A DNA stretch of 64,000 nt from contig QEYB01001249.1 of the NCBI GenBank assembly GCA_017562135.1, positions 1-64,000 of the forward strand, read 5' to 3'. Of the stretch, positions 1-64,000 are shown one piece after another. How positions within the stretch are numbered: position 1 is the stretch's first letter; every line of letters starts with the position of its first letter. The notes under the pieces are model-generated. The model made no database searches and was not told the DNA's origin. It was given only the letters and a program-made list of their open reading frames with translations. A program made the translations under genes and the position numbers. This stretch comes from Dipylidium caninum. Taxonomy: Eukaryota > Platyhelminthes > Cestoda > Cyclophyllidea > Dipylidiidae.

Positions 1-336
1 AAAAAGAAAGAGAGATTCTCCTCTCCTCTCCTCTCCTCTCTCTCCTCTCCTTCCATCTCCTCCTCCCTCTCCTCTCTCTCCTCTCTCTCCTCTCCCTCCT
101 CTCCTCTCCTCTCCTCTTCCTCTCCTCTCCTCTCCTCTCTCTCCTCTCCTCTCCTTCTCTCCTCTCCTCTCCTTCCTCTCCTCTCCTCTCCTCTCTCTTC
201 CTCTCCTCTCCTCTCCTTCCTCTCTCTCCTCTCCCTCTCCTCTCTCTCACCTCCTCTCCTCTCCTCTCCTCCTCTCCTCTCCTCTCCTCTCCTCTCCTCT
301 CCTCTCCCTCCTCTCCTCTCCTCTCCTCTCCTCCTT
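1..336. repeat. CT-rich pentanucleotide microsatellite
   Basis: After a short A/G-rich start, the stretch is almost pure C and T, mostly CTCCT/CTCTC units with frequent interruptions such as CTCTCTCC and CTTCC. It stops abruptly at about 336, where ordinary sequence begins. It may be cut by the window edge. All-pyrimidine strands of this length can form triplex DNA; that is general knowledge, not shown here. Confidence 0.95.
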
Positions 337-3158
337 ACCACTGCGATTAGCCGCCTTCACAATGAATGGACATCAATTTAACCAATCTCCCGACATCCTC
401 TTCCATGTCAGACATGGGACTGACTTAATCAACAACTTGGCAGTTTAATGAACCCCTCCTGATTTATGCGTTTGAGTGACGGAAGTCTGCGCCGTTTTGA
501 AATGCGGGATGGGCGCCAGGTAGAGCGGTGGAGGGGACAATAACCACGAATTACAGAGATGACGAGATCGCAGAAGTGGATGAAGAGTGGGACAGAGGAG
601 ACGATTAATTGACTTGCAGACGGGAATATATTTCCAAAATGGGGGTCAAAATTGGACAAATTCCGATTGAACGCGTTGCCACAGTAACGTTAGGGTGATT
701 AATAACCCATTCGAAATCTCAACACTCAGTCATGTGGATTTAATACAAAATAACACTTGAAGCATTTAAAGCGCACCCGGCATTTGAACAAAATCCGGCT
801 TTAAAAATGTAATCGAATGTCAATGAAAAATTATTCAAAAGGCTTTTCGTCTCCTAACGTTAAAAAGGGGACCTCCCAGGCATCGGAGAGGTCAACCGGA
901 CTGCCAACGGTCCACTTGGCCCACATTCCCCTCCCCAACATAGTTAAAACAAGATATGGTCTATATCGCCATATTTGAGAAGAGAAGCAAATTTGTGATA
1001 TTTAGAGGCATAGGAAATTAACTAGAACGAGAACGATATTTGATTCAACGCATTATTGGATAAGAAGGCTTTTTCGGCGTTGAGGTATGAAATATTTTGT
1101 CCGGATATTGTAAAGAGGTCGCTGGAAAAAATGACAAAGAGGAGTTTGAATAGTATGTTTGCGATAATTAGTGGCTGAAACTCAAATGCCGCCCAAGATC
1201 AAAAAATTAAGTTGGGTAAAGGAAAGTTTCATATCATGTGTGGATTACAAACACTCCGGGCTTTGTTTTGTAATGAAACGTTTTAATAATGAAAAGGGAG
1301 ACTCGATGAGTGGGATGAGTTCTGTGTGGGCAGAAATGCATATCGCCTAAAGTGCCGACAGATACACTTCGCGAACACACTGTTTGAGTATAGGAAATAT
1401 AATAATAAAAACAAGGATGGCCGTATTTCTTGACGAATTTTTGCCAAAAAGAGCCCATGTGCAGCCCAGGGCCTAATGCCGTTCAAGTGGGAGAGTGCCC
1501 ACCGAGAGCCCTTCAAGCACATTTAAGTTGTGATGTCTTGAACTTATGTATACGTCATCAACTTTGACCCATACTTATCAGCATAAAGTCGATTGCATTG
1601 AGTGGTTGCGTAACAACCATTTTGGGGCCAGCGGTCTCCGAACACTTCAACAATAATTTATTCTCAACACCACTTCAATAAGTAGGCATTTATTACATGA
1701 GAAACTGCTGGCCACGGATATGTCATAAAGCTAATTATGGTAGAAAGATTGCTTCTCATATATATTCGGGATAAAAAGAAATTAAGGTTTCAGCAAGACT
1801 CGCCTAGGACAGTGAAGTGAGACAAATGAAATTTCTGAAAGGTTTTGATTGAAATAAGAAAAGCAAAGGCTCGGAGGTGCTCCAAGGACTCAAAACCGAA
1901 GACGAGTGAAAGTCAGTAATCAATGCCAAAAAAGGAAAAGTATCGATGGTAGCCAACGAGGCGGCAACTAGAAAAAACGGCATAAATGGGGAAGCATCAT
2001 TCTGCCAAGTCAATAATGTTGTCAATTCTGAATAGAAATCATAGCACTACACAGGAATTCTTTGCAATTGTACATCAAGTGATAAACAGAATTTTGGACA
2101 ATGAGTTTTCAAAGAAGCTGGTGATGATCGAAGGCTAAGAAAGTCGTAATAAAAAAGCTAGATTCATGAAACTAACGAAGACAGCTTAATATTTCAACCT
2201 CATTATTCAAAAATGAAGGTTAAAAGCGGGGAGATAAATTCAGTATGAAAAGGGGCCACATACATTTCATATTTTTGCGCTGTTTGAGCTCCAAATCGTC
2301 TTTGGAGAATTTTGAAAATTGATTCGCTAGTGGTTTCCAAGCTAACTTTTTTGTATCCGTAGACCAATATGTAGAAAACGCTCTCCCTGCACTATCTTCA
2401 ACACCTTATAAATGTGTTTTTTAGATGATGAAATACGTTGATGTTAAAATTTGACATGGAGGCGCTGTTGGTAATTGCATCTGCAGCTTTGTTTAATATT
2501 CGAACTTCTTGCCCTTATGAGGCTAGGTTGTAAAACCAAGGTCCGACCTCGTGGCGTCTGGCAATTCAAAGGTGGGTTTTGCTGCGGTCTTTCTGACTTT
2601 GCCGTCGTGCATGCTGATCATTTCATGCGTTTGAGCCTCAGTTTTCTTGCACCAATTGTCTTCGCTTGGATACTCTATATTATTGTATTTCGTTCCTATC
2701 ATTTTGTTAAATTATTTGTTGAATACCAATGGGCGCGTGCTATAGATCAATTATTATTTAAAAGAAATTTTTTTGGTCATATCTAGAATTGGTGGATAAG
2801 CCGGTGGTTTTATTCAAGCGGCAATCTTTTATGAGTTGCCTCATGATATCCGCTTTTCCTTATCGTTCTGTTGCCTTTTGAATTACCAACCCGATTAAGT
2901 TTGCAGATTCACACATTTAACTTTTCAATCATCCTATAACAACAGTCCCTCTATCCCATGTGGACTCCGGTTGAACTTTGTAATCCTCATGTGCAGAGAT
3001 ACGGTGGATGTACTCTACCACTTTGGGTTAGCCAGGATACCAGTGACTTTAAAAGTCAATTCGGTGATGTAAAGGTAAGCTAAAGATTACAATCCTTAAG
3101 ACAGCTCCCTCAGTTTGTTCTCATGTGGGCGTCCCAAAAGGATGAAGAATATAGCTGA
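337..3158. other. No supportable gene
   Basis: AT-rich unique-looking sequence. The longest open frame (2475-2786, +, 103 codons) is hydrophobic in its second half, has no recognisable motif and is within the length expected by chance. No RNA gene or clear repeat was seen. Confidence 0.5.
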
Positions 3159-4472
3159 GAGTTTTTAAAAGGCTCTCAACTTACTCTCCGTGCGGTACTG
3201 GCCTGGCCAATATGCCTGCACCTACCGACCGCTATCGAAATGTACAGAGGTGGGACCCATCTCTGCGTCCGGTAAGTTTCTCTCCTTCCTTGACCGCTTT
3301 AAACTTCCGACATTTTTTTCGGTCGCATACCATACTTTTCAGCACGGCATGGGAATTCCATCCATTTCATTCTTCTCCCAGAGATGGCGAAGCTCCTCTA
3401 TCATTCCGGCTGTCCAGGATGGTTGGTTTATTCGTCTTGGCACCTGCGGGAGGAATTGGTACTTCATCTACTCTTTTTTGCGCTATGTATAATTCGTAAA
3501 TTTGCACACTGTAGGTGCAAAACTTTGAATCCTTCCGGAGGTTTAATAGTAGGAATACTAACACGATCTTCACTTTTTTTACAGCATCGAGCCTGGTTCG
3601 TGTCATTACTACTTAGCTGCATGGACTGTTCTTTCAGCGACTCTTTCCAAATTGGTTTGTTCCTTCATTCACAATAAAATTAAAAAAGAACTATTTCTAC
3701 AAGCTCCTGTTTATTGTAGAAGATTCTGGGGAAGACGTAAGTCGACCGGCCCATGGACGCACAACTTGTGAAAGAATTGATCGAAACCGCCGAGTCCATG
3801 AAACTTTGACTTTATCGTCGTTCCGCTGGCAAGACAATGGTGCCGCTGACGACTTTTTTATGCAGGTAAGGCCTGGTTTCAAGGAATCCATTGAGACCCG
3901 GTCCATGTTTGGCTTATGCATGGCATGACGTTCATCTATATATCACAGAACGGACTCACATCTATCCGAGCGTTATTTGAAAGGATTTGAGCATACTGTC
4001 AGCCAAACTCATGGCTACGGGAACCCTTGCTTTTTCTTTCACGCAACAGTCATTTTAATGACAAAATTTCGGCCATTTTGTCTTGTAGTTTTTCTTATCG
4101 TCTTTGACCACATGTGCATTGCGGGATGTTCGATTTGACCATCTTTAGAGTGCATATTTTTACGGATTTCTCTAATATCGTGTCTTTTCCCCTTTCCTAG
4201 AACAGGGAACGCCTGGATGAGCAATTTGTGAATATTTTCCGAGGAGGAGAAGATGATATTTTTCAAGAAGGCTACGATCAGGGGTACGAAATTGGAAATG
4301 GAATGCACTTGTTTTTGCTGCTTCTGCAAACATCTCAGATTAAGGGTAAGATAGTGCAGCTCTCCTACAACATTTCGTATTGTCAAGGTCACGGGACGAC
4401 AGGCTTAATAAACGTAAGCAATGCTGCCTTCGTACACTTCTCTTTCAGCTGCCGTCATCTGTGCTACCGTGT
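3159..4472 (+). CDS. Candidate multi-exon gene; Yae1/Lto1-like GX3 exon near the 3' end
   Basis: Not firmly identified. Best-supported exons are 3720-3865, 4201-4345 and 4449-4472. Each begins after a pyrimidine-rich AG (the second after cccctttcctag), the first two end at GTAAG donors, and the phases join without a stop; the model ends at TGA 4470-4472. Exon 4201-4345 encodes IFQEGYDQGYEIG, glycines spaced four apart, resembling the deca-GX3 motif of Yae1/Lto1, the adaptors that load an Fe-S cluster onto the ABCE1 ATPase. It is shorter than in those families, so the match is tentative. Upstream, 3212-3271 (ATG, then CCG followed by GTAAGT) and 3343-3495 also look like exons, but all three frames give plausible joins and I cannot choose. 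One frame through 3343-3495 and 3585-3736 would give a hydrophobic protein instead. Two overlapping genes are possible. Confidence 0.35.
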
Positions 4473-4909
4473 GACCGCTTGGAGTCTGATCAAATTTCCA
4501 CGCCAGTCAATGTGATGCACGCTTGCAAAGAAAGCCCTTGAGATGTCATCATCATTACATCAAGAAGCACATCTAATCACCCCAGTGAATTAACACTCCT
4601 AGGTGTGTCCGATTACCGCACACATGTTTACAACAATATAGGATCCGTAGATGTTTCCGTGGCTATGTTAATTCCTGATGTGGTTGGATAATTTCTGTTT
4701 TGGGAGCAAAAAGAGGTCTGACGTAGGAGAGTGGCATCTCGTCATCCTCCGTCCTGTTGTCGAATGCCGCGGTATCGTCATGGCTCAAGTAAAGTAAGTG
4801 GGCAATAGGCTTTTGGGATGAAGAGCCAGGCATAGCACGCTTCCTGAAGCCAATGGGGGAGGCGGTAAGTCGTATGGGAAGGATGTGGCTGCTTGTGCTT
4901 CCATGCCAG

Positions 4910-5230
4910 CGGCCAAGCGGTGGTATGGCATTGCTGTTTGTGGGACTTTAGGCGAAGCCTTTATTCTCCGGCTACTGTTTATCAAAACCATAGTAATACG
5001 ACTGCTATTCGGTATGACTTACTATAGCCTGAATGTTGTACAAAGCCGGTCCATGCCTGTTGGAATGCGCATTCCTTTCTCGCCAAACCGTTGTGTCAAT
5101 GATGTTGGTGGCGGCATTTCTAGGTCTAGTGATTACCGTGGTGGTACTGCTCGAGCCGAAAAGACTTTCACTTTTTACCGGTATAAGACATGCTTTAACT
5201 TGTTGCATGGCGTCTGGCGGCTTATGCTGA
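4910..5230 (+). CDS. Candidate terminal exons of a small membrane protein
   Basis: Two exon-like segments join in phase: 4910-5011 (after ccatgccag, ending TTCG before GTATGA) and 5124-5230 (after ggcatttctag), ending with TGA at 5228-5230. The junction codon is G|GT. The product would carry a hydrophobic run from about WYGIAVCGTLGEAF through FIKTIVIRLLFG and continue LVITVVVLLEPKR, so one or two membrane segments followed by a short Cys-containing tail. No family recognised. A good donor at 4795-4800 (AAA followed by GTAAGT) lies upstream after an ATG at 4780, so a short first exon there is possible. T-rich DNA easily mimics membrane segments, so confidence is low. Confidence 0.3.
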
Positions 5231-7427
5231 CCATCTTCAAGAAATGCATAATTGACGACCATTAGTCGGACCTCAAATGTCACATATATGTGACATTAGT
5301 TACGATGGTGAACTCACCTCCTCCTGATAGAGGCAGTTTTGCATTAGCCAAGCTGTGGCGAGGTGAAGAAGCGAGGAAAAAGAGGACGATTTTGATCCAC
5401 AGCCACTTTCTCAACCCGACCGAACCCACGCCGTGCTGTTGTCGCCGTTGCGTCAAAGTATGGTTAAAGTGGATTCGGCCACCCTCACAATCACTGCTTT
5501 GTCATTTATGTCGGCACTAATTGTGCAACTCATCTTGCATCGTTGCAATTTACACTAATGGCAACTACTCCCGTCCACACCCAAACCCACTCCACTAGCC
5601 GGCGTTAATTGCGTCCCGCCTTTGTTGATATGCCGAGAACATGACAAACGCCATCAGCCACCTTGTCATCAAATCGTTGGGTAATTGAATAATGGAATAC
5701 AATGATTTAACTTCTTATCGGAGGCGTCCATTCTGCCGCTGAGACGCCTAAACACTTCACTGTGGCGTAGGACCTCCTCCTTGGTGTATGCGAATGAGCC
5801 ACCTTTTCTTCATGTACCATAAAATGAATCCTTGTTGGGGAACGAGGTGCATTTAAGGAATATACATTCGTTAGACAAAATTTAATTACTTTTGAAAACT
5901 GTGGCCTCGTGGGCATTTCAAGCCGACACAGTCCAAATGGACCAAACTGATACAATCAACAATAAAGCAGTGTTTTGTACCGATGGTGACAGCGGGCGGG
6001 CCAGTAAGAATAGGTGATAGGTCTGAACTGGTAGAAGTGAGCTACACAGCCGCCCGCTCCCATTCCCTCCACCATCCCTTCCCGACTGACTACAATCAAC
6101 TTCACAGTAAATCCATCATTTTGGGTAGCCAGGGTCAAACTCGTGTAGTGAACACCAGCGTTTACTGACGTCCGAAACAACTATATTGTCAAAATAATTT
6201 GAAATTCATGTTCCACATCGGAGTTATAGGTAAAAATTTAATCCTCGGGGGGGGGGGAGTGTTAACAATGGTGTCCTGAAGCAGGTTAGTGACATTAACT
6301 GGCTAGGCGGTGAGGTTGGTATATAACCTTCAAGCGGCTATTTCGCTCAATCCAATCGGGCAATCACGCTTTAATTTTTATGTGGCTTAATTTACAGCGA
6401 TATAAAGTAGTCGCAAGAAAGCTAACAAGAGCTCTGAATCGCCCAGTCATAAAAACTTCCAATGCAAACATGGAGCGTTGGTACGATTATATTTGGCACG
6501 AATAATGGCAGAATTATTATAGGGACTTTGGTGGGGTTGGAAGTGAGGGGGTTTCTTAAGAGGGCGAGCCAAAACTCATGGAATTCCAGACTAAAAAGCG
6601 AAGCAATTTCAAGCAACTTGTCTTTGAACCACATCCACGTCCGAGACAATATCAAGTGAAATTTATAAAAATAACAAAATAACCGCGAGTAGCGGCCCTC
6701 ATAACTCGTATAAAATTGATGGGGAGCAGCTTGAGATGGATATTCTTCGGATGAGTTAAATTGTCTGTAAAAGGCAGTTAAAAATGGAGATTAACGCACC
6801 AACGCCGAAAGGCCTGCATGGGATCGAAGAAATGGAGGCACTTGCGCCACAATACCTATGATAAAATTGATGAAGTAAACAATGGGCTGAGCGGTGAGCA
6901 CGTCAATTACAGCTTTATTGCTTTTTCTCCAATTCGAGTGGCACATTAGCCTACCATAATTGTAAGAAACGGTTGGAAAAGCGACGATAACGATAATTAT
7001 TTAAAGCGGAAAAACAATCTCCCACTCAAAGAAGAGATTAAAGTTATTACTGAGCCGAAATAAGCAGTAAATTGACATTTAGACGAATCTACAATACTTT
7101 ACGGGAGGTACCTAGTTTATAAAATTATGATCTGCTCGTCTTTAATTTGCTGCATAGAAGATTAACATTCGCTTGAAAAGACCGACTTGTATGAAACATG
7201 TGGTTGATCAGGTCGGTGTTTCAGGGTCGTCGAAAAAAATTAAAACCATATTTGGAATTGTTAAGTGAAAAATTAAAGTTAGTTTTTTCATCATTTTCAT
7301 CCATTTGTGGGCTCATGTAGATCAATGCATTGTATCTATACTCCACATTCAAGCGTTAACGATAAAAAACATTTCGCACAACAAAATGGGATATGCGAGA
7401 AGGCAATAACAAATACTGTCGTCCCCA
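5231..7427. other. No supportable gene; 11-base G run at 6247-6257
   Basis: Only short unrelated open frames occur. A run of 11 G residues sits at 6247-6257, and a 12-base palindrome cacatatatgtg lies at about 5281-5292. Neither has neighbouring features that suggest a function. Confidence 0.5.
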
Positions 7428-8578
7428 TTAATTTAAACAATCGCTACTAATATTGCTTAAATGACAATTATTTGGGTCGCAGAACATAGCATACTTTAAA
7501 AACAAATATTTCCGTTCAAAATATTTCTGGTTTTCTTCCGTTAGTGGTTCGAAGTCTGGGACCACCGACTTGGTCCAATTCTTCAGTTTAGAACAAATCA
7601 CTCTGTGAGTCATTTCTTCATGGTCCGTTTCAGGATGTCCTAAATAAAAAGTGAGCAGTCACAAGTAAATCATTTACATGAAAAACTTGTGAGATAGCTG
7701 GTATTACATTCGTCATTTCCACAAAACTTGTCCCAACCAAATACTGTTTGGATTCTTTCCGAAATTAACACCAATTCACGCATCCTATTGCCATAAATTC
7801 ACCAAAAAGAACATTTCACACTGGTGTTAGTTTTGTCTTGGGACATTCTAGGTATGCTTCGTTTAACTTGTAATGTTTGGTTAAATTTGAATCCAGACTT
7901 TTATCCGCAACGCATTGTAAACCATCAAACATGAGGCGTTTCTCGCTGCCAGCAAATATGCCATATAATGCGCAGTTGTGAAACTGACCTGAAAATCATA
8001 GTCCAATCAACCCATTTCATCAAATTTTAATATCTTTTAATTGTGAATCGAACACAATGCCCAATGACTTGTGGCAAAAGTAACTTGACTTACTTTTTGC
8101 TTCCTTGCTCTGTTCAGGTGAAGAGCAATTGGCTTGTCGTACCACCCGACGTCGTTCCTCAGCCGAGACATTCTCTTTCACAACCGTTTTCGAAACTTGG
8201 CTTCTGGACGTCAGCCTCCATCTCATCTTCCTCAGAGCCAACATGGACAGATTGTTCTTCCCCTTCGCTGGAATTCGTTTCCTCTCTGGAAGCTTCCTCT
8301 TTGGAGACACTATTAACTCTTGGTTTTGCTTGCTGATTTTGACGATTCGGAGACGGTGGTTTTGGTCCCCTTCTTTTTCTCTCCTGCTTCTTCCGCCTAC
8401 CACTCACGCTTCTTCCAACGACACGCGGTCTTTCCTCCTCATCGCTCTCCTCATTAGCCAAATTCATATTATCCAGCCGCTTAGGCTTCCGCTTCTCACT
8501 TTGGACCACTTTCTCCTCTGCGCTCGAGTACTCTTCCTCATCCGACGAGGATAAAACCTTGAGATTTGCAAATTTCAT
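7428..8578 (-). CDS. Uncharacterised Ser/Glu- and Lys/Arg-rich protein, four-exon model with one frame break
   Basis: Model: exon 1 8578-8094, exon 2 7988-7820, exon 3 7784-7687, exon 4 7639-7428 (stop TAA), about 320 residues. Exon 1 starts MKFANLKVLSSSDEEE, followed by acidic Ser/Glu stretches and a basic patch (RRKKQERKRRG), as in nuclear proteins. The frame shifts at a run of four T (8187-8190 on +); ignoring one base joins KPSFE to TVVKENVSAEE. Exon 1 then ends at a strong GTAAGT donor (8093) and joins exon 2 in phase through a split Ser codon. Exon 4 follows a pyrimidine-rich ttttatttag acceptor. Donors of exons 2 and 3 (GTGAAA, GTTTTT) are weak, so those edges may be wrong. The exon 3/4 join gives a C-x4-C-x12-H-x4-H pattern (CGNDEC ... 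HEEMTH), which could bind zinc. No family recognised. Antisense frames here are shadows. Confidence 0.5.
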
Positions 8579-11570
8579 TTGCTGTCAAATATTGTCCTGC
8601 TGTGCTTTTGTTTGGCATGCTTTCTTCTGTCTTAAAGCAGAACCCTCCAAATCAAGAATTGAAGGGATTATTACGACCAAAGGCTAAAATGGCAATTGAA
8701 TACTGCGGCCGACTGTAGTCGACACGCAACGTCGAATTTAGCTTTTTTCACGCAATTGTTGCACTTTTGCTCCAATTATCAACAGGAAAGGAAAACAAAA
8801 ATTAGTGTCATCTGCATGAACAAAGAGGTCCTCCGATCTTTAGATGTACACTTATTCTAGATTGAACATTAAATCCCGGAAAATGTCGTTTGAGATTAAA
8901 ATTTACACTTTTACTATTGCACAGTATGCAGTTAAACGGAAGTTGTTCAATTATTTGGTGTGAAGGAGTCTAGAATTTCACGAATATATCTAAAACTGGT
9001 GTTGGATTGCTCTCAAGCGTTTTTCAGAAACTGAGTATCACATTCTATTGTCCTTACCTTGACTATTTAATAGCAGAAAGCTCAATGGTGATCTTTTATA
9101 GACATATCTTTTAGTGCAGTTTCCATGGTTATTACAATGAAGCAAACACCCATGTGATTCTAACATGTAACGATTTTGTAATGAATAGAAACAGGAAAGT
9201 CACTTTGACTTTCGTCTCCCATTAGTTTTTATGAACAACATCGTTGACAGGGGAATTTTTTAGAAAAATTTAATATTTGAATACAAACTACCCAATTCCT
9301 TGTGTGTCTACTGAAATGCCTTTTAAGTAGAGTCCAAATGCAGAGAGTGGAAGTGGTGCAAAGCAGGGCAAGTGTAACAAATGTTGCATGAAGTTTAAAT
9401 GACAATAAGGAGTTTTGAAAAAAATATCTTAATGATGTTGTTTGGCACATCTGTGTCAGTCGGTGGGTTGTGGGCCCACTGCTGAGCACTTGAAATAATC
9501 GTGTCGATTTCGGACTTTCCCATGAGGTGAACATTAAGCGTAGACTTTCGTTACTTTGAGTCTCGCTGAAGAATAACTTGGCCCTAAAATGGGGGCGCAC
9601 ACTAGGAGACGTTTCAATTCCCATGTCTTTCAACGTTACCCCAGTTTGTTCTCCATCCAACTCCACCCAACCCGAAATATCACCCACCGCAAAAATCTCC
9701 ACCCTGTCACCCCATGTTTCAACGCCCGACCACAGACAAAGTCTTCTAATTGTCGTGATCAAACGCAAGTTTATTTGAAATTAGAGCGAAGCGATATTTT
9801 ATCAGATAATTCACGTGTAAGCTCGATAGGCCTTGACATCCTGATAGACTCCAGAATAGCAGAGAGTGGTGGATCGACATCCTATCACTGACACTTGGTT
9901 AGTGATTAAATTCCACCAAGATGGCTTTCTAAGGCGAAGATATCTTTTTCCAGCGAATTAACTGCTCACTCATCCTTCAGAACACAGACGTAGTGTATGC
10001 AACCAGTCGCACAATGTCTTACTAGTAATAAGTAGTATGCACCGCCAACTTAACAGGATCACCAATTTGTACGGGATTAGTAATGGGATGAAGTAATTTC
10101 TAACAGGTGCTACTACTTATTTCCACTATAAATTAAAGCAGCTCGCTAATGCTAATATGCTCCGACAATTTGACGGTCCAAAAAGACGAGCGATGAATTT
10201 TCATTCCACAATACTCGAGTATGTTTGCCAAGATATTTGACTCTTGTAATTAGACCTCTGTGAAAATTGAATGCCATAGCTCCCATCAGCTAAGCTATTA
10301 TGTGGCAGATGTGTTCGCGAAATTTTCTAAGGAGGATGTGAGGCAACGAGGTAGGTTTGGAAATTCCAGCCAGACAGGAGAAATAAATACCATTGGCCAA
10401 ATGGTCATTTTGACTACATCGTTAGCAACAGTGATTTTCGTAATCTAAAAAAAACTTCACACACTACCAACATAATTTTATTATCTATGCAATTTTTTCG
10501 TTAGGTGTCTAAAACACAGTTTCTTGTTACACTGTTCGAACATTTGGCCGCTTTGTAGACCCATGAGCCAATCACAAAATGACCTTGGCAACCGACCACG
10601 TACGTAGGACCGCAGCGTGGCACGAACCAAAGGCCTTCGCTTTCCCACTTGCAGGATAAAACTCCCACGCCAAATGAACCCCATCTTAAGTCTACTAGTA
10701 TTCCCGTTTTATAATGACTATATCTACATCACATATGGACTGTCTGACTTCGACAGATGTGCAGATGCCAAAGAAATTTGCAATCTCCGAGGTCTCGTCA
10801 TTTGCCTCGACCAACTAATAGAAATTGGAGTTTGAAGTCTCCACGTCATCAGCGTGACCTCATAAGGCCAGCGATAAGGTGGACTAAATAACCCATAATC
10901 TCACATTTAAGTGAATTCCTGTCTGGTGAGACGGGCACTCGAAGATGAGGACTTAAAAAATCCCTGAGGAACAGCAAGTGGCGACGTAGCATAGTGGAGA
11001 AACTAACCTCTGGAAATTTTCACTTATAGTCCCTGTTTAGAGTATTGCATACCGCCTCTAAATTTTTGAAGAAGTGGGAAGGAAATAAGGCGGAACCTTC
11101 CCAGAGTCCTCCAACCACATCCCCTTCTCGCAATCGCCACCTAGTTTCAACTCACATTGTGGGGTTTATTAGCCATAAAGTAAATAAATTGAAGCGGCAC
11201 CAAAATCATGTGTGTGTGGATTTTCCCGACGATGCTCGCAAGCGGTGATGGAGGAAGGCGTGGGAGTATGCGCCCAGAGTTGAACGCAGAAATGCACGCT
11301 GGTAACCCAGCTACGCTCTCACCCTCCCTTCCTCCGTCATTGCAGTCTTTTACATGACGCTTCAGAAGATACGCAAAGAGGGCAGTTCAAGAGCCATGAA
11401 TATGTGAGGAAGAGTAATGGCCGAGGAGGAGAGAGCAATACGAGAGAAATAAGGCACTTGACTAGTTGTTGCGTGTGAAAAAGTGTGTGTGGGGTTAAAG
11501 AAGGCTGAAGTATTGTCCGAAAGTGTATTTTAAAGGAGAGAAAGTGGGTTCAATAGAAGGAGTGTCATTT
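8579..11570. other. No supportable gene
   Basis: A 179-codon minus frame (9768-9229) is the longest open stretch, but it starts at TTG, matches nothing known to me and has no convincing splice sites, so it is not called. The rest is short frames and unique-looking sequence. 11571 marks the troponin I stop; its 3' UTR presumably runs below this point, but no clear AATAAA was located on the minus strand. Confidence 0.45.
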
Positions 11571-14500
11571 CTACTCTTCTACAGCTTCCTTGGGAGCATC
11601 GCCTTCACCCGCCGGCTTTAACTGGTCCCGGAAGTCTACCTTCTACAAGGGGGAAACACGGCAAAACAGCCATATTCGTATGAACGCGCAAAGCCTGTTG
11701 CGAATGTTCAAGAGGTCAATTTAAAGGAGACGTTGATGACGCACTCCTATTGGCTCCCCGTGATATCGATTTTTGCCGCTCCCCCTGAATTCGAACTTAA
11801 TTGGCCACATCATTCACCGAATTAAACAATATAAAATTGCGCACTTCAAAATGTGAAATGTTAGAACATAATCAGTAAAGTTAATGCAAAGGCGTACGTG
11901 GGAGGCTTCGTCTTTCTCTTCAAGGGCAAATTTATTTTGTCCCGTAGACTTCAGTTGGGTTCGGAAGGAAGCCAACGTCTTCTCTTTCTTCTCAATACGC
12001 GCCAACTGACTTTCGGTTTTGGACACCTTTTTGAGCACGGGTTTGACGCTATGTTGACGAAAAGTTGTAATTGATTTCAGCTAACACTTTGGGTAGAAGA
12101 GATTTAAACGAATAAGAGGGTGTACTCACAATTTGCCCTTGACATCGTTCACTTTCATGGTGAGTTCGTTGATCTCGATGTCTTGGCGTCGCAACTTCAT
12201 CTCCCAGTCGTATTTCTCACCTTCCAACTGAGCCATTCGTGCGTGCAGCTCTCGAACTTTCTTGGCAAGGGCGGCTTGAAACAAGGGAAAAGAAAAAGGA
12301 GAATCATTTTAGTGGACGGTAGAAATTACTTCTTATTTAGTAAAAACTCCGAGCAACCCACCATCATCGAGACCGTCCAACTGAAGAGGTTGAACCCTTG
12401 ATCGGAGGTAATTCTCCTTCTCCTCCTGCCTCTTCTTCATCTCCGCTTTCATTTCATCTGCCGCCTTTTGCATGATGAGTTGCTGAAAAGAAAGGAGAGC
12501 ATTCAGAGTAATTGACCCTAAAGTCACTAAAGGGACTACGTTGGTACCGCTGCCAACCCACCTTGAGCAACCTCTTCTTCTCCGGTGACAGACCTCCCAA
12601 ACCCTTGCGCTTCTGGCCGGGCTTGCGCTGCTTTTTTGCAGCCTCTTCAGCCTCCCGTTTAGCTTTCTCCTTGAAATCAAATGAATACTAGGTTTAACCT
12701 TCACAGAAAAGCCCTTCTCCAACTCTAAGACATGCTGTCTCGGGCGTAAGGAATATTCGTTTCGGTAGAGTAGAACACAAGACTGCCTACTCAAGTGTTC
12801 CTTGTAGCGCAAAGGGAAAGCAACGTTCGCTTTGAGTAGGTTACAATGCAGCCAAGAGATGTTGGTGCAGTTTTCATGCTTGAAGGTGCTGTCTTGATTT
12901 GAAAAGATGTAATTTTCGCATAATCTAAACTACCTCTTGTTTCCTTTGACGCTCGGCAGCAGCCTAGATTTCGCGGACAGCAAAAAAAGCAGACAAAACC
13001 GTGTCAGAGATGAATTCACTCCCTTCACTCGCATGCCATGCAAACTGTCGCAACTTTGGACGCATTTGGAGCATGCAACCATCCTTCTCAATACTACGAA
13101 CTTCACCGCCTTTTAAAGCCATGCCGAGGTGTCAATCGACAGGCCACTCATTTTGACTTCATCAGGGTTGTGCCGCAGATCTTGTGCTGAAACGTGGTGG
13201 AGGCGGGGCAAGGAGTCCTTCTGGACTCCTTTAGTGCTCAATATTAAGAAAGAGCGGTGTACTTGTGCACACAGCGTGTGTGTATGTGTGTGTGTGTGTG
13301 TGATCATTCCACTCAAAACGGGGTGCCTGGGACGAGAAAAAGAAACGAGGAACCATGCACGCATGCACCAACCTCTTCGCGCCTTGCCTCTTCCTCTCTC
13401 TTCCTACGCTCCTCCTAAAGTTCATTTTATGTCGTAAGGTGAAACATGACCCCAGACATGGATTTTTTTAGCATTTCCAGCACTCAAACTTACTTCTTCC
13501 TTATGCTTCTGGGTTTCATCCTGAAGGGAAATATCGGGAAAGAAGACAAGTGAGATCTGTTCCCCTCAACTAAACTGGAGAAGACATCAAAGTAGAACTC
13601 GTGCAACCCGGAGCAACAGAAAAGGGACGATCCAAACAATCACGCTAAGTGAACACTTAGGGGGGCCTCCAAAAGTGAGACGCCACATGCAATACACACA
13701 CGCACCCGGTCTATCTAACCCCGCAATCGTTTGAATCGTTCACGCGGGGATTATCTACCAATCTGACACTGGTTTGTCAGTTTGACTTGACAAGAGAACG
13801 GAAATTAACACGGACACTCTCATATCACAAAATGGCGAACCCGAGGCGCGGACACGTAACATTCACGCAATCGAAACGATTACATTTTTGCGCCATTGGA
13901 AACACAAAACGACATTTAAAACAAAAAAAGGACACTAGAAAAAATATCGTGTTTTACCTCCGATTCTGTCTAAAAGGAAGTACGAATGTAGTTTTATTAA
14001 GGCAATTTTCGTGTTCTCGTGGCAACAGGGAGCGGTAGGTATAACATGCTTGACATTAAGGGGCGTGCAGAATGCCACATATCCTGGCACACTGATGGCC
14101 AAGTTATTATTAAATTTGGCTTTCTGGGGGTCTAGGAACGCGGTCTTGAGCCTCGCCGCTTTCGATGCAGTCTTGTGACATAGACATTAACACGAAGAGA
14201 GAGCGACACGCATACGAGAGATAGAGAAAAGAGCAAGGGGAAGAAAAAGGCAAACACCAACGAATACTTGGCTACTTTGGCACACGTAAAAGGAAAATGG
14301 CGAGTGTAGCAGATGACCTTTACCTCAGAAACCTCCTCCTACACAAAATTATGAAAATACAGTCAACAGGATTAGTGTGGTTAAATATGCACAAGATTTG
14401 AATGTGTTTTTACGGGAAGCATGCACTGTACCATGCGGGTGGGGGATTTTTACCTCGGACTCCGAGGCCTGCGAGAGTTAATGAGAGTATAACAGTCTGT

Positions 14501-14874
14501 TATGCGCTGATATCAGTAATTCAAACATATGCAAGCACCAATGTTGTATTAAATTGTCAAAATCTAATCACATTGTAAAATATAGTCAAGTTAAAAGTGA
14601 ATCAAGTCGTCGGAAGGAAAGTGGTACTTACAGTTTCACTGAAAGAGAAATGCAAAAAAGAAGGGACTCATTTACATACATTTGAAGAAGAGATTAACGT
14701 ATAAATGGAATAATTTCTATGCCGAAATTTTCGAGGACCCTTCCACCTCTTTACCCATTCCCTACTACTAAATGGTAAGGATATCCTACCTTCTCTGCTC
14801 TCTCAAAGAGTCACAATAGACCTTAGGGGAAAGGTGAAAAAGTTGACCTACGATAGGCTTTCCTCGTCGCTCAT
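11571..14874 (-). CDS. Troponin I, 12 coding exons, 251 residues
   Basis: Inhibitory subunit of the troponin complex: holds actin-tropomyosin off in resting muscle and releases it when troponin C binds calcium. Exons (- strand): 14874-14852, 14638-14632, 14468-14454, 14338-14324, 13520-13494, 13414-13373, 12963-12934, 12669-12562, 12482-12362, 12274-12130, 12048-11898, 11642-11571. All introns are GT-AG and the frame stays open from ATG to TAG (756 nt). Residues 1-29 are acidic (MSDEESLSETASESE...), 30-89 are a charged Glu/Arg/Lys helix, and 90-178 form the troponin C/T-binding coiled region (LHARMAQLEGEKYDWEMKLR, then QDIEINEL). The inhibitory segment is KGKFVKPVLKKVSK at about 175-188, closely like nematode and insect troponin I. 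The tail ends VDFRDQLKPAGEGD then acidic residues. Exons 3-7 are 15, 15, 27, 42 and 30 nt, all divisible by three, so cassette splicing could vary the N-terminus. Confidence 0.93.
13275..13302. repeat. (GT)n microsatellite in a troponin I intron
   Basis: About 14 GT units with one A interruption, in the intron between the 42-nt and 30-nt exons of the troponin I gene. Confidence 0.9.
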
Positions 14875-14904
14875 GTTGCTGGCGGTGACGAATTCAGTTG
14901 AAGG

Positions 14905-14916
14905 CTAGGAGAGAGA
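14905..14916 (-). promoter_or_regulatory. Splice acceptor just upstream of the troponin I start codon
   Basis: Reading the minus strand, a pyrimidine-rich tract (tcctcctctctctcctag) ends in AG at 14906-14905, 30 bases before the ATG at 14874. It could be the 3' end of a 5' UTR intron, or a spliced-leader trans-splice acceptor, which flatworms use on some genes. No matching upstream exon was identified. Confidence 0.5.
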
Positions 14917-17900
14917 GGAGGATGATGAAATAGTGTCCAGTATTAAGGCAATGTTAAACGCAGACAGGAAGGACGGAGGAACCAACCTCCGAGAGGCGCT
15001 CGGACAGCAACTGCCTCGCCAATATCAGGCTGGCAAGAGGGCCAACGGTGAAGCCGTCGCAGCACCCTAAACACGCTGCCTTCCCATTGGCCACCTGCCC
15101 GCGCCATTGATCGATGTTTAACCGGACGTGTAGCTTTGACTACTGTTCACTCGCACGAAAAATCGATGGATCTGCGCGTTCAGGTGCGCAAACTTACGCG
15201 CGCGTGCGTGGGGGGGGCGGGGGGAGTGGGCGCCGAAGACGAGGAGAGGCAGGCGGATGGCGGGGAGAGGGGACGAGTGAACGAGTGGACGTCTTGCTTC
15301 TGTCCTACTTGCACGTACGCAATAATGCACTTCAGTACTCGTAGCTGCCTCGTGGAAGGCATTAAAAACGCGTCATCGCAAGTAGACTGGAGGACTGTTC
15401 GGGGGAAAGAGAGGCGCTCGCATTTTGTATGGATTCATTCGCAAATAAAAGCATGGGCATTATGTGAACGGTGGAGGGGAGATGAAAGGAGGGAAGACTA
15501 GTGGCGTCCTGCATTTTCATCTATTAACTGGCCCCCACTTCGCGTTAGCTTTTGGCACTCCTCCTCCTCCCCTTTGTCATCTTTTGCAAGGCAGTCACCC
15601 ACTTTGAGAAACACACCAGTCTACGGGCGTCGAGCCTAATTCTTCGCTCCCCCACTTCAGTTCTCAGCATGCGAAGTGACTTATAGGAGACGTTTTTTAC
15701 GGTGGTCTTAAGACCTTCGGGTAACACAACCCCAGAGGATGAAAACTCTTGATGATTCATTCCATTTCGCCTTGAAAATATGACATCGAGAGAAGAGAAG
15801 CACGATAATCAAAAGATTAAAATGAGAGAAATTTAAAGGTTGTCTTAGGCTATAGCATGTGTTAGCGTGAGGCCAAGGTAGATCTCCAACGAGATTAGAA
15901 AAAGGGAAGGAAATATTAGTAAATGGGGATTGACGTGGAAAATGACCGGACAAAAAGGGTTTATGTCGATCGATAGGATGCAGCCGACAATGTCGGTCTT
16001 AAGTTCGCAAAGAGACGTTGAAAACCAGTCAATCGCGGAATAATTACTGATTTAGAAGCCAGTTTGCCTCGAATACACAGTAATAGAGTTCCCAGTGCAA
16101 AAATGCTTGCTTCACTGGGGCTCAAGTAAGTGGAGGAGTGTAAGGCAAATCATTATTATCTAATCAGATTTGATGCGCGGTAGCGTCTACTTACACGTGG
16201 AATGGATCACAAGTCCACTATACGTCATTAATCTCCCATTATTTTTAGCACAACGAATATCAGCCCTCATTTGGGAAGTAGATCGGCCGTCCGGGCCATA
16301 CCCTATTCGTCATAACCATGATAGTTAAGAACCAAACATTCGGTGCTGTCCAAATTTTCGTCAAATACAACACAAATTTGATATACAGATTTTTTCAAAG
16401 CCCTCGAAGGCATCAGCCCTTCTAATTCTGAAGAAGACGGACCTTTTAAAGAGAAATCGGGAAGTTATATCACTAGGTGCTATATATATATATATATATA
16501 TAAGTTATGTGGAGGGAAAAAGTGGTTTGTAGTCCTGCACTTGACAACCCGTATAAGAATATGATTATTCTCTTTCGAGATTATTGCATACGAGTGGTGA
16601 ACGAGATTAAGAGCTGCATTTTTTTTCTTAAAAATGCAAAATTGGAGAAGTGATTCTTTATCAACATAATCACTTAATAACGGCTAAAGGCGCACAAATA
16701 ATAGGTTTTGTTCTTTCACACATCGATGGGAAATATTAATTCACCTTTAAAGCGAATTTGTTTTAATTTCCTCTTCGCCCAACATTTGACATGATTGTTT
16801 ACGGCAGGCGACCTTTAAAGGCCGTCTACTTGTACGAATTTCACGTGTTGCGCAAATAAAGGTAACTCCCTTCAAAATCTGACATTTACAATATTCGTAC
16901 CCAACTTTAAATACGAGGATAGTTTCCCCTCCTTCCACTTCTGCACAAGTCTTCATTTTCCTATCAAAGAACCAATGAAAAATTAATAACAATTTTACAC
17001 GGGGGAACCATATTATATATAATAAACTGAAGAAGTAAAAGGCTGCTGTGTATTATAGCCCTATAGGTTATTCGTTTGGAAATTGACTGCTTAAACGTAA
17101 CTACTGGTGTGCTGATGTACCATCGATTAGGCCAAAATTTTCCGTGTGTTTGTGTGGCTCTTCACAAACACCGCGTCTCTCCATTTCTACTCAAATGCCA
17201 TCAGTAGACTCAACTACGCTCCATTTATAGCCAGATTTACCCCTTCCCTAGGAATCTTAACCATTCACGTAAGCTTGACCAAAATTGCAAATATAAGTGC
17301 TTCCAAACGGATGAAAATTTCGCGATTAAGGGCGGAAAATGAATGTATCAGAGTTACCGCCAGCTTCCTTCCCAATTAGTTTGGACAATAATTACTCCCC
17401 AAATTTACTTATCTTCCACTGGTCACGCACGGACAAAAGTTGTGGAGAAATGGAACTCGTTGCGAATATGCACCGGAGCATTTCTTTAGCTGAAACTTGT
17501 ATACCCCCATGCAATAGCATGCCAAGTGTTGATAGCAAAACTAGGAGAGGGAAACCTTTATAATCGGACCTAGTTAACGTTAAAAAATCTTATAACTCCT
17601 AACAGAACAGTGTCTTTCTGTACACTTTTTAGGTATGTCGTAACATTCCTTCACGTGGTCCAAGTCGAAATCTCCAACTCTCATCGAAATTTGCTCAATG
17701 GATTCATTCATATTTAACGAGAGTTATAAACTTTTCATTCAGTAGAACAGTCTTTGAACAGCTGCGTCACTTGGACGTGCTGCCTAGATGTTAACCTGAC
17801 TCCTCTCTATCATGAATAATTGGTAAGGTTAAAGTGGTGCATTTTCACCCAGCTGACACTCAAGAGTGATTTTTCAGGTGAGCACGACGCGGCAAAACGA

Positions 17901-20449
17901 TTGACTTTTTGTTTTTCGTTTGCTTTATTTGTTTAATCCAAGAACAATTTTACACTTCTCACTTGCATCAGATGGTATTTCAGGTAAGGAATACATTACG
18001 GTTAAAGAACGCCTCTTGTATTTCTTTTTAGATATTTGCTTTTCTTATTATTTAAACTATCGCCAGATCTAATTCACCCGACACTCAAAAAAGTTATCTT
18101 GTTTAAACTAACGACCAAATGGTGATAGCTTATCCACTGTAAGGCCTGAGAATTGGCTGGAAATAAGATAAGATCAAAAGTGGACTCTCTTAAATTCTTT
18201 TTTTACTTCTTACTAACTACGTGAAATCCTCTTTCATGAGAAGCGAGTACTTCAAACATATATCGGGAATTAAGCTGCAGCCATTCCATTTGTTCGTATG
18301 AACGAAGTACCCTTTGGTCAACCACTTAACTCACCTTCAGGCATCGTGTGACCGCCCTCCGACAAAACAGTTTTGGAATCGCGAACCACTTAGTGATTTG
18401 GCCATACAAGATAAATGCAGTAATTAAAAACATCCTCACAGTAACGATTGGTGGAGTGGTGCAGACGTCAAAAACATGCAATAAACTCTGTCTCACCAAG
18501 GGATTGTGTGGACTTCGACAGAAATTAGCTAGAAGGAAACCGTTCGCCTAAGCTCCTTTTGACTTTAGTTGAAAACAATGAGGTTAACAGTCTGTCAGAA
18601 ATATCCTCTACACACCTGTCTTTATAATAAGATCGTATTAGTGTCTACTTGAATTTTCTGTCAGATTCCATTCGAAACTGTCATATCGAGTTAAAGCAAT
18701 TAACTTTTAATGGAGGAAGGATGACACTTCCTTCCCCGAAATGTAGCTCTCGGGATTCACTACTTCTTCCGTTCGACAATCAATGCTAAGTTATCAGGCG
18801 GTTGCCCTTGTCAGATGTTGTCCAATTTTGGTTGTCAAATTTAACACTTGAGGTCGCATATCCAAAAGAAAATGCCGGTTAAATTAGCTTTTATTGCCAA
18901 TCGCCTTAAAGTGAGCTTCTAATGGCCATTTCGGAGGGGGAGAAATAAACCAGTTTTAGCAATGAATGAAAGCGGTGGAAACTGATGAAGTATATACTAC
19001 TGAAATGAAAATGGGGCAGTGCTTTGACATGTGTCTTAATTACGTGCTTAAAGGAGCTTGAAATTTGTCTTAGGAAAATTCACACACTGTGATGCAATAA
19101 TCGTAGTATTTTCCAAACTCGAAAGTAACTTTCCTTGTAACCGCGGCGCAACAGCCCACCATTATCGTCCTTCCCGATGCATTACGTGACGCTACCTGCT
19201 AATCATTGAGATTGGCAGATGTGGAAGTATAGGTAGGGACGGGCCAGGCGATGGAATACAACGTTTTTGGTTGATACCACCCCTACAATTATCATGATAC
19301 ACGGAATTCGGCCCACAACAAGGATATAATGAGTGTATTAGCGGCCATTTCCGCTGACCAGTGCACGGTGTCTATGCGTAGCGCGTGACACCACGCTTGA
19401 CTTTTACGGCTACGCCCAACTCCGGTCTATGACGTAGGTGACGTGGCAGCCCTGTCCTTCTGATTCACCCGTTACGTAAAACTTCCGCCTCATCACGAGT
19501 GAGTTTGTCACCTTCTATGACCATTTCCACCCCCGCGCCAACTGGCTAGCCGACTCTCACGGTGGTGTGGGAGGTGAAAGGGAAGGAGGGAGAAGCAACG
19601 AGATGGAGAATTTTCACTTTCGCGATAAAGAAGGGGATACAGATTGCGCTTCGGGGGAGATGTGTATCTTCAATTCAATCAACGAAAAGACGCATTTCTC
19701 ACAACAATCCCGCATCTGGTCTTGAGAAAGGATGAGAATAACATTGTTCAAAGTGAAGAGGAGGAGGAGGAGGAGGGCGAAACGACGCAGAGCAAAGGAA
19801 ATGAAGGAGGAGGAGGAGGAATCGAAGAGTGGAAGTGAGCCGAATGCCCCCGGTCAGAGGAATCGCATCGTATCGCAGTACAGTGCAAAGCATTGCGACT
19901 TAAAGTGCGCGACATGCAGGGGCAAAGTCAATGTGGGTGGAGGACTTTCCCGCGACTGGCAGTGACGCAGGCTTATCTCCCCCGAGGGTGAACTGGCAGA
20001 GGACATACGTGAATGGGGAGTGGAGGATCTGAAGACTGCCGTTTAGTGTGTGTGAGCAAAAAGAGTCCAAGACGTAAAATTCAGGTGACAAAGTACACTG
20101 AAGGGTTGGAGACATATCGAGGATGGGAAGATGTGTATTAAATGAGGTATGTACTTGTGGAGAAAAAAAGGTTGCGCAGAAAGAAGGTGGAGAAGTGAGG
20201 TGTTATGATGAATGAGAAGCGTACATTAATTTCCAACACAGAAGGCATTGGTAAAGAGGTAAGACGACGGGTGGATTGTGAAAAATAAATAATTTAAAAT
20301 AGCCAAGATCGTAACTTTGATTAACGTAAATCAAGCCATCAATTACGCATTTCCCTCGGAAGAAAACATTTCCAAGCATCGCCTAAATATAAAGGTTTCT
20401 TCTACATGGCATAAGGAGAGAGGAGGAAAGGGTGTAGGAAGGCACCGTG
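14917..20449. other. No supportable gene; G-rich, TA and GAG simple repeats
   Basis: Contains a G-rich tract at about 15208-15236 (runs of eight and six G; quadruplex-capable), a (TA)11 run at 16481-16502, and GAG/AGG-rich patches at about 19755-19822 that produce Glu/Arg-rich chance frames. Open frames at 15114-15501 and 19644-19965 overlap on both strands and are low-complexity. No exon with good splice sites was recognised. Confidence 0.5.
16481..16502. repeat. (TA)11 microsatellite
   Basis: Uninterrupted alternating T and A over 22 bases, flanked by ordinary sequence. Confidence 0.95.
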
Positions 20450-22035
20450 ATGAGAAGTTTCCTCAAGTCTCTACTGCCGTACTAATCCACTTCCACTTGT
20501 CTTCAAAATCCTCAGCTCTACAGATTCGCCACACTCAAACTCATTCTAATAGACAATTAAGGACCCAGTGGACGACAGCGTCTTCACTACCCGATGCTCA
20601 ACACCGATGCGAAATGGTGAGAAAACACCGGTGATGCCACTTTCGTCGAAGACCAGTCTTCGCTGTTACCCACGTCGAGGGTGTCGGTGGTGAGGATGGT
20701 GGCGTGGCGTCGCGTGGCGTGGCGTCGCGTGGTGTGGTGTGGTGTGCTGTGGTGCGTGTCGGAGACGACGACGACGGGGGAGATTGAAGACGACAATCGG
20801 ATGAGAGTAAGAGGAAGACGTTTGTAGTCTGTCAGTGACATGCATCGCCGTCGTTTTCCACCGACTTGCAGCACTCCGCAGCCATTTCACTCCTCATTCC
20901 TACCACCGCCCCATCTCCATCTCCACCCCCTTCCCCATCCCCTCCGGTCTCCCTTAGCCTCCCCAGCCTTTCCAATGTCCCGCACATTCAACATCTCCCC
21001 TCGTCTCCCTTGAATCCGTCGAGCTACAATCTCCATTCCAGCAGACCATAGGAAGCGGCTGCCCTCCACCGCCCACGGCTCCAGGATCCGAAACACCCCC
21101 AAAACAGCAGGTTTCACAGGCGACTCGACGACATGTCAGGTTGAGTCGCCTCGTCATGGTGGAATGCGAATGCGAGTGCGCCTGTCTCCTGCCTCCTGCT
21201 GCCCATCGCCTCGACAGCCTCACTCTGCCTACACACTCTCCACCACCCTCCACCACTCTCCACCACTCTCCACCACTCTCCACACTATCTTCATTTTGTT
21301 TCGCTGATGCACTGACCAATAATGCATCTCCCAATGTCCATTTGTAACACCACGCCAACAACCTCCCCTCTCTCCCCTTCCCCCTTCCCCCCTCTCCCCT
21401 CTCTCCTCTCCTCTCCTCTCCTCCCCTCCCCCCTCCTCCCCGCCGCCTCTCACCCTCTCCATCTTGGTGTCTGACAACTGATGCACCAGTCTCGTCAGTC
21501 CACACTTCGGCTTCACTATTGTAGCGTCGCGTCGCGTCGCGTCGCGTCGCGTGGTGTCGTGTCGTGTCGTATCGTGTCGTGTGAGATGGAAAAGGGGGGG
21601 GGGGAGGAAGGGGAGGAGGAGGAGGAAGAGGAGGAGAAGGGGAGGAAGGGGACAGGGGAGAGCGTCTGTTCTCGCGAATCACACCCAACTCGACTAATAA
21701 CGCCGACCGCACGACAGCCCAACGTCACCTTCCAATACATTTGTATTTCTCTTTCCTTCAACTCCTTTTCTGCTCCCCTCTCTGTCTCCCTCTCTGCCAC
21801 CGCCACCGCCTGCGTTGTCGCCACCTCCACTACCATCAATCGTCAGAGCCTGGCCCAATAGCCTTCCTCTTTGTGAGGGTCCTCACAACCGGCTGAATAA
21901 TTCACCATTTCTCAACCACATCACATGACTCTCCACACATGCAGGTCACGTTAGTGAAGGAGAAGTGACCACCAGGTCTCCCATTAGCCAGCAGTAACCA
22001 CCAACACCAAAATGACAACTGCTATAACAAACTCC
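20450..22035. repeat. Long inverted repeat, left arm
   Basis: This stretch matches the reverse complement of 30090-31725 over essentially its full length. Shared landmarks include the pair gtggattagtacggcagtag (right arm, about 31683) and its complement near 20480, and the pair ctggtggtcacttctccttc (right arm, about 30160) and its complement near 21970. Both arms carry the same internal order: CT-rich block, GTCGC/GTGTC pentamer-like block, and a block encoding identical chance peptides. Edges are by eye, within about 20 bases. No transposase, terminal repeat or target-site duplication was found. The long frames inside are low-complexity (His/Thr/Arg or Gly/Glu/Arg strings), unlikely to be genes. 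Confidence 0.9.
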
Positions 22036-22605
22036 ACCCTCGGGGTGGGCGAACTGAAATTTGAAGGGTCATTTACTAAAGAGACGAGGACTAACACGCC
22101 TTTCTTTTTTCTGACCATCTCACCCTACTTTAAGCACGCCTGCATATTAGCTCTAATCTAGGCAAATGTACGAAAAATGCCTTAAAAGTCTGCAAAGATA
22201 AACTTGTTTTCCAAAGCTCGGGCCACCCACTCAACTCCCATCTGTCTGTCAGGGTTCGTAACCGGCGGAAAGCAAGCAACACGAAATCTACAGCCATCCA
22301 ATGGTCTATTAATGCAACTGATCGCACTAAATTCTGGCTTGGGCAACGTTAGGAGTGGTTAACTGGTGCATGGCCTCGATGACGGTCGTTAGGATGAAAT
22401 ACTGGAGGAGCTTCATTTTGGGGCGGCCAAGCATTCACGGTTTGAAAGTGAGTAAATAATGTTTTGTTAAAACAACAGCTTCCCTCAACAACGATTCTTT
22501 AAGACATTGTAACTGACAATCTCTAGTTATGAATTAAAATATCGATAAATAATATTCCAAGCTTTGGGTGCTGGCAACATGGAAACATCCACGAAACGAA
22601 AGCAC

Positions 22606-22664
22606 CTGATTGGCCACTGAGGTGACCAATAGGAATACGAGGCTGCCTTCCGTCTATTATAAGA
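22606..22664 (+). promoter_or_regulatory. Possible CCAAT and TATA promoter elements
   Basis: An inverted CCAAT (attgg, about 22609-22613), a direct CCAAT (22626-22630) and a TATA-like tattataag (22655-22663) lie in order just upstream of the gene that opens at 22693. Spacing of about 25-45 bases between CCAAT and TATA is reasonable for a polymerase II promoter. A short upstream frame of seven codons starts at the ATG at 22664. Confidence 0.4.
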
Positions 22665-22692
22665 TGCGTCGAAGGAGGCACATTTGACAGCA

Positions 22693-23995
22693 ATGGTTGG
22701 AGTTCACATGCGCAACATTAGTGAGGGCCATCAATCTACAGGCATATACATGATTATGCGAAAGTTGAGTAGTACAGTTAAAAGTCACCTATCACAAGAA
22801 CTATCCCAGGAAATTCCATTCATTCCACTGGAGGAGCCAACATTAAGACGTAAGATTCCCTGGAGCATGCCAAAATTCCTACGAGATCGTGGGTCTATCG
22901 GGTATGTCAGATGTCGCCAAGACTACGAAGAGACGACTAATAAGGGTGGAATTCAAATGGTTACGAGAATGGCCACATGCCCTGAACGAGCAAGCTGGCC
23001 GGCTATCACCAAGACGGAGTTGAAGGAGCACGAGATGGAGACTGCGACCTCCACACTTAATCTCTCTCCCATCTGCCAGGAGACTGCTGTGCAAACAAGA
23101 CTCGTAGTTAACGCCATGTTGGAGCACAGATGGCATCGAGTCTTGGAACTTCTCTCGGAGAACATTCCAACTCAGTCGGTATTGGAAAATGGATCCACTC
23201 TCCCTCCTCGACGTCCATCTCTACTCCTGTGTGCTTGTCGATGCGACGGAGGCCACGATTGGCTACGAATACGACCAGGTGGCAATCAAAATTTTGGACA
23301 GACTTCTCGTGCAAGGTGGTTCGATGCAGATTGGACCCGAAGGGATCCAGGCGAAGGTTCTCATTTTACTCTTTCAAAGCCTATACACCTCATCACAAAT
23401 CGACTTCCACGCCATCTTCCGACGACTCATTCAAAGTGGTCTCCACGTTCCTGCCGATCTTCTGGTCACCTGTGACCTCAAATCTAGTCCATACTACAGA
23501 CTACTTCAATCCTTTGCCCGATGGCGCGTACAAAATCCAAACGCCAAGTTACCGCCCGACTCTATTATCTCCAAATTCATACTCTTCTTCAACCTCTTCT
23601 ACTCCGGTGCCAGCGAACTTCCCACTCTACCATCCACCGACAATACGGCGATTGACGAGGTGATAACTCGCACCCACTTACGAATTACCGCCTTATTTAA
23701 GCACAATCCACTCGCCCTATTCGCGCAGACGAGGCTGAAGGTGAGAGACCTTCTGCCGCGGAGGTACTTTCGCGAGTTGATTTCCACGGGACTGTGCACT
23801 TCAGTCCCGTTTTTCCAGATGATTCGAGCCTCCGAGAGTGCGGCTCAGGTGAGGGAGCTCGTCGAGTGGCTGAGAATTGTCCAAACGTGGCCAGACAACG
23901 TTAGACAGTGTGTCATGTTCCTCGAGAGACGCGCTCTAGCCAAGGACCTCGATTTTGTACTTGCCCCGGAGATAAATAAATGCGGGACTTCATAA
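22693..23995 (+). CDS. Uncharacterised helical protein, SOCS-box-like segment, one frame break
   Basis: Two frames make one likely protein of about 433 residues: ATG 22693 to about 23188, then 23189 to TAA 23993-23995. The switch falls in a run of four A (23186-23189). With one A fewer, SVLE joins MDPLSLLDVHLYS directly; otherwise translation would have to start at the ATG at 23189 (268 residues). The body is alpha-helical and Leu-rich, with no signal peptide or membrane segment. Near the C-terminus, PLALFAQTRLKVRDLLPRRY then FRELISTGL resembles the SOCS-box pattern (SLxxLCRxxIRxxL ... LPLP) that docks elongin B/C in cullin E3 ligases, but the usual Cys is Thr, so this is a weak resemblance. 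Family not recognised. It sits between the arms of the inverted repeat, and a degenerate copy of that repeat begins about 170 bases downstream. Confidence 0.6.
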
Positions 23996-24164
23996 CCATG
24001 CCTTGTCTAGACAACTCTCGAGGAGAGGGTCGAGTCGTTGGGCGGTCGCAAGGTGGGACTGACTAATTAGGCGATGCGAGCTGGAAATAGCCTCAAAGAG
24101 CGTCGAATTTCTCCCCAAGGAGGTGACCTGGCGAAGTAGGGAAAACAGATTTTAGTGGGAGAAG

Positions 24165-24585
24165 CCGCATCGCCTGTGAATGAGGTCGACGCAACCTGAC
24201 GTGTAGTCGAGCCTCCCGTCAGACGTGCTTTGTTGGAGGCGGTGTAGCGTGGGGCGGGGGGGAGGAGGCTTCCTATTCGCTGCCCGAAAGGCGGATGAGA
24301 CTCCGACGTACTCAGGGCAGAGGAGGGGGGGGGTGGGAACACCGGGGAGGCTGAGGAAGAGCGGAAGGGACGGGGCGGTGGTAGGAATGAGACGTGAAAT
24401 GGCTGAGGAGTGTCGCGAAGGCCATCGAGGACAACGGCGATGCAAGTTGCTAGCAAACCGCCCACATTTTCCTCTCACCATCGCCTCCGACACCCACTAC
24501 ACCACGCGAAGAATCATCCTCGCCGAAAGTGTCATCATCGGCATATTCCACATTTCGTCGTCGTCCTCTTCGCGTCACCACGCCA
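24165..24585 (+). repeat. Decayed third copy of the inverted-repeat sequence
   Basis: Same orientation as the right arm (30090-31725) but clearly diverged. Matches in order include caacctgacgtgtagtcgag (24194; right arm caacctgacatgtcgtcgag, about 31045), ggggcggtggtaggaatgag (24374; about 31275) and a segment around 24482-24550 aligning with about 31420-31550. Only the central-to-distal part is present. G-rich tracts interrupt it. Frames here (24067-24653 on both strands) are low-complexity and not called. Confidence 0.75.
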
Positions 24586-25799
24586 AGAGAATTGTCTGTC
24601 AGAAGGAGGGGAGTTTGTTAAAAACCGTGTACCGAGACATTAGAGGGGTCTGAAAGGAGCGATCGAGTTAGGGACGCCTCCTTCCCCCTTCTCGTCGACG
24701 CTGTCCGGGCAGCAGTCAAGGCGGTGAAGAGCAGCAGCACCAGAGGCAGTCCTGGTCTTGAATCAACCCGATTAACTCGTGGGAAGCAGCATCTCTTCGA
24801 TCCCTTTTCTCTCCGCCCGAGTGCATCCACCGATGCTCGTCCACCTCCAGACAAGGCGAGGTTCAGGACATGGGCTGGAGCGAGTATTTCCCAGTCTTGA
24901 GCACAGACTGGTGGTGATTGCACCCTGTGGCAGTTGTTTACTTCGTTGCCAAGGTGGTGACGGCACAGGGTATTATTTGGACGTAGCCGAGGCAAATGCT
25001 TCCGGTAGTGTTTCTAAGTCGTCCACACCGGAAAAACAAACTTTGAACTAATTTTGGTATAAGACCTTGTTTAAATCCGCTGTCTGTGAACATTCTTTCT
25101 CCTTCGACCCAGGAAATTCAACAGATCGCCTGGCGAAGATTATCTAGTGAGCCGATTAATACCACGTTGGAAACTATGAAACGGGAATTGAAAAGAAGAA
25201 TGTAATCAAAATGACAATTAATTGAGTTATTTTGGTCATATTCAATCGAAATAACTTCGTTTGGCACCTACGATGTTCTGTCAACGATTGGGCAAGTCGT
25301 GTGTGCCGTTTTGAAATGATTTTTGACTTTTAAAGTTAATAAACGACGAGGGTAGTAGTCGGTAGGAGAAATACCAGATGAATGTGGAGGACGAGGCGGA
25401 GAAGTTGATTTGCCAACACTACTTGAAGCTTCATGCGGTCGTCGTTCAGCGTTGTCATGTCAACTGAGCAACGCCGCCTCTTTTTGACTTCACAAGTTTC
25501 TTTTCATTCACGAAGCCCCTTAAATGCACGCCCATAGGACTTCGCTGGTCTGCTGATTTCGCCTGATGGTCAAAAGGAAGAGAGGAAGGCCTGGTGTATC
25601 ACTCCTTGAGCCTTCCACAAGGTTTTGATGAAATTTCAGCTTAGAGGTGGGCCTTAAATGTGGTTTATTCTTATCTACCCATTTGTTTGTATGTTTTCAA
25701 TTGTCACACAAAGTTCACTTTTCTGCTTACGGGACGATTTGGTGCGAAAACGGCGGCAAAAGTGTGTTTCGAAGGTAGCAAGGAAAATGCTCACTTGGT
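24586..25799. other. No supportable gene
   Basis: Unique-looking sequence with short frames only. The 125-codon minus frame 24995-24618 begins at TTG, has no motif and overlaps a plus-strand frame. Confidence 0.5.
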
Positions 25800-26110
25800 C
25801 TTAAAACCGTCGGCCGATCATCTGCAGCACGGCTGGCAAATATGAATCCAATTGTATTTTTTTATTACTTATTCTAAAACAACCGTAGCCGTATTTCGAG
25901 TTTACGAATACTTGCGTATGTGGAACGAATTCCACAGTCGTCGTCCTCGATTTTTCCTCGTTATCAACACACGCCGGTGGTCTTCCGCGATACGAGGCTC
26001 CTTGACGATTCTCAAATTGCCAGAACAAAATTTCTGCTACAAAAATCACACATTTTCCTCTTCATTAGCGGATTCACTTGCCAGTGCCTCAGTGATGTTT
26101 CTCAAAGTCC
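25800..26110. repeat. Dispersed repeat, copy 1 (pair at 48440-48750)
   Basis: Aligns by eye in direct orientation with 48440-48750. The clearest block is 25981-26030 (tcttccgcgatacgaggctc, then ctcaaattgccagaac) against 48629-48679 (tcttccgtgaagccgggctt, then ctcaaattgccagaac). Flanks also match in part (ggcaaatatga followed by T-rich sequence). Both copies are diverged and neither encodes a recognisable protein. Confidence 0.7.
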
Positions 26111-27970
26111 CCTGATTAACTTTGAAATCGCATAAGAAAAGAAGAGTTAAAGCGCATTTCGTCTCCATCCGGTCTAGGGGAAAAGTATAATACAGAATAG
26201 ACTGGGAAGAAAGAAAAAATAGTTTATGAAATGAGTGAGATTAATTCTCTTTAAGAGTTATAAACAAAAATATCAGTTGCGCTTCGGAATGCAACTCTCT
26301 CAGTTGACGATAAACACAAAACGTAAATTTCGTGCTTTCCACCCTAATAATATTTCCTCGGCCCAAATCCTAATAAGTAAGTGTTTAAATGATTTAATAG
26401 ACTCATTAGGGAGAATTCCACTGATTTGTAGAGCAAAATCGGCCTAACAAGTCCTTTTCCCATGTGACAGCGGAGGAGGAGACTTTCACTTAGTTCTTTT
26501 AGACTATTAAAATAGCTCTTTTAACGCACTTTAGTCTCATAATAAGGACTTTTGCCTCATTCTGTCGGTGTTTCCCTCAATTTTGTCATGCTCGAAAGAG
26601 GGGATAAAATTCTCTTGAGGTGGGACCATAAGTCAAACCCGTGCGGTGAGGCGGGCAGGTGGGAAAAAGTGGGAAAAAGAAAGAGTGGTTGTCTGTGCCA
26701 GGAATGGGAAAACAATGTTGTGTCCCATTCCTGCCTTTTGTGTTTAACCTTGAAATCCACCAGTTGAGTTGCTGTCCATAGACAATGGAGGAGACAATCA
26801 GATCAACTCTCCCCTTCTGCGGAGTGGCCAACTTTTTTCTGTTTTATTTCTTTTTAACAAACCTCTCAATGTCATGCTTTGTATTTTCATCACTGTCGAA
26901 AACTCATGAGTTTTGGCAAGCTGAGAGTCACAATCCCGTTTGACGGATTTTAGTCCATTAACATCCAACGTTCGACCACCAAAGCATTTTGTCAGATCGG
27001 ATCGTCCTACGAGGTGGTGGATTCATCTACAGGGTGGAAAAATGATCAAAAATTGTGCAATCGCAAAGCTTGTAATGCAAAAAAGTATTGTCCTCCCTTT
27101 CGTGGGAATTGGGAAAACGGGAAATGCTGGTTAAACGGCAACAGATGGTACGTTTTAGGGCCACACACCCATCAAAGCCTCTAATTATGCACTCTTTGAT
27201 CCCCAAAAAGTGATTGACTTCCGCCCAGAAGGCCGAATTGTGTGCATTCGTTCCACTGAGCGTGACCATCAACATGGAATTTGTTCCGACAAAATTAACT
27301 TTTTTTTAAAAAAAACACAACATCAGCCTGGACTTGAGAGGTCGGAAGTGGGACTGACGGGCAGGACGCAGAACTGCAAAAAACCTGATATGCCGAGGCG
27401 ATGCAGTCGCGGACGCTGAGGTCACATTTAGGGAGGTTTCGATCGGCTCAGGCCGTAGCACGAGGAGATAATGCGAGAGACTGAGGCGAAGACAATTTTG
27501 TTCTGTCCTGGCAAGTGAAAAAGGACGAGGGAGACGATCATCTCAGAGAATTTACTATGAGCCCTGAGACGCATGCTTTCCTTTCCCGATGGGCCTCGGG
27601 TCGTCAGCGAAGCCTCTCTTCAACGACCTACAAATTAAGCCGTCCCAACAGACCAGCCAGATGACTCTCATTTTCCACAAATGGGAATTAACAACGGAAC
27701 CGAGTCAGAAATCTTATAACCCTATATTTTCCTGAGGACAATTCAATTTCTCCATTTCAATTAACGTCGCGCTGAGTCTTTCTTAGTTTAAATTAGACCT
27801 CGAAGATGCGGTGAATTCGTTTGCCGGGCCAAAACAACTTGCCTTTTCGTTTTGAGACAGAGGAGGAGAGGGAAGTGGGGAATTAATTCCGCCTCATAGT
27901 AGAAGCAGGACAAATTGTAGAGAATTTGGCGAAACTAATGCACACACAAAAAAACTTATACCCTTTTCCC
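26111..27970. other. No supportable gene
   Basis: Several short overlapping frames on both strands, none with splice-site support or recognisable motifs. Confidence 0.5.
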
Positions 27971-28640
27971 TCTCAACGCTAAGTGACGCGACTTCAGAAA
28001 AATATTGTGGCTTCAGTTTATAATTTACTTTTGTTTACAAGAAGGTCTAATCAACGTTTTGGAAAAATTTGCTACAATCTGCAGGAACGCAGGACGGAAC
28101 GCGGTTTGAGGTTGACTGGCACAATCGTCTTAAACAAAAATTTTAATTAATTTTAACCGTTTGGGCTATAAAAATAAGTTCGTTTTTCTATAGATATCTT
28201 TGTCTTTCTTTGGTTTGCACAAAATGAAGAGGTATCCTTTGGGATATTGTGAGTCAGTTGTTGATTAGTTAACTGAGAAATGAGGACGCAAGGAGAAATT
28301 TCTTCTTTCTTTCTTCTCAACGCTAAATGACGCAACCCCATCAAAATATTATGGCTTGAAATATTTTTGTTTGTAAAAAGGTGTGACCGACGTTTTTGAA
28401 AAGTTTGCTATAAACTGCAAAAACGCAGAGCGGAACGCGGTTTGAAGTTGACTTGCACAGCCATCCGAAACAAAAGTATTAATGAATTGTAGTTAGTTGA
28501 GCTAAGAAAATAAGTTCATTTTGTTTTATCCATATTTTTGTCTTTCTTCAACTAGTACAAAATGCCCCGGTACTCTTTGAGATACCGTGATTTAATTATT
28601 GCTTAGTTAATTGAGAAATGAGGACATGAGAAAAAGTTTA
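27971..28640. repeat. Diverged tandem duplication, unit about 340 bp
   Basis: Unit 1 (27971-28310) and unit 2 (28315-28640) share landmarks in the same order and spacing (period about 344): tctcaacgctaagtgacgcg / tctcaacgctaaatgacgca; gcggaacgcggtttga; tttgtctttctt; aactgagaaatgaggac / aattgagaaatgaggac. Substitutions and small gaps are frequent, so it is not recent. No open frame is conserved between units. No third unit was seen on either side. Confidence 0.9.
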
Positions 28641-29168
28641 ACAGCTGTAATCCCCATTAAAATAAAAAAGCAAAGTGTTTTGATTTCCCTGTGCAACTAT
28701 TTGAGTCGTGCCATCTGTCATTTTTTAATAATTTGTTTTGTTATTAAAGCACATTTCTGCATGCTAAGATGACCGTGGAGCAGTTGAGAGTGTAAGTCAA
28801 GCATAGACTGCATTCTCCGATAACGTTACAATTTTTCCACCTTTGTTTTAATTGTCCGACATTGTAACTTCTTTGCTTATCCTTGCAATCTCTTTCGTGA
28901 CCAACCCAACTCCGTGCTACGAAATTTTTATTTAAGCTGTGAGCGTGCCTCGAATTAGTGAGTCGTAATGAGAACGGTTTGGCAGAGTAAAACGTCTAAA
29001 AAAGAGATAAAAGACCCTGAATCGTGGGAATGGGTGTATTACAGCCCACCATAGGCGTGTGCGAAACATAAAGGTGAGTCTGGAAGTCCACCTACTTCAA
29101 ATGCCCGTCTGACTGTTGAGAATAGATGGGGGTAATCGAAGATCCTCATAAAAGCAACGATTTATGAC
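28641..29168. other. No supportable gene
   Basis: AT-rich unique-looking sequence between the tandem duplication and the candidate exons at 29169; nothing recognised. Confidence 0.5.
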
Positions 29169-29638
29169 TTACGATTTACGGAGGAGATATCGTATGAGTA
29201 AATTTCTCAAGGACATTGATTGGCCAAACAGTCCCTGTCCCTCTCTAACCGATAAGTGGTGACCGAGTCTCTTTTCTCCCAGAGAATTCTCGCTAAGCGG
29301 GCATGTTTCCTCCCCTTGAAAGCGAACGTCCCGCAGTCGGCAGGGGTAGGCGGCGCAGTTTTTTGGTTCAGCTGTATTGTTACGTCTGAATAGTTGCGAT
29401 TCAATGGCAGGACACGTTTGAAAGGTCACATGTTGCGCGCTATTCTTTCTACCAAGGTAATTTCACTGAGTGGGAGAGAACGGCTACACAATATTTCCTG
29501 TTTTTTCTCGATAACTCGCTCTCTCCGCCTTTACCTAAATGACCGCGACTTCGATTTAAAAACATCTGCAAATTTGGCAGACGGGAACTGCCACATCGAG
29601 AAGGCGAAACGAGAGGAGGGGAGCGAAGTCGAGGCCAT
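29169..29638 (-). CDS. Candidate two-exon small gene, unrecognised
   Basis: Exon 1 29638-29535 opens with ATG (MASTSLPSSRFAFSMWQFPS) and ends at a GTAAAG donor after TTTAG. Exon 2 29385-29169 follows an actattcag acceptor and runs to TAA. The phase 2 join completes an Arg codon and stays open, giving about 107 residues. The N-terminus is Ser/Arg/aromatic-rich with no acidic residue in the first 20, compatible with a mitochondrial presequence (inference). No family recognised. A competing frame in exon 2 (from 29404) is also open, so the model is tentative. Confidence 0.3.
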
Positions 29639-29781
29639 TAGAGAGAGAAGATTGTATTTCTCAGGGAGAAAATGCACCTTGTGAGTTTTTTCACAAGTGA
29701 AATGTGGATCATGTGATCGTTGTAGATTCTGTGGCGTTAAGTGAAGAATATTGCAGTATAATAAAATAAGGAGATTTACAC

Positions 29782-29885
29782 CAGTTGTTCGTTGAAGCCT
29801 CAACTCGAGGTTCAGCCTCGGCGTCCGTAGACAACGTCGCCGACGAGATCGCATTAATTTGCTCGGATGCGGAACCGATTGGCAT
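29782..29885 (-). CDS. Candidate first exon, minus strand
   Basis: ATG at 29885 opens a 34-codon frame (MPIGSASEQINAISSATLST, then acidic residues) that reaches a GTGTAA donor after NN-TG (phase 2). It faces away from the candidate first exon at 29985 on the plus strand, with about 99 bases between the two ATGs. No matching downstream exon was found: joining to the exon at 29385 would create a stop. Confidence 0.3.
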
Positions 29886-29984
29886 GTTTGTAGAAGGGAG
29901 GCTCTGTCCCCCAGGCTCCCATCGCGTCAAAAGAGTAAACAGCAGATAAAAGGGTTCTTGCGACGGTGAAATAAACCCTCGTGA

Positions 29985-30065
29985 ATGGCGGAGAGTCCGG
30001 AGGATGAAAAGGATATATTATCTACCGAACCACGTAGACTTGACGCTCAGGATGGGCGAACTGAC
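29985..30065 (+). CDS. Candidate first exon, plus strand
   Basis: ATG at 29985 opens 27 codons (MAESPEDEKDILSTEPRRLD, then AQDGRTD) ending exactly at GAC followed by a consensus donor GTAAGTAG at 30066. The charged, unstructured sequence is typical of a cytosolic N-terminus. The right arm of the long inverted repeat starts about 25 bases downstream, inside the presumed intron. No downstream exon on the plus strand was identified with confidence; an acidic frame at about 33480-33560 is a weak possibility. Confidence 0.4.
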
Positions 30066-30089
30066 GTAAGTAGAGTCACGAGATGCGTA

Positions 30090-31725
30090 GACGGAGTTGT
30101 TCTTTGCCCTTGCAGTTGTCATTTTGGTGGTGGTGGTTACTGCTGGCTAATGGGAGACCTGGTGGTCACTTCTCCTTCACTAACGTGACCTGCATGTGTG
30201 GAGAGTCATGTGATGTGGTTGAGAAATGGTGAATTATTCAGCCGGTTGTGAGGACCCTCACAAAGAGGAAGGCTATTGAGCCAGGGTCTGACGATTGATG
30301 GTAGTGGTGGCGGTGGCGGTGGCGGTGGCGGTGGCGGTGGCGGTGGCGGTGGCAGAGAGGGAGACAGAGAGGGGAGCAGAAAAAGGAGTTGAAGGAAAGA
30401 GAAATGCAAATGTATTGGAAGGTGACGTTGGGCTGTCGTGCGGTCGGCGTTATTAGTCGAGTTGGGTGTGATTCGCGAGAATAGACGCTCTCCCCTGTCC
30501 TTCCTCCTTCTCTCCTTCTCCTCTCTCTCTTCCTCCTTCCTTCCCCTTCCTCCCCCCCCTCCTTTTTCCTCTCACACGAACACGACACGACGCGACACGA
30601 CACGACACGCACGCGACGCGACAATAGTGAAGCCGAAGTGTGGACTGACGAGACTGGTGCATCAGCTGTCAGACACCAAGATGGAGAGAGTGAGAGGCGG
30701 CGGAGAGGAGGGGAGGAGGGGAGGGGAGGAGGGGAGGAGGGGGAGGAGGGGAGGAGGGGAGGAGAGGAGAGGAGAGGAGAGAGGGGAGAGGGGGAAGGGA
30801 GAGAGGGAAGGGGAGAGAGGGGAGGTTGTTGGCGTGGTGTTACAAAATGGACATTGGGAGATGCATTATTGGTCAGTGCATCAGCGAAACAAAATGAAGA
30901 TAGTGTGGAGAGTGGTGGAGAGTGGTGGAGGGTGGTGGAGGGTGGTGGTGAGTGTGTAGGCAGAGTGAGGCTGTCGAGGCGATGGGCAGCAGGAGGCAGG
31001 AGACAGGCGCACTCGCATTCGCATTCCACGATGACGAGGCGACTCAACCTGACATGTCGTCGAGTCGCCTGTGAAACCTGCTGTTTTGGGGGTGTTTCGG
31101 ATCCTGGAGCCGTGGGCGGTGGAGGGCAGCCGCTTCCTATGGTCTGCTGGAATGGAGATTGTAGCTCGACGGATTCAAGGGAGACGAGGGGAGATGTTGA
31201 ATGTGCGGGACATTGGAAAGGCTGGGGAGGCTAAGGGAGACCGGAGGGGATGGGGAAGGGGGTGGAGATGGAGATGGGGCGGTGGTAGGAATGAGGAGTG
31301 AAATGGCTGCGGAGTGCTGCAAGTCGGTGGAAAACGACGGCGATGCATGTCACTGACAGACTACAAACGTCTTCCTCTTATACTCTTATCCGATTGTCGT
31401 CTTCCATCTCCCCCATCGTCTCCGACACGCACCACAGCATACACCACACCACGTCACGCTACCACGCCACGCCACCATCCTCACCACCGACACCCTCGAC
31501 GTGGGTAACAGCGAAGACTGGTCTTCGACGAAAGTGGCATCACCGGTGTTTTCTCTCCATTTTGCATCGGTGCTGAACATCGGGTAGTGAGACGCTGTCG
31601 TCCACTGTGTCCTTAATTGTCTATTAGAATGAGTTTGAGTGTGGCGAATCTGTAGAGCTGAGGATTTTGAAGACAAGTGGAAGTGGATTAGTACGGCAGT
31701 AGAGACTTGAGGAACATTTTGCATC
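30090..31725. repeat. Long inverted repeat, right arm
   Basis: Reverse complement of 20450-22035, separated from it by about 8.05 kb. Large blocks look essentially identical; for example, chance peptides encoded around 30870-31230 are identical to those read from the opposite strand at 20954-21310. Differences cluster in simple repeats: the GGTGGC tract at 30306-30353 is much longer than its partner, and the G/A-rich tract at 30690-30830 is rearranged. Frames of up to 269 codons on both strands here are low-complexity and shared by both arms, so they are treated as non-genic. Confidence 0.9.
30306..30353. repeat. (GGTGGC)8 hexanucleotide repeat
   Basis: Eight perfect GGTGGC units on the plus strand inside the right arm. 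The partner position in the left arm (about 21795-21835, complementary) has only two or three imperfect units, so the tract expanded or contracted after the arms formed. The strand can in principle form a G-quadruplex. Confidence 0.95.
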
Positions 31726-31746
31726 ATCATTCTTTCACACGCTTCA

Positions 31747-31778
31747 ATTGTTCATCCATCCATCCATCTATCCATCCA
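31747..31778. repeat. (CATC)n microsatellite
   Basis: About seven CATC units with one CTAT variant, followed by TTCC-rich sequence, immediately beyond the right arm of the inverted repeat. Confidence 0.85.
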
Positions 31779-34700
31779 TTCTTCCTTCCTTTTTCCTCTC
31801 CCTCTATCCTCCTCTTTACTTATGTCATGGACCGCGTACCTCGTCGTTTTTATCATCTACTGTTTGTGGTCAGTGATATTCTGACACATGGTTTTCAGTT
31901 TCATCACGATCGCCAGTCTGTCCCTTTCCATTGGACTTTAATCGTTTGCCCATTTCCTCGTAGTTTTCGATTGACATCCTCCAGTTACCATGGCGCCAGT
32001 TAATTAGCGATACCGTCGTCGACGTACCTTTCCTCTACGTGCCACTTTTGTTCTTCGTTCATACTGCGTGTTCCACCACTCTCATTGAGGCAGGAATTTG
32101 GCGTCCCAACCTAGATCCCTCCCTTCCTCCCCTCAATCGCTCGTCCACACGTTCTCCATCCTTCCAGTGTTCGCTCTCCCCCTTTCACCAAGTCCGAAAA
32201 TTTAAAACTGAAAGTGAAGATATCTTCTGAGCGTATAAACATCTTTCTACTTCGCATCTCTCCTTAATTTCCGCCTTATTTGAATATAATTTCGATCTTG
32301 CCTTATGGTCTTTTACGCGATAGTTTACCAATGACTTTATTTTCTGCACTACGTAAATAACTTCAAAAGTCTAGAGATTTTTTAATCGCATTAATCATTG
32401 ACGCGTTCCACAGGCCTAGTAAATATGAGATCCCCTTTTCCTCGAGGCCACCTAACAAGACTGCGATATTGTCACACTAAGTTGCCTGACTATCCGCAAC
32501 CAGTAGGACATCAGACCAACAGCGAAGTAATTTGGCCTGTCTACTCTACGGCAACTTAAATAAATATTTAGAACGAATTGCTGAAATTATCTCATTGCAT
32601 TATTTCAAATGATATATTACATGTACTGATAAACATTTTAGTAGACATGTTTCACTATTTTAGAAAGTGATTTGCGACAAGCAGAATATTTATCTGCTCA
32701 TGATTTATTTCATTTGCGTTTCTTTCCCCTTTTCCTTTTACACATTAGTAGCCAAATCGGCGCGCGATCATAAATTCCGATTAAAACTTGCGTATGTCGA
32801 CGAAACCTATTCGTTGTGTTTTACATTAACTTCTTGAAACTTAATTTCTCCTTAGTAAAATATTTCAGAATTTTGCGACTAACTAGTGAGAAAGGTGGGG
32901 GGTCCACTCCCACATAACATCTCACAAGCAACCCATATATGGAATTCAAGATGCATTGCTATGGGTTATTCACCCACTTTTCTTGAGGCGTTTTAAAAAA
33001 TGACAACTCACAATTTTTTTCTTTTGACACTTAAAAAAGTAAAGTAGTTAAATAAATGAACTTCTTTTTAATTTTAGCAAGATTTAATCATATCTAACGG
33101 CCATTACACAATATTCGGCCGTCGTCTGCCTCGCCCCTGCGCATCTTAATTCGGCACTGTGCCAGAATTTCACCTTCAGGATATCGCCCAATTTTAATCT
33201 CACACCCCTGTACTTTTCCTCACATAGGATCGAAGAAAAACGGGCCTTTTGGATCCGTCCAAGATCGACGAGTTGCTTAGACGATATCGTTAAAAGAACC
33301 CCACTAATCTTTGCCACTACCGTCTCCTTTATGACTCCCCATTATAACGCTATTTGAGTCCGAGCCATAAACTGCGGAGACAGGACAAAAGGGGCTGAAT
33401 ATTTATCACCAAAGCTAGCTGAAGTTATGCAGATAACATCCTACTACGCCGTTATTTACGTTTTCTATTGTCGAGTGCTTCAACTTGGAGGGTAATGCCG
33501 ATGATTATGCGGAGGTGGAAGACGCAGACGGTGGAGAAATGGCACAGTTGCCTCAGCGAAAGGGGGTACCACACTGGGCGTGGCTTTGTCATGCCGTCGC
33601 TGACATTTTCTGCTCCACATGGCGATCTGTAAACGACCACAGCTACACATTCCCTGACTCATGCTATTTTAACTTTCGCCTGTTGTGTTGATTGTGATTC
33701 ATTTGTGCGGATTAGGGCGATCTCACCTTCCCTAATCTTGCCAAGTCCATGTGGTTGCCTCTGGAAGTTGTTTAGCATCCGACGTGAGGGTGATCGCCTC
33801 CCCTTCCCCCTCCCGCGCCCTCACCCGGGGAAATACGACAAATTGCCGAGATGAGAGGAAGAAATCTGAAAAAATCCAATTTCCCCGGGAGCAGATTTTT
33901 CTATCATAAACGCTATCTTCCGCCAGCTCGGCCACCCACCTATCAGCAAATCTGCTTGCTTACAATTACCATACAGAAATAACTAAAAAAAGGTTGTAAG
34001 AAAGATGGGAGAAAAAGCGTTTTTCCCTTTGAATTGACACCGCTAAAACACTTCCCTTTAACCAAAATAAGATGGCTATGGCTAAAACAAATCGCCTCAT
34101 CCCTTTTTCCAAGTAGTGCGCGACAAAGTGATAAGAGCAGGAGACTCAATTGCAGGCTGGCAATCCGGGTGACCTCTGCAATTTCGGGGTTAGGCTCGGG
34201 TGAACCAATCATCTCCCACAGGGTACAAAAAATGCCCCACTATCCGCATCCCCGCCGTGGTAATTAAGGCCACAGAGGCGGTTTGTAAAACGGCAGAGAT
34301 AGTTTGGGGGAGCGGATAGCGCCTAGGCCGTCTTTCTCGCCTCTTTCGCTTTGGCAGCATCACGCTAATCGGCAATTAGCCCATCATCATGGTATGGAGA
34401 CGATTAGAAGCAGCGCTAAAAACTCGCCTCACTCCAGACACCCTTGAGCCAGTGGCAAATAAACATGTCAAATGCAGACGTAGAAATGGTATGTGTGCCG
34501 TTGAGGGGAAGGAGTCTTCAGCAAATGACCTTGAACTCGTCTCAGGAAAAGTCTTATTGGACGGTGCCTTGGGGACGCTAATCCCAACGGGAGAGGGAAA
34601 CTTCCATGCGTTATGAGAGATAAACCAACAATAATGGCATCTACTTGTATGCGAATCTTGGTTGATTCTTGCAAAGCATTCCGTTGTTTACTAGCACGAT

Positions 34701-37700
34701 CCCTACGTAATGACCCAAGTAATAGCCGAAGAAGGGGAGAATTCTGGTTCATAGGCGCAAAAATTGAAGTCTCCTTTTGATCTGGGTCGGAAATATGTTG
34801 TTCTTAGAGTGCTCGCCCTACTAACTTACAGAACGTTTAAGGAATCGACCTAAGTCCCGGAATGTGTATCTCAATTTACTTCTCCATCTGTTCCTTTTAT
34901 AAGCTGTCGTCACGAAAATCGCAATAGGCCGAAAAGCCGAGCAAGAGGAGTTGGGGCAGTCGTGAAGGAAGAATAAGGTAGTCGAAGTCGAATTGAAGTT
35001 TTTCTTTCAATCTCTCGCCACATCTTCCCTTCCTGCTCATCGTCCTGTTGAGTATTAACACTGAGCAGGCTATATGGGTGTAGATTCTGTTTGTCTTCTT
35101 AGGGTAACTGGCGTTCAACTGACACCGCCTTTCTTCCGGTGCCCAAGAGTTCGCGATAACCGCTGAGGAACTCTGGTCTATAGGAGATTTTGTTAAATCT
35201 CTCATTACGACTACGTCTAGGCGCTGAAAGAAGCTCCCCTGAGTACACAAATAGGACATTCGAATTGCTCTACCAAGGCAATTAGGAATTGTCAAGCTCA
35301 TTTTTTCGGGCTACTGTTACAATTTGATGTGGAGAGGAAAGGCGATCAAAATAACGAAAAACAGTAATTTGAAGTACTTCTTTGATTCTTAAAGCTGGCT
35401 GTTCATACGTTCCCATGCCAAATAACGGTGCAACGAAATGTCCTAAAGTAAAGGGCAATCGCGATGAGGGATCAAATTCGCATAAGATGTAGTGTGCCAG
35501 AGGGCATGTTAGTAAATTGAACATTTCTCATCCAATGCATGTGCAGAAATGTTTAGAAGCGGATTTTTGGAATAATGGCGCATGTCTCCTGGGCGTTGTG
35601 CCACGTTGTTGAATGAATTGAGAGGTTGCGCCAAGTTATCGAACAGGCAAATTGCATTTACTGTTTTAAACTAGCAAGTAATTTAGTGGCGACCTAAGAA
35701 ACTTTAGAGAAACCTGAAGAATGCAAAAAGAAGTCTGAAGCTTGCCACAACTTCCACGGTTAATTTTGCAGATATTGCTGTAATGACTCATCGAAAGTTG
35801 GGATGATTAATGACTCAGTTTTTCTGGCCACTTAAACAAATCCAAGGTTCCTTTTAACACGTTCAACTTTCAAAATTACGATTTTTGTGATTTATTAACT
35901 CTACGTCAAAATTAAATGTTTTAATTACTAGCTTCTATACAAAACTACAGTTTACTTTTGTCGGTTGCGATTTCCTGAATTTAAATTTGGCCAAACGTTT
36001 TAATGCTAGATATGGCATTGTCAATCTTTGCACGATGCTTTCAAAGAATGATTAGATCTTAATCGGAAAGGATCGTCAATTTTTGCCCTAAATGTCACTT
36101 TTCACATTTTGACGGAAACGCACATTTTTCATCGGTGAATTCATCTCTTCGCACCCACAAGGTACGGTCCGTCGAGCAAAATAGCTCACTCAATTATAAT
36201 AAGTGCAGTGAATCTAGCCTTATTCACAAGTATATTCCCCTCAGGTAAGAGTTCTTCCTTCAACAATTTGTTCAGTAAAATACCAATAACATTCCACTGG
36301 ACATTAGCCCCTGTTAAGCCTTTGGAAAGAAAATATTTTAGAGGGAATCTGAGTCTACATGATGTATCGGTAAATAGATAACCGCTAAATAATACAAATG
36401 TTAAAAGGCTTCCCGCCCAACCAGATAGTATGTCGCCACGCAATTGTGATTGTCTGCGCAGACATTATTACCTTCGCAGTTTTTACACTTCAATGAATAG
36501 TTTACTGTTGAAGATTTTGTGTACATATCAACAGTAGCCACTAATTCATTTTCCAATGTCCCGACTTCCCTTCCTTATCGTTTGACCAAGAAGTCGACTA
36601 TCGGCTGGTAGATATCTATATTTATTGTAGAATTACCAAAGTCCTGGTTAGAAACCTATTTCTTTCCGGATATAGGTCTCAGTTCGATTTGCACGTGAGG
36701 ATACCGACCAAATTGTGTGCCGATTTGGGAACGTCTCTTTTACGAACGCGTCAAGAAAGGATTTATATACAAACATAGAGTGCGTTCGTATATTTCAAAG
36801 TTTGTTTTTGGTACTTAAAAATTCTGAGGTATACAGTGTTATAACTTCACTCAAACTTAGTGGATTTAATAATATGAAAAAAGAAGTAGAATTTGTGCTA
36901 TTTCGCATTGACTCGACGAGATGCGCAGGTCACGCTGCAATAAGTGGACACAAGAGGACCAAATTTGCGCGCTCGAAGTCGAATTAAAAGCCATAAATTA
37001 ATGGGGCAGTTTTCACCAAAATCCACATTTTATGAAAACCCCTTTGACTCCATGTCTGTGGGAAGCACACCCCTAATGTGTGGACTTTTCCTCTCCTCAA
37101 TAAGTTCAAGGCGGTACGATGAGATGGAAATTGCACTTAATGCATAGCTGCCCTAGTAACTTGAGTCTGTAACTGAAAGAATGATAAAAACGCAGTGCAC
37201 TAGATATTTAGGATTTCTGGCAGTGTAGCTGTGACCTGGAGAATGGAGGAAGACTTCATCTCGAAGATATAAATCAACTCGGAGTTCAATTCATGGGATT
37301 TATTTTTCTAATTGTGTATGAATGAATTATACCATTTGCGTCAAAATTAATGTGCGCTTCCCCATTTTATTTCGGAGTTGCATTCTCGCAAAAGTGTTAA
37401 AAATGAGCAATGAATTCTCTTTATAAAAGTCAAACCGAAAAGGAAAACACATTCTCCTCACTTTCCTGTTCTGCAACAATGAGCCGTCACAGTATGGGAC
37501 GACAATGAATAAACTGCGGCAGATTGACCAAAACCCTCAGAATTTCAAAGCAGCAAATTTATAACACTTGTCAGTCATTTTCTCGTTTTCACTAGATAGT
37601 TGTGTAGATTTGTTTAAATTGTTTATCTGATGAGTCGACCTTAGCTTTGCAAATGTCCGAAGACTCAACCTCCTTAAAATGCCGACGACTTCCACTTGAC

Positions 37701-40700
37701 ATCAACATTCAGTCAGGGCAGTACGAAGATACGATTCTTTTAGAAGTAATAATTAATCTTTAGACACAACAGCATCAACTGCCTTCTGAAATCTTCTTGT
37801 TAAAAACATTTTCTGAAAAATAAATTATTTTTCCGCTAGAGGAATCAGCGAAAGCGATTTAAGATTTCGTTTTAACTAGCCCAAAAAACACTTTAAACTT
37901 TTTCTAAATGGTTGACAATTTCAAAAAAGCATAATATGCGCAGTAGAGTTGAAAATAAATCGGCAGAAATTTAGTTTTTTGATAAAGGAAGACCAAATGC
38001 TTCCCTGGTGAAAGTGGTCCGCCAGTCCACGTCCCATTCTCCGCCATGTGCCTGTCGTACTTTCGTCAAATTTCAGGTGACCAATGTCAGTAACACTTCC
38101 CCTGTCAGCATAATGTGGCGTCGACTTGACACCTCGACAGACGACATAAACGCCTTGTCAGATATGCAAACAACTTTGGCACCATTCAGCCCATTTGTCA
38201 GCCATTAACTCTCCTGTCTAAGTTGATGGGTGTGGGAAAAAGGGGATTTCTTGATTGACGGGATAATCGCCGGGCAATAGTGTAATTCGCCGCCTTCGAT
38301 TTTATTTTTTCTGGCACTCAGACTCATCTACGTACCCCCATCACTGTGCAACGGCTATCATTTTGACAAAACGTCTAATTATGCGTATTCCAGGTGTCAG
38401 TGTCTTTTCCTCTCCTGCATCCTTCAACCACCTGCTAGGGGAATGGAATGGACGCGCTGGCCGCGGAAATAGCCATTAGTTTAGAAGGTTTTATGTTTTC
38501 CCAATGGCTCAATAAAATTCCTCCGTTTCACGTAACTCATTTTAGCGTTTCCTCCTTCTGACACTTTCCCTTTCACTGCCCAACCCACAACTCCTCCTGT
38601 TTTGTCGGAGGGAATGTGTTTTTGCCAATTCGGATATTTAATTCAGGTAGGTCAATTTCGCAATTTTTTGGCAGCCTAAACATCAGCCTCCCTACTTCTC
38701 CATTCATATCTGCCGCCCTTTGCTGCAAAGACTACGGAAAATGGTTTTCGCCAGGTATTGTTAAATGACAAACCACATAAGTCGACAGCGGGGCGAATTG
38801 TCTTTCCCGAACTTCCTACATTCCGCTATTGGAAAACCCCTATGAAGACTTAGGCGGTACCCACTTTGGAGAAAACGGGGAGTGGGAATTACGTTGGCAG
38901 CCGCCTCATCATTTGACGATAACGCAAACTAGAAGATAAAATTTTAGCATTGCTACGTTTTCAGGAGTCATTATTGCTGGGGCAACCCTCGAAGGGGCTG
39001 TTGATGACTCATGGCAAAACAAAAAAGACATTCTTCTTTAGCATCTGAAGAAGAAAAAATAATGGATGACAGGCGGAAGCCAACATCGGAAGATGACTGA
39101 GTCTGTGCTGGCCCCTATGAGGCGCGTCGGCATTAGTTTGCGGGAGGCTAGGCCCCTGGGTGAAATCTCTTTGTAAACGCCATTGTTGGCTGCTTTACGA
39201 TCGCCTAACTACCTCATTTGGCTAATTTCACAGGGATTGACTCGAACATTCCAGCACATCGTGTGTCCATGACGGAAAGGATAATTTACGCTCCATTATA
39301 AAGCGAAGCAGGAGACTACTTCACGCCGAGCTAAATAGTAGTGGCAGGCATTCCGGGATTTTTTTACATATTTCGGAAATGTCACTGCCTGTCACAGGAG
39401 GACTTGACGCCTTCACTTTATGAGCCTAAAGAAGTCCAAAGAGCAGGCGATGTTTCAATTTCACGCTTCAATGAATGGCATTTATACGTGACTTTACGTT
39501 CTCTAGACAACAAGAAGTGTAAGGAAATGAATGGGAGTATTGGCGTACTATTTTCGTACATGAATATGAATTTAGGCATTGAATCTCCTAGCTCACTATC
39601 ACATGCCGATTAGGCGTTCAACGCCATTTATGCTTTAAATCATTTATTTCATTGCAACCAGTAAATTAACACAAAATGTTACGTAATAGGAGTCACAATG
39701 ACGTGATTAATATAAACAAACAAATGAACAAAGAAAAAGATTCACAAGAAATGAGCTTACCTTTAGAGTTATTTGCGTCTGCCTTTTTTGTGAGCAATAT
39801 ATAATTACTAGGTAGAAGAATTGTTTGATAATTGGGATTGCAAAGCTAAACCAACTTGTTGCATCGCATGAATTTCATTCATAGTTCTACTCGGTTTTGT
39901 CTGAAGGCAAGTGCCTGGAACTATAAGTATGAGATTTGAGTTTGAGGCATATTTTCCGTTTCTCATAATTGCAGGGCTGAAAACAGTGTTATCACATTTT
40001 GCCATCGCACATTCGCTGACAGAGGCGATAGGGTTGAGGCGGGGAGGTGGTGTTAATGCATTTTCACAGCCTTATCGCCTTTTTTTCTAGCCTACAAAAT
40101 ACCGCAGTTCATGCTAGCTCTTAATTCCTCCTTAAAGTTGGCAAAATTCGATCCATTTTACCATCTCTCCCAGCCGGATATGTTTGCGGCCTCTTGAAAG
40201 CGAAGTCACCAAGCCAGTAAAATTGATGCTTAGGACATAGTTTCCGGATCTACTGAACTAATTTAAGGAAGTCCTAAACGGTAACTCCATACACTAAACG
40301 GTGACTCCTTCCAAGTTTTGCGTCTCTGCATTCCATTCGCCCTCTCTGTTAATAAACACTCGGTTTAGCATATAGAATTTTTTATGTTTTGGCAGAAAAA
40401 AAGACCTTGGAACTACAAACATTGACGTGCTGCCATAGTAACCATTGGAGAATTCAGCAATTTAGCCTGATAAATTTACGTAAATTGTTAGCTCAGGTGT
40501 GTGACTCGTGTTTTTCACAAATTCCCGACACCTGCCCTTTCTCGCTCTCACACACATGCGCACACCCAAGCTGCAATAAATGGACTCGACGTGACACATT
40601 TTTATTGCATACGGGAGCTACCAAATCAAATACTTCATTATTTTTGGTCTTTACTTAAGCAACTAATGGGCAAATTGAGTTTTAATGGGAATGAAATAAA

Positions 40701-41170
40701 CATTAGGCTTATTTGGCCTTAAATCATAATGCATGACTGCCGCGCATAATAAAATAAATTGTGCGATATTCAGCCAGCTCACTTAACCGCGTTTACACCA
40801 GACTTAACCACTTACCGAGTCAAGGTGGGTGGAGGGGGAGAATGGAGGTTGGTTAAGCTGACATGTCACGAATCCTCGTTTCTAGTCGGGATGACTTTGC
40901 ACCCCCTGTTGATGACGTCCGAAGGCGTCTATGCCCATTAATTCTACTTGCAATGCCTCATACGCCCACACACACATTCACACTTTTTCACACCCACACA
41001 CATACATGCAAACAAAATGGGGTTAAATCGGTGGTCAAGTAATTCCGTCAGGCGTATAACACGACAAGTGGGGATGTGGTGAATTCACCGGGTGGACATG
41101 ACGTGCGTCTTCCACCATTTTCTCCTTTATTTGTCAATATCACAGCGATTAGAGAAAGTGGAGACATTCC
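31779..41170. other. No supportable gene across about 9.4 kb
   Basis: Only frames of up to about 130 codons occur, with no recognised protein motif and no convincing exon/intron chain. An acidic patch around 33480-33560 (+) could be an exon but lacks a good acceptor. CA-rich simple sequence lies at about 40966-41012. This may be intergenic or large-intron DNA. Confidence 0.45.
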
Positions 41171-42537
41171 TCATCGAGCGGGTATCCGCGTCACCACGGA
41201 TTGTATTTCGATGGCACTGACAGACCGAAGGCGCTTCACCGGTGAGGCTTGTTGACTCACTAGAGGTGTCCCAAGAACAGGCATCGTGGGGGCTAGAAGC
41301 TTTCGGGTTGGATTGCTCTGAGTCCCGGGCCCCTTCTTTCGGGAGAGGCCACAACACATTTGCAGTATATGCTTAGCCTCCTCACGGAATAACTTTCCAA
41401 CAAGGCAGTAGAAAATCCAATTTGTACAGGAGTTGAGGAAACAGAGACTGCGAAATAGGTAGTAGTAGAATCGGTGGATGTCGGGATCGACCTCGACTCC
41501 GCTGAAATTGCGAAACATGAGGAAGGTGATGAGGGGGAATGTGCTACTCATGTAGGCGATATTCATGCAGATGAGGAGGCGAGTCACGTGGCCAAAGTTG
41601 TCTGGTGCATTGTGTCGACTGCTATTATGCTCGGTGGATTGGCGTTGGAGACGCAAAGGGGGATAAGTCGACACGAGATTCTACGAACTCCGAGTGGTGC
41701 AGATGATCCATAATACGTGTGGAAAGGGTGGACGTATCGATGGTGGACTTAGATCGTACGAAGGTCTGAGTTGAAGTAGATCTGCCACAAATTGGATTAA
41801 TGTCAGTAATGTCAAGTGCACTCGATCTGGAGAACTTTCGTACCCACTTTGAATTGGCCGCTTGACGTCGTTTAAATTTATTCCCCAATTTGGCCATGTT
41901 GAGACAGATGACTGCGGTGGACATGGTCATTCCCAGTAGGGGAATTATGCCCCAGATGATGAGGTCACAGAGAGTTGTCCAGGTAGAAGATATCGCGATC
42001 GGTGGGATCACAATCGCCTTCTATTACCTTCCAGTAGATGAGGTAGGGCGCAACCGGTGCCAGGAGGATGAAGGTGATCACACTCCACACGATAATGTGC
42101 TTCCGCGAGACGCCAGCCCGAGCTCGTGCATGAAGAGGCTTGAAGACGAGGTAGGCGCGCTGCACCGACAATGCGGACTGCATGTAGGCGGACCAGTAGA
42201 AGGCGTAATTGGAGGAGGCTTTGTGTAGCTTGCAGATCACATCATTCTGATCACGAATGTCAAATTTAAACCAGACTTTGAGGAGGATCCACAAGCCTTC
42301 CAGGGTGAGAATGAAGAAGTCGCCGATACAAATGCTGGAGAGCCAGAGGAGCATGTTATATTGAAATAGTTTTGAGCAAAAGAGGAAGAAGAGACTAAAG
42401 AGCGTTCCTAACACACCGATGATGATGGTGAGTGGAAGGTACCAGCGCAGGAAGTAGACACACAACTCCTCGTAGAGGTAAGCATAGGGCCGAGCGTTCG
42501 GAAGATCTGTTGTCACGATGATATCGCTGGTATTCAT
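41171..42537 (-). CDS. Rhodopsin-like G-protein-coupled receptor, two frame changes
   Basis: Seven membrane segments are visible across three frames. Frame 1 (42537-41965): N-terminus with an NTS glycosylation site, TM1 (LTIIIGVLGTLFSLFFLFC), TM2 (MLLWLSSICIGDFFILTLEG), TM3 after Cys in VICKLHK, SVQRAYLVFKP in place of DRY, and TM4 (VWSVITFILLAPVAPYLIYW). Frame 2 (to about 41640): TM5 (CDLIIWGIIPLLGMTMSTAV) and a long Ser/Thr-rich third loop. Frame 3 (to stop 41171): TM6 (HVTRLLICMNIAYMSSTFPL) and TM7 with NSCTNWIFY for NPxxY, then a basic tail. The first switch lies in TCTCTGTG at about 41970, with no usable intron; losing CT from a longer CT run would explain it. The second could be a 73-base GT-AG intron (about 41666 to 41594) or another indel. 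The Gln-Arg-Ala motif and divergent TM7 suggest a lineage-specific orphan receptor, perhaps for a peptide (inference). It may be a pseudogene. Confidence 0.82.
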
Positions 42538-43792
42538 GTCGAATTCGTCATGACTGTCTCCACAGGTTTGATAAGAGTAATCTGCTCTTCGTCAATCGCA
42601 GTCCCTTATTTGTCCGTGTGCTTGCAAGTCTGTCTGTCAGCCTTTCTTTATCTATGTGTGTGTTTGTGTTTGTATGTATGTGGTACAGTTATGCATTTGT
42701 GTTTACTGTCACCATGGCCATTTTAATTGGTCGAGCGCGGGACCAATTATCAGGAGCGCACAATTCATTTGGTCCAATCATAAGCCGGTGTGAAAGCTAA
42801 TTTGCAACTACTTTATCCACCCCTCGTGTATACATATAAATACCTACATTTACTACACGCAATAAATGCGAGTTAGGAGGGCGGAGAAGACGGAGTGATG
42901 TTTAGTAATATTGGTATAAATGTTAGTTAAAATGCATTCGGGCATGAGCTCCCCGAACGAGGATTGCAACCTAAATTTCACCTTTTCGACTATTATACTG
43001 TTCCATCCCAATAGGTTGCAGTTTGAGTTTGGACCGGAAGACAAATCGACCCTATTTTACCAACAAGGCCCTCGTAACCATGTTAAATGGTAATGCGAAA
43101 GAATACGGTTACGGCTGACCCTCAGCCTAAGCTTCCTGTTCTTAGGCATACTAATAGCGAACTTAGGGACCTTAATAGTAAAAAATATATATATAAAAGA
43201 ATAGTGAAGTTGATTCAGACCAAAACGGAAATGGAAGGAAAGAAAGAAGTAAATAAAATATAGAAGACAAAAGTTTCCAGAGTAACACGCAAAAACAAGG
43301 TTGCACTTCGGTGATCACAGCATTTAGCCCTGCACACACTCTTCTGTAGCAATAAGGGCTTTGACCACCCAAATGAGAGACGAGGGTGGAGAGGCTCGGA
43401 CATATAATCCCTTGCATATCAAGTGGGATGAGTAGTTAAGTGCTTTGTTGCCGGCTCTGTCAGTCGGGGATTAAGTGCATTCGCGTCCACAGAAAATCAC
43501 ACAACAGAGGAGCAGATGCCATTAGCAGCATATTATTTACGTGTTGGGGTTAATCGCAAAGCCGGAGGTAGAGTGATCGAAGCCATATTTTCCCATGGCC
43601 TTATGGAACAACATGTTCTCGAGGTGATGAGGTTGGTAGGGTTAACTGACATACATCTAAGAAGCTGTTTTATTTTCTGCAGCATACTACCATGACACTT
43701 CAACTCATCACAGCTGGGGTCTGACATTGCTGGAGAAGCGTTGGCTTTGTCGAAACGCTTAATTAAAAAAATGTTCCATATATACGGCATAT

Positions 43793-43796
<4 letters not shown>

Positions 43797-43831
<35 letters not shown>
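43797..43831. repeat. (TA)17 microsatellite
   Basis: About 35 bases of uninterrupted alternating A and T. Confidence 0.95.
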
Positions 43832-43832
<1 letters not shown>

Positions 43833-46800
43833 GTACACGGTTAACTAACAGTTAATATCACGGAATTTCGTTTCAGCACCGAGATGTTCTTTAAATGAAT
43901 CAAATGCCGGTCGATGGACCTAATAGCTATCACTCACGGTTTAAATGTTGTTTCAAGGAAAATTTACTTTGAAGTGACTCTTGCTTCAATCCAAATGGCT
44001 GTTTTCCAGTGTAGATAAAATCTTAATGAGCTTCAGTCGTTTGTATATGCAGAAGAGGCGTCGTAAAAGCTGAAAATTCAGCTCAAAATTTTCCTTTGAT
44101 CTGCTCATCCTAAAAAACAATCTCATTAAAGGGGCTGTATAAACACAGGAAATCTAACGTGCATCTGGCATTTCATGCCGTCACGTCTCTCCCCATCACA
44201 GCGGTAGATTTTACCTGTTTCAAACGTTCAGACGCTCTCCATTTTCACCTCCACGAACATTTTAGGAGGTCAACTCCGGTCGACACTGTCACAGTAATGA
44301 GCGATATATCGCAACCGCGACTGCTTGATTCCGTCTGTCTTTTAAATTAAAGTCTTTGCTATCAACTTTTTCCCTCCCTTCTACTCATTACATAGTCACC
44401 GATTAAGACCATGATATCAATGGCATGTGGCCAAAAAGGGCCATCCTTCGTTTCTTTGAATGTCCAAAACCTCAGACGAGATATGAAAACTTCCGCCTTA
44501 GCAATATCTGTTCAATCATTTGAGGGGAGAAAAATTGCCAGCCCCTGACCTAGACAGAGGCAAGAGAAGTGGAGAGGTGAATGAGGTCGACTTGAATTTC
44601 TTATATTTTACAAGCTCCTTCACCTCTCTCAACTCTTCTTGCCCTTTTCTATGCCAAGTTGTTTTGGGGTGCACATTTAATATTGTAGTCGTTGCTTTGG
44701 GTGCTCGAAACCACACATACTCGGAATTTTAGATTTGAGATGAGGAAGGGGAGGATAATCCCAGTAAGAGTTGGCAATGTAAAGACAAATACTCATCCCT
44801 TCTGTGGATTTGCGAAGTGAGGCGTCAATATGTCACGGCATGTCAGGGAGAGGAGAAGAGGATTTCTACACCGTTCGAAAGGCGCGGTGGTTACCGGAGG
44901 GCTGATTAGCAGAAGTTTTACACGGCACTTTCTGTCCCTTTTCCATTGTAATTCTTTATTTTGCCATTTCTCTCTTTCCCAACATGTACAAACGAGGGTG
45001 ATCCACTCTATCTTCCTCCTTTCTCACCCATTAGGGACAAGAGGAAATGGGATTACTTTGTTCAAGTCAAACGAGCACTTCCCCCTTTCCTTAGATGCAG
45101 CTGTCACGAGTGTTTTGGTTGAAGTACAAATATTTGTAATTCCAATTCGCAGACCGGCCCCTTTCAATCGCACCCTCACGCCATGTTTCTCGTCTGCTAA
45201 GTGTGAATGTAAGACACGTAATCAGGACCACAGGATTTGCGGTCATCCATTAATTCAATTTTTGTCTTCATTAACCTGTGCATTTTCCATAGTTCAAACG
45301 GAAACCGTGACAGAAAGTGTTGAAGATGGCCAACTTTCTCACGCCTGAGTGCACAGGAATTGTCACCTCGTCATGCTTGTTTTGGTCTTACGATTCTGTG
45401 CTGAAGGAGGTGGGATAGCGCGAAAAAACGAGGTTGAAAGGTCCCAGGCGACTTGAAAAAGAAACCCAAGTTCTTATCAGTTCCGCCTTACCTTATATCA
45501 AACCTTTCCGAGATTTCCTGACGGTTTCATATTAGCGAATGTGAAGGGTGACCGCTGTACTCCCCTCGCAGGTAGTAATTCACCTTTTCAATCTCACTGA
45601 AAGAAATTGTTGAGTTATGAATTAAACCACTGGTGTTCTTCATTTCTCATTCCAGGTAGTAGAGAAGTTAGTTCAACGTCATTTAAAAGCCACTAGGATG
45701 GTTTTTAGGGTAACCGCATGTAAATGTTGTACGGTGGCCTGACGAGAAATCGAGAACTGACGCTCGAACGATGCAAAGTGGAGGTCCGCCAGAAAAATAA
45801 ATAAATTTCTTAGGATGATATAGTTGATCTCCAAATGATTCCAAAATTAAAGTTATTTTAATTTTGCCATGTCTTCAAAATAAGTAAAGATGTTTTATTG
45901 AAGTGTAATCGCATCGCCGTATTGCTTGATTATTTTAGATTCAAATAGAACCATAAACAGAGTTAAGTTTTTTCCCGTGGTCTGTCCAAAAACGGTAACC
46001 TCGATCGTCCGCACAATAATTTGATATCTCCTCCACACTCCAGCCTCATGTTAACTTGACACCTTATTTTACACAACGATAGCTCTTGGGAATATTGGCG
46101 ACACTGTAAATTGGTCCTAGGGGCTCTAAGCCCAAAATCTAGAGATCGGAATCTTGGACACTGAAGTTCAGGGAGTTCGCGCAGCGGTCATGACGACATT
46201 TGGCGCCAGCATATCACGGAGGATGACACCAGTGTTTGAAGCTAAACATGAGACATGGGACACACTCCTGTTAAAGATCTTCGTGAAACAATTATGAGCT
46301 AAGCAGGAAGTAGAATGAATACAATTCGATGAATTCACAGGTTGGCTGAATGGCGGGGACGAGGGTGAAAAGAGCTACGTTTATTTATGCGTTGGTCACT
46401 GCGCACAATCGCCTTCCCACTAGCACGCCACGCTAGGTAAGAAAAAAAATGTCATTTTGCAACACGACGAAGGTGTTTCCACTTAACCTTTGATTTTATT
46501 CTGAAAATATCATGGCAGAGCCATTTAACTAAATAATGCAGACTAAAAGTGCATTTTTAATAAACATTTAAGTTAATATCTATAAAGTGGAATAGTGAGT
46601 TTGGAGGCACATTGGAATACTGTATACCAGGCGAGTAGTTTTACCCGAGAATGCGAAAGAATAAAGCAAACGAATTTAATTAGTGAAGTGCATCTTAAAC
46701 ATTGTTTTTATTTCAAACCGCGTCATCTGTATCATCTCAAAATCTCGCGTCTGCTTTGATTTAAATGGGACTTTGATCCAAAAATTTCATTAATAGCTGG

Positions 46801-48439
46801 ACAAATTGTATAACACAATGCTGCAATATCTTCAAAAACTAAATTATCATCGCCTGTAACTTTGACTTTCACGGACACTTGTGACTTACTTTTACCGCTT
46901 AAATTTGCGTAACTTGAGTTGTCATGCTGTTGGCGTTTATTTAAGTTTACGAAGGGCAGCTCAAAGGCGATCGAGTGTGCTATTAGAAAGGTGATCGTTT
47001 AATAAACTTGACGGATAAAATCTGGCTGAATATTATTAGTCGGGAAATCCCGGTGCTTTCATGTCAGTTTCATGTATTTGACCGATTTATGTCCCCTGAT
47101 GTACACTTTATAACAGTGCAAGTGGAAGCAAATAGGACGACTTTAAATTTGATTCATTGGGATGCCATAATCTGTCTGCACTCGACGTGTTCTATGAGTT
47201 GGTGGGAGAAATGATGGCTCAGCACTAAGTTAGAAGAGGTTTTGATTCGAAAAACAAAATAACCACTACAGCCACTAAAGGCCCACGGCCAACCGTAATT
47301 TAAATCTTATTAATCGCTACAGTAATCCAAAACCATAACTGGTGAGTGCGGCGGCCGCCGTGGTCATTCACACAATCCCCTTTGAAAGCCATGGCGAATG
47401 TCTACACATATCAAATCCTCATGTGGAGTAGAGGCCATTTGATTTTCTCGGGCGTCAGACGGGTGCTGCTGGCATTCGCCTTGACTGAGCATTATGGTCT
47501 CTCTAACGCCTTATTTTCCCTGTACACCCAACAAAATATACCAGACCCGAGTAATCATTAGTTTTGGCCTTTGTCCGCTTCATTATTCAACCTTCACTGT
47601 TCCATTGCCAGTTCTTCCCTTCTCCCCAAAGTTTTGGAGCCCGTTTTAACCAATATCGCCACGTAAGGCCAAGACTTAGCACCTTCAGTGATGCTAAGGT
47701 ACCTCTCATCATCTCCAGATGACCGGGCGTCAGCGAACGTAACGCGAGCACAAAACTACCAACAAAAATCTTGGCTGAGAGTGACTTCTCACCCGCCGGA
47801 TGCGAACCTTGTAGACGAAGAGCTATGTTAACTTTTTCAAACCCAACTCTCTATGTGGTTTTATCTAGTCCAATTCCACCCGGAACAGGTGGATTTAACT
47901 AGTACACGCAGTTGTCTGGGTCTCGTTTCCTGCCATCGTCATACGCCGTTTAGATAGAGGGCATTGTCTACCTGCCAATTCGTTGTTCAATCACCACGAT
48001 TTCGCGAAAACCTCGGCTACGGCAAATGAATTCGAAACGTGGAAACTCATCTTCCACTTCCATCAACTTGGCATCCTTGCCTTTTAAGTACGGTGAGATG
48101 TCGTATGCCGTGGAAAGAGTCCAGTACGCGTGCAAGCATCGACACTGAGGTTAAGGCGATATTTCCACTGACGATTTCCTCGAGGACCACTGACTGTGCC
48201 TGTCGTTAGTCCACTCCTCGTAAAGCTGCTTATGTTATGTCTTGTTGCGCCCGCGTTTTCGAGGATATGAGAAATTGCCGGTGATCCGGTAGAAATGCTT
48301 TGGTCAACATAGGCGTTGATTGGCCTAGAAAGCCAGGGCTACGCGCATTCTAACTGTAAATCAAATTCCTTCACTGTTTCTAAGACAGTGAGTAAAAACG
48401 ACGACAACCGGTGTCGCGAAGGCAGCAACGAAGATGCGC

Positions 48440-48750
48440 CGGTCGTCTGCCGCGGTGTCAGTAGTTTATTCTGAGGCAAATATGAGTCCTTTTGTTTTTT
48501 TTATCATTTATTGTAGGCGGATGTCTTAACGCAGCCGTAGGGGTGTAGCGAGTACTTAGTTTAGTCTCAGTTTGGAAAATACTTCCACTAGGTCCTCATT
48601 CCTCCTCCCCGTCAACATGGACCGGTGATCTTCCGTGAAGCCGGGCTTCTTGACAATACTCAAATTGCCAGAACGAAATGGGCGTATTTTTTAGTTTGTG
48701 AATCCATCTGTGAATGGTGGATCAAGGTTTCGCGGAGCCCGAGCTACACT
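48440..48750. repeat. Dispersed repeat, copy 2 (pair at 25800-26110)
   Basis: Direct-orientation partner of 25800-26110, best aligned at 48629-48679. The 88-codon frame 48625-48891 (+) overlaps it and is not preserved in the other copy. Confidence 0.7.
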
Positions 48751-50064
48751 ATGATTCAATTTGGACTCGTCCAATTAAAAGTAGATTTAAACCGAGTGTT
48801 ATGCCCAATTGGTTTCGGCGAAAATGTATGTCTCTCAGTCGTAGCTGATTACAGACAAAAAAAAACGCGCTTTTCAAGGTTTCCACCGTAAAAGCTGCCT
48901 CGATACGCCAGCACTACTTCGTATTTCCACGAAAAAATGCTGTCAGAATGCAGAGTTGCCTAACTCAGACATAAACTAGTGTCGAAAATCCATTGGTTTG
49001 ATGATGTTAGCCTCGAAGCTACTCAAATAACCGAAAGAAATGCGTGACGTCTCACAATGTCGGCCGAAGATCTTTTCTTCTTTAACCCACTTGCGCAGTT
49101 GTCTTGACTAAGCCAGCTAGACGGTCTCAGCGCCACGGTCCATGGCCTCGTCTCCACCGCCTTCCGCCCTCATTTCTTCTCCCCAGGGACCTAAGAGTTA
49201 AAAACCCCCAAGGGTCGGTTGCCGCCTTCCAGCAAACTTTCCCTCCAGACGAACGAATATGCCCCTTTTTGCCTCTCTCACTTACTATCCGCTAAGTATT
49301 TTACTGACTTCCTGTAACCTTGCCGAGTGATAATGTGAATGGAGAGCCAGAGGACCCGAGAAATGCTGAAAGTGGGTTGAGAGAACCTCTGCACTCGGGG
49401 CAATTCGACTCACCCGAGTGCGAAGGCGAGGTTGAATAGTCAGATTGGCGGAGAAGGAGATGAATGCATTGGTGCCTTCATGTGGAAGCAGGCGGTTGAG
49501 GCGAGTCGGAAAGACTTATTCAGCTGAACGGTTTGATAAAAGGGCAAATGAAATGTTTGGATGGCTGCTCGCATTGGGAAGTGGGATTAGGTACGGAGAA
49601 GCGCGCGAGTATACAGGTGAAGAGATGTTTAAATACGTGGTTTGGACGATAGGTCCGAGCCGCCTGATATACTACTGAAATCATCCTCTCGTACATGTAG
49701 TACACGCGAACTCGTCGCTCGGTCTGACGATCTTCCCTCCCTTCCTGTCCCCCTTTTTCCCCTCACCCCACCACACCACCGGGTGCGGCATCACAACGGA
49801 CGGACTGAGATGATTTTTTTTATTTACGAAGCGCATGTTAGTCAATTTTTATGTTGACCGAAGGGGAACATAAAAGGCGAAGCGTACATGGCTGTCGCGG
49901 GCGCTCTAACGGTCGAATGGATGGGTGGCGTGGGCTTGGGGCCAGTCTGGGTGGGGAGGGCGTAGGGTGGTGGAGGAACCGGAAGTGACAGAGAAGGCGA
50001 AAGCGGAGGCTGAGGGAGTGGAGGTGAAGTGTAACTAAAGAGGAGACTTGGAAGGTCGTGGCCT

Positions 50065-51530
50065 TCAACACGTCTGAGTGTCGGCGGAGTCTCTCGTAAC
50101 CTCCTCGTAATCCCTCACCAAGGAGGTCATATTCACCAAGGCCTCGTTGAACTCGTCTTCCTCCATGCCCTCACCCACATACCAATGCACAAAGGCGCGT
50201 TTCGAGTAGAGCATATAGTACTTATGCACTATCCGTTGCCAGGCCTGTCCAACTGCCGAATTGTTGGCCAACATAACGACATTCCTACTGGTCTGGCCGA
50301 TGCCACTGTCACAACGTGTGACCGGTGTTTCACTGGTGATGCTGACCTTGAAGCCGGTAGGACACCAGTCGACAAATTCTAGACCTCGACACGTCTTCAT
50401 CTCCGCCAAGGCGACGTACACCTGACCGGGGCTGACATTGCCGCGGTAGAGGAGGGTGCAGGACATGAATTTCCCATAGGTAGGATCAATCTTAATCAAC
50501 TGATTCTCGCGTTCAAACACGGCTCGTGTTATCTCAATCACATTGGAGGGCTCGTAGGCTGTCTTCTCGGTCGACTGGATGGGCGCAAAATTCGCCAGTG
50601 GGAAGTGGATGCGTGGATAGGGGATGAGATTGGTCTGCATCACGTTGAGGTCCGAGGTGAGGACATTCTTGAAGCGCAACGAAGCCGTCACTGCACTGCA
50701 GACAATGGCCGCGAGACGGTTGATTTTGGTGTATGTGGTGTAGCTGGAGGAGAGGAAACGCGAGCAGACATCGTACATAGCCTCATTGTCCATCAGCAGT
50801 CCGATGTTGAAGTCTTCCATGGTGAAGTGTTCGCCCAGCAGGCAATTGTAGGGCTCAATGAGGGCTGTGGAGAGGGACGGCGACGGGTAGATTGGAATCT
50901 CCACCTTCGTGTACTTTCTATAATCCCCGAGGACATCCAATAGGGCTGCAGTCAAACCGGCGCCTGTACCGCCACCGAGACTGCGGAAGAAGAGGATGCC
51001 CTGAAGGCTGTCGCATTGTTCAATGGTGCGTCGAACCTCGTTCAGTATGGGTGAGAGTAGCACCTTCCCAATTGTGAAGTATCCGCGAGCGAAGTTGTTG
51101 GACGCGTCCTCGTAGCCGGTGATCAACTTGTCGGGGTGGAACAGTTTGCGCCAGGGTCCGACTCGCACCTCATCTGTTAAGGGGAAGACGGTCATAAGTA
51201 CACGAAGGATGGAAAAGGCGACGGCGTCAGTCACACTTACCGACTACGGAGGACTCGAGATCTACAAAGAGGCATCGTGGCACGTAGCGACCCTGCTCGG
51301 AGATGTTAAAAAAGGTCTCCACCCACTCCAATTCATGCGGCTGCTCGAAGAGCGAACCCTCGTTGTTGACTGCGTGCTCGGCGCAGTAGAGCTCCCAGAC
51401 AGCATTTCCAATTTGTACTCCACACTGGCCAACGTGGATTGAGATGACCTCCCTCTACAACGCAAATGACACCTCAGGCGGCTGAAGGACGCGGAAGAGA
51501 GGGGGAAAGGGGGACGCAACCTCTTACCAT
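50065..51530 (-). CDS. Divergent alpha-tubulin, three exons, 441 residues
   Basis: Exons 51530-51528 (ATG alone), 51454-51241 and 51173-50065; introns of 73 and 67 bases, both GT-AG. An intron directly after the ATG is the classic metazoan alpha-tubulin position. It starts M|REVISIHVGQCGVQIG, has the tubulin GTP-binding signature GGGTGAG at 139-145, YPRIHFPLANFAP, and the near-invariant KRAFVHWYVGEGMEEDEF, so membership is certain. Oddities: the catalytic Glu that stimulates GTP hydrolysis on beta-tubulin (human E254, in LTEFQ) is Val (position 250, in LNVMQ). The Lys40 acetylation loop has no matching Lys. The tail is DYEEV then TRDSADTQTC, short, with no Glu cluster and no terminal Tyr, so polyglutamylation and detyrosination are not expected. 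It is probably a specialised isotype (sperm, tegument or cilia are guesses). The frame is intact, so it does not look like a pseudogene. Confidence 0.95.
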
Positions 51531-54500
51531 GACTTGGCTACAGCCTCGACTGCGCTGTCAGTGGGCACAATTGATTGACGGGCAATCGATAAGTTGGGAT
51601 GGTCGGGCACATGGAGGCGGTGTCACGTCGGCCGTGTCTGCATTGTCATAAGGTCGGTTGTCTAAGGGAGCCTTATAAAAAGCCGTTTTATGGATTTGAG
51701 AGGACGAAACTTAATAGCTCTTTTTAATATCCTGCTCCGCCGCCTTCTCCTCCCCGCCTGGTCTTTGCCGCGCCCTGGTTTCCCCGGCAGTTATTGTTCG
51801 GTGGCATTGTGCTGGCGCAGGAAATTTTAATGTCCAGGGTAAAAGGTACTCTTATACAGAACAGAGTAAAAGCATTAGCTAGGAGTGAAAAATGCCGACA
51901 TTATTGTTTATAGTCCCGAGTAGACAGCGGGGAGCGGGGAAGGGGGGTGTTGGGGAAGTGGCCTGAGGGGGGAAAGGGGCATTATGGGAGGCGTCAGACA
52001 GGACAGAATCATTTCCACTTCCCGTCGAGGGGGAATGGAGGTGACAATCGCCCTGAGTCGAGGTATTTCTCCCCTTGGTCGATTGTTCAGTTGTCCTCGT
52101 CCCACTCGGCCCCGCCCATCCTTTTAGTTTCCTCGAGGCGACCCAGCTTGGTCCATCCGCTGGCCCACTAACTTCCCCAGCCCCGAGACCAGCTGTTAGC
52201 CTCGATCCGAGGTTTCAGTGGCTGTGAAGAGAATGGAACGCTTAACAGATGCGTTGGTGATTGCAACATTTTCAGTCTCTCCTCCACAAACCTTTACTGC
52301 GCATGCCCATTTTAGGCCTAGAAATCGGATTAAGAGGGGATTTCACTACCACGGTTTATGGCATGTTAGTATTTTCCGACGAGGGCCTGAGGTACCCACG
52401 ACATTGTAATCTGTCAGGAATCGGGGAATTTTTACGTGAGATTTTTTTAAGGGACAACCTCCTTCTTCCCATGAACCGAGTGCGATCCACTTGCCAAAAT
52501 CTTTGCGGTTGGCACCTGAAGGAGTACAAGGGAGGTAGGCGGTGGCGGTCTCGACCACGAGACTGAGAATGAGGGAGGAAGGAAGGAAGAAGCTGTACCG
52601 TGGATAGAGGAGGCATCCCCCTCGTACATCAGGAATTCGTTTCCTCTCCCTGTTCCGTCCATTGAAGGGAAGAACTTGAAACACACGGGCAATATACTTT
52701 ACGGATGTGACTGTGATTATTTGGCCTCGAAGTCCGTGCACAGAGTTGGGAGGTGAGTAAATACAAAGACACCAACCCGTTGCCGCAGCAACACGCGTAG
52801 CCGGAGAGTCGAGTTGTTAATAGGGTGAAGGAGGTGGGGTTTTTGCCACCACAGTGAAACACTTTACTCGCCATGTCACGCGAAGTGGGAAATCAAACTA
52901 CACACTACACTTCACCAGCCGCCGCCTCTGATAGTGTGATACAAGTAATGTAAACTGAGAAATGAAGGATAGATTATGTAAAATAAAAGGTGAAGCCGAT
53001 CTGCCTTTTTGCTCTAGTCCACGGGGGAAATAGGAAATCTTTCATGAGTCCAAATGGCTAATCAAAGAGGAAAACCTCTTTCGTCTCCTACGTCTTTTCC
53101 TATCCACCGATCGGCCCTTCATCTCGAGTCTCTTTCAATTTCCTCACCTAATCAACCAACTGTCATCTGTGTCGCATATATGTGACGCAGCAATGTGCAG
53201 TTTGATGTCAACTTTATTGTTTCCGGTTTCCCAAGTTACCTCAAACGGAGACAAATAACAACGAGTATATATTTGTCTATTTGACATCTTTTGCCATTAA
53301 ATCCACCTGGCAAATTTCGTGGTAATTTATCCTTGAGGTGCTTATACCACTTAAGTGCGAGGACAAGTCACCACACCAGTCCGTCTAGGATGATGTGGTG
53401 CTGAGACGTGGAGGTGAACGCTATAAGCTTGCACCGAAGTGGAAAAACACGTGGAGAGAATCTAACTCTTGTTTTAGTTAAGGAGACTGCTCTCTCTCCC
53501 ATTCACCAAATCACCATTCCTCCTCATCCTATTCGACTTCCACCTCCGTCGGTGTCACTCTATGAACCATATGGGGCAACATCTAGACTGAGCGTCGGAA
53601 CAGCCCCAACTTAGAGGACTGCAAGTTGCCTGACTAGGTAGATTGATGACCAGTTTAGAGCATTGAGGCACGTTTAGGTAGTTGCCGATAACGATGGCGG
53701 AAATTAGGGAAGTGTATTTCAATCCCTGTTAAAATGCACTACCTCCAGAGCGCAAGGTCCACCAACCGATGGCTAATGTAATCTGTTTAGTCCATGCCGA
53801 AGTTAGGGGTTGCTCACCTTTTTCCCTCCTCACGTGCACAAACATAAATGCACACACAATCCTTCCAACGTTCCAGCCTTTTGCCCTAATTCATAAGTGC
53901 AAGATAACTTCTCGATAGAGGTTAGACCCGGCCTGGGAGAACAGAAGCCCTCCGATCGTGTCATACATGCTACAACGAATAAACCAATCAAGACTCGAGA
54001 AATGGCCGATTAGGATTGGTGGACTATTGAAAGGCGCGATTTAGGATAGGGAAAATCGACCAAGGGATACGAGAGCAATAGAAATTTGAATATTCGAGCA
54101 AAAACTTCAGCATAATCGTGGACGCCGACTAGGTTTGTGCGTTTGAAAATGACTTTTTGATCGGGAGGCTTCAGCAAATCTTACAGTTCACCAATTAGGC
54201 GATCTGAACTAAAAATTAAGTCCTTAAATGGTACACACCAGGTTGGACGCGAAGTACGAAGGCAGAAAGACGCGACCAAAACATGATAATTGGTTGAATT
54301 CATCACAAAAAATTTTGTTGGAACATCGCTTAAGCAAATCGGACATTTTGAGATGTTAGACGAAGCATGTTTCTCATTTTTTATTCGCATTTTCTCTCCT
54401 GAAGCATGGAAGGAAATTTTACATGAAGCGCTTCTGAATGAGAGTGGAATCAACTGAAATTACCCCAGCAGTTTGAGAACACGCTACCATCCAAGACTGT

Positions 54501-54852
54501 CGAAGACGAGGAATTGGGAGCAACAACAAAGAACACCTGAAAGATGTTCAGTGAGTCCAATTACCTCAGCCGCCTTCACGACATGCCGGGATTTCCTGGC
54601 TTTCGTCAATCCGCTTCCTCACAGTCTCCTAAAATGCTCAGTCTAATTGGGGTAAAAAGAGCGGAAGAGAATGGGGTGGAAAACAAATCTACTGCTTCAA
54701 TTTCATTCCACAGAGGAGATGGATGCAGACCGGGGGGATGAGTGGACCATTGGAAAAGAATTAACACAAAAAAATCGATGATTTGTTTTAACAATTTTGA
54801 CAAGAAAAATCGGGAATGTCAAATCATGCACAAGTAAGGAGTGGAGGTGGGA
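51531..54852. other. No supportable gene; upstream of the tubulin gene
   Basis: A TATA-like ttttataagg on the minus strand (complement at about 51671-51680) lies roughly 140 bases upstream of the tubulin ATG and could be its promoter element. Frames at 52346-52874 (-) overlap in three phases without splice support. Nothing else recognised. Confidence 0.4.
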
Positions 54853-55120
54853 TTAAAAGGGATTAAGGTGCTGCGGATAGCCGATATCATGGCTATTAAC
54901 GGGCTTCGTTGCATTCGGCTTGTCGTCATCACCGTCTACGTTCGCATCGAAGGGATTGAGGGGCCTCGAAGGCCTACTCGTCGATGTTACAATCCCCGAG
55001 TCGACGGTAGAGACAATGGGGTGCTTTGGAGATCGGAGGTTTTCACTTTGCACACTCGCTTTTATTCCTGATTCACCTGATGAGGGACTTCTGCCTGTAG
55101 GCACATCAGCAAACGGATTT
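54853..55120 (-). CDS. Terminal exon with three NPF motifs
   Basis: An acceptor (gttcttttcctag, AG at 55122-55121) is followed by an open frame of about 88 codons to TAA 54855-54853. It encodes NPFADVPTG near the start, PLNPFDANVDGDDD in the middle and ends QHLNPF followed by the stop; the rest is Ser/Pro/Thr-rich and disordered. NPF tripeptides bind EH domains of Eps15, EHD and intersectin proteins in endocytosis (established for the motif). A protein ending in NPF recalls endocytic adaptors, but the upstream exons are not identified, so the family is unknown. The first base completes a codon from the previous exon. Confidence 0.5.
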
Positions 55121-55269
55121 CTAGGAAAAGAACAAGTCACTCAAAAGACTCCATTAACGAAATATGGACACAAGGTTAATTCTTATATGCGACTCATAAA
55201 ATGCGGTTGAGAATGTGCAGGAGAACGAAACAAAGGGAGACGGCTCGCAGTAATTTTCTTCTTAGGGAT

Positions 55270-55690
55270 AAATCGTTGAGATAGGGAACCACCTAAAGCA
55301 GCGCACCTGACGAGGCTAAAAAGACTTCAAAGCGCACCACAATAAGTCTCAAATGACATTGAAGAACGCGGATGATGATTCGACGACAAGAGCGGGTCAT
55401 GAAATACCACCGAGTATCCCACTTACCGCTTCACTTCTGCATCCTCATCCAGTGTGTCCAGTCAGGAAGGATGTGAAGCATGTATAGCACTCAGAGGAAA
55501 GCAACGCTGCCCTCCCAGGCCGTCGTCAGCCAACCCCCCTTCCCTCCACCAGCACTCCAAAGAGACTCAAATTCTCGTCCAGACGTCAAGACCACACCGA
55601 GAGGGAGGGGCAGAAACACATTGACAAGGCTAGTCGGATCTATTCCATGAAGTTGTCTCACATTTGTGGGAAGAAATGACGTTCGTCCAA
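55270..55690 (+). repeat. Dispersed repeat, copy 1 (pair at 61060-61440)
   Basis: Direct-orientation similarity to 61060-61440. Landmarks in order: gatgatgattcgacgac / gatgatgcatcgacgac; tatcccacttaccgcttcac / catcccacttgccacttgca; cagtcaggaaggatg / cattcaggtaggatg; attctcgtccagacgtcaag / ccagacgtcaaggcttcaaa; ttgacaaggctagtcggatc / ttgacaagattagtcaaatc. Diverged, with small gaps. The frame open in the other copy is broken here. Confidence 0.75.
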
Positions 55691-56099
55691 CACTTACAGA
55701 ACCGCGTAAACTACCTCAAGAGAATAGGACCTCGCCGACAAAGCGTCGATATTCCATTTTCCTTTACTAACACTCCTCACAGGCCTAAATGAACGAGTCG
55801 CATAACCTACTACTGTCGATATGTTGGTGTGTTAGCGAGAGTGGGAAAGAATATGCCATATAATCGGCGCAAAGCAACATGGCGCACTCCATTAACATGT
55901 GGAAATTATCCAAATAAACGTTACTCGGAGAGAGACGGAAATTGTCTGCAAGTCAGGTTGTCGTCAAACGCCTCAGTCGAGTGTGCGGGCGAGTATCAAC
56001 ACAACCATTTTCAGTCCAAAATAAGTCAAAAATTTAATCTAAATATACATTAATAAGTTTAGTCAAACTATCTGTTTAGGGGAGAAAAAAAAGTTATTA

Positions 56100-56338
56100 T
56101 TAACAAGAGGGGGGAAGGACTTGCTTAGGTGTGCTCGTGGACGGGAGTGAGGGTGAGCGAGGCCCTGGGGGAAGATGTCGTTGGGGCTGTGCTGTGTAAG
56201 GGCTACGAGGAGGCAAGGAGCCACCCGAGGCGACCCCCTGAGCGATTGCCTTGCTGAGGGCTGTCGAGAAGTCTGCCTTCTCCACATTGAGAGATTTTTC
56301 CAGCTCGTCCAAAAGTACCATCGAGCTCCCGTTAGAGG
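56100..56338 (-). CDS. Candidate terminal exon, Pro/Ser-rich tail with an LD-like helix
   Basis: An acceptor (gacactttcacag, AG at 56340-56339) leads into an open frame to TAA 56102-56100. It encodes SNGSSMVLLDELEKSLNVEK, a short amphipathic helix resembling LD motifs (LDxLxxxL), then an Ala/Gly stretch and a Pro/Ser-rich end. No family recognised. It could share a gene with the exon-like segment at 57827-58040, but the phases (0 out, 1 in) need a further exon. The overlapping frame from 56389 is a shadow. Confidence 0.4.
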
Positions 56339-57826
56339 CTGTGAAAGTGTCTTGTCACGCTCCATCATACCTCGTCTACAATTCGACATAACATTTTTTT
56401 ACACTGGTTTACTGAGCTTGTATGCTAGCTAAAAAATGGTGATGCTTGACGGAGATTTGTGGGATATACTAGAGACTGGTAGAGGGAACAAATGTTTCAC
56501 CTTTCACAATTAAACACACCAACTGTCTACCCCCATTCTGTAGAGCGAATTAACAGTCGCCTTAGGGATTCTCACAGCCGCTTTTTCTTATCAAGAATGA
56601 AGAGATCTATCTGAAAGAGGAGGAAAATTTAACCCTCCACCTTCGTCCCAGTCTTCTTACCCCGTCTCCGTCTCACGGGAGTTTGAATTACCCTCTCGAC
56701 GATACGCCTGTCATTTCAACAGGCCTCGACTGAAGCTGTCTTTCAACCGACGGCTCCGCCAGTACCCTTGAAACATTTGTGTTTGATCTACATGTAGGCA
56801 CCGATAAAAAGCAGGGGAAGGAAGGTGCAAGAGAAGAGGAGAACGAAGAGAAGGACGCGGATGTGGAGGAGGGGGAGAGTGAGTCATTTTGAAGGACCTC
56901 TTCCCCACTCTCCTCGGTTTTTGCTTTCCCCTAAAATCTACGCAAGTGGCTACGGAGGACGTTGAGTAGCTCCCTTCTCAACGCACAACACCCGTAAATT
57001 TTGGCACCCAAGAGGAATCACAAGAGAATTTTTTGCTAATAGAAAATATTTAGGTCCTTCACTCCACTGGGCAGAATTTAGCACGACGTCGGGAGGAGAG
57101 TCAAGACGCAGCGCTAATTGACAGAAGAGGCGAAAAAGCAGTCAAGAGGACAAAAATCACGATCCTCTTGGTCTGAGAAAAAGAGGATACGCGTTACATG
57201 GCCTGTGACAGGGGACTAGGGTGAATTAACTTTCACATCCACTGATACTCACTGCGATCCCGTGTGGGATGTCCAAAGCCAAATGGTGAGAGAATTTGCT
57301 GACTCAAAGGCGATAAAAACACCCGCTGAAGTGGAGTGAGGGGGAGAAGGGAAAGAGGATGCGTCGCCTGAATGGGATTTAGTGATTCGATGGTGTGAGT
57401 TGAACAATGGGAGGAATAATAAAATCAACTATATTTAGAGACGATTATCCTAATCTAATGTGATGTAATATAAAAAAAGGTATTGCCCAAGCTCCGTCGC
57501 CCTCGAAATGTCAAGGCCAGTGAGAGAACCAACGATTAGTGGTTTAGAAATCACCTACAGGCAAGCAAAAAAGACAAGAAAGGAGAGAATAGTGAAAGGT
57601 GAATAGAAGGAGATGAGAGTGAGATACATTTCATTAAATTGTATAATCGAATTTTGCTTAATCACACAGGCATTTATGGGGCCATCTTCCTCAATTTCCG
57701 TCTGACTTTAATTCTGTTTGGCGGCACCAACTATGCTCTCTCGTTAATAATAAATCCACCGGTCCTATTGTTATTGTGTCATTAATGGCTTCAAAAGAAG
57801 GACTCGAGATACCCTTGAGCCCCTAC
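56339..57826. other. Mostly no supportable exon
   Basis: A segment at about 56695-56780 (-) follows a catgtag acceptor and is open for some 33 codons (VERQLQSRPVEMTG) up to a GTAATT donor. It is too short and isolated to call. Otherwise nothing recognised. Confidence 0.35.
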
Positions 57827-58040
57827 CTGTGTGAATAGTTGGGATCTATTCCAGACTGCCAATGCATTATTCACGGTCGTGGAGAGAACTCTGGACTGTA
57901 AGGCCTTTTTAAGTATGCAAAATAATGTCTCGAGTTCTAATAATATCCAGGCCCATAACTGCTTCTGCCTCTTACTCAACCTCGTAGTAAATGGGAGAGT
58001 CGGGAAAACTGGGTGTCGCCTCCACCTTGACCCTTCCACG
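57827..58040 (-). CDS. Candidate internal exon
   Basis: An acceptor (ctgccacag, AG at 58042-58041) is followed by 71 open codons ending at CACAG then GTAGGG (donor at 57826). The encoded segment is helical and basic-hydrophobic (RLSKRQKQLWAWILLELETL, then FCILKKALQSRVL). No family recognised. The opposite strand is also open (57831-58070), so the coding strand is not certain. Confidence 0.35.
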
Positions 58041-59689
58041 CTGTGGCAGTCACGAGGAGAAGATCATTAAGATGGTGGAAAAGAAGGCACAAAATGGTTC
58101 TGTGCCTTGGAGACGATATTAATTGGGAAAATGGACGAAAAATAAAGAGACTAATGCTTGCTAGATGGATAAAAAGGTGAGATGGGAATTAATTTTATCT
58201 TAGTTTTAGTTTATTTGCTCCCCTGTTGCTTAAAATCTTATGGCTCCACCTTCCTCAGCCTCTTAACAGCCACATGGCATTGAGTGATGAATCGTGAGAT
58301 CTGGTAACTCCGCTAATTAATTATTCTAAGGGGATTTTGTAAGTCTTGTGGTCGAATGAAAAAATCCAGTCGTCAATAGCGACAAACCCCCTAACCTTAG
58401 TCCAATGGAAACGAGCCAAGGTTGCGATTATATGCCAATCACAATTTTTTTTTCTCAAAAGTGTCACTTTTGCATCGACAATGTTACTTGCAAAAAGGAG
58501 AACGTGTATAGCTGAAGTTGTCAAATCGCCAAAAAGTGATTTTAGGACGGGTTATTAAAGAAATAAGTTGAGGACAAGGGAAGGGGGGATTTGACAAATA
58601 TGATCCTGAACTCAACGTATTCTCATCTGTCAGTGCATAGACTCACGCAAGATCGTCTAATTCATCATTGGGACAGAATAAAAAAGAAGACCTTTTGACT
58701 CAAGACGCAGTGCCATTTGGATGCACGGTTGAAATTAAGACCTAAACTCCTGCCGGATGTCATGCATGACTACAGCTGCTCCAATTTAAGGTAATAATTA
58801 AAATTGTCAAATTACTCAGAAAAAGGTGTGAGGAGTAGAGTGGAGTCGAAGGCAAGGAAGAAGCCTCAATGCACGCTGGACGAAAAGGATTAACAGCAAC
58901 TATAATAGTGCTGATGTTGATGATGATGGTTGATGCGACTGACAACTCCGTAAATGGAAAATGAACGAGACGAATGAATGCCAAATTTCTAGAGATTAGT
59001 TTCAAACCTCTTGTTCTGGTATTGTATTGCCATTCAGAAAGGGTAATAATTTACTCAAATTGACGGTGCGGACCACTCGGCTAACCAACGCGTGGGAAGC
59101 GCTGTTAAGTCACAATCGCCTCTTCCATCACGGCCTGGAAATTTGCAGACAGTGTTAAATGAACGATTTGGACACCTTCCATATCATTTCGCATAAATAA
59201 GGCAACATAAAAAAGGAATTAAAAAATTCACAAACTGAAGCTTCAATCATAAGTACTAATTGAATTGTTTAGAAGTTGAATCAACGTCGCTTCCGTCGAC
59301 CCCCAGGGTAACAGAAGGTTGGAATGTCAGCAGCCAGGTCATCAACTGTACCACTAGACAAAGGGACGCCAAAACGATCTCTACCATTTCAACCAATTAC
59401 TCGAGCATTCTTCGCACAATATGGAACTGACGGTCCCGAAGAGCGTAAAGACGGACGACGCAAGTGTGGACGACAGTCACAAAAATGGGCAATTTGAGGT
59501 AGAGAAACGTATCACGGAGGTGAGTATGCCAAGGGCGTCGGAGGCCTATTTCCTCAAAAGTTATGCAGCACTATGCCAGAGCCTCACATCGTCCTCTGGT
59601 AAGGACTGTAGGCAAACAGTAACAACAGAGGAGAGTGGAGATGCATCCGACCGAAACAACAGGAGATGCACCATGTGGATGGGAATGCG

Positions 59690-62596
59690 CTACCAGAGGC
59701 AATGTGCCCCGCAGATGGGAAAGTTGAGAACAGCCAGGGCAACTGACCTAATAAGAGGCGAGCATTCCGGACAGAGGTGGTCATCCGAGGCGTAGGTGTC
59801 GAAGCATCTAAAACGGCCAAATTGAGAAAATGTTGGAAAAGCGTCCACAAAATGATAATGTTAAGGATTGCGTCAATTTCGAGAGCGAAAAAAATGATGA
59901 AAAGGTAAAGCCTTCATTGCACGTTTGATTCTTGCGTCTATTTGCACAGAAATGGGGTAGCAGACCCGCATTATCACCTCCCACCTAAATGGGTAACTCG
60001 TAAGTGTATTCTAAAGAAATGACACGTTCTTCCTTCATCAACCTCCTTGAGTGTGTACAAATCACGATAGTTTACCGATTCACTGGTCTATTTGCCAAAA
60101 GAAACGACTTCCGATCTCGTGGTATTCATCAAGTCAAAGTAGCCACTCTTAAATGTTTTATCGCCGTTTGTCCAGAGAGGGAGTAAGGCAAATAATAACC
60201 TCATCACTCGTCCTTAATGCGTGAGAAATTGATATTATAAAAGTCTCTTGTTCAAGGCCGTTCCAAAAAACAGTCATATATCAGTGAAAGGAGGAGGTGA
60301 GTTGAAGATACGTTGAACTCACGACTTGTGGTAGGAATGATCGCAGAGGAAGTGAATAGAAGGCGGTTCCAAGGCCTGGTTGCAGACAGCGCATTTCTGT
60401 TGTTGAAAGATTTTCATTCTGTTGGCAAGAAATGGACAAAATGAGAGCAGTAAAAAAAGCAACAGTGAGAAGCTCACAAAATCCTGCTTCAAAGTTGGAC
60501 GCAACCAGGAGTCTGCGCGCCTCCACTCCAAAGGGAGGGAGATGGAAGAGTCCGAGGCTAACACAGAGACTAGTGGGAAGTCATAAGTGGTATTCACCAA
60601 CCCAAATCAGTCAGTGTCAAGAAGAATCGAGAAGCATCTGTCTGCCATTCGCCGATACAAGTTTCTTGCTTCATTGCTCGTAACTCCACCATCCTCGCTC
60701 GTCAAACCAAGCCACCGCGGAAGACGCGACAGTTGGGTGTATTTTATGCATTTACATCAAATATTAATTTGACTGGGAGGTCAGTTGTAAGAGGCGAGAA
60801 TGTTTGCCCGATGGAGGTGGAAAGAGAGCCAATAGCACCACCTTCCTAATGTGTTTACTCCAAATACTGAGGGAACAAGTAGTGGGACGACTAGTCCCCA
60901 TCTCTGACACTTGGATTAGTTGGTCCATGCAATATTTATGAGATATAGAGATAAAATTTAACTGAGACGCAAAAAGCGATAAACGGCATTAGTGGTTTTA
61001 AACAGTCGCGGTACACGATAACGAGGCTTTGATGAGACATTAGACACTAACGTCAAACATCATAATTTATGGCGTTGCCAATTGCGTTTGCGCTACTTCG
61101 AGTTCTGCTTCAAGCAAAACACGAAGCAGTAATCAACACCCTAAGGTTAACGCTCTACTGGCATCGAACAACATGGATGATGCATCGACGACGGTGGCAG
61201 GCTATCAAATGTCGCAAAGCATCCCACTTGCCACTTGCATCTACTTTCAATGTGATCATTCAGGTAGGATGGGAAGAATCCATACGACTCAAAGGAACAC
61301 AATGCCACCTCTCAGCCCACCAATCGTCCCCAATTCTCGTCCACGGACATCAGACCAGACGTCAAGGCTTCAAAGAGGCGGAGAAGCACGTTGACAAGAT
61401 TAGTCAAATCTATTCCACGAGGTTGTTTTGAATCTGGTGGAGGAGAGTGTTCAACTATGAGGAAATATCCCTGCACTTTTCACAACTAAAGAGTTTTCTA
61501 CGATATTCGGTGGCACTTGAGTTAATATGGGTGGGGAGTAGGATGGGTAGACGAAAATACTTCCTGCCCTTAGCTCCCACGGGCACCAGTAGTCTTCTTT
61601 TCCAACTTCAAACTCCACATGGGAGCACCACCACTTAGTGAATGTCGGGCAATGGCAGTTGACACCGCCGCATCGATGCATCTGTGTGTACGAGTAGCAT
61701 GTCGGACAGTAATTCCAAATGGAGCAAAGATGATCGGCACTTTAATTGCTCGAAGGTATAGTCAGAGAGAAATGTGAAAATAAATGTGGGATAAATTCGC
61801 TTTAAATTGTCACATGAATTGTCCGTGAGGAGCATTCAGATTTAACAAATTAATCAATCCAAAAAAACGCATTGATGACAACCATCATGGCAACAGCAAA
61901 GTACAAATGCGAGGATTTCATGAATGAGGCCACAAAGCACTAACACATTTATTTCCAATTACTCATGAAAAGTTACGCTAAGCTCAAATATTTCTAAATA
62001 CTTCTATACCTATCGCAGAAGTGACAGATGCTCGGTCCAATTCCAGTGAAAGTAATTTATAAGAGAAAACAAGTCTCAAGCGAGTATGGTACACTACATG
62101 GGGACTCAGTGTAAGGTACCACGAAGTCAGAAAGGAGTCGTGACTCTCATCCAAAAACGAAACATATTTTAACACTTTCGCTCCCCACCCGATGCCTTCG
62201 AGGTTACGGCAGCTTTGACTGACAACCGTCGCATTCATACGTTTACAATAGCAGGGGAAGTAAGCGCCAAAAGTAAAAAAAAATACAGAAACGTGATTAG
62301 GTGAAGAGGTGACTTCCTCTCAACAATTGGGCCGAATTTTAGACTTATGATGTTGCATACAACAATTATGTTTAAAAAGCTGCAAAAAATGCCCCTACTG
62401 AACACAGAAAAAGGCATGGGGAGATGAGAAAAACAATGTCAAAACGAGGAGACGTTTGCTCCAGCCTTACTCGCCTTGTCTTGCTCTGTCGGGCAATTTC
62501 GCGATTCCGAAGGGTCTCCTCTCGTAGACGCTGCATCTCCGCTTCATTAGCCTCCATTTTCGCCTTGCCTGACTCCAGGTAGTGCAGGAGATAGGG
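59690..62596 (-). CDS. VPS11: VPS11-like protein, C-terminal exons (coiled coil and RING-H2)
   Basis: Core subunit of the HOPS/CORVET tethering complexes, which drive endosome and lysosome fusion. Exon 62596-62471 (acceptor cttcaaaag, donor GTAAGG) encodes PYLLHYLESGKAKMEANEAE and MQRLREETLR, the coiled coil that precedes the RING in VPS11. Exon 60418-60323 encodes MKIFQQQKCAVCNQALEPPS then IHFLCDHSYHK; it joins in phase to the exon at 59807, SCFDTYASDDHLCPEC. Together C-x2-C, C-x-H-x2-H-x2-C and C-x2-C form a complete RING-H2 with the VPS11-typical spacing and the FLC-H-H signature. The coiled-coil exon ends in phase 0 and the RING exon needs phase 2, so a short exon is missing from the model within 60419-62470. 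The last exon reads to TAG at 59690, or splices at 59748 (AG before GTCAGT) to unseen exons. The N-terminal beta-propeller and clathrin-repeat exons were not found above 62600 and presumably lie beyond the window. Confidence 0.8.
61060..61440 (+). repeat. Dispersed repeat, copy 2 (pair at 55270-55690), inside a VPS11 intron
   Basis: Diverged direct copy of 55270-55690. Here an ATG-initiated frame of 120 codons (61069-61431, +) spans almost the whole repeat (MALPIAFALLRVLLQAKHEA ...). It has no recognised domain and is disrupted in the other copy. It lies antisense within the large intron of the VPS11-like gene. It could be a fragment of a mobile element; no terminal repeats were seen. Confidence 0.7.
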
Positions 62597-63998
62597 CTTT
62601 TGAAGTAGAAAACACATGAAAGCAATTTCAAACAAATCCTTCGTCTGGCGTAAATGAAGGCGACGGATCATGGAAAGGGAAAATCTTGGTAATATAGTCC
62701 CAACGAGATGGTTGAGTTGTTCAGGACAGGTGTCGGACCTATCTGTTGACATATCCCTGCGAAATGTTAATAATTAGCTGTTAAAACTAAATGCGACAAT
62801 TGCAACAATATCACACCAAAAAGTGGCATGTTAATGGACACGTCTCGCGCCAAGGTGGACTTTAACCGACTATTTCGAATGAACCAACTAACATTTGCTC
62901 TTCTCGAAATACAATTAGTTGCTCTAACTGACCACGGCAATTAAAGTTAATGGTTCAAGGATAGCCATTAAAACATCAACTAATCAGCCCACATAAGCCT
63001 AGGAATGAGATAGATGGGTCCGCTTCCCATGGAGATGGGAGGCACAATATCCCCGACAGGCGTATCAACAGTCTAGACAGCATGAATAGAGATAATAACG
63101 ACTAAACCGTAAGAACTACTTGTTGCTTTTTTGGCAAACGGTCCCAGTTTGAGTTGAACAACACCTTTTGAGCAAATCGGTAGTTAAACTTGACTCATCA
63201 CTTTGAAAGTTTTTAGATTTTGGATAACCGGTAAGAAAGACAATAATATTACCTTGATGCTGCCAAGAGTATGACATTTTTCCGCATCCGATGACGTCAA
63301 CATCCGAACAACATCCAGAGGAGATGCCAAGTTGTAAGTTTCAATTTCTAAATAGAAAATTTCCCACTTAAAAGTCCCAAAACGTGATCAAAACAGCATC
63401 ATTGCCATCCTTGGCAAAGTAGTACCGGAATCTGCGCAATGCTCCACTCCTGATTAAAAATTTCGGAATTACTCCGATTGAAGGAAGAACTTCCTTCCAC
63501 ATTACGAACATTATTCCTGAGGTCGCCCTAATCAACTGGGACTGAATTTGTCAGAACACTGAAGGGGGCTATGAAAGACTAACAAAATCTGGTATACGAC
63601 TTGGCGACAAGTAATCTGGTATACGACTTGGCGACAAGTAATAACATCCGACATCTTAACGTCACAATCCAGTTACGATGTATAATTGAGGATAATGGAT
63701 TAAGTGTACCAAAGATTGAATCTCTTTGCTTTAAAATTGTGCTTCAATGATTTGTCATTTAATTGGATGTTAGGCCAAAATTTTGCTCAACGGAGAAAAA
63801 AGAGACATTTCGTTTATTTGTTTTACTCTCGAGCCAGAAGTTGCGCCCCTACATCCCGTTGGTCAGGAGACAGAAGAGGAGAAAAGGGGAGTGGGTAATT
63901 TCACAGTTCTACTTAGTCTGCAAATTCCAGCTGTGTCGCCAGTTAGGGAGTGGAGGAGTCTCCAGTAAAAATCTAACAGAAATTGCTGACGCAGATAC
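62597..63998. other. No supportable exon
   Basis: Upstream exons of the VPS11-like gene would be expected on the minus strand, but no segment with that family's sequence was recognised. Open frames at 63704-63968 (+) are short and overlapping. Confidence 0.4.
63586..63639. repeat. Perfect tandem duplication of a 27-bp unit
   Basis: Two adjacent identical 27-base units, each containing ctggtatacgacttggcgac (63586-63612 and 63613-63639). Recent slippage, or an assembly duplication. Confidence 0.95.
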
Positions 63999-64000
63999 CC

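Follow-up and report, generated by a model that had tools for sequence, protein, structure and literature searches.

A divergent alpha-tubulin of the tapeworm Dipylidium caninum with valine at the position of human E254, and related proteins in other flatworms

The window analyzed here, a 64,000-nucleotide stretch of a Dipylidium caninum contig, carries on its minus strand an alpha-tubulin-like gene in which the Glu equivalent to human alpha-tubulin E254 is replaced by Val, and proteins of the same type, with Val or Thr at this site, were found in other cestodes, in trematodes, and in a monogenean. We lean towards the explanation that this V254 alpha-tubulin is a conserved, specialized flatworm isotype which enters the microtubule lattice and makes it more stable.

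Gene structure and the replaced residue

The genome assembly (106 Mb, 920 contigs) was screened for tubulins and spliced models were built. An earlier note on this DNA had described an alpha-tubulin with an intact 441-codon frame and clean introns; its coordinates, strand, and length agree with our spliced model. The joined coding sequence is 1326 nt (441 amino acids plus TGA) with no internal stop, and both introns begin with GT and end with AG. The features are as follows.

51530-50065, minus strand: complete alpha-tubulin-like gene, three exons, 441 residues
51528..51530, minus strand: exon 1, the ATG alone, with the GTAAGA donor next to it
51455..51527, minus strand: intron 1, 73 bases, GT..AG
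51241..51454, minus strand: exon 2, residues 2-72 and the first base of codon 73, with the MREV start and the GQCG nucleotide motif
51308..51355, minus strand, inside exon 2: shortened H1-S2 loop, SLFEQPHELEWVETFF, without the acetylation lysine K40
51174..51240, minus strand: intron 2, 67 bases, GTAAGT..CAG, at human codon 76, phase 1
50065..51173, minus strand: exon 3, remainder of the GTPase domain, T7 loop/H8, and C-terminal domain, with the TGA stop at 50067-50065
50956..50976, minus strand: GGGTGAG tubulin signature (phosphate-binding T4 loop), kept
50641..50643, minus strand: codon GTG, valine 250, aligned to human alpha-tubulin E254
50065..50118, minus strand: short C-terminal end VRDYEEVTRDSADTQTC, without the acidic EEY tail

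The position of intron 2 is common to 13 of the 17 other alpha-like models of the genome. Elsewhere in the window, a Pfam match to troponin at 12333-12929 (minus strand; 34.8 bits against a cut-off of 26.2) marks part of a gene of this kind, and a weak match to a rhodopsin-type 7TM receptor at 41965-42591 (minus strand) stays under the Pfam cut-off (19.2 vs 30.5 bits).

The tubulin nature of the protein is apparent from several comparisons. Exon 3 matches the Pfam Tubulin (GTPase) and Tubulin_C domains at 100.1 bits (cut-off 33) and 121 bits (cut-off 26.6), the 60 best solved chains in a phmmer search are all named alpha-tubulin or plain tubulin, and the spliced alignment of the gene scores 1201 against alpha- and 755 against beta-tubulin. 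The structure predicted for a V254 orthologue from a 54-row alignment has the tubulin fold, with an rmsd of 1.1-1.5 Å to the best 50 entries; a model from an 11-row alignment (pLDDT 36.0) was set aside. At nine positions that we take to be the non-exchangeable-site nucleotide residues of alpha-tubulin (Q11, D69, E71, D98, N101, T145, N206, Y224, and N228) the window protein is the same as human in 9/9; among the 14 proteins of its clade, described below, N101 is Ser in three (the unnamed ones) and Y224 is Phe in one. Eight of the nine are canonical-invariant and kept, with a chance of about 0.05 for 8/8, and this retention is weak evidence of constraint since the window protein keeps 155 of the 225 canonical-invariant sites anyway.

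In the phmmer alignment of the region around residue 254, DLNVMQTNL of the window protein pairs with DLTEFQTNL of solved alpha-tubulins and the site itself is ungapped, so that the Glu-to-Val replacement claimed in the earlier note holds (codon GTG, 50643-50641), as does its statement that the flanking RF, DL, QTNL, and YPRIHFPL are retained. Chance misalignment was considered and rejected, the site being ungapped in the HMMER, spliced, and MAFFT alignments. Further changes near the site are D245K, G246N, A247V, N249T, V250S, T253N, and F255M, while D251 is retained in the window protein and in all 14 clade members. We assume GxxNxDxxE to be the canonical alpha-tubulin motif here; by sequence it is degraded beyond residue 254 alone, because G246, N249, V250, and F255 are changed as well. 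Positions 253, 254, and 255 are non-acidic in 14/14 rows.

Two other features of alpha-tubulins, neither of them universal, are also missing. In the column of K40 the window gene has Pro, next to gap columns at 41-43, and Lys is found in one of the 12 clade members with a residue there (the unnamed P0087). The protein ends in SADTQTC rather than in an acidic EY tail, and none of the 14 members ends in EY, the unnamed ones carrying longer tails. The Echinococcus granulosus protein (P0001) has 35 extra C-terminal residues compared to the window gene, which stops after ADTQTC (window 50065-50090); the extension is either a gene-model artefact or a real difference. With D251 kept yet Val at 254, we class the window protein, by its sequence, among the divergent alpha-tubulin isotypes and not the canonical ones.

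The V254 clade and other E254-less genes

Thirteen further proteins join the window protein in one clade, 10 of them from nine named flatworm species and three unnamed (P0087, P0094, and P0130). The named ones are from Echinococcus, Hymenolepis, Schistocephalus (two proteins), Dibothriocephalus, Calicophoron, Fasciolopsis, Clonorchis, Paragonimus, and the monogenean Protopolystoma. They were collected by a protein search (best 120 of 6074 matches; 7965 candidates scored) and a profile search (best 120 of 7906). No free-living flatworm appears by name among the V254 matches listed (best 120 of each search); the three unnamed proteins may be from free-living flatworms. Identity to the window protein is 98% for Echinococcus, 86% for Hymenolepis, 68-70% for the flukes and the monogenean, 62-66% for the diphyllobothriids, 55-56% for the unnamed proteins, and 52.5% for human alpha-tubulin, to which the clade as a whole is about 47-53% identical.

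Position 254 of the 14 rows, the window gene included, is Val in 12 and Thr in two (the Schistocephalus B and Dibothriocephalus copies), and Glu in none. The earlier note had proposed a functional isotype without the catalytic Glu and had set an orthologue with Glu as its refutation test; such an orthologue was sought and found in 0 of 13 proteins from cestodes, trematodes, and the monogenean, and the proposal thus holds as far as its evolutionary prediction goes, with Val or Thr across all three groups. As a control, 166 proteins were retrieved. Leaving aside the V and Q/D groups, 144 remain; two of these have no readable motif, and the other 142 (142/142) have Glu at 254. The control set consists of best search matches and is not a random sample of alpha-tubulins. 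Four extra non-Glu motif matches are second copies, located where proteins seem to have been mis-joined, and a copy with Glu is also present in each of these proteins. Since 0/13 other clade members have Glu vs 142/142 controls, the loss of E254 is, at the level of the alignments, confirmed and beyond chance. The alternation of Val and Thr could mean that the site is free within the clade.

Trees calculated with site 254 removed keep the 14 rows on one branch, with support of 100/97 in the 37-row tree and 100/100 in the 40-row tree. Inside the clade of the 37-row tree the cestodes group together (97/93), and the flukes group weakly with the monogenean (89/74). From this branching the V254 gene dates at least to the common ancestor of cestodes, flukes, and the monogenean, and an open, collinear protein at such evolutionary depth implies purifying selection. 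The loss of E254 is not statistically singled out, because it is one of 37 canonical-invariant sites (out of 225) that are lost in all 14 rows.

The earlier note had treated the gene as a single odd one, which no longer applies: E254 is absent in five of the 18 alpha-like genes of the genome (spliced models), and there is a second conserved family. The five models carry V (window gene), Q and D (both on contig C56), D (C515), and N (C117), the C515 and C117 models being rough. The fewest Glu/not-Glu changes on the 37-row tree is three, a number to be read with the long branches in mind. The C56 pair, L033 with Q254 (346716-348340, minus strand) and L034 with D254 (351652-356663, plus strand), consists of divergent alphas in opposite orientation with about 3.3 kb between them. 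In a third protein search Gln was found at 254 in 9/9 Q-type rows, the C56 gene included, and this Q254 family occurs in cestodes, Opisthorchis, Fasciolopsis, and one unnamed protein; its residue 251 is Ser or Thr in eight of nine rows and Asp in Hymenolepis. The D254 gene of C56 has an Echinococcus counterpart (P0137). Another tubulin of the genome is 94% identical to an Echinococcus and 93% identical to a Hydatigera protein.

The tubulin screen gave some further observations. The divergent alpha-like gene at C117:400811-402817 (L029) carries at position 254 the Asn of the engineered human mutant E254N, and its model contains one in-frame stop that is probably a splice mis-call. A region of about 62 kb (C41:105777-167303; L011, L012, and L014) holds five canonical alpha-tubulin genes and one beta-tubulin gene. 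Two near-identical divergent alpha-like genes with E254 present (C523:18055-19637 and C832:230311-231933; L026 and L027) are possibly haplotype copies. Among the beta-tubulins, the model at C828:503488-507182 (L035) has only 62% identity to human TUBB, differs at 3/14 listed nucleotide-site positions, and is a possible candidate partner for a divergent alpha. Those at C739:11328-14534 (L021) and C909:14099-18119 (L028) have Q198 and F200 at benzimidazole-site positions; E198 is found in eight of the nine other beta models covering this site, with gamma and more distant tubulins left out.

Proposed mechanism and alternatives

Engineered human alpha-tubulins have hydrolysis blocked (E254A, N, and Q) or slowed (E254D) and form stable lattices, as the earlier note had claimed, in the excerpts of three papers (PMC7018511, PMC8764682, PMC11893814). 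We consider it most likely that V254 dimers would likewise enter the lattice without triggering hydrolysis and give stable, GTP-rich microtubules. In this mechanism the V254 alpha would pair with a beta-tubulin, and when the dimer reaches a protofilament end, its helix H8 would present Val instead of the water-priming Glu to the GTP of the beta-tubulin below. The E-site of the beta beneath would retain its GTP, and V254 dimers, as a partial or full share of the lattice, would make it more GTP-like and expanded, leading to stable microtubules. As a minor component of the tubulin pool the isotype could stabilize selected microtubules without damage to mitosis. It is probably workable only as a minor or tissue-limited component, because the excerpt of PMC7018511 cites E254A as lethal to budding yeast. 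The stability would be set by the sequence rather than written by modification enzymes, because the acetylation lysine and the EY tail are also gone. The likeliest sites would be long-lived arrays, for example sperm or flame-cell microtubules, which is the step of the mechanism we hold least firmly.

The strongest competitor, which we regard as unlikely, is that the V254 alpha folds and binds nucleotide and acts outside the bulk lattice, by capping, nucleating, sequestering dimers, or forming a non-microtubule filament; the loss of E254, K40, and the tail would then reflect release from lattice constraints. The 37 canonical-invariant sites lost in 14/14 rows fit such a role, and they include Y103F, Y108F, D396Y (Tyr in 11/14), R422L (13/14), D424N, and E429V, several of which presumably lie on the outer helices used by motors and MAPs. 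However, D251 is retained in every row, the predicted fold is that of tubulin with the low rmsd given above, and the fluke and window sequences are still 68-70% alike. The same retention of D251 could be read in another way, somewhat less likely still, namely that hydrolysis is merely slowed or is supplied otherwise (by D251, the partner beta-tubulin, or a water network) and the microtubules stay dynamic. Divergent beta-tubulins do exist in the genome, among them L035 with its 3/14 changes, but no acidic residue has shifted into the site, positions 253-255 being non-acidic throughout the clade, and the human single mutants E254N and E254A do not hydrolyze in the excerpted accounts. We find it improbable that Val simply hitch-hiked on fast divergence, without a dedicated role, in a minor isotype of negligible effect on dynamics. 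Five of 18 alpha-like models without E254, with four different residues, are what one would expect of a site that a freed isotype gives up easily, and 37 of 225 invariant sites went clade-wide; yet Val/Thr in 14/14 V-type rows and Gln in 9/9 Q-type rows is not free drift. A pseudogene, a frameshift, or an assembly error is hardly credible with an open frame, GT-AG introns, one of them at the site common to 13/17 paralogue models, an Echinococcus protein 98% identical, and Val in 12/14 rows.

Candidate sites of action would be the long-lived arrays of flatworms, among which are the axonemes and cortical microtubules of sperm and the flame cells. The V254 gene is not named in the excerpts of the expression literature examined; in those of a single-cell study of Fasciola hepatica, several tubulins, unnamed, are enriched in late male germ cells (PMC13400776). 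In a caryophyllidean tapeworm, electron tomography of the sperm found two helical tubular structures of unstated composition in the 9+'1' core (PMC6733933), and the available text of this paper, in which the word tubulin is absent, and that of PMC10295390 make no statement on the tubulin make-up of the core. For Schistosoma an exceptional sperm axoneme is described, whose central element is diffuse and which lacks dynein arms (PMC10295390, excerpt). Schistosoma does not appear by name among the V254 matches listed (best 120 of each search), which reach down to 528 and 641 bits, with names shortened and cluster members not displayed, only candidates sharing most words being scored. Judging by these searches, the V254 type is likely absent from Schistosoma, since an orthologue at the distance of the other fluke proteins would be expected among the matches. 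A bolder reading, which we offer as a long shot, is that two E254-less families kept by parasitic flatworms build permanent, GTP-locked microtubules whose stability is genetically encoded; in this reading the Q254 type is at least as old as the ancestor shared by flukes and tapeworms, and the V254 type at least as old as the one that these two share with the monogenean. The helical tubular core inside the 9+'1' sperm axoneme of Trepaxonemata would be one candidate structure, the cortical microtubules of the sperm another. The observations on germ cells, sperm, and Schistosoma given above are leads rather than tests.

E254-less alphas kept over deep time in an animal lineage would be a natural experiment on microtubules that do not hydrolyze GTP, and research on the GTP cap could draw tubulins from them. 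Microtubules of unusual stability may occur naturally in parasitic flatworms, and with the V254 type there are microtubule subunits specific to these parasites. Recombinant tubulin would allow a direct test of the claim.

Comparison with known tubulins

The canonical alphas of the same genome (eight models; L009, L010, L011, L012, L014, and L020) share with the V254 type the tubulin fold family and the nucleotide-site residues, and 4/8 have the codon 76 phase 1 intron of the window gene. In contrast to the window protein they are 83-97% identical to human, with E254 in 8/8, K40 in 6/8, and an acidic tail. The Q254/D254 family (the C56 genes and P0136-P0144) is alpha-like without E254, as is the V254 type, and its Q254 members are shared by cestodes and trematodes. 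It is nevertheless a separate clade, 36-40% identical to the V type, with Gln or Asp at 254 and with Ser or Thr in place of D251 in 10/11 rows, whereas the V254 type keeps D251.

The published alpha isotypes 1-5 of Fasciola hepatica are 72-95% identical to each other; isotypes 4 and 5 are without Lys 40, as is the window protein, and only isotypes 1-4 end in Glu-Tyr (PMC3820024, excerpt). None of the five would seem to be the V254 type, because their mutual identity of 72-95% stands against 52% between the V254 type and canonical alpha; this assignment is drawn from the published identities, not from the sequences. The F. hepatica genome paper, in its excerpts, counts five alpha isotypes as the full complement; the V254 type is not evidently among them and was either overlooked or not found there.

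Among the best 10-20 matches of each search of the open-licence literature we found no earlier report of E254 loss in flatworms or other animals. The closest precedent, and the one published natural case found, is the alpha3-tubulin of coccidia (Toxoplasma, Hammondia, Neospora, Besnoitia, and Cystoisospora), in which D251 and E254 are both lost (PMC10056924). Two readings are put forward by the authors in the excerpted text: a lower activation of the GTPase with stable polymers, or a gene in decay. Like the V254 type it is a natural, lineage-conserved alpha isotype without E254. It differs in having Thr at 251 and Gln or His at 254, in starting with MPREI, and in a tail that reaches about 40 residues or more, whereas the flatworm type keeps D251 with Val or Thr at 254, and the window protein has a short tail and starts with MREV. 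With D251 present and the tail short, the window protein is not a member of the alpha3 type, though it may be similar in action. We assume independent origins for the flatworm and coccidian losses, our own trees holding no apicomplexan sequences.

In the engineered human mutants the same residue is replaced as in the V254 type. They are single changes in a canonical alpha, while the flatworm protein is about 52% identical to human, and Val is not among the substitutions met in the excerpted literature (A, N, Q, and D). E254D slows hydrolysis in the excerpts of PMC7018511, and those of PMC11893814 describe E254Q as hydrolysis-deficient and as forming well-behaved mosaic microtubules with E254N. 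The Gln of the flatworm Q254 family is the same change as in this hydrolysis-deficient human mutant.
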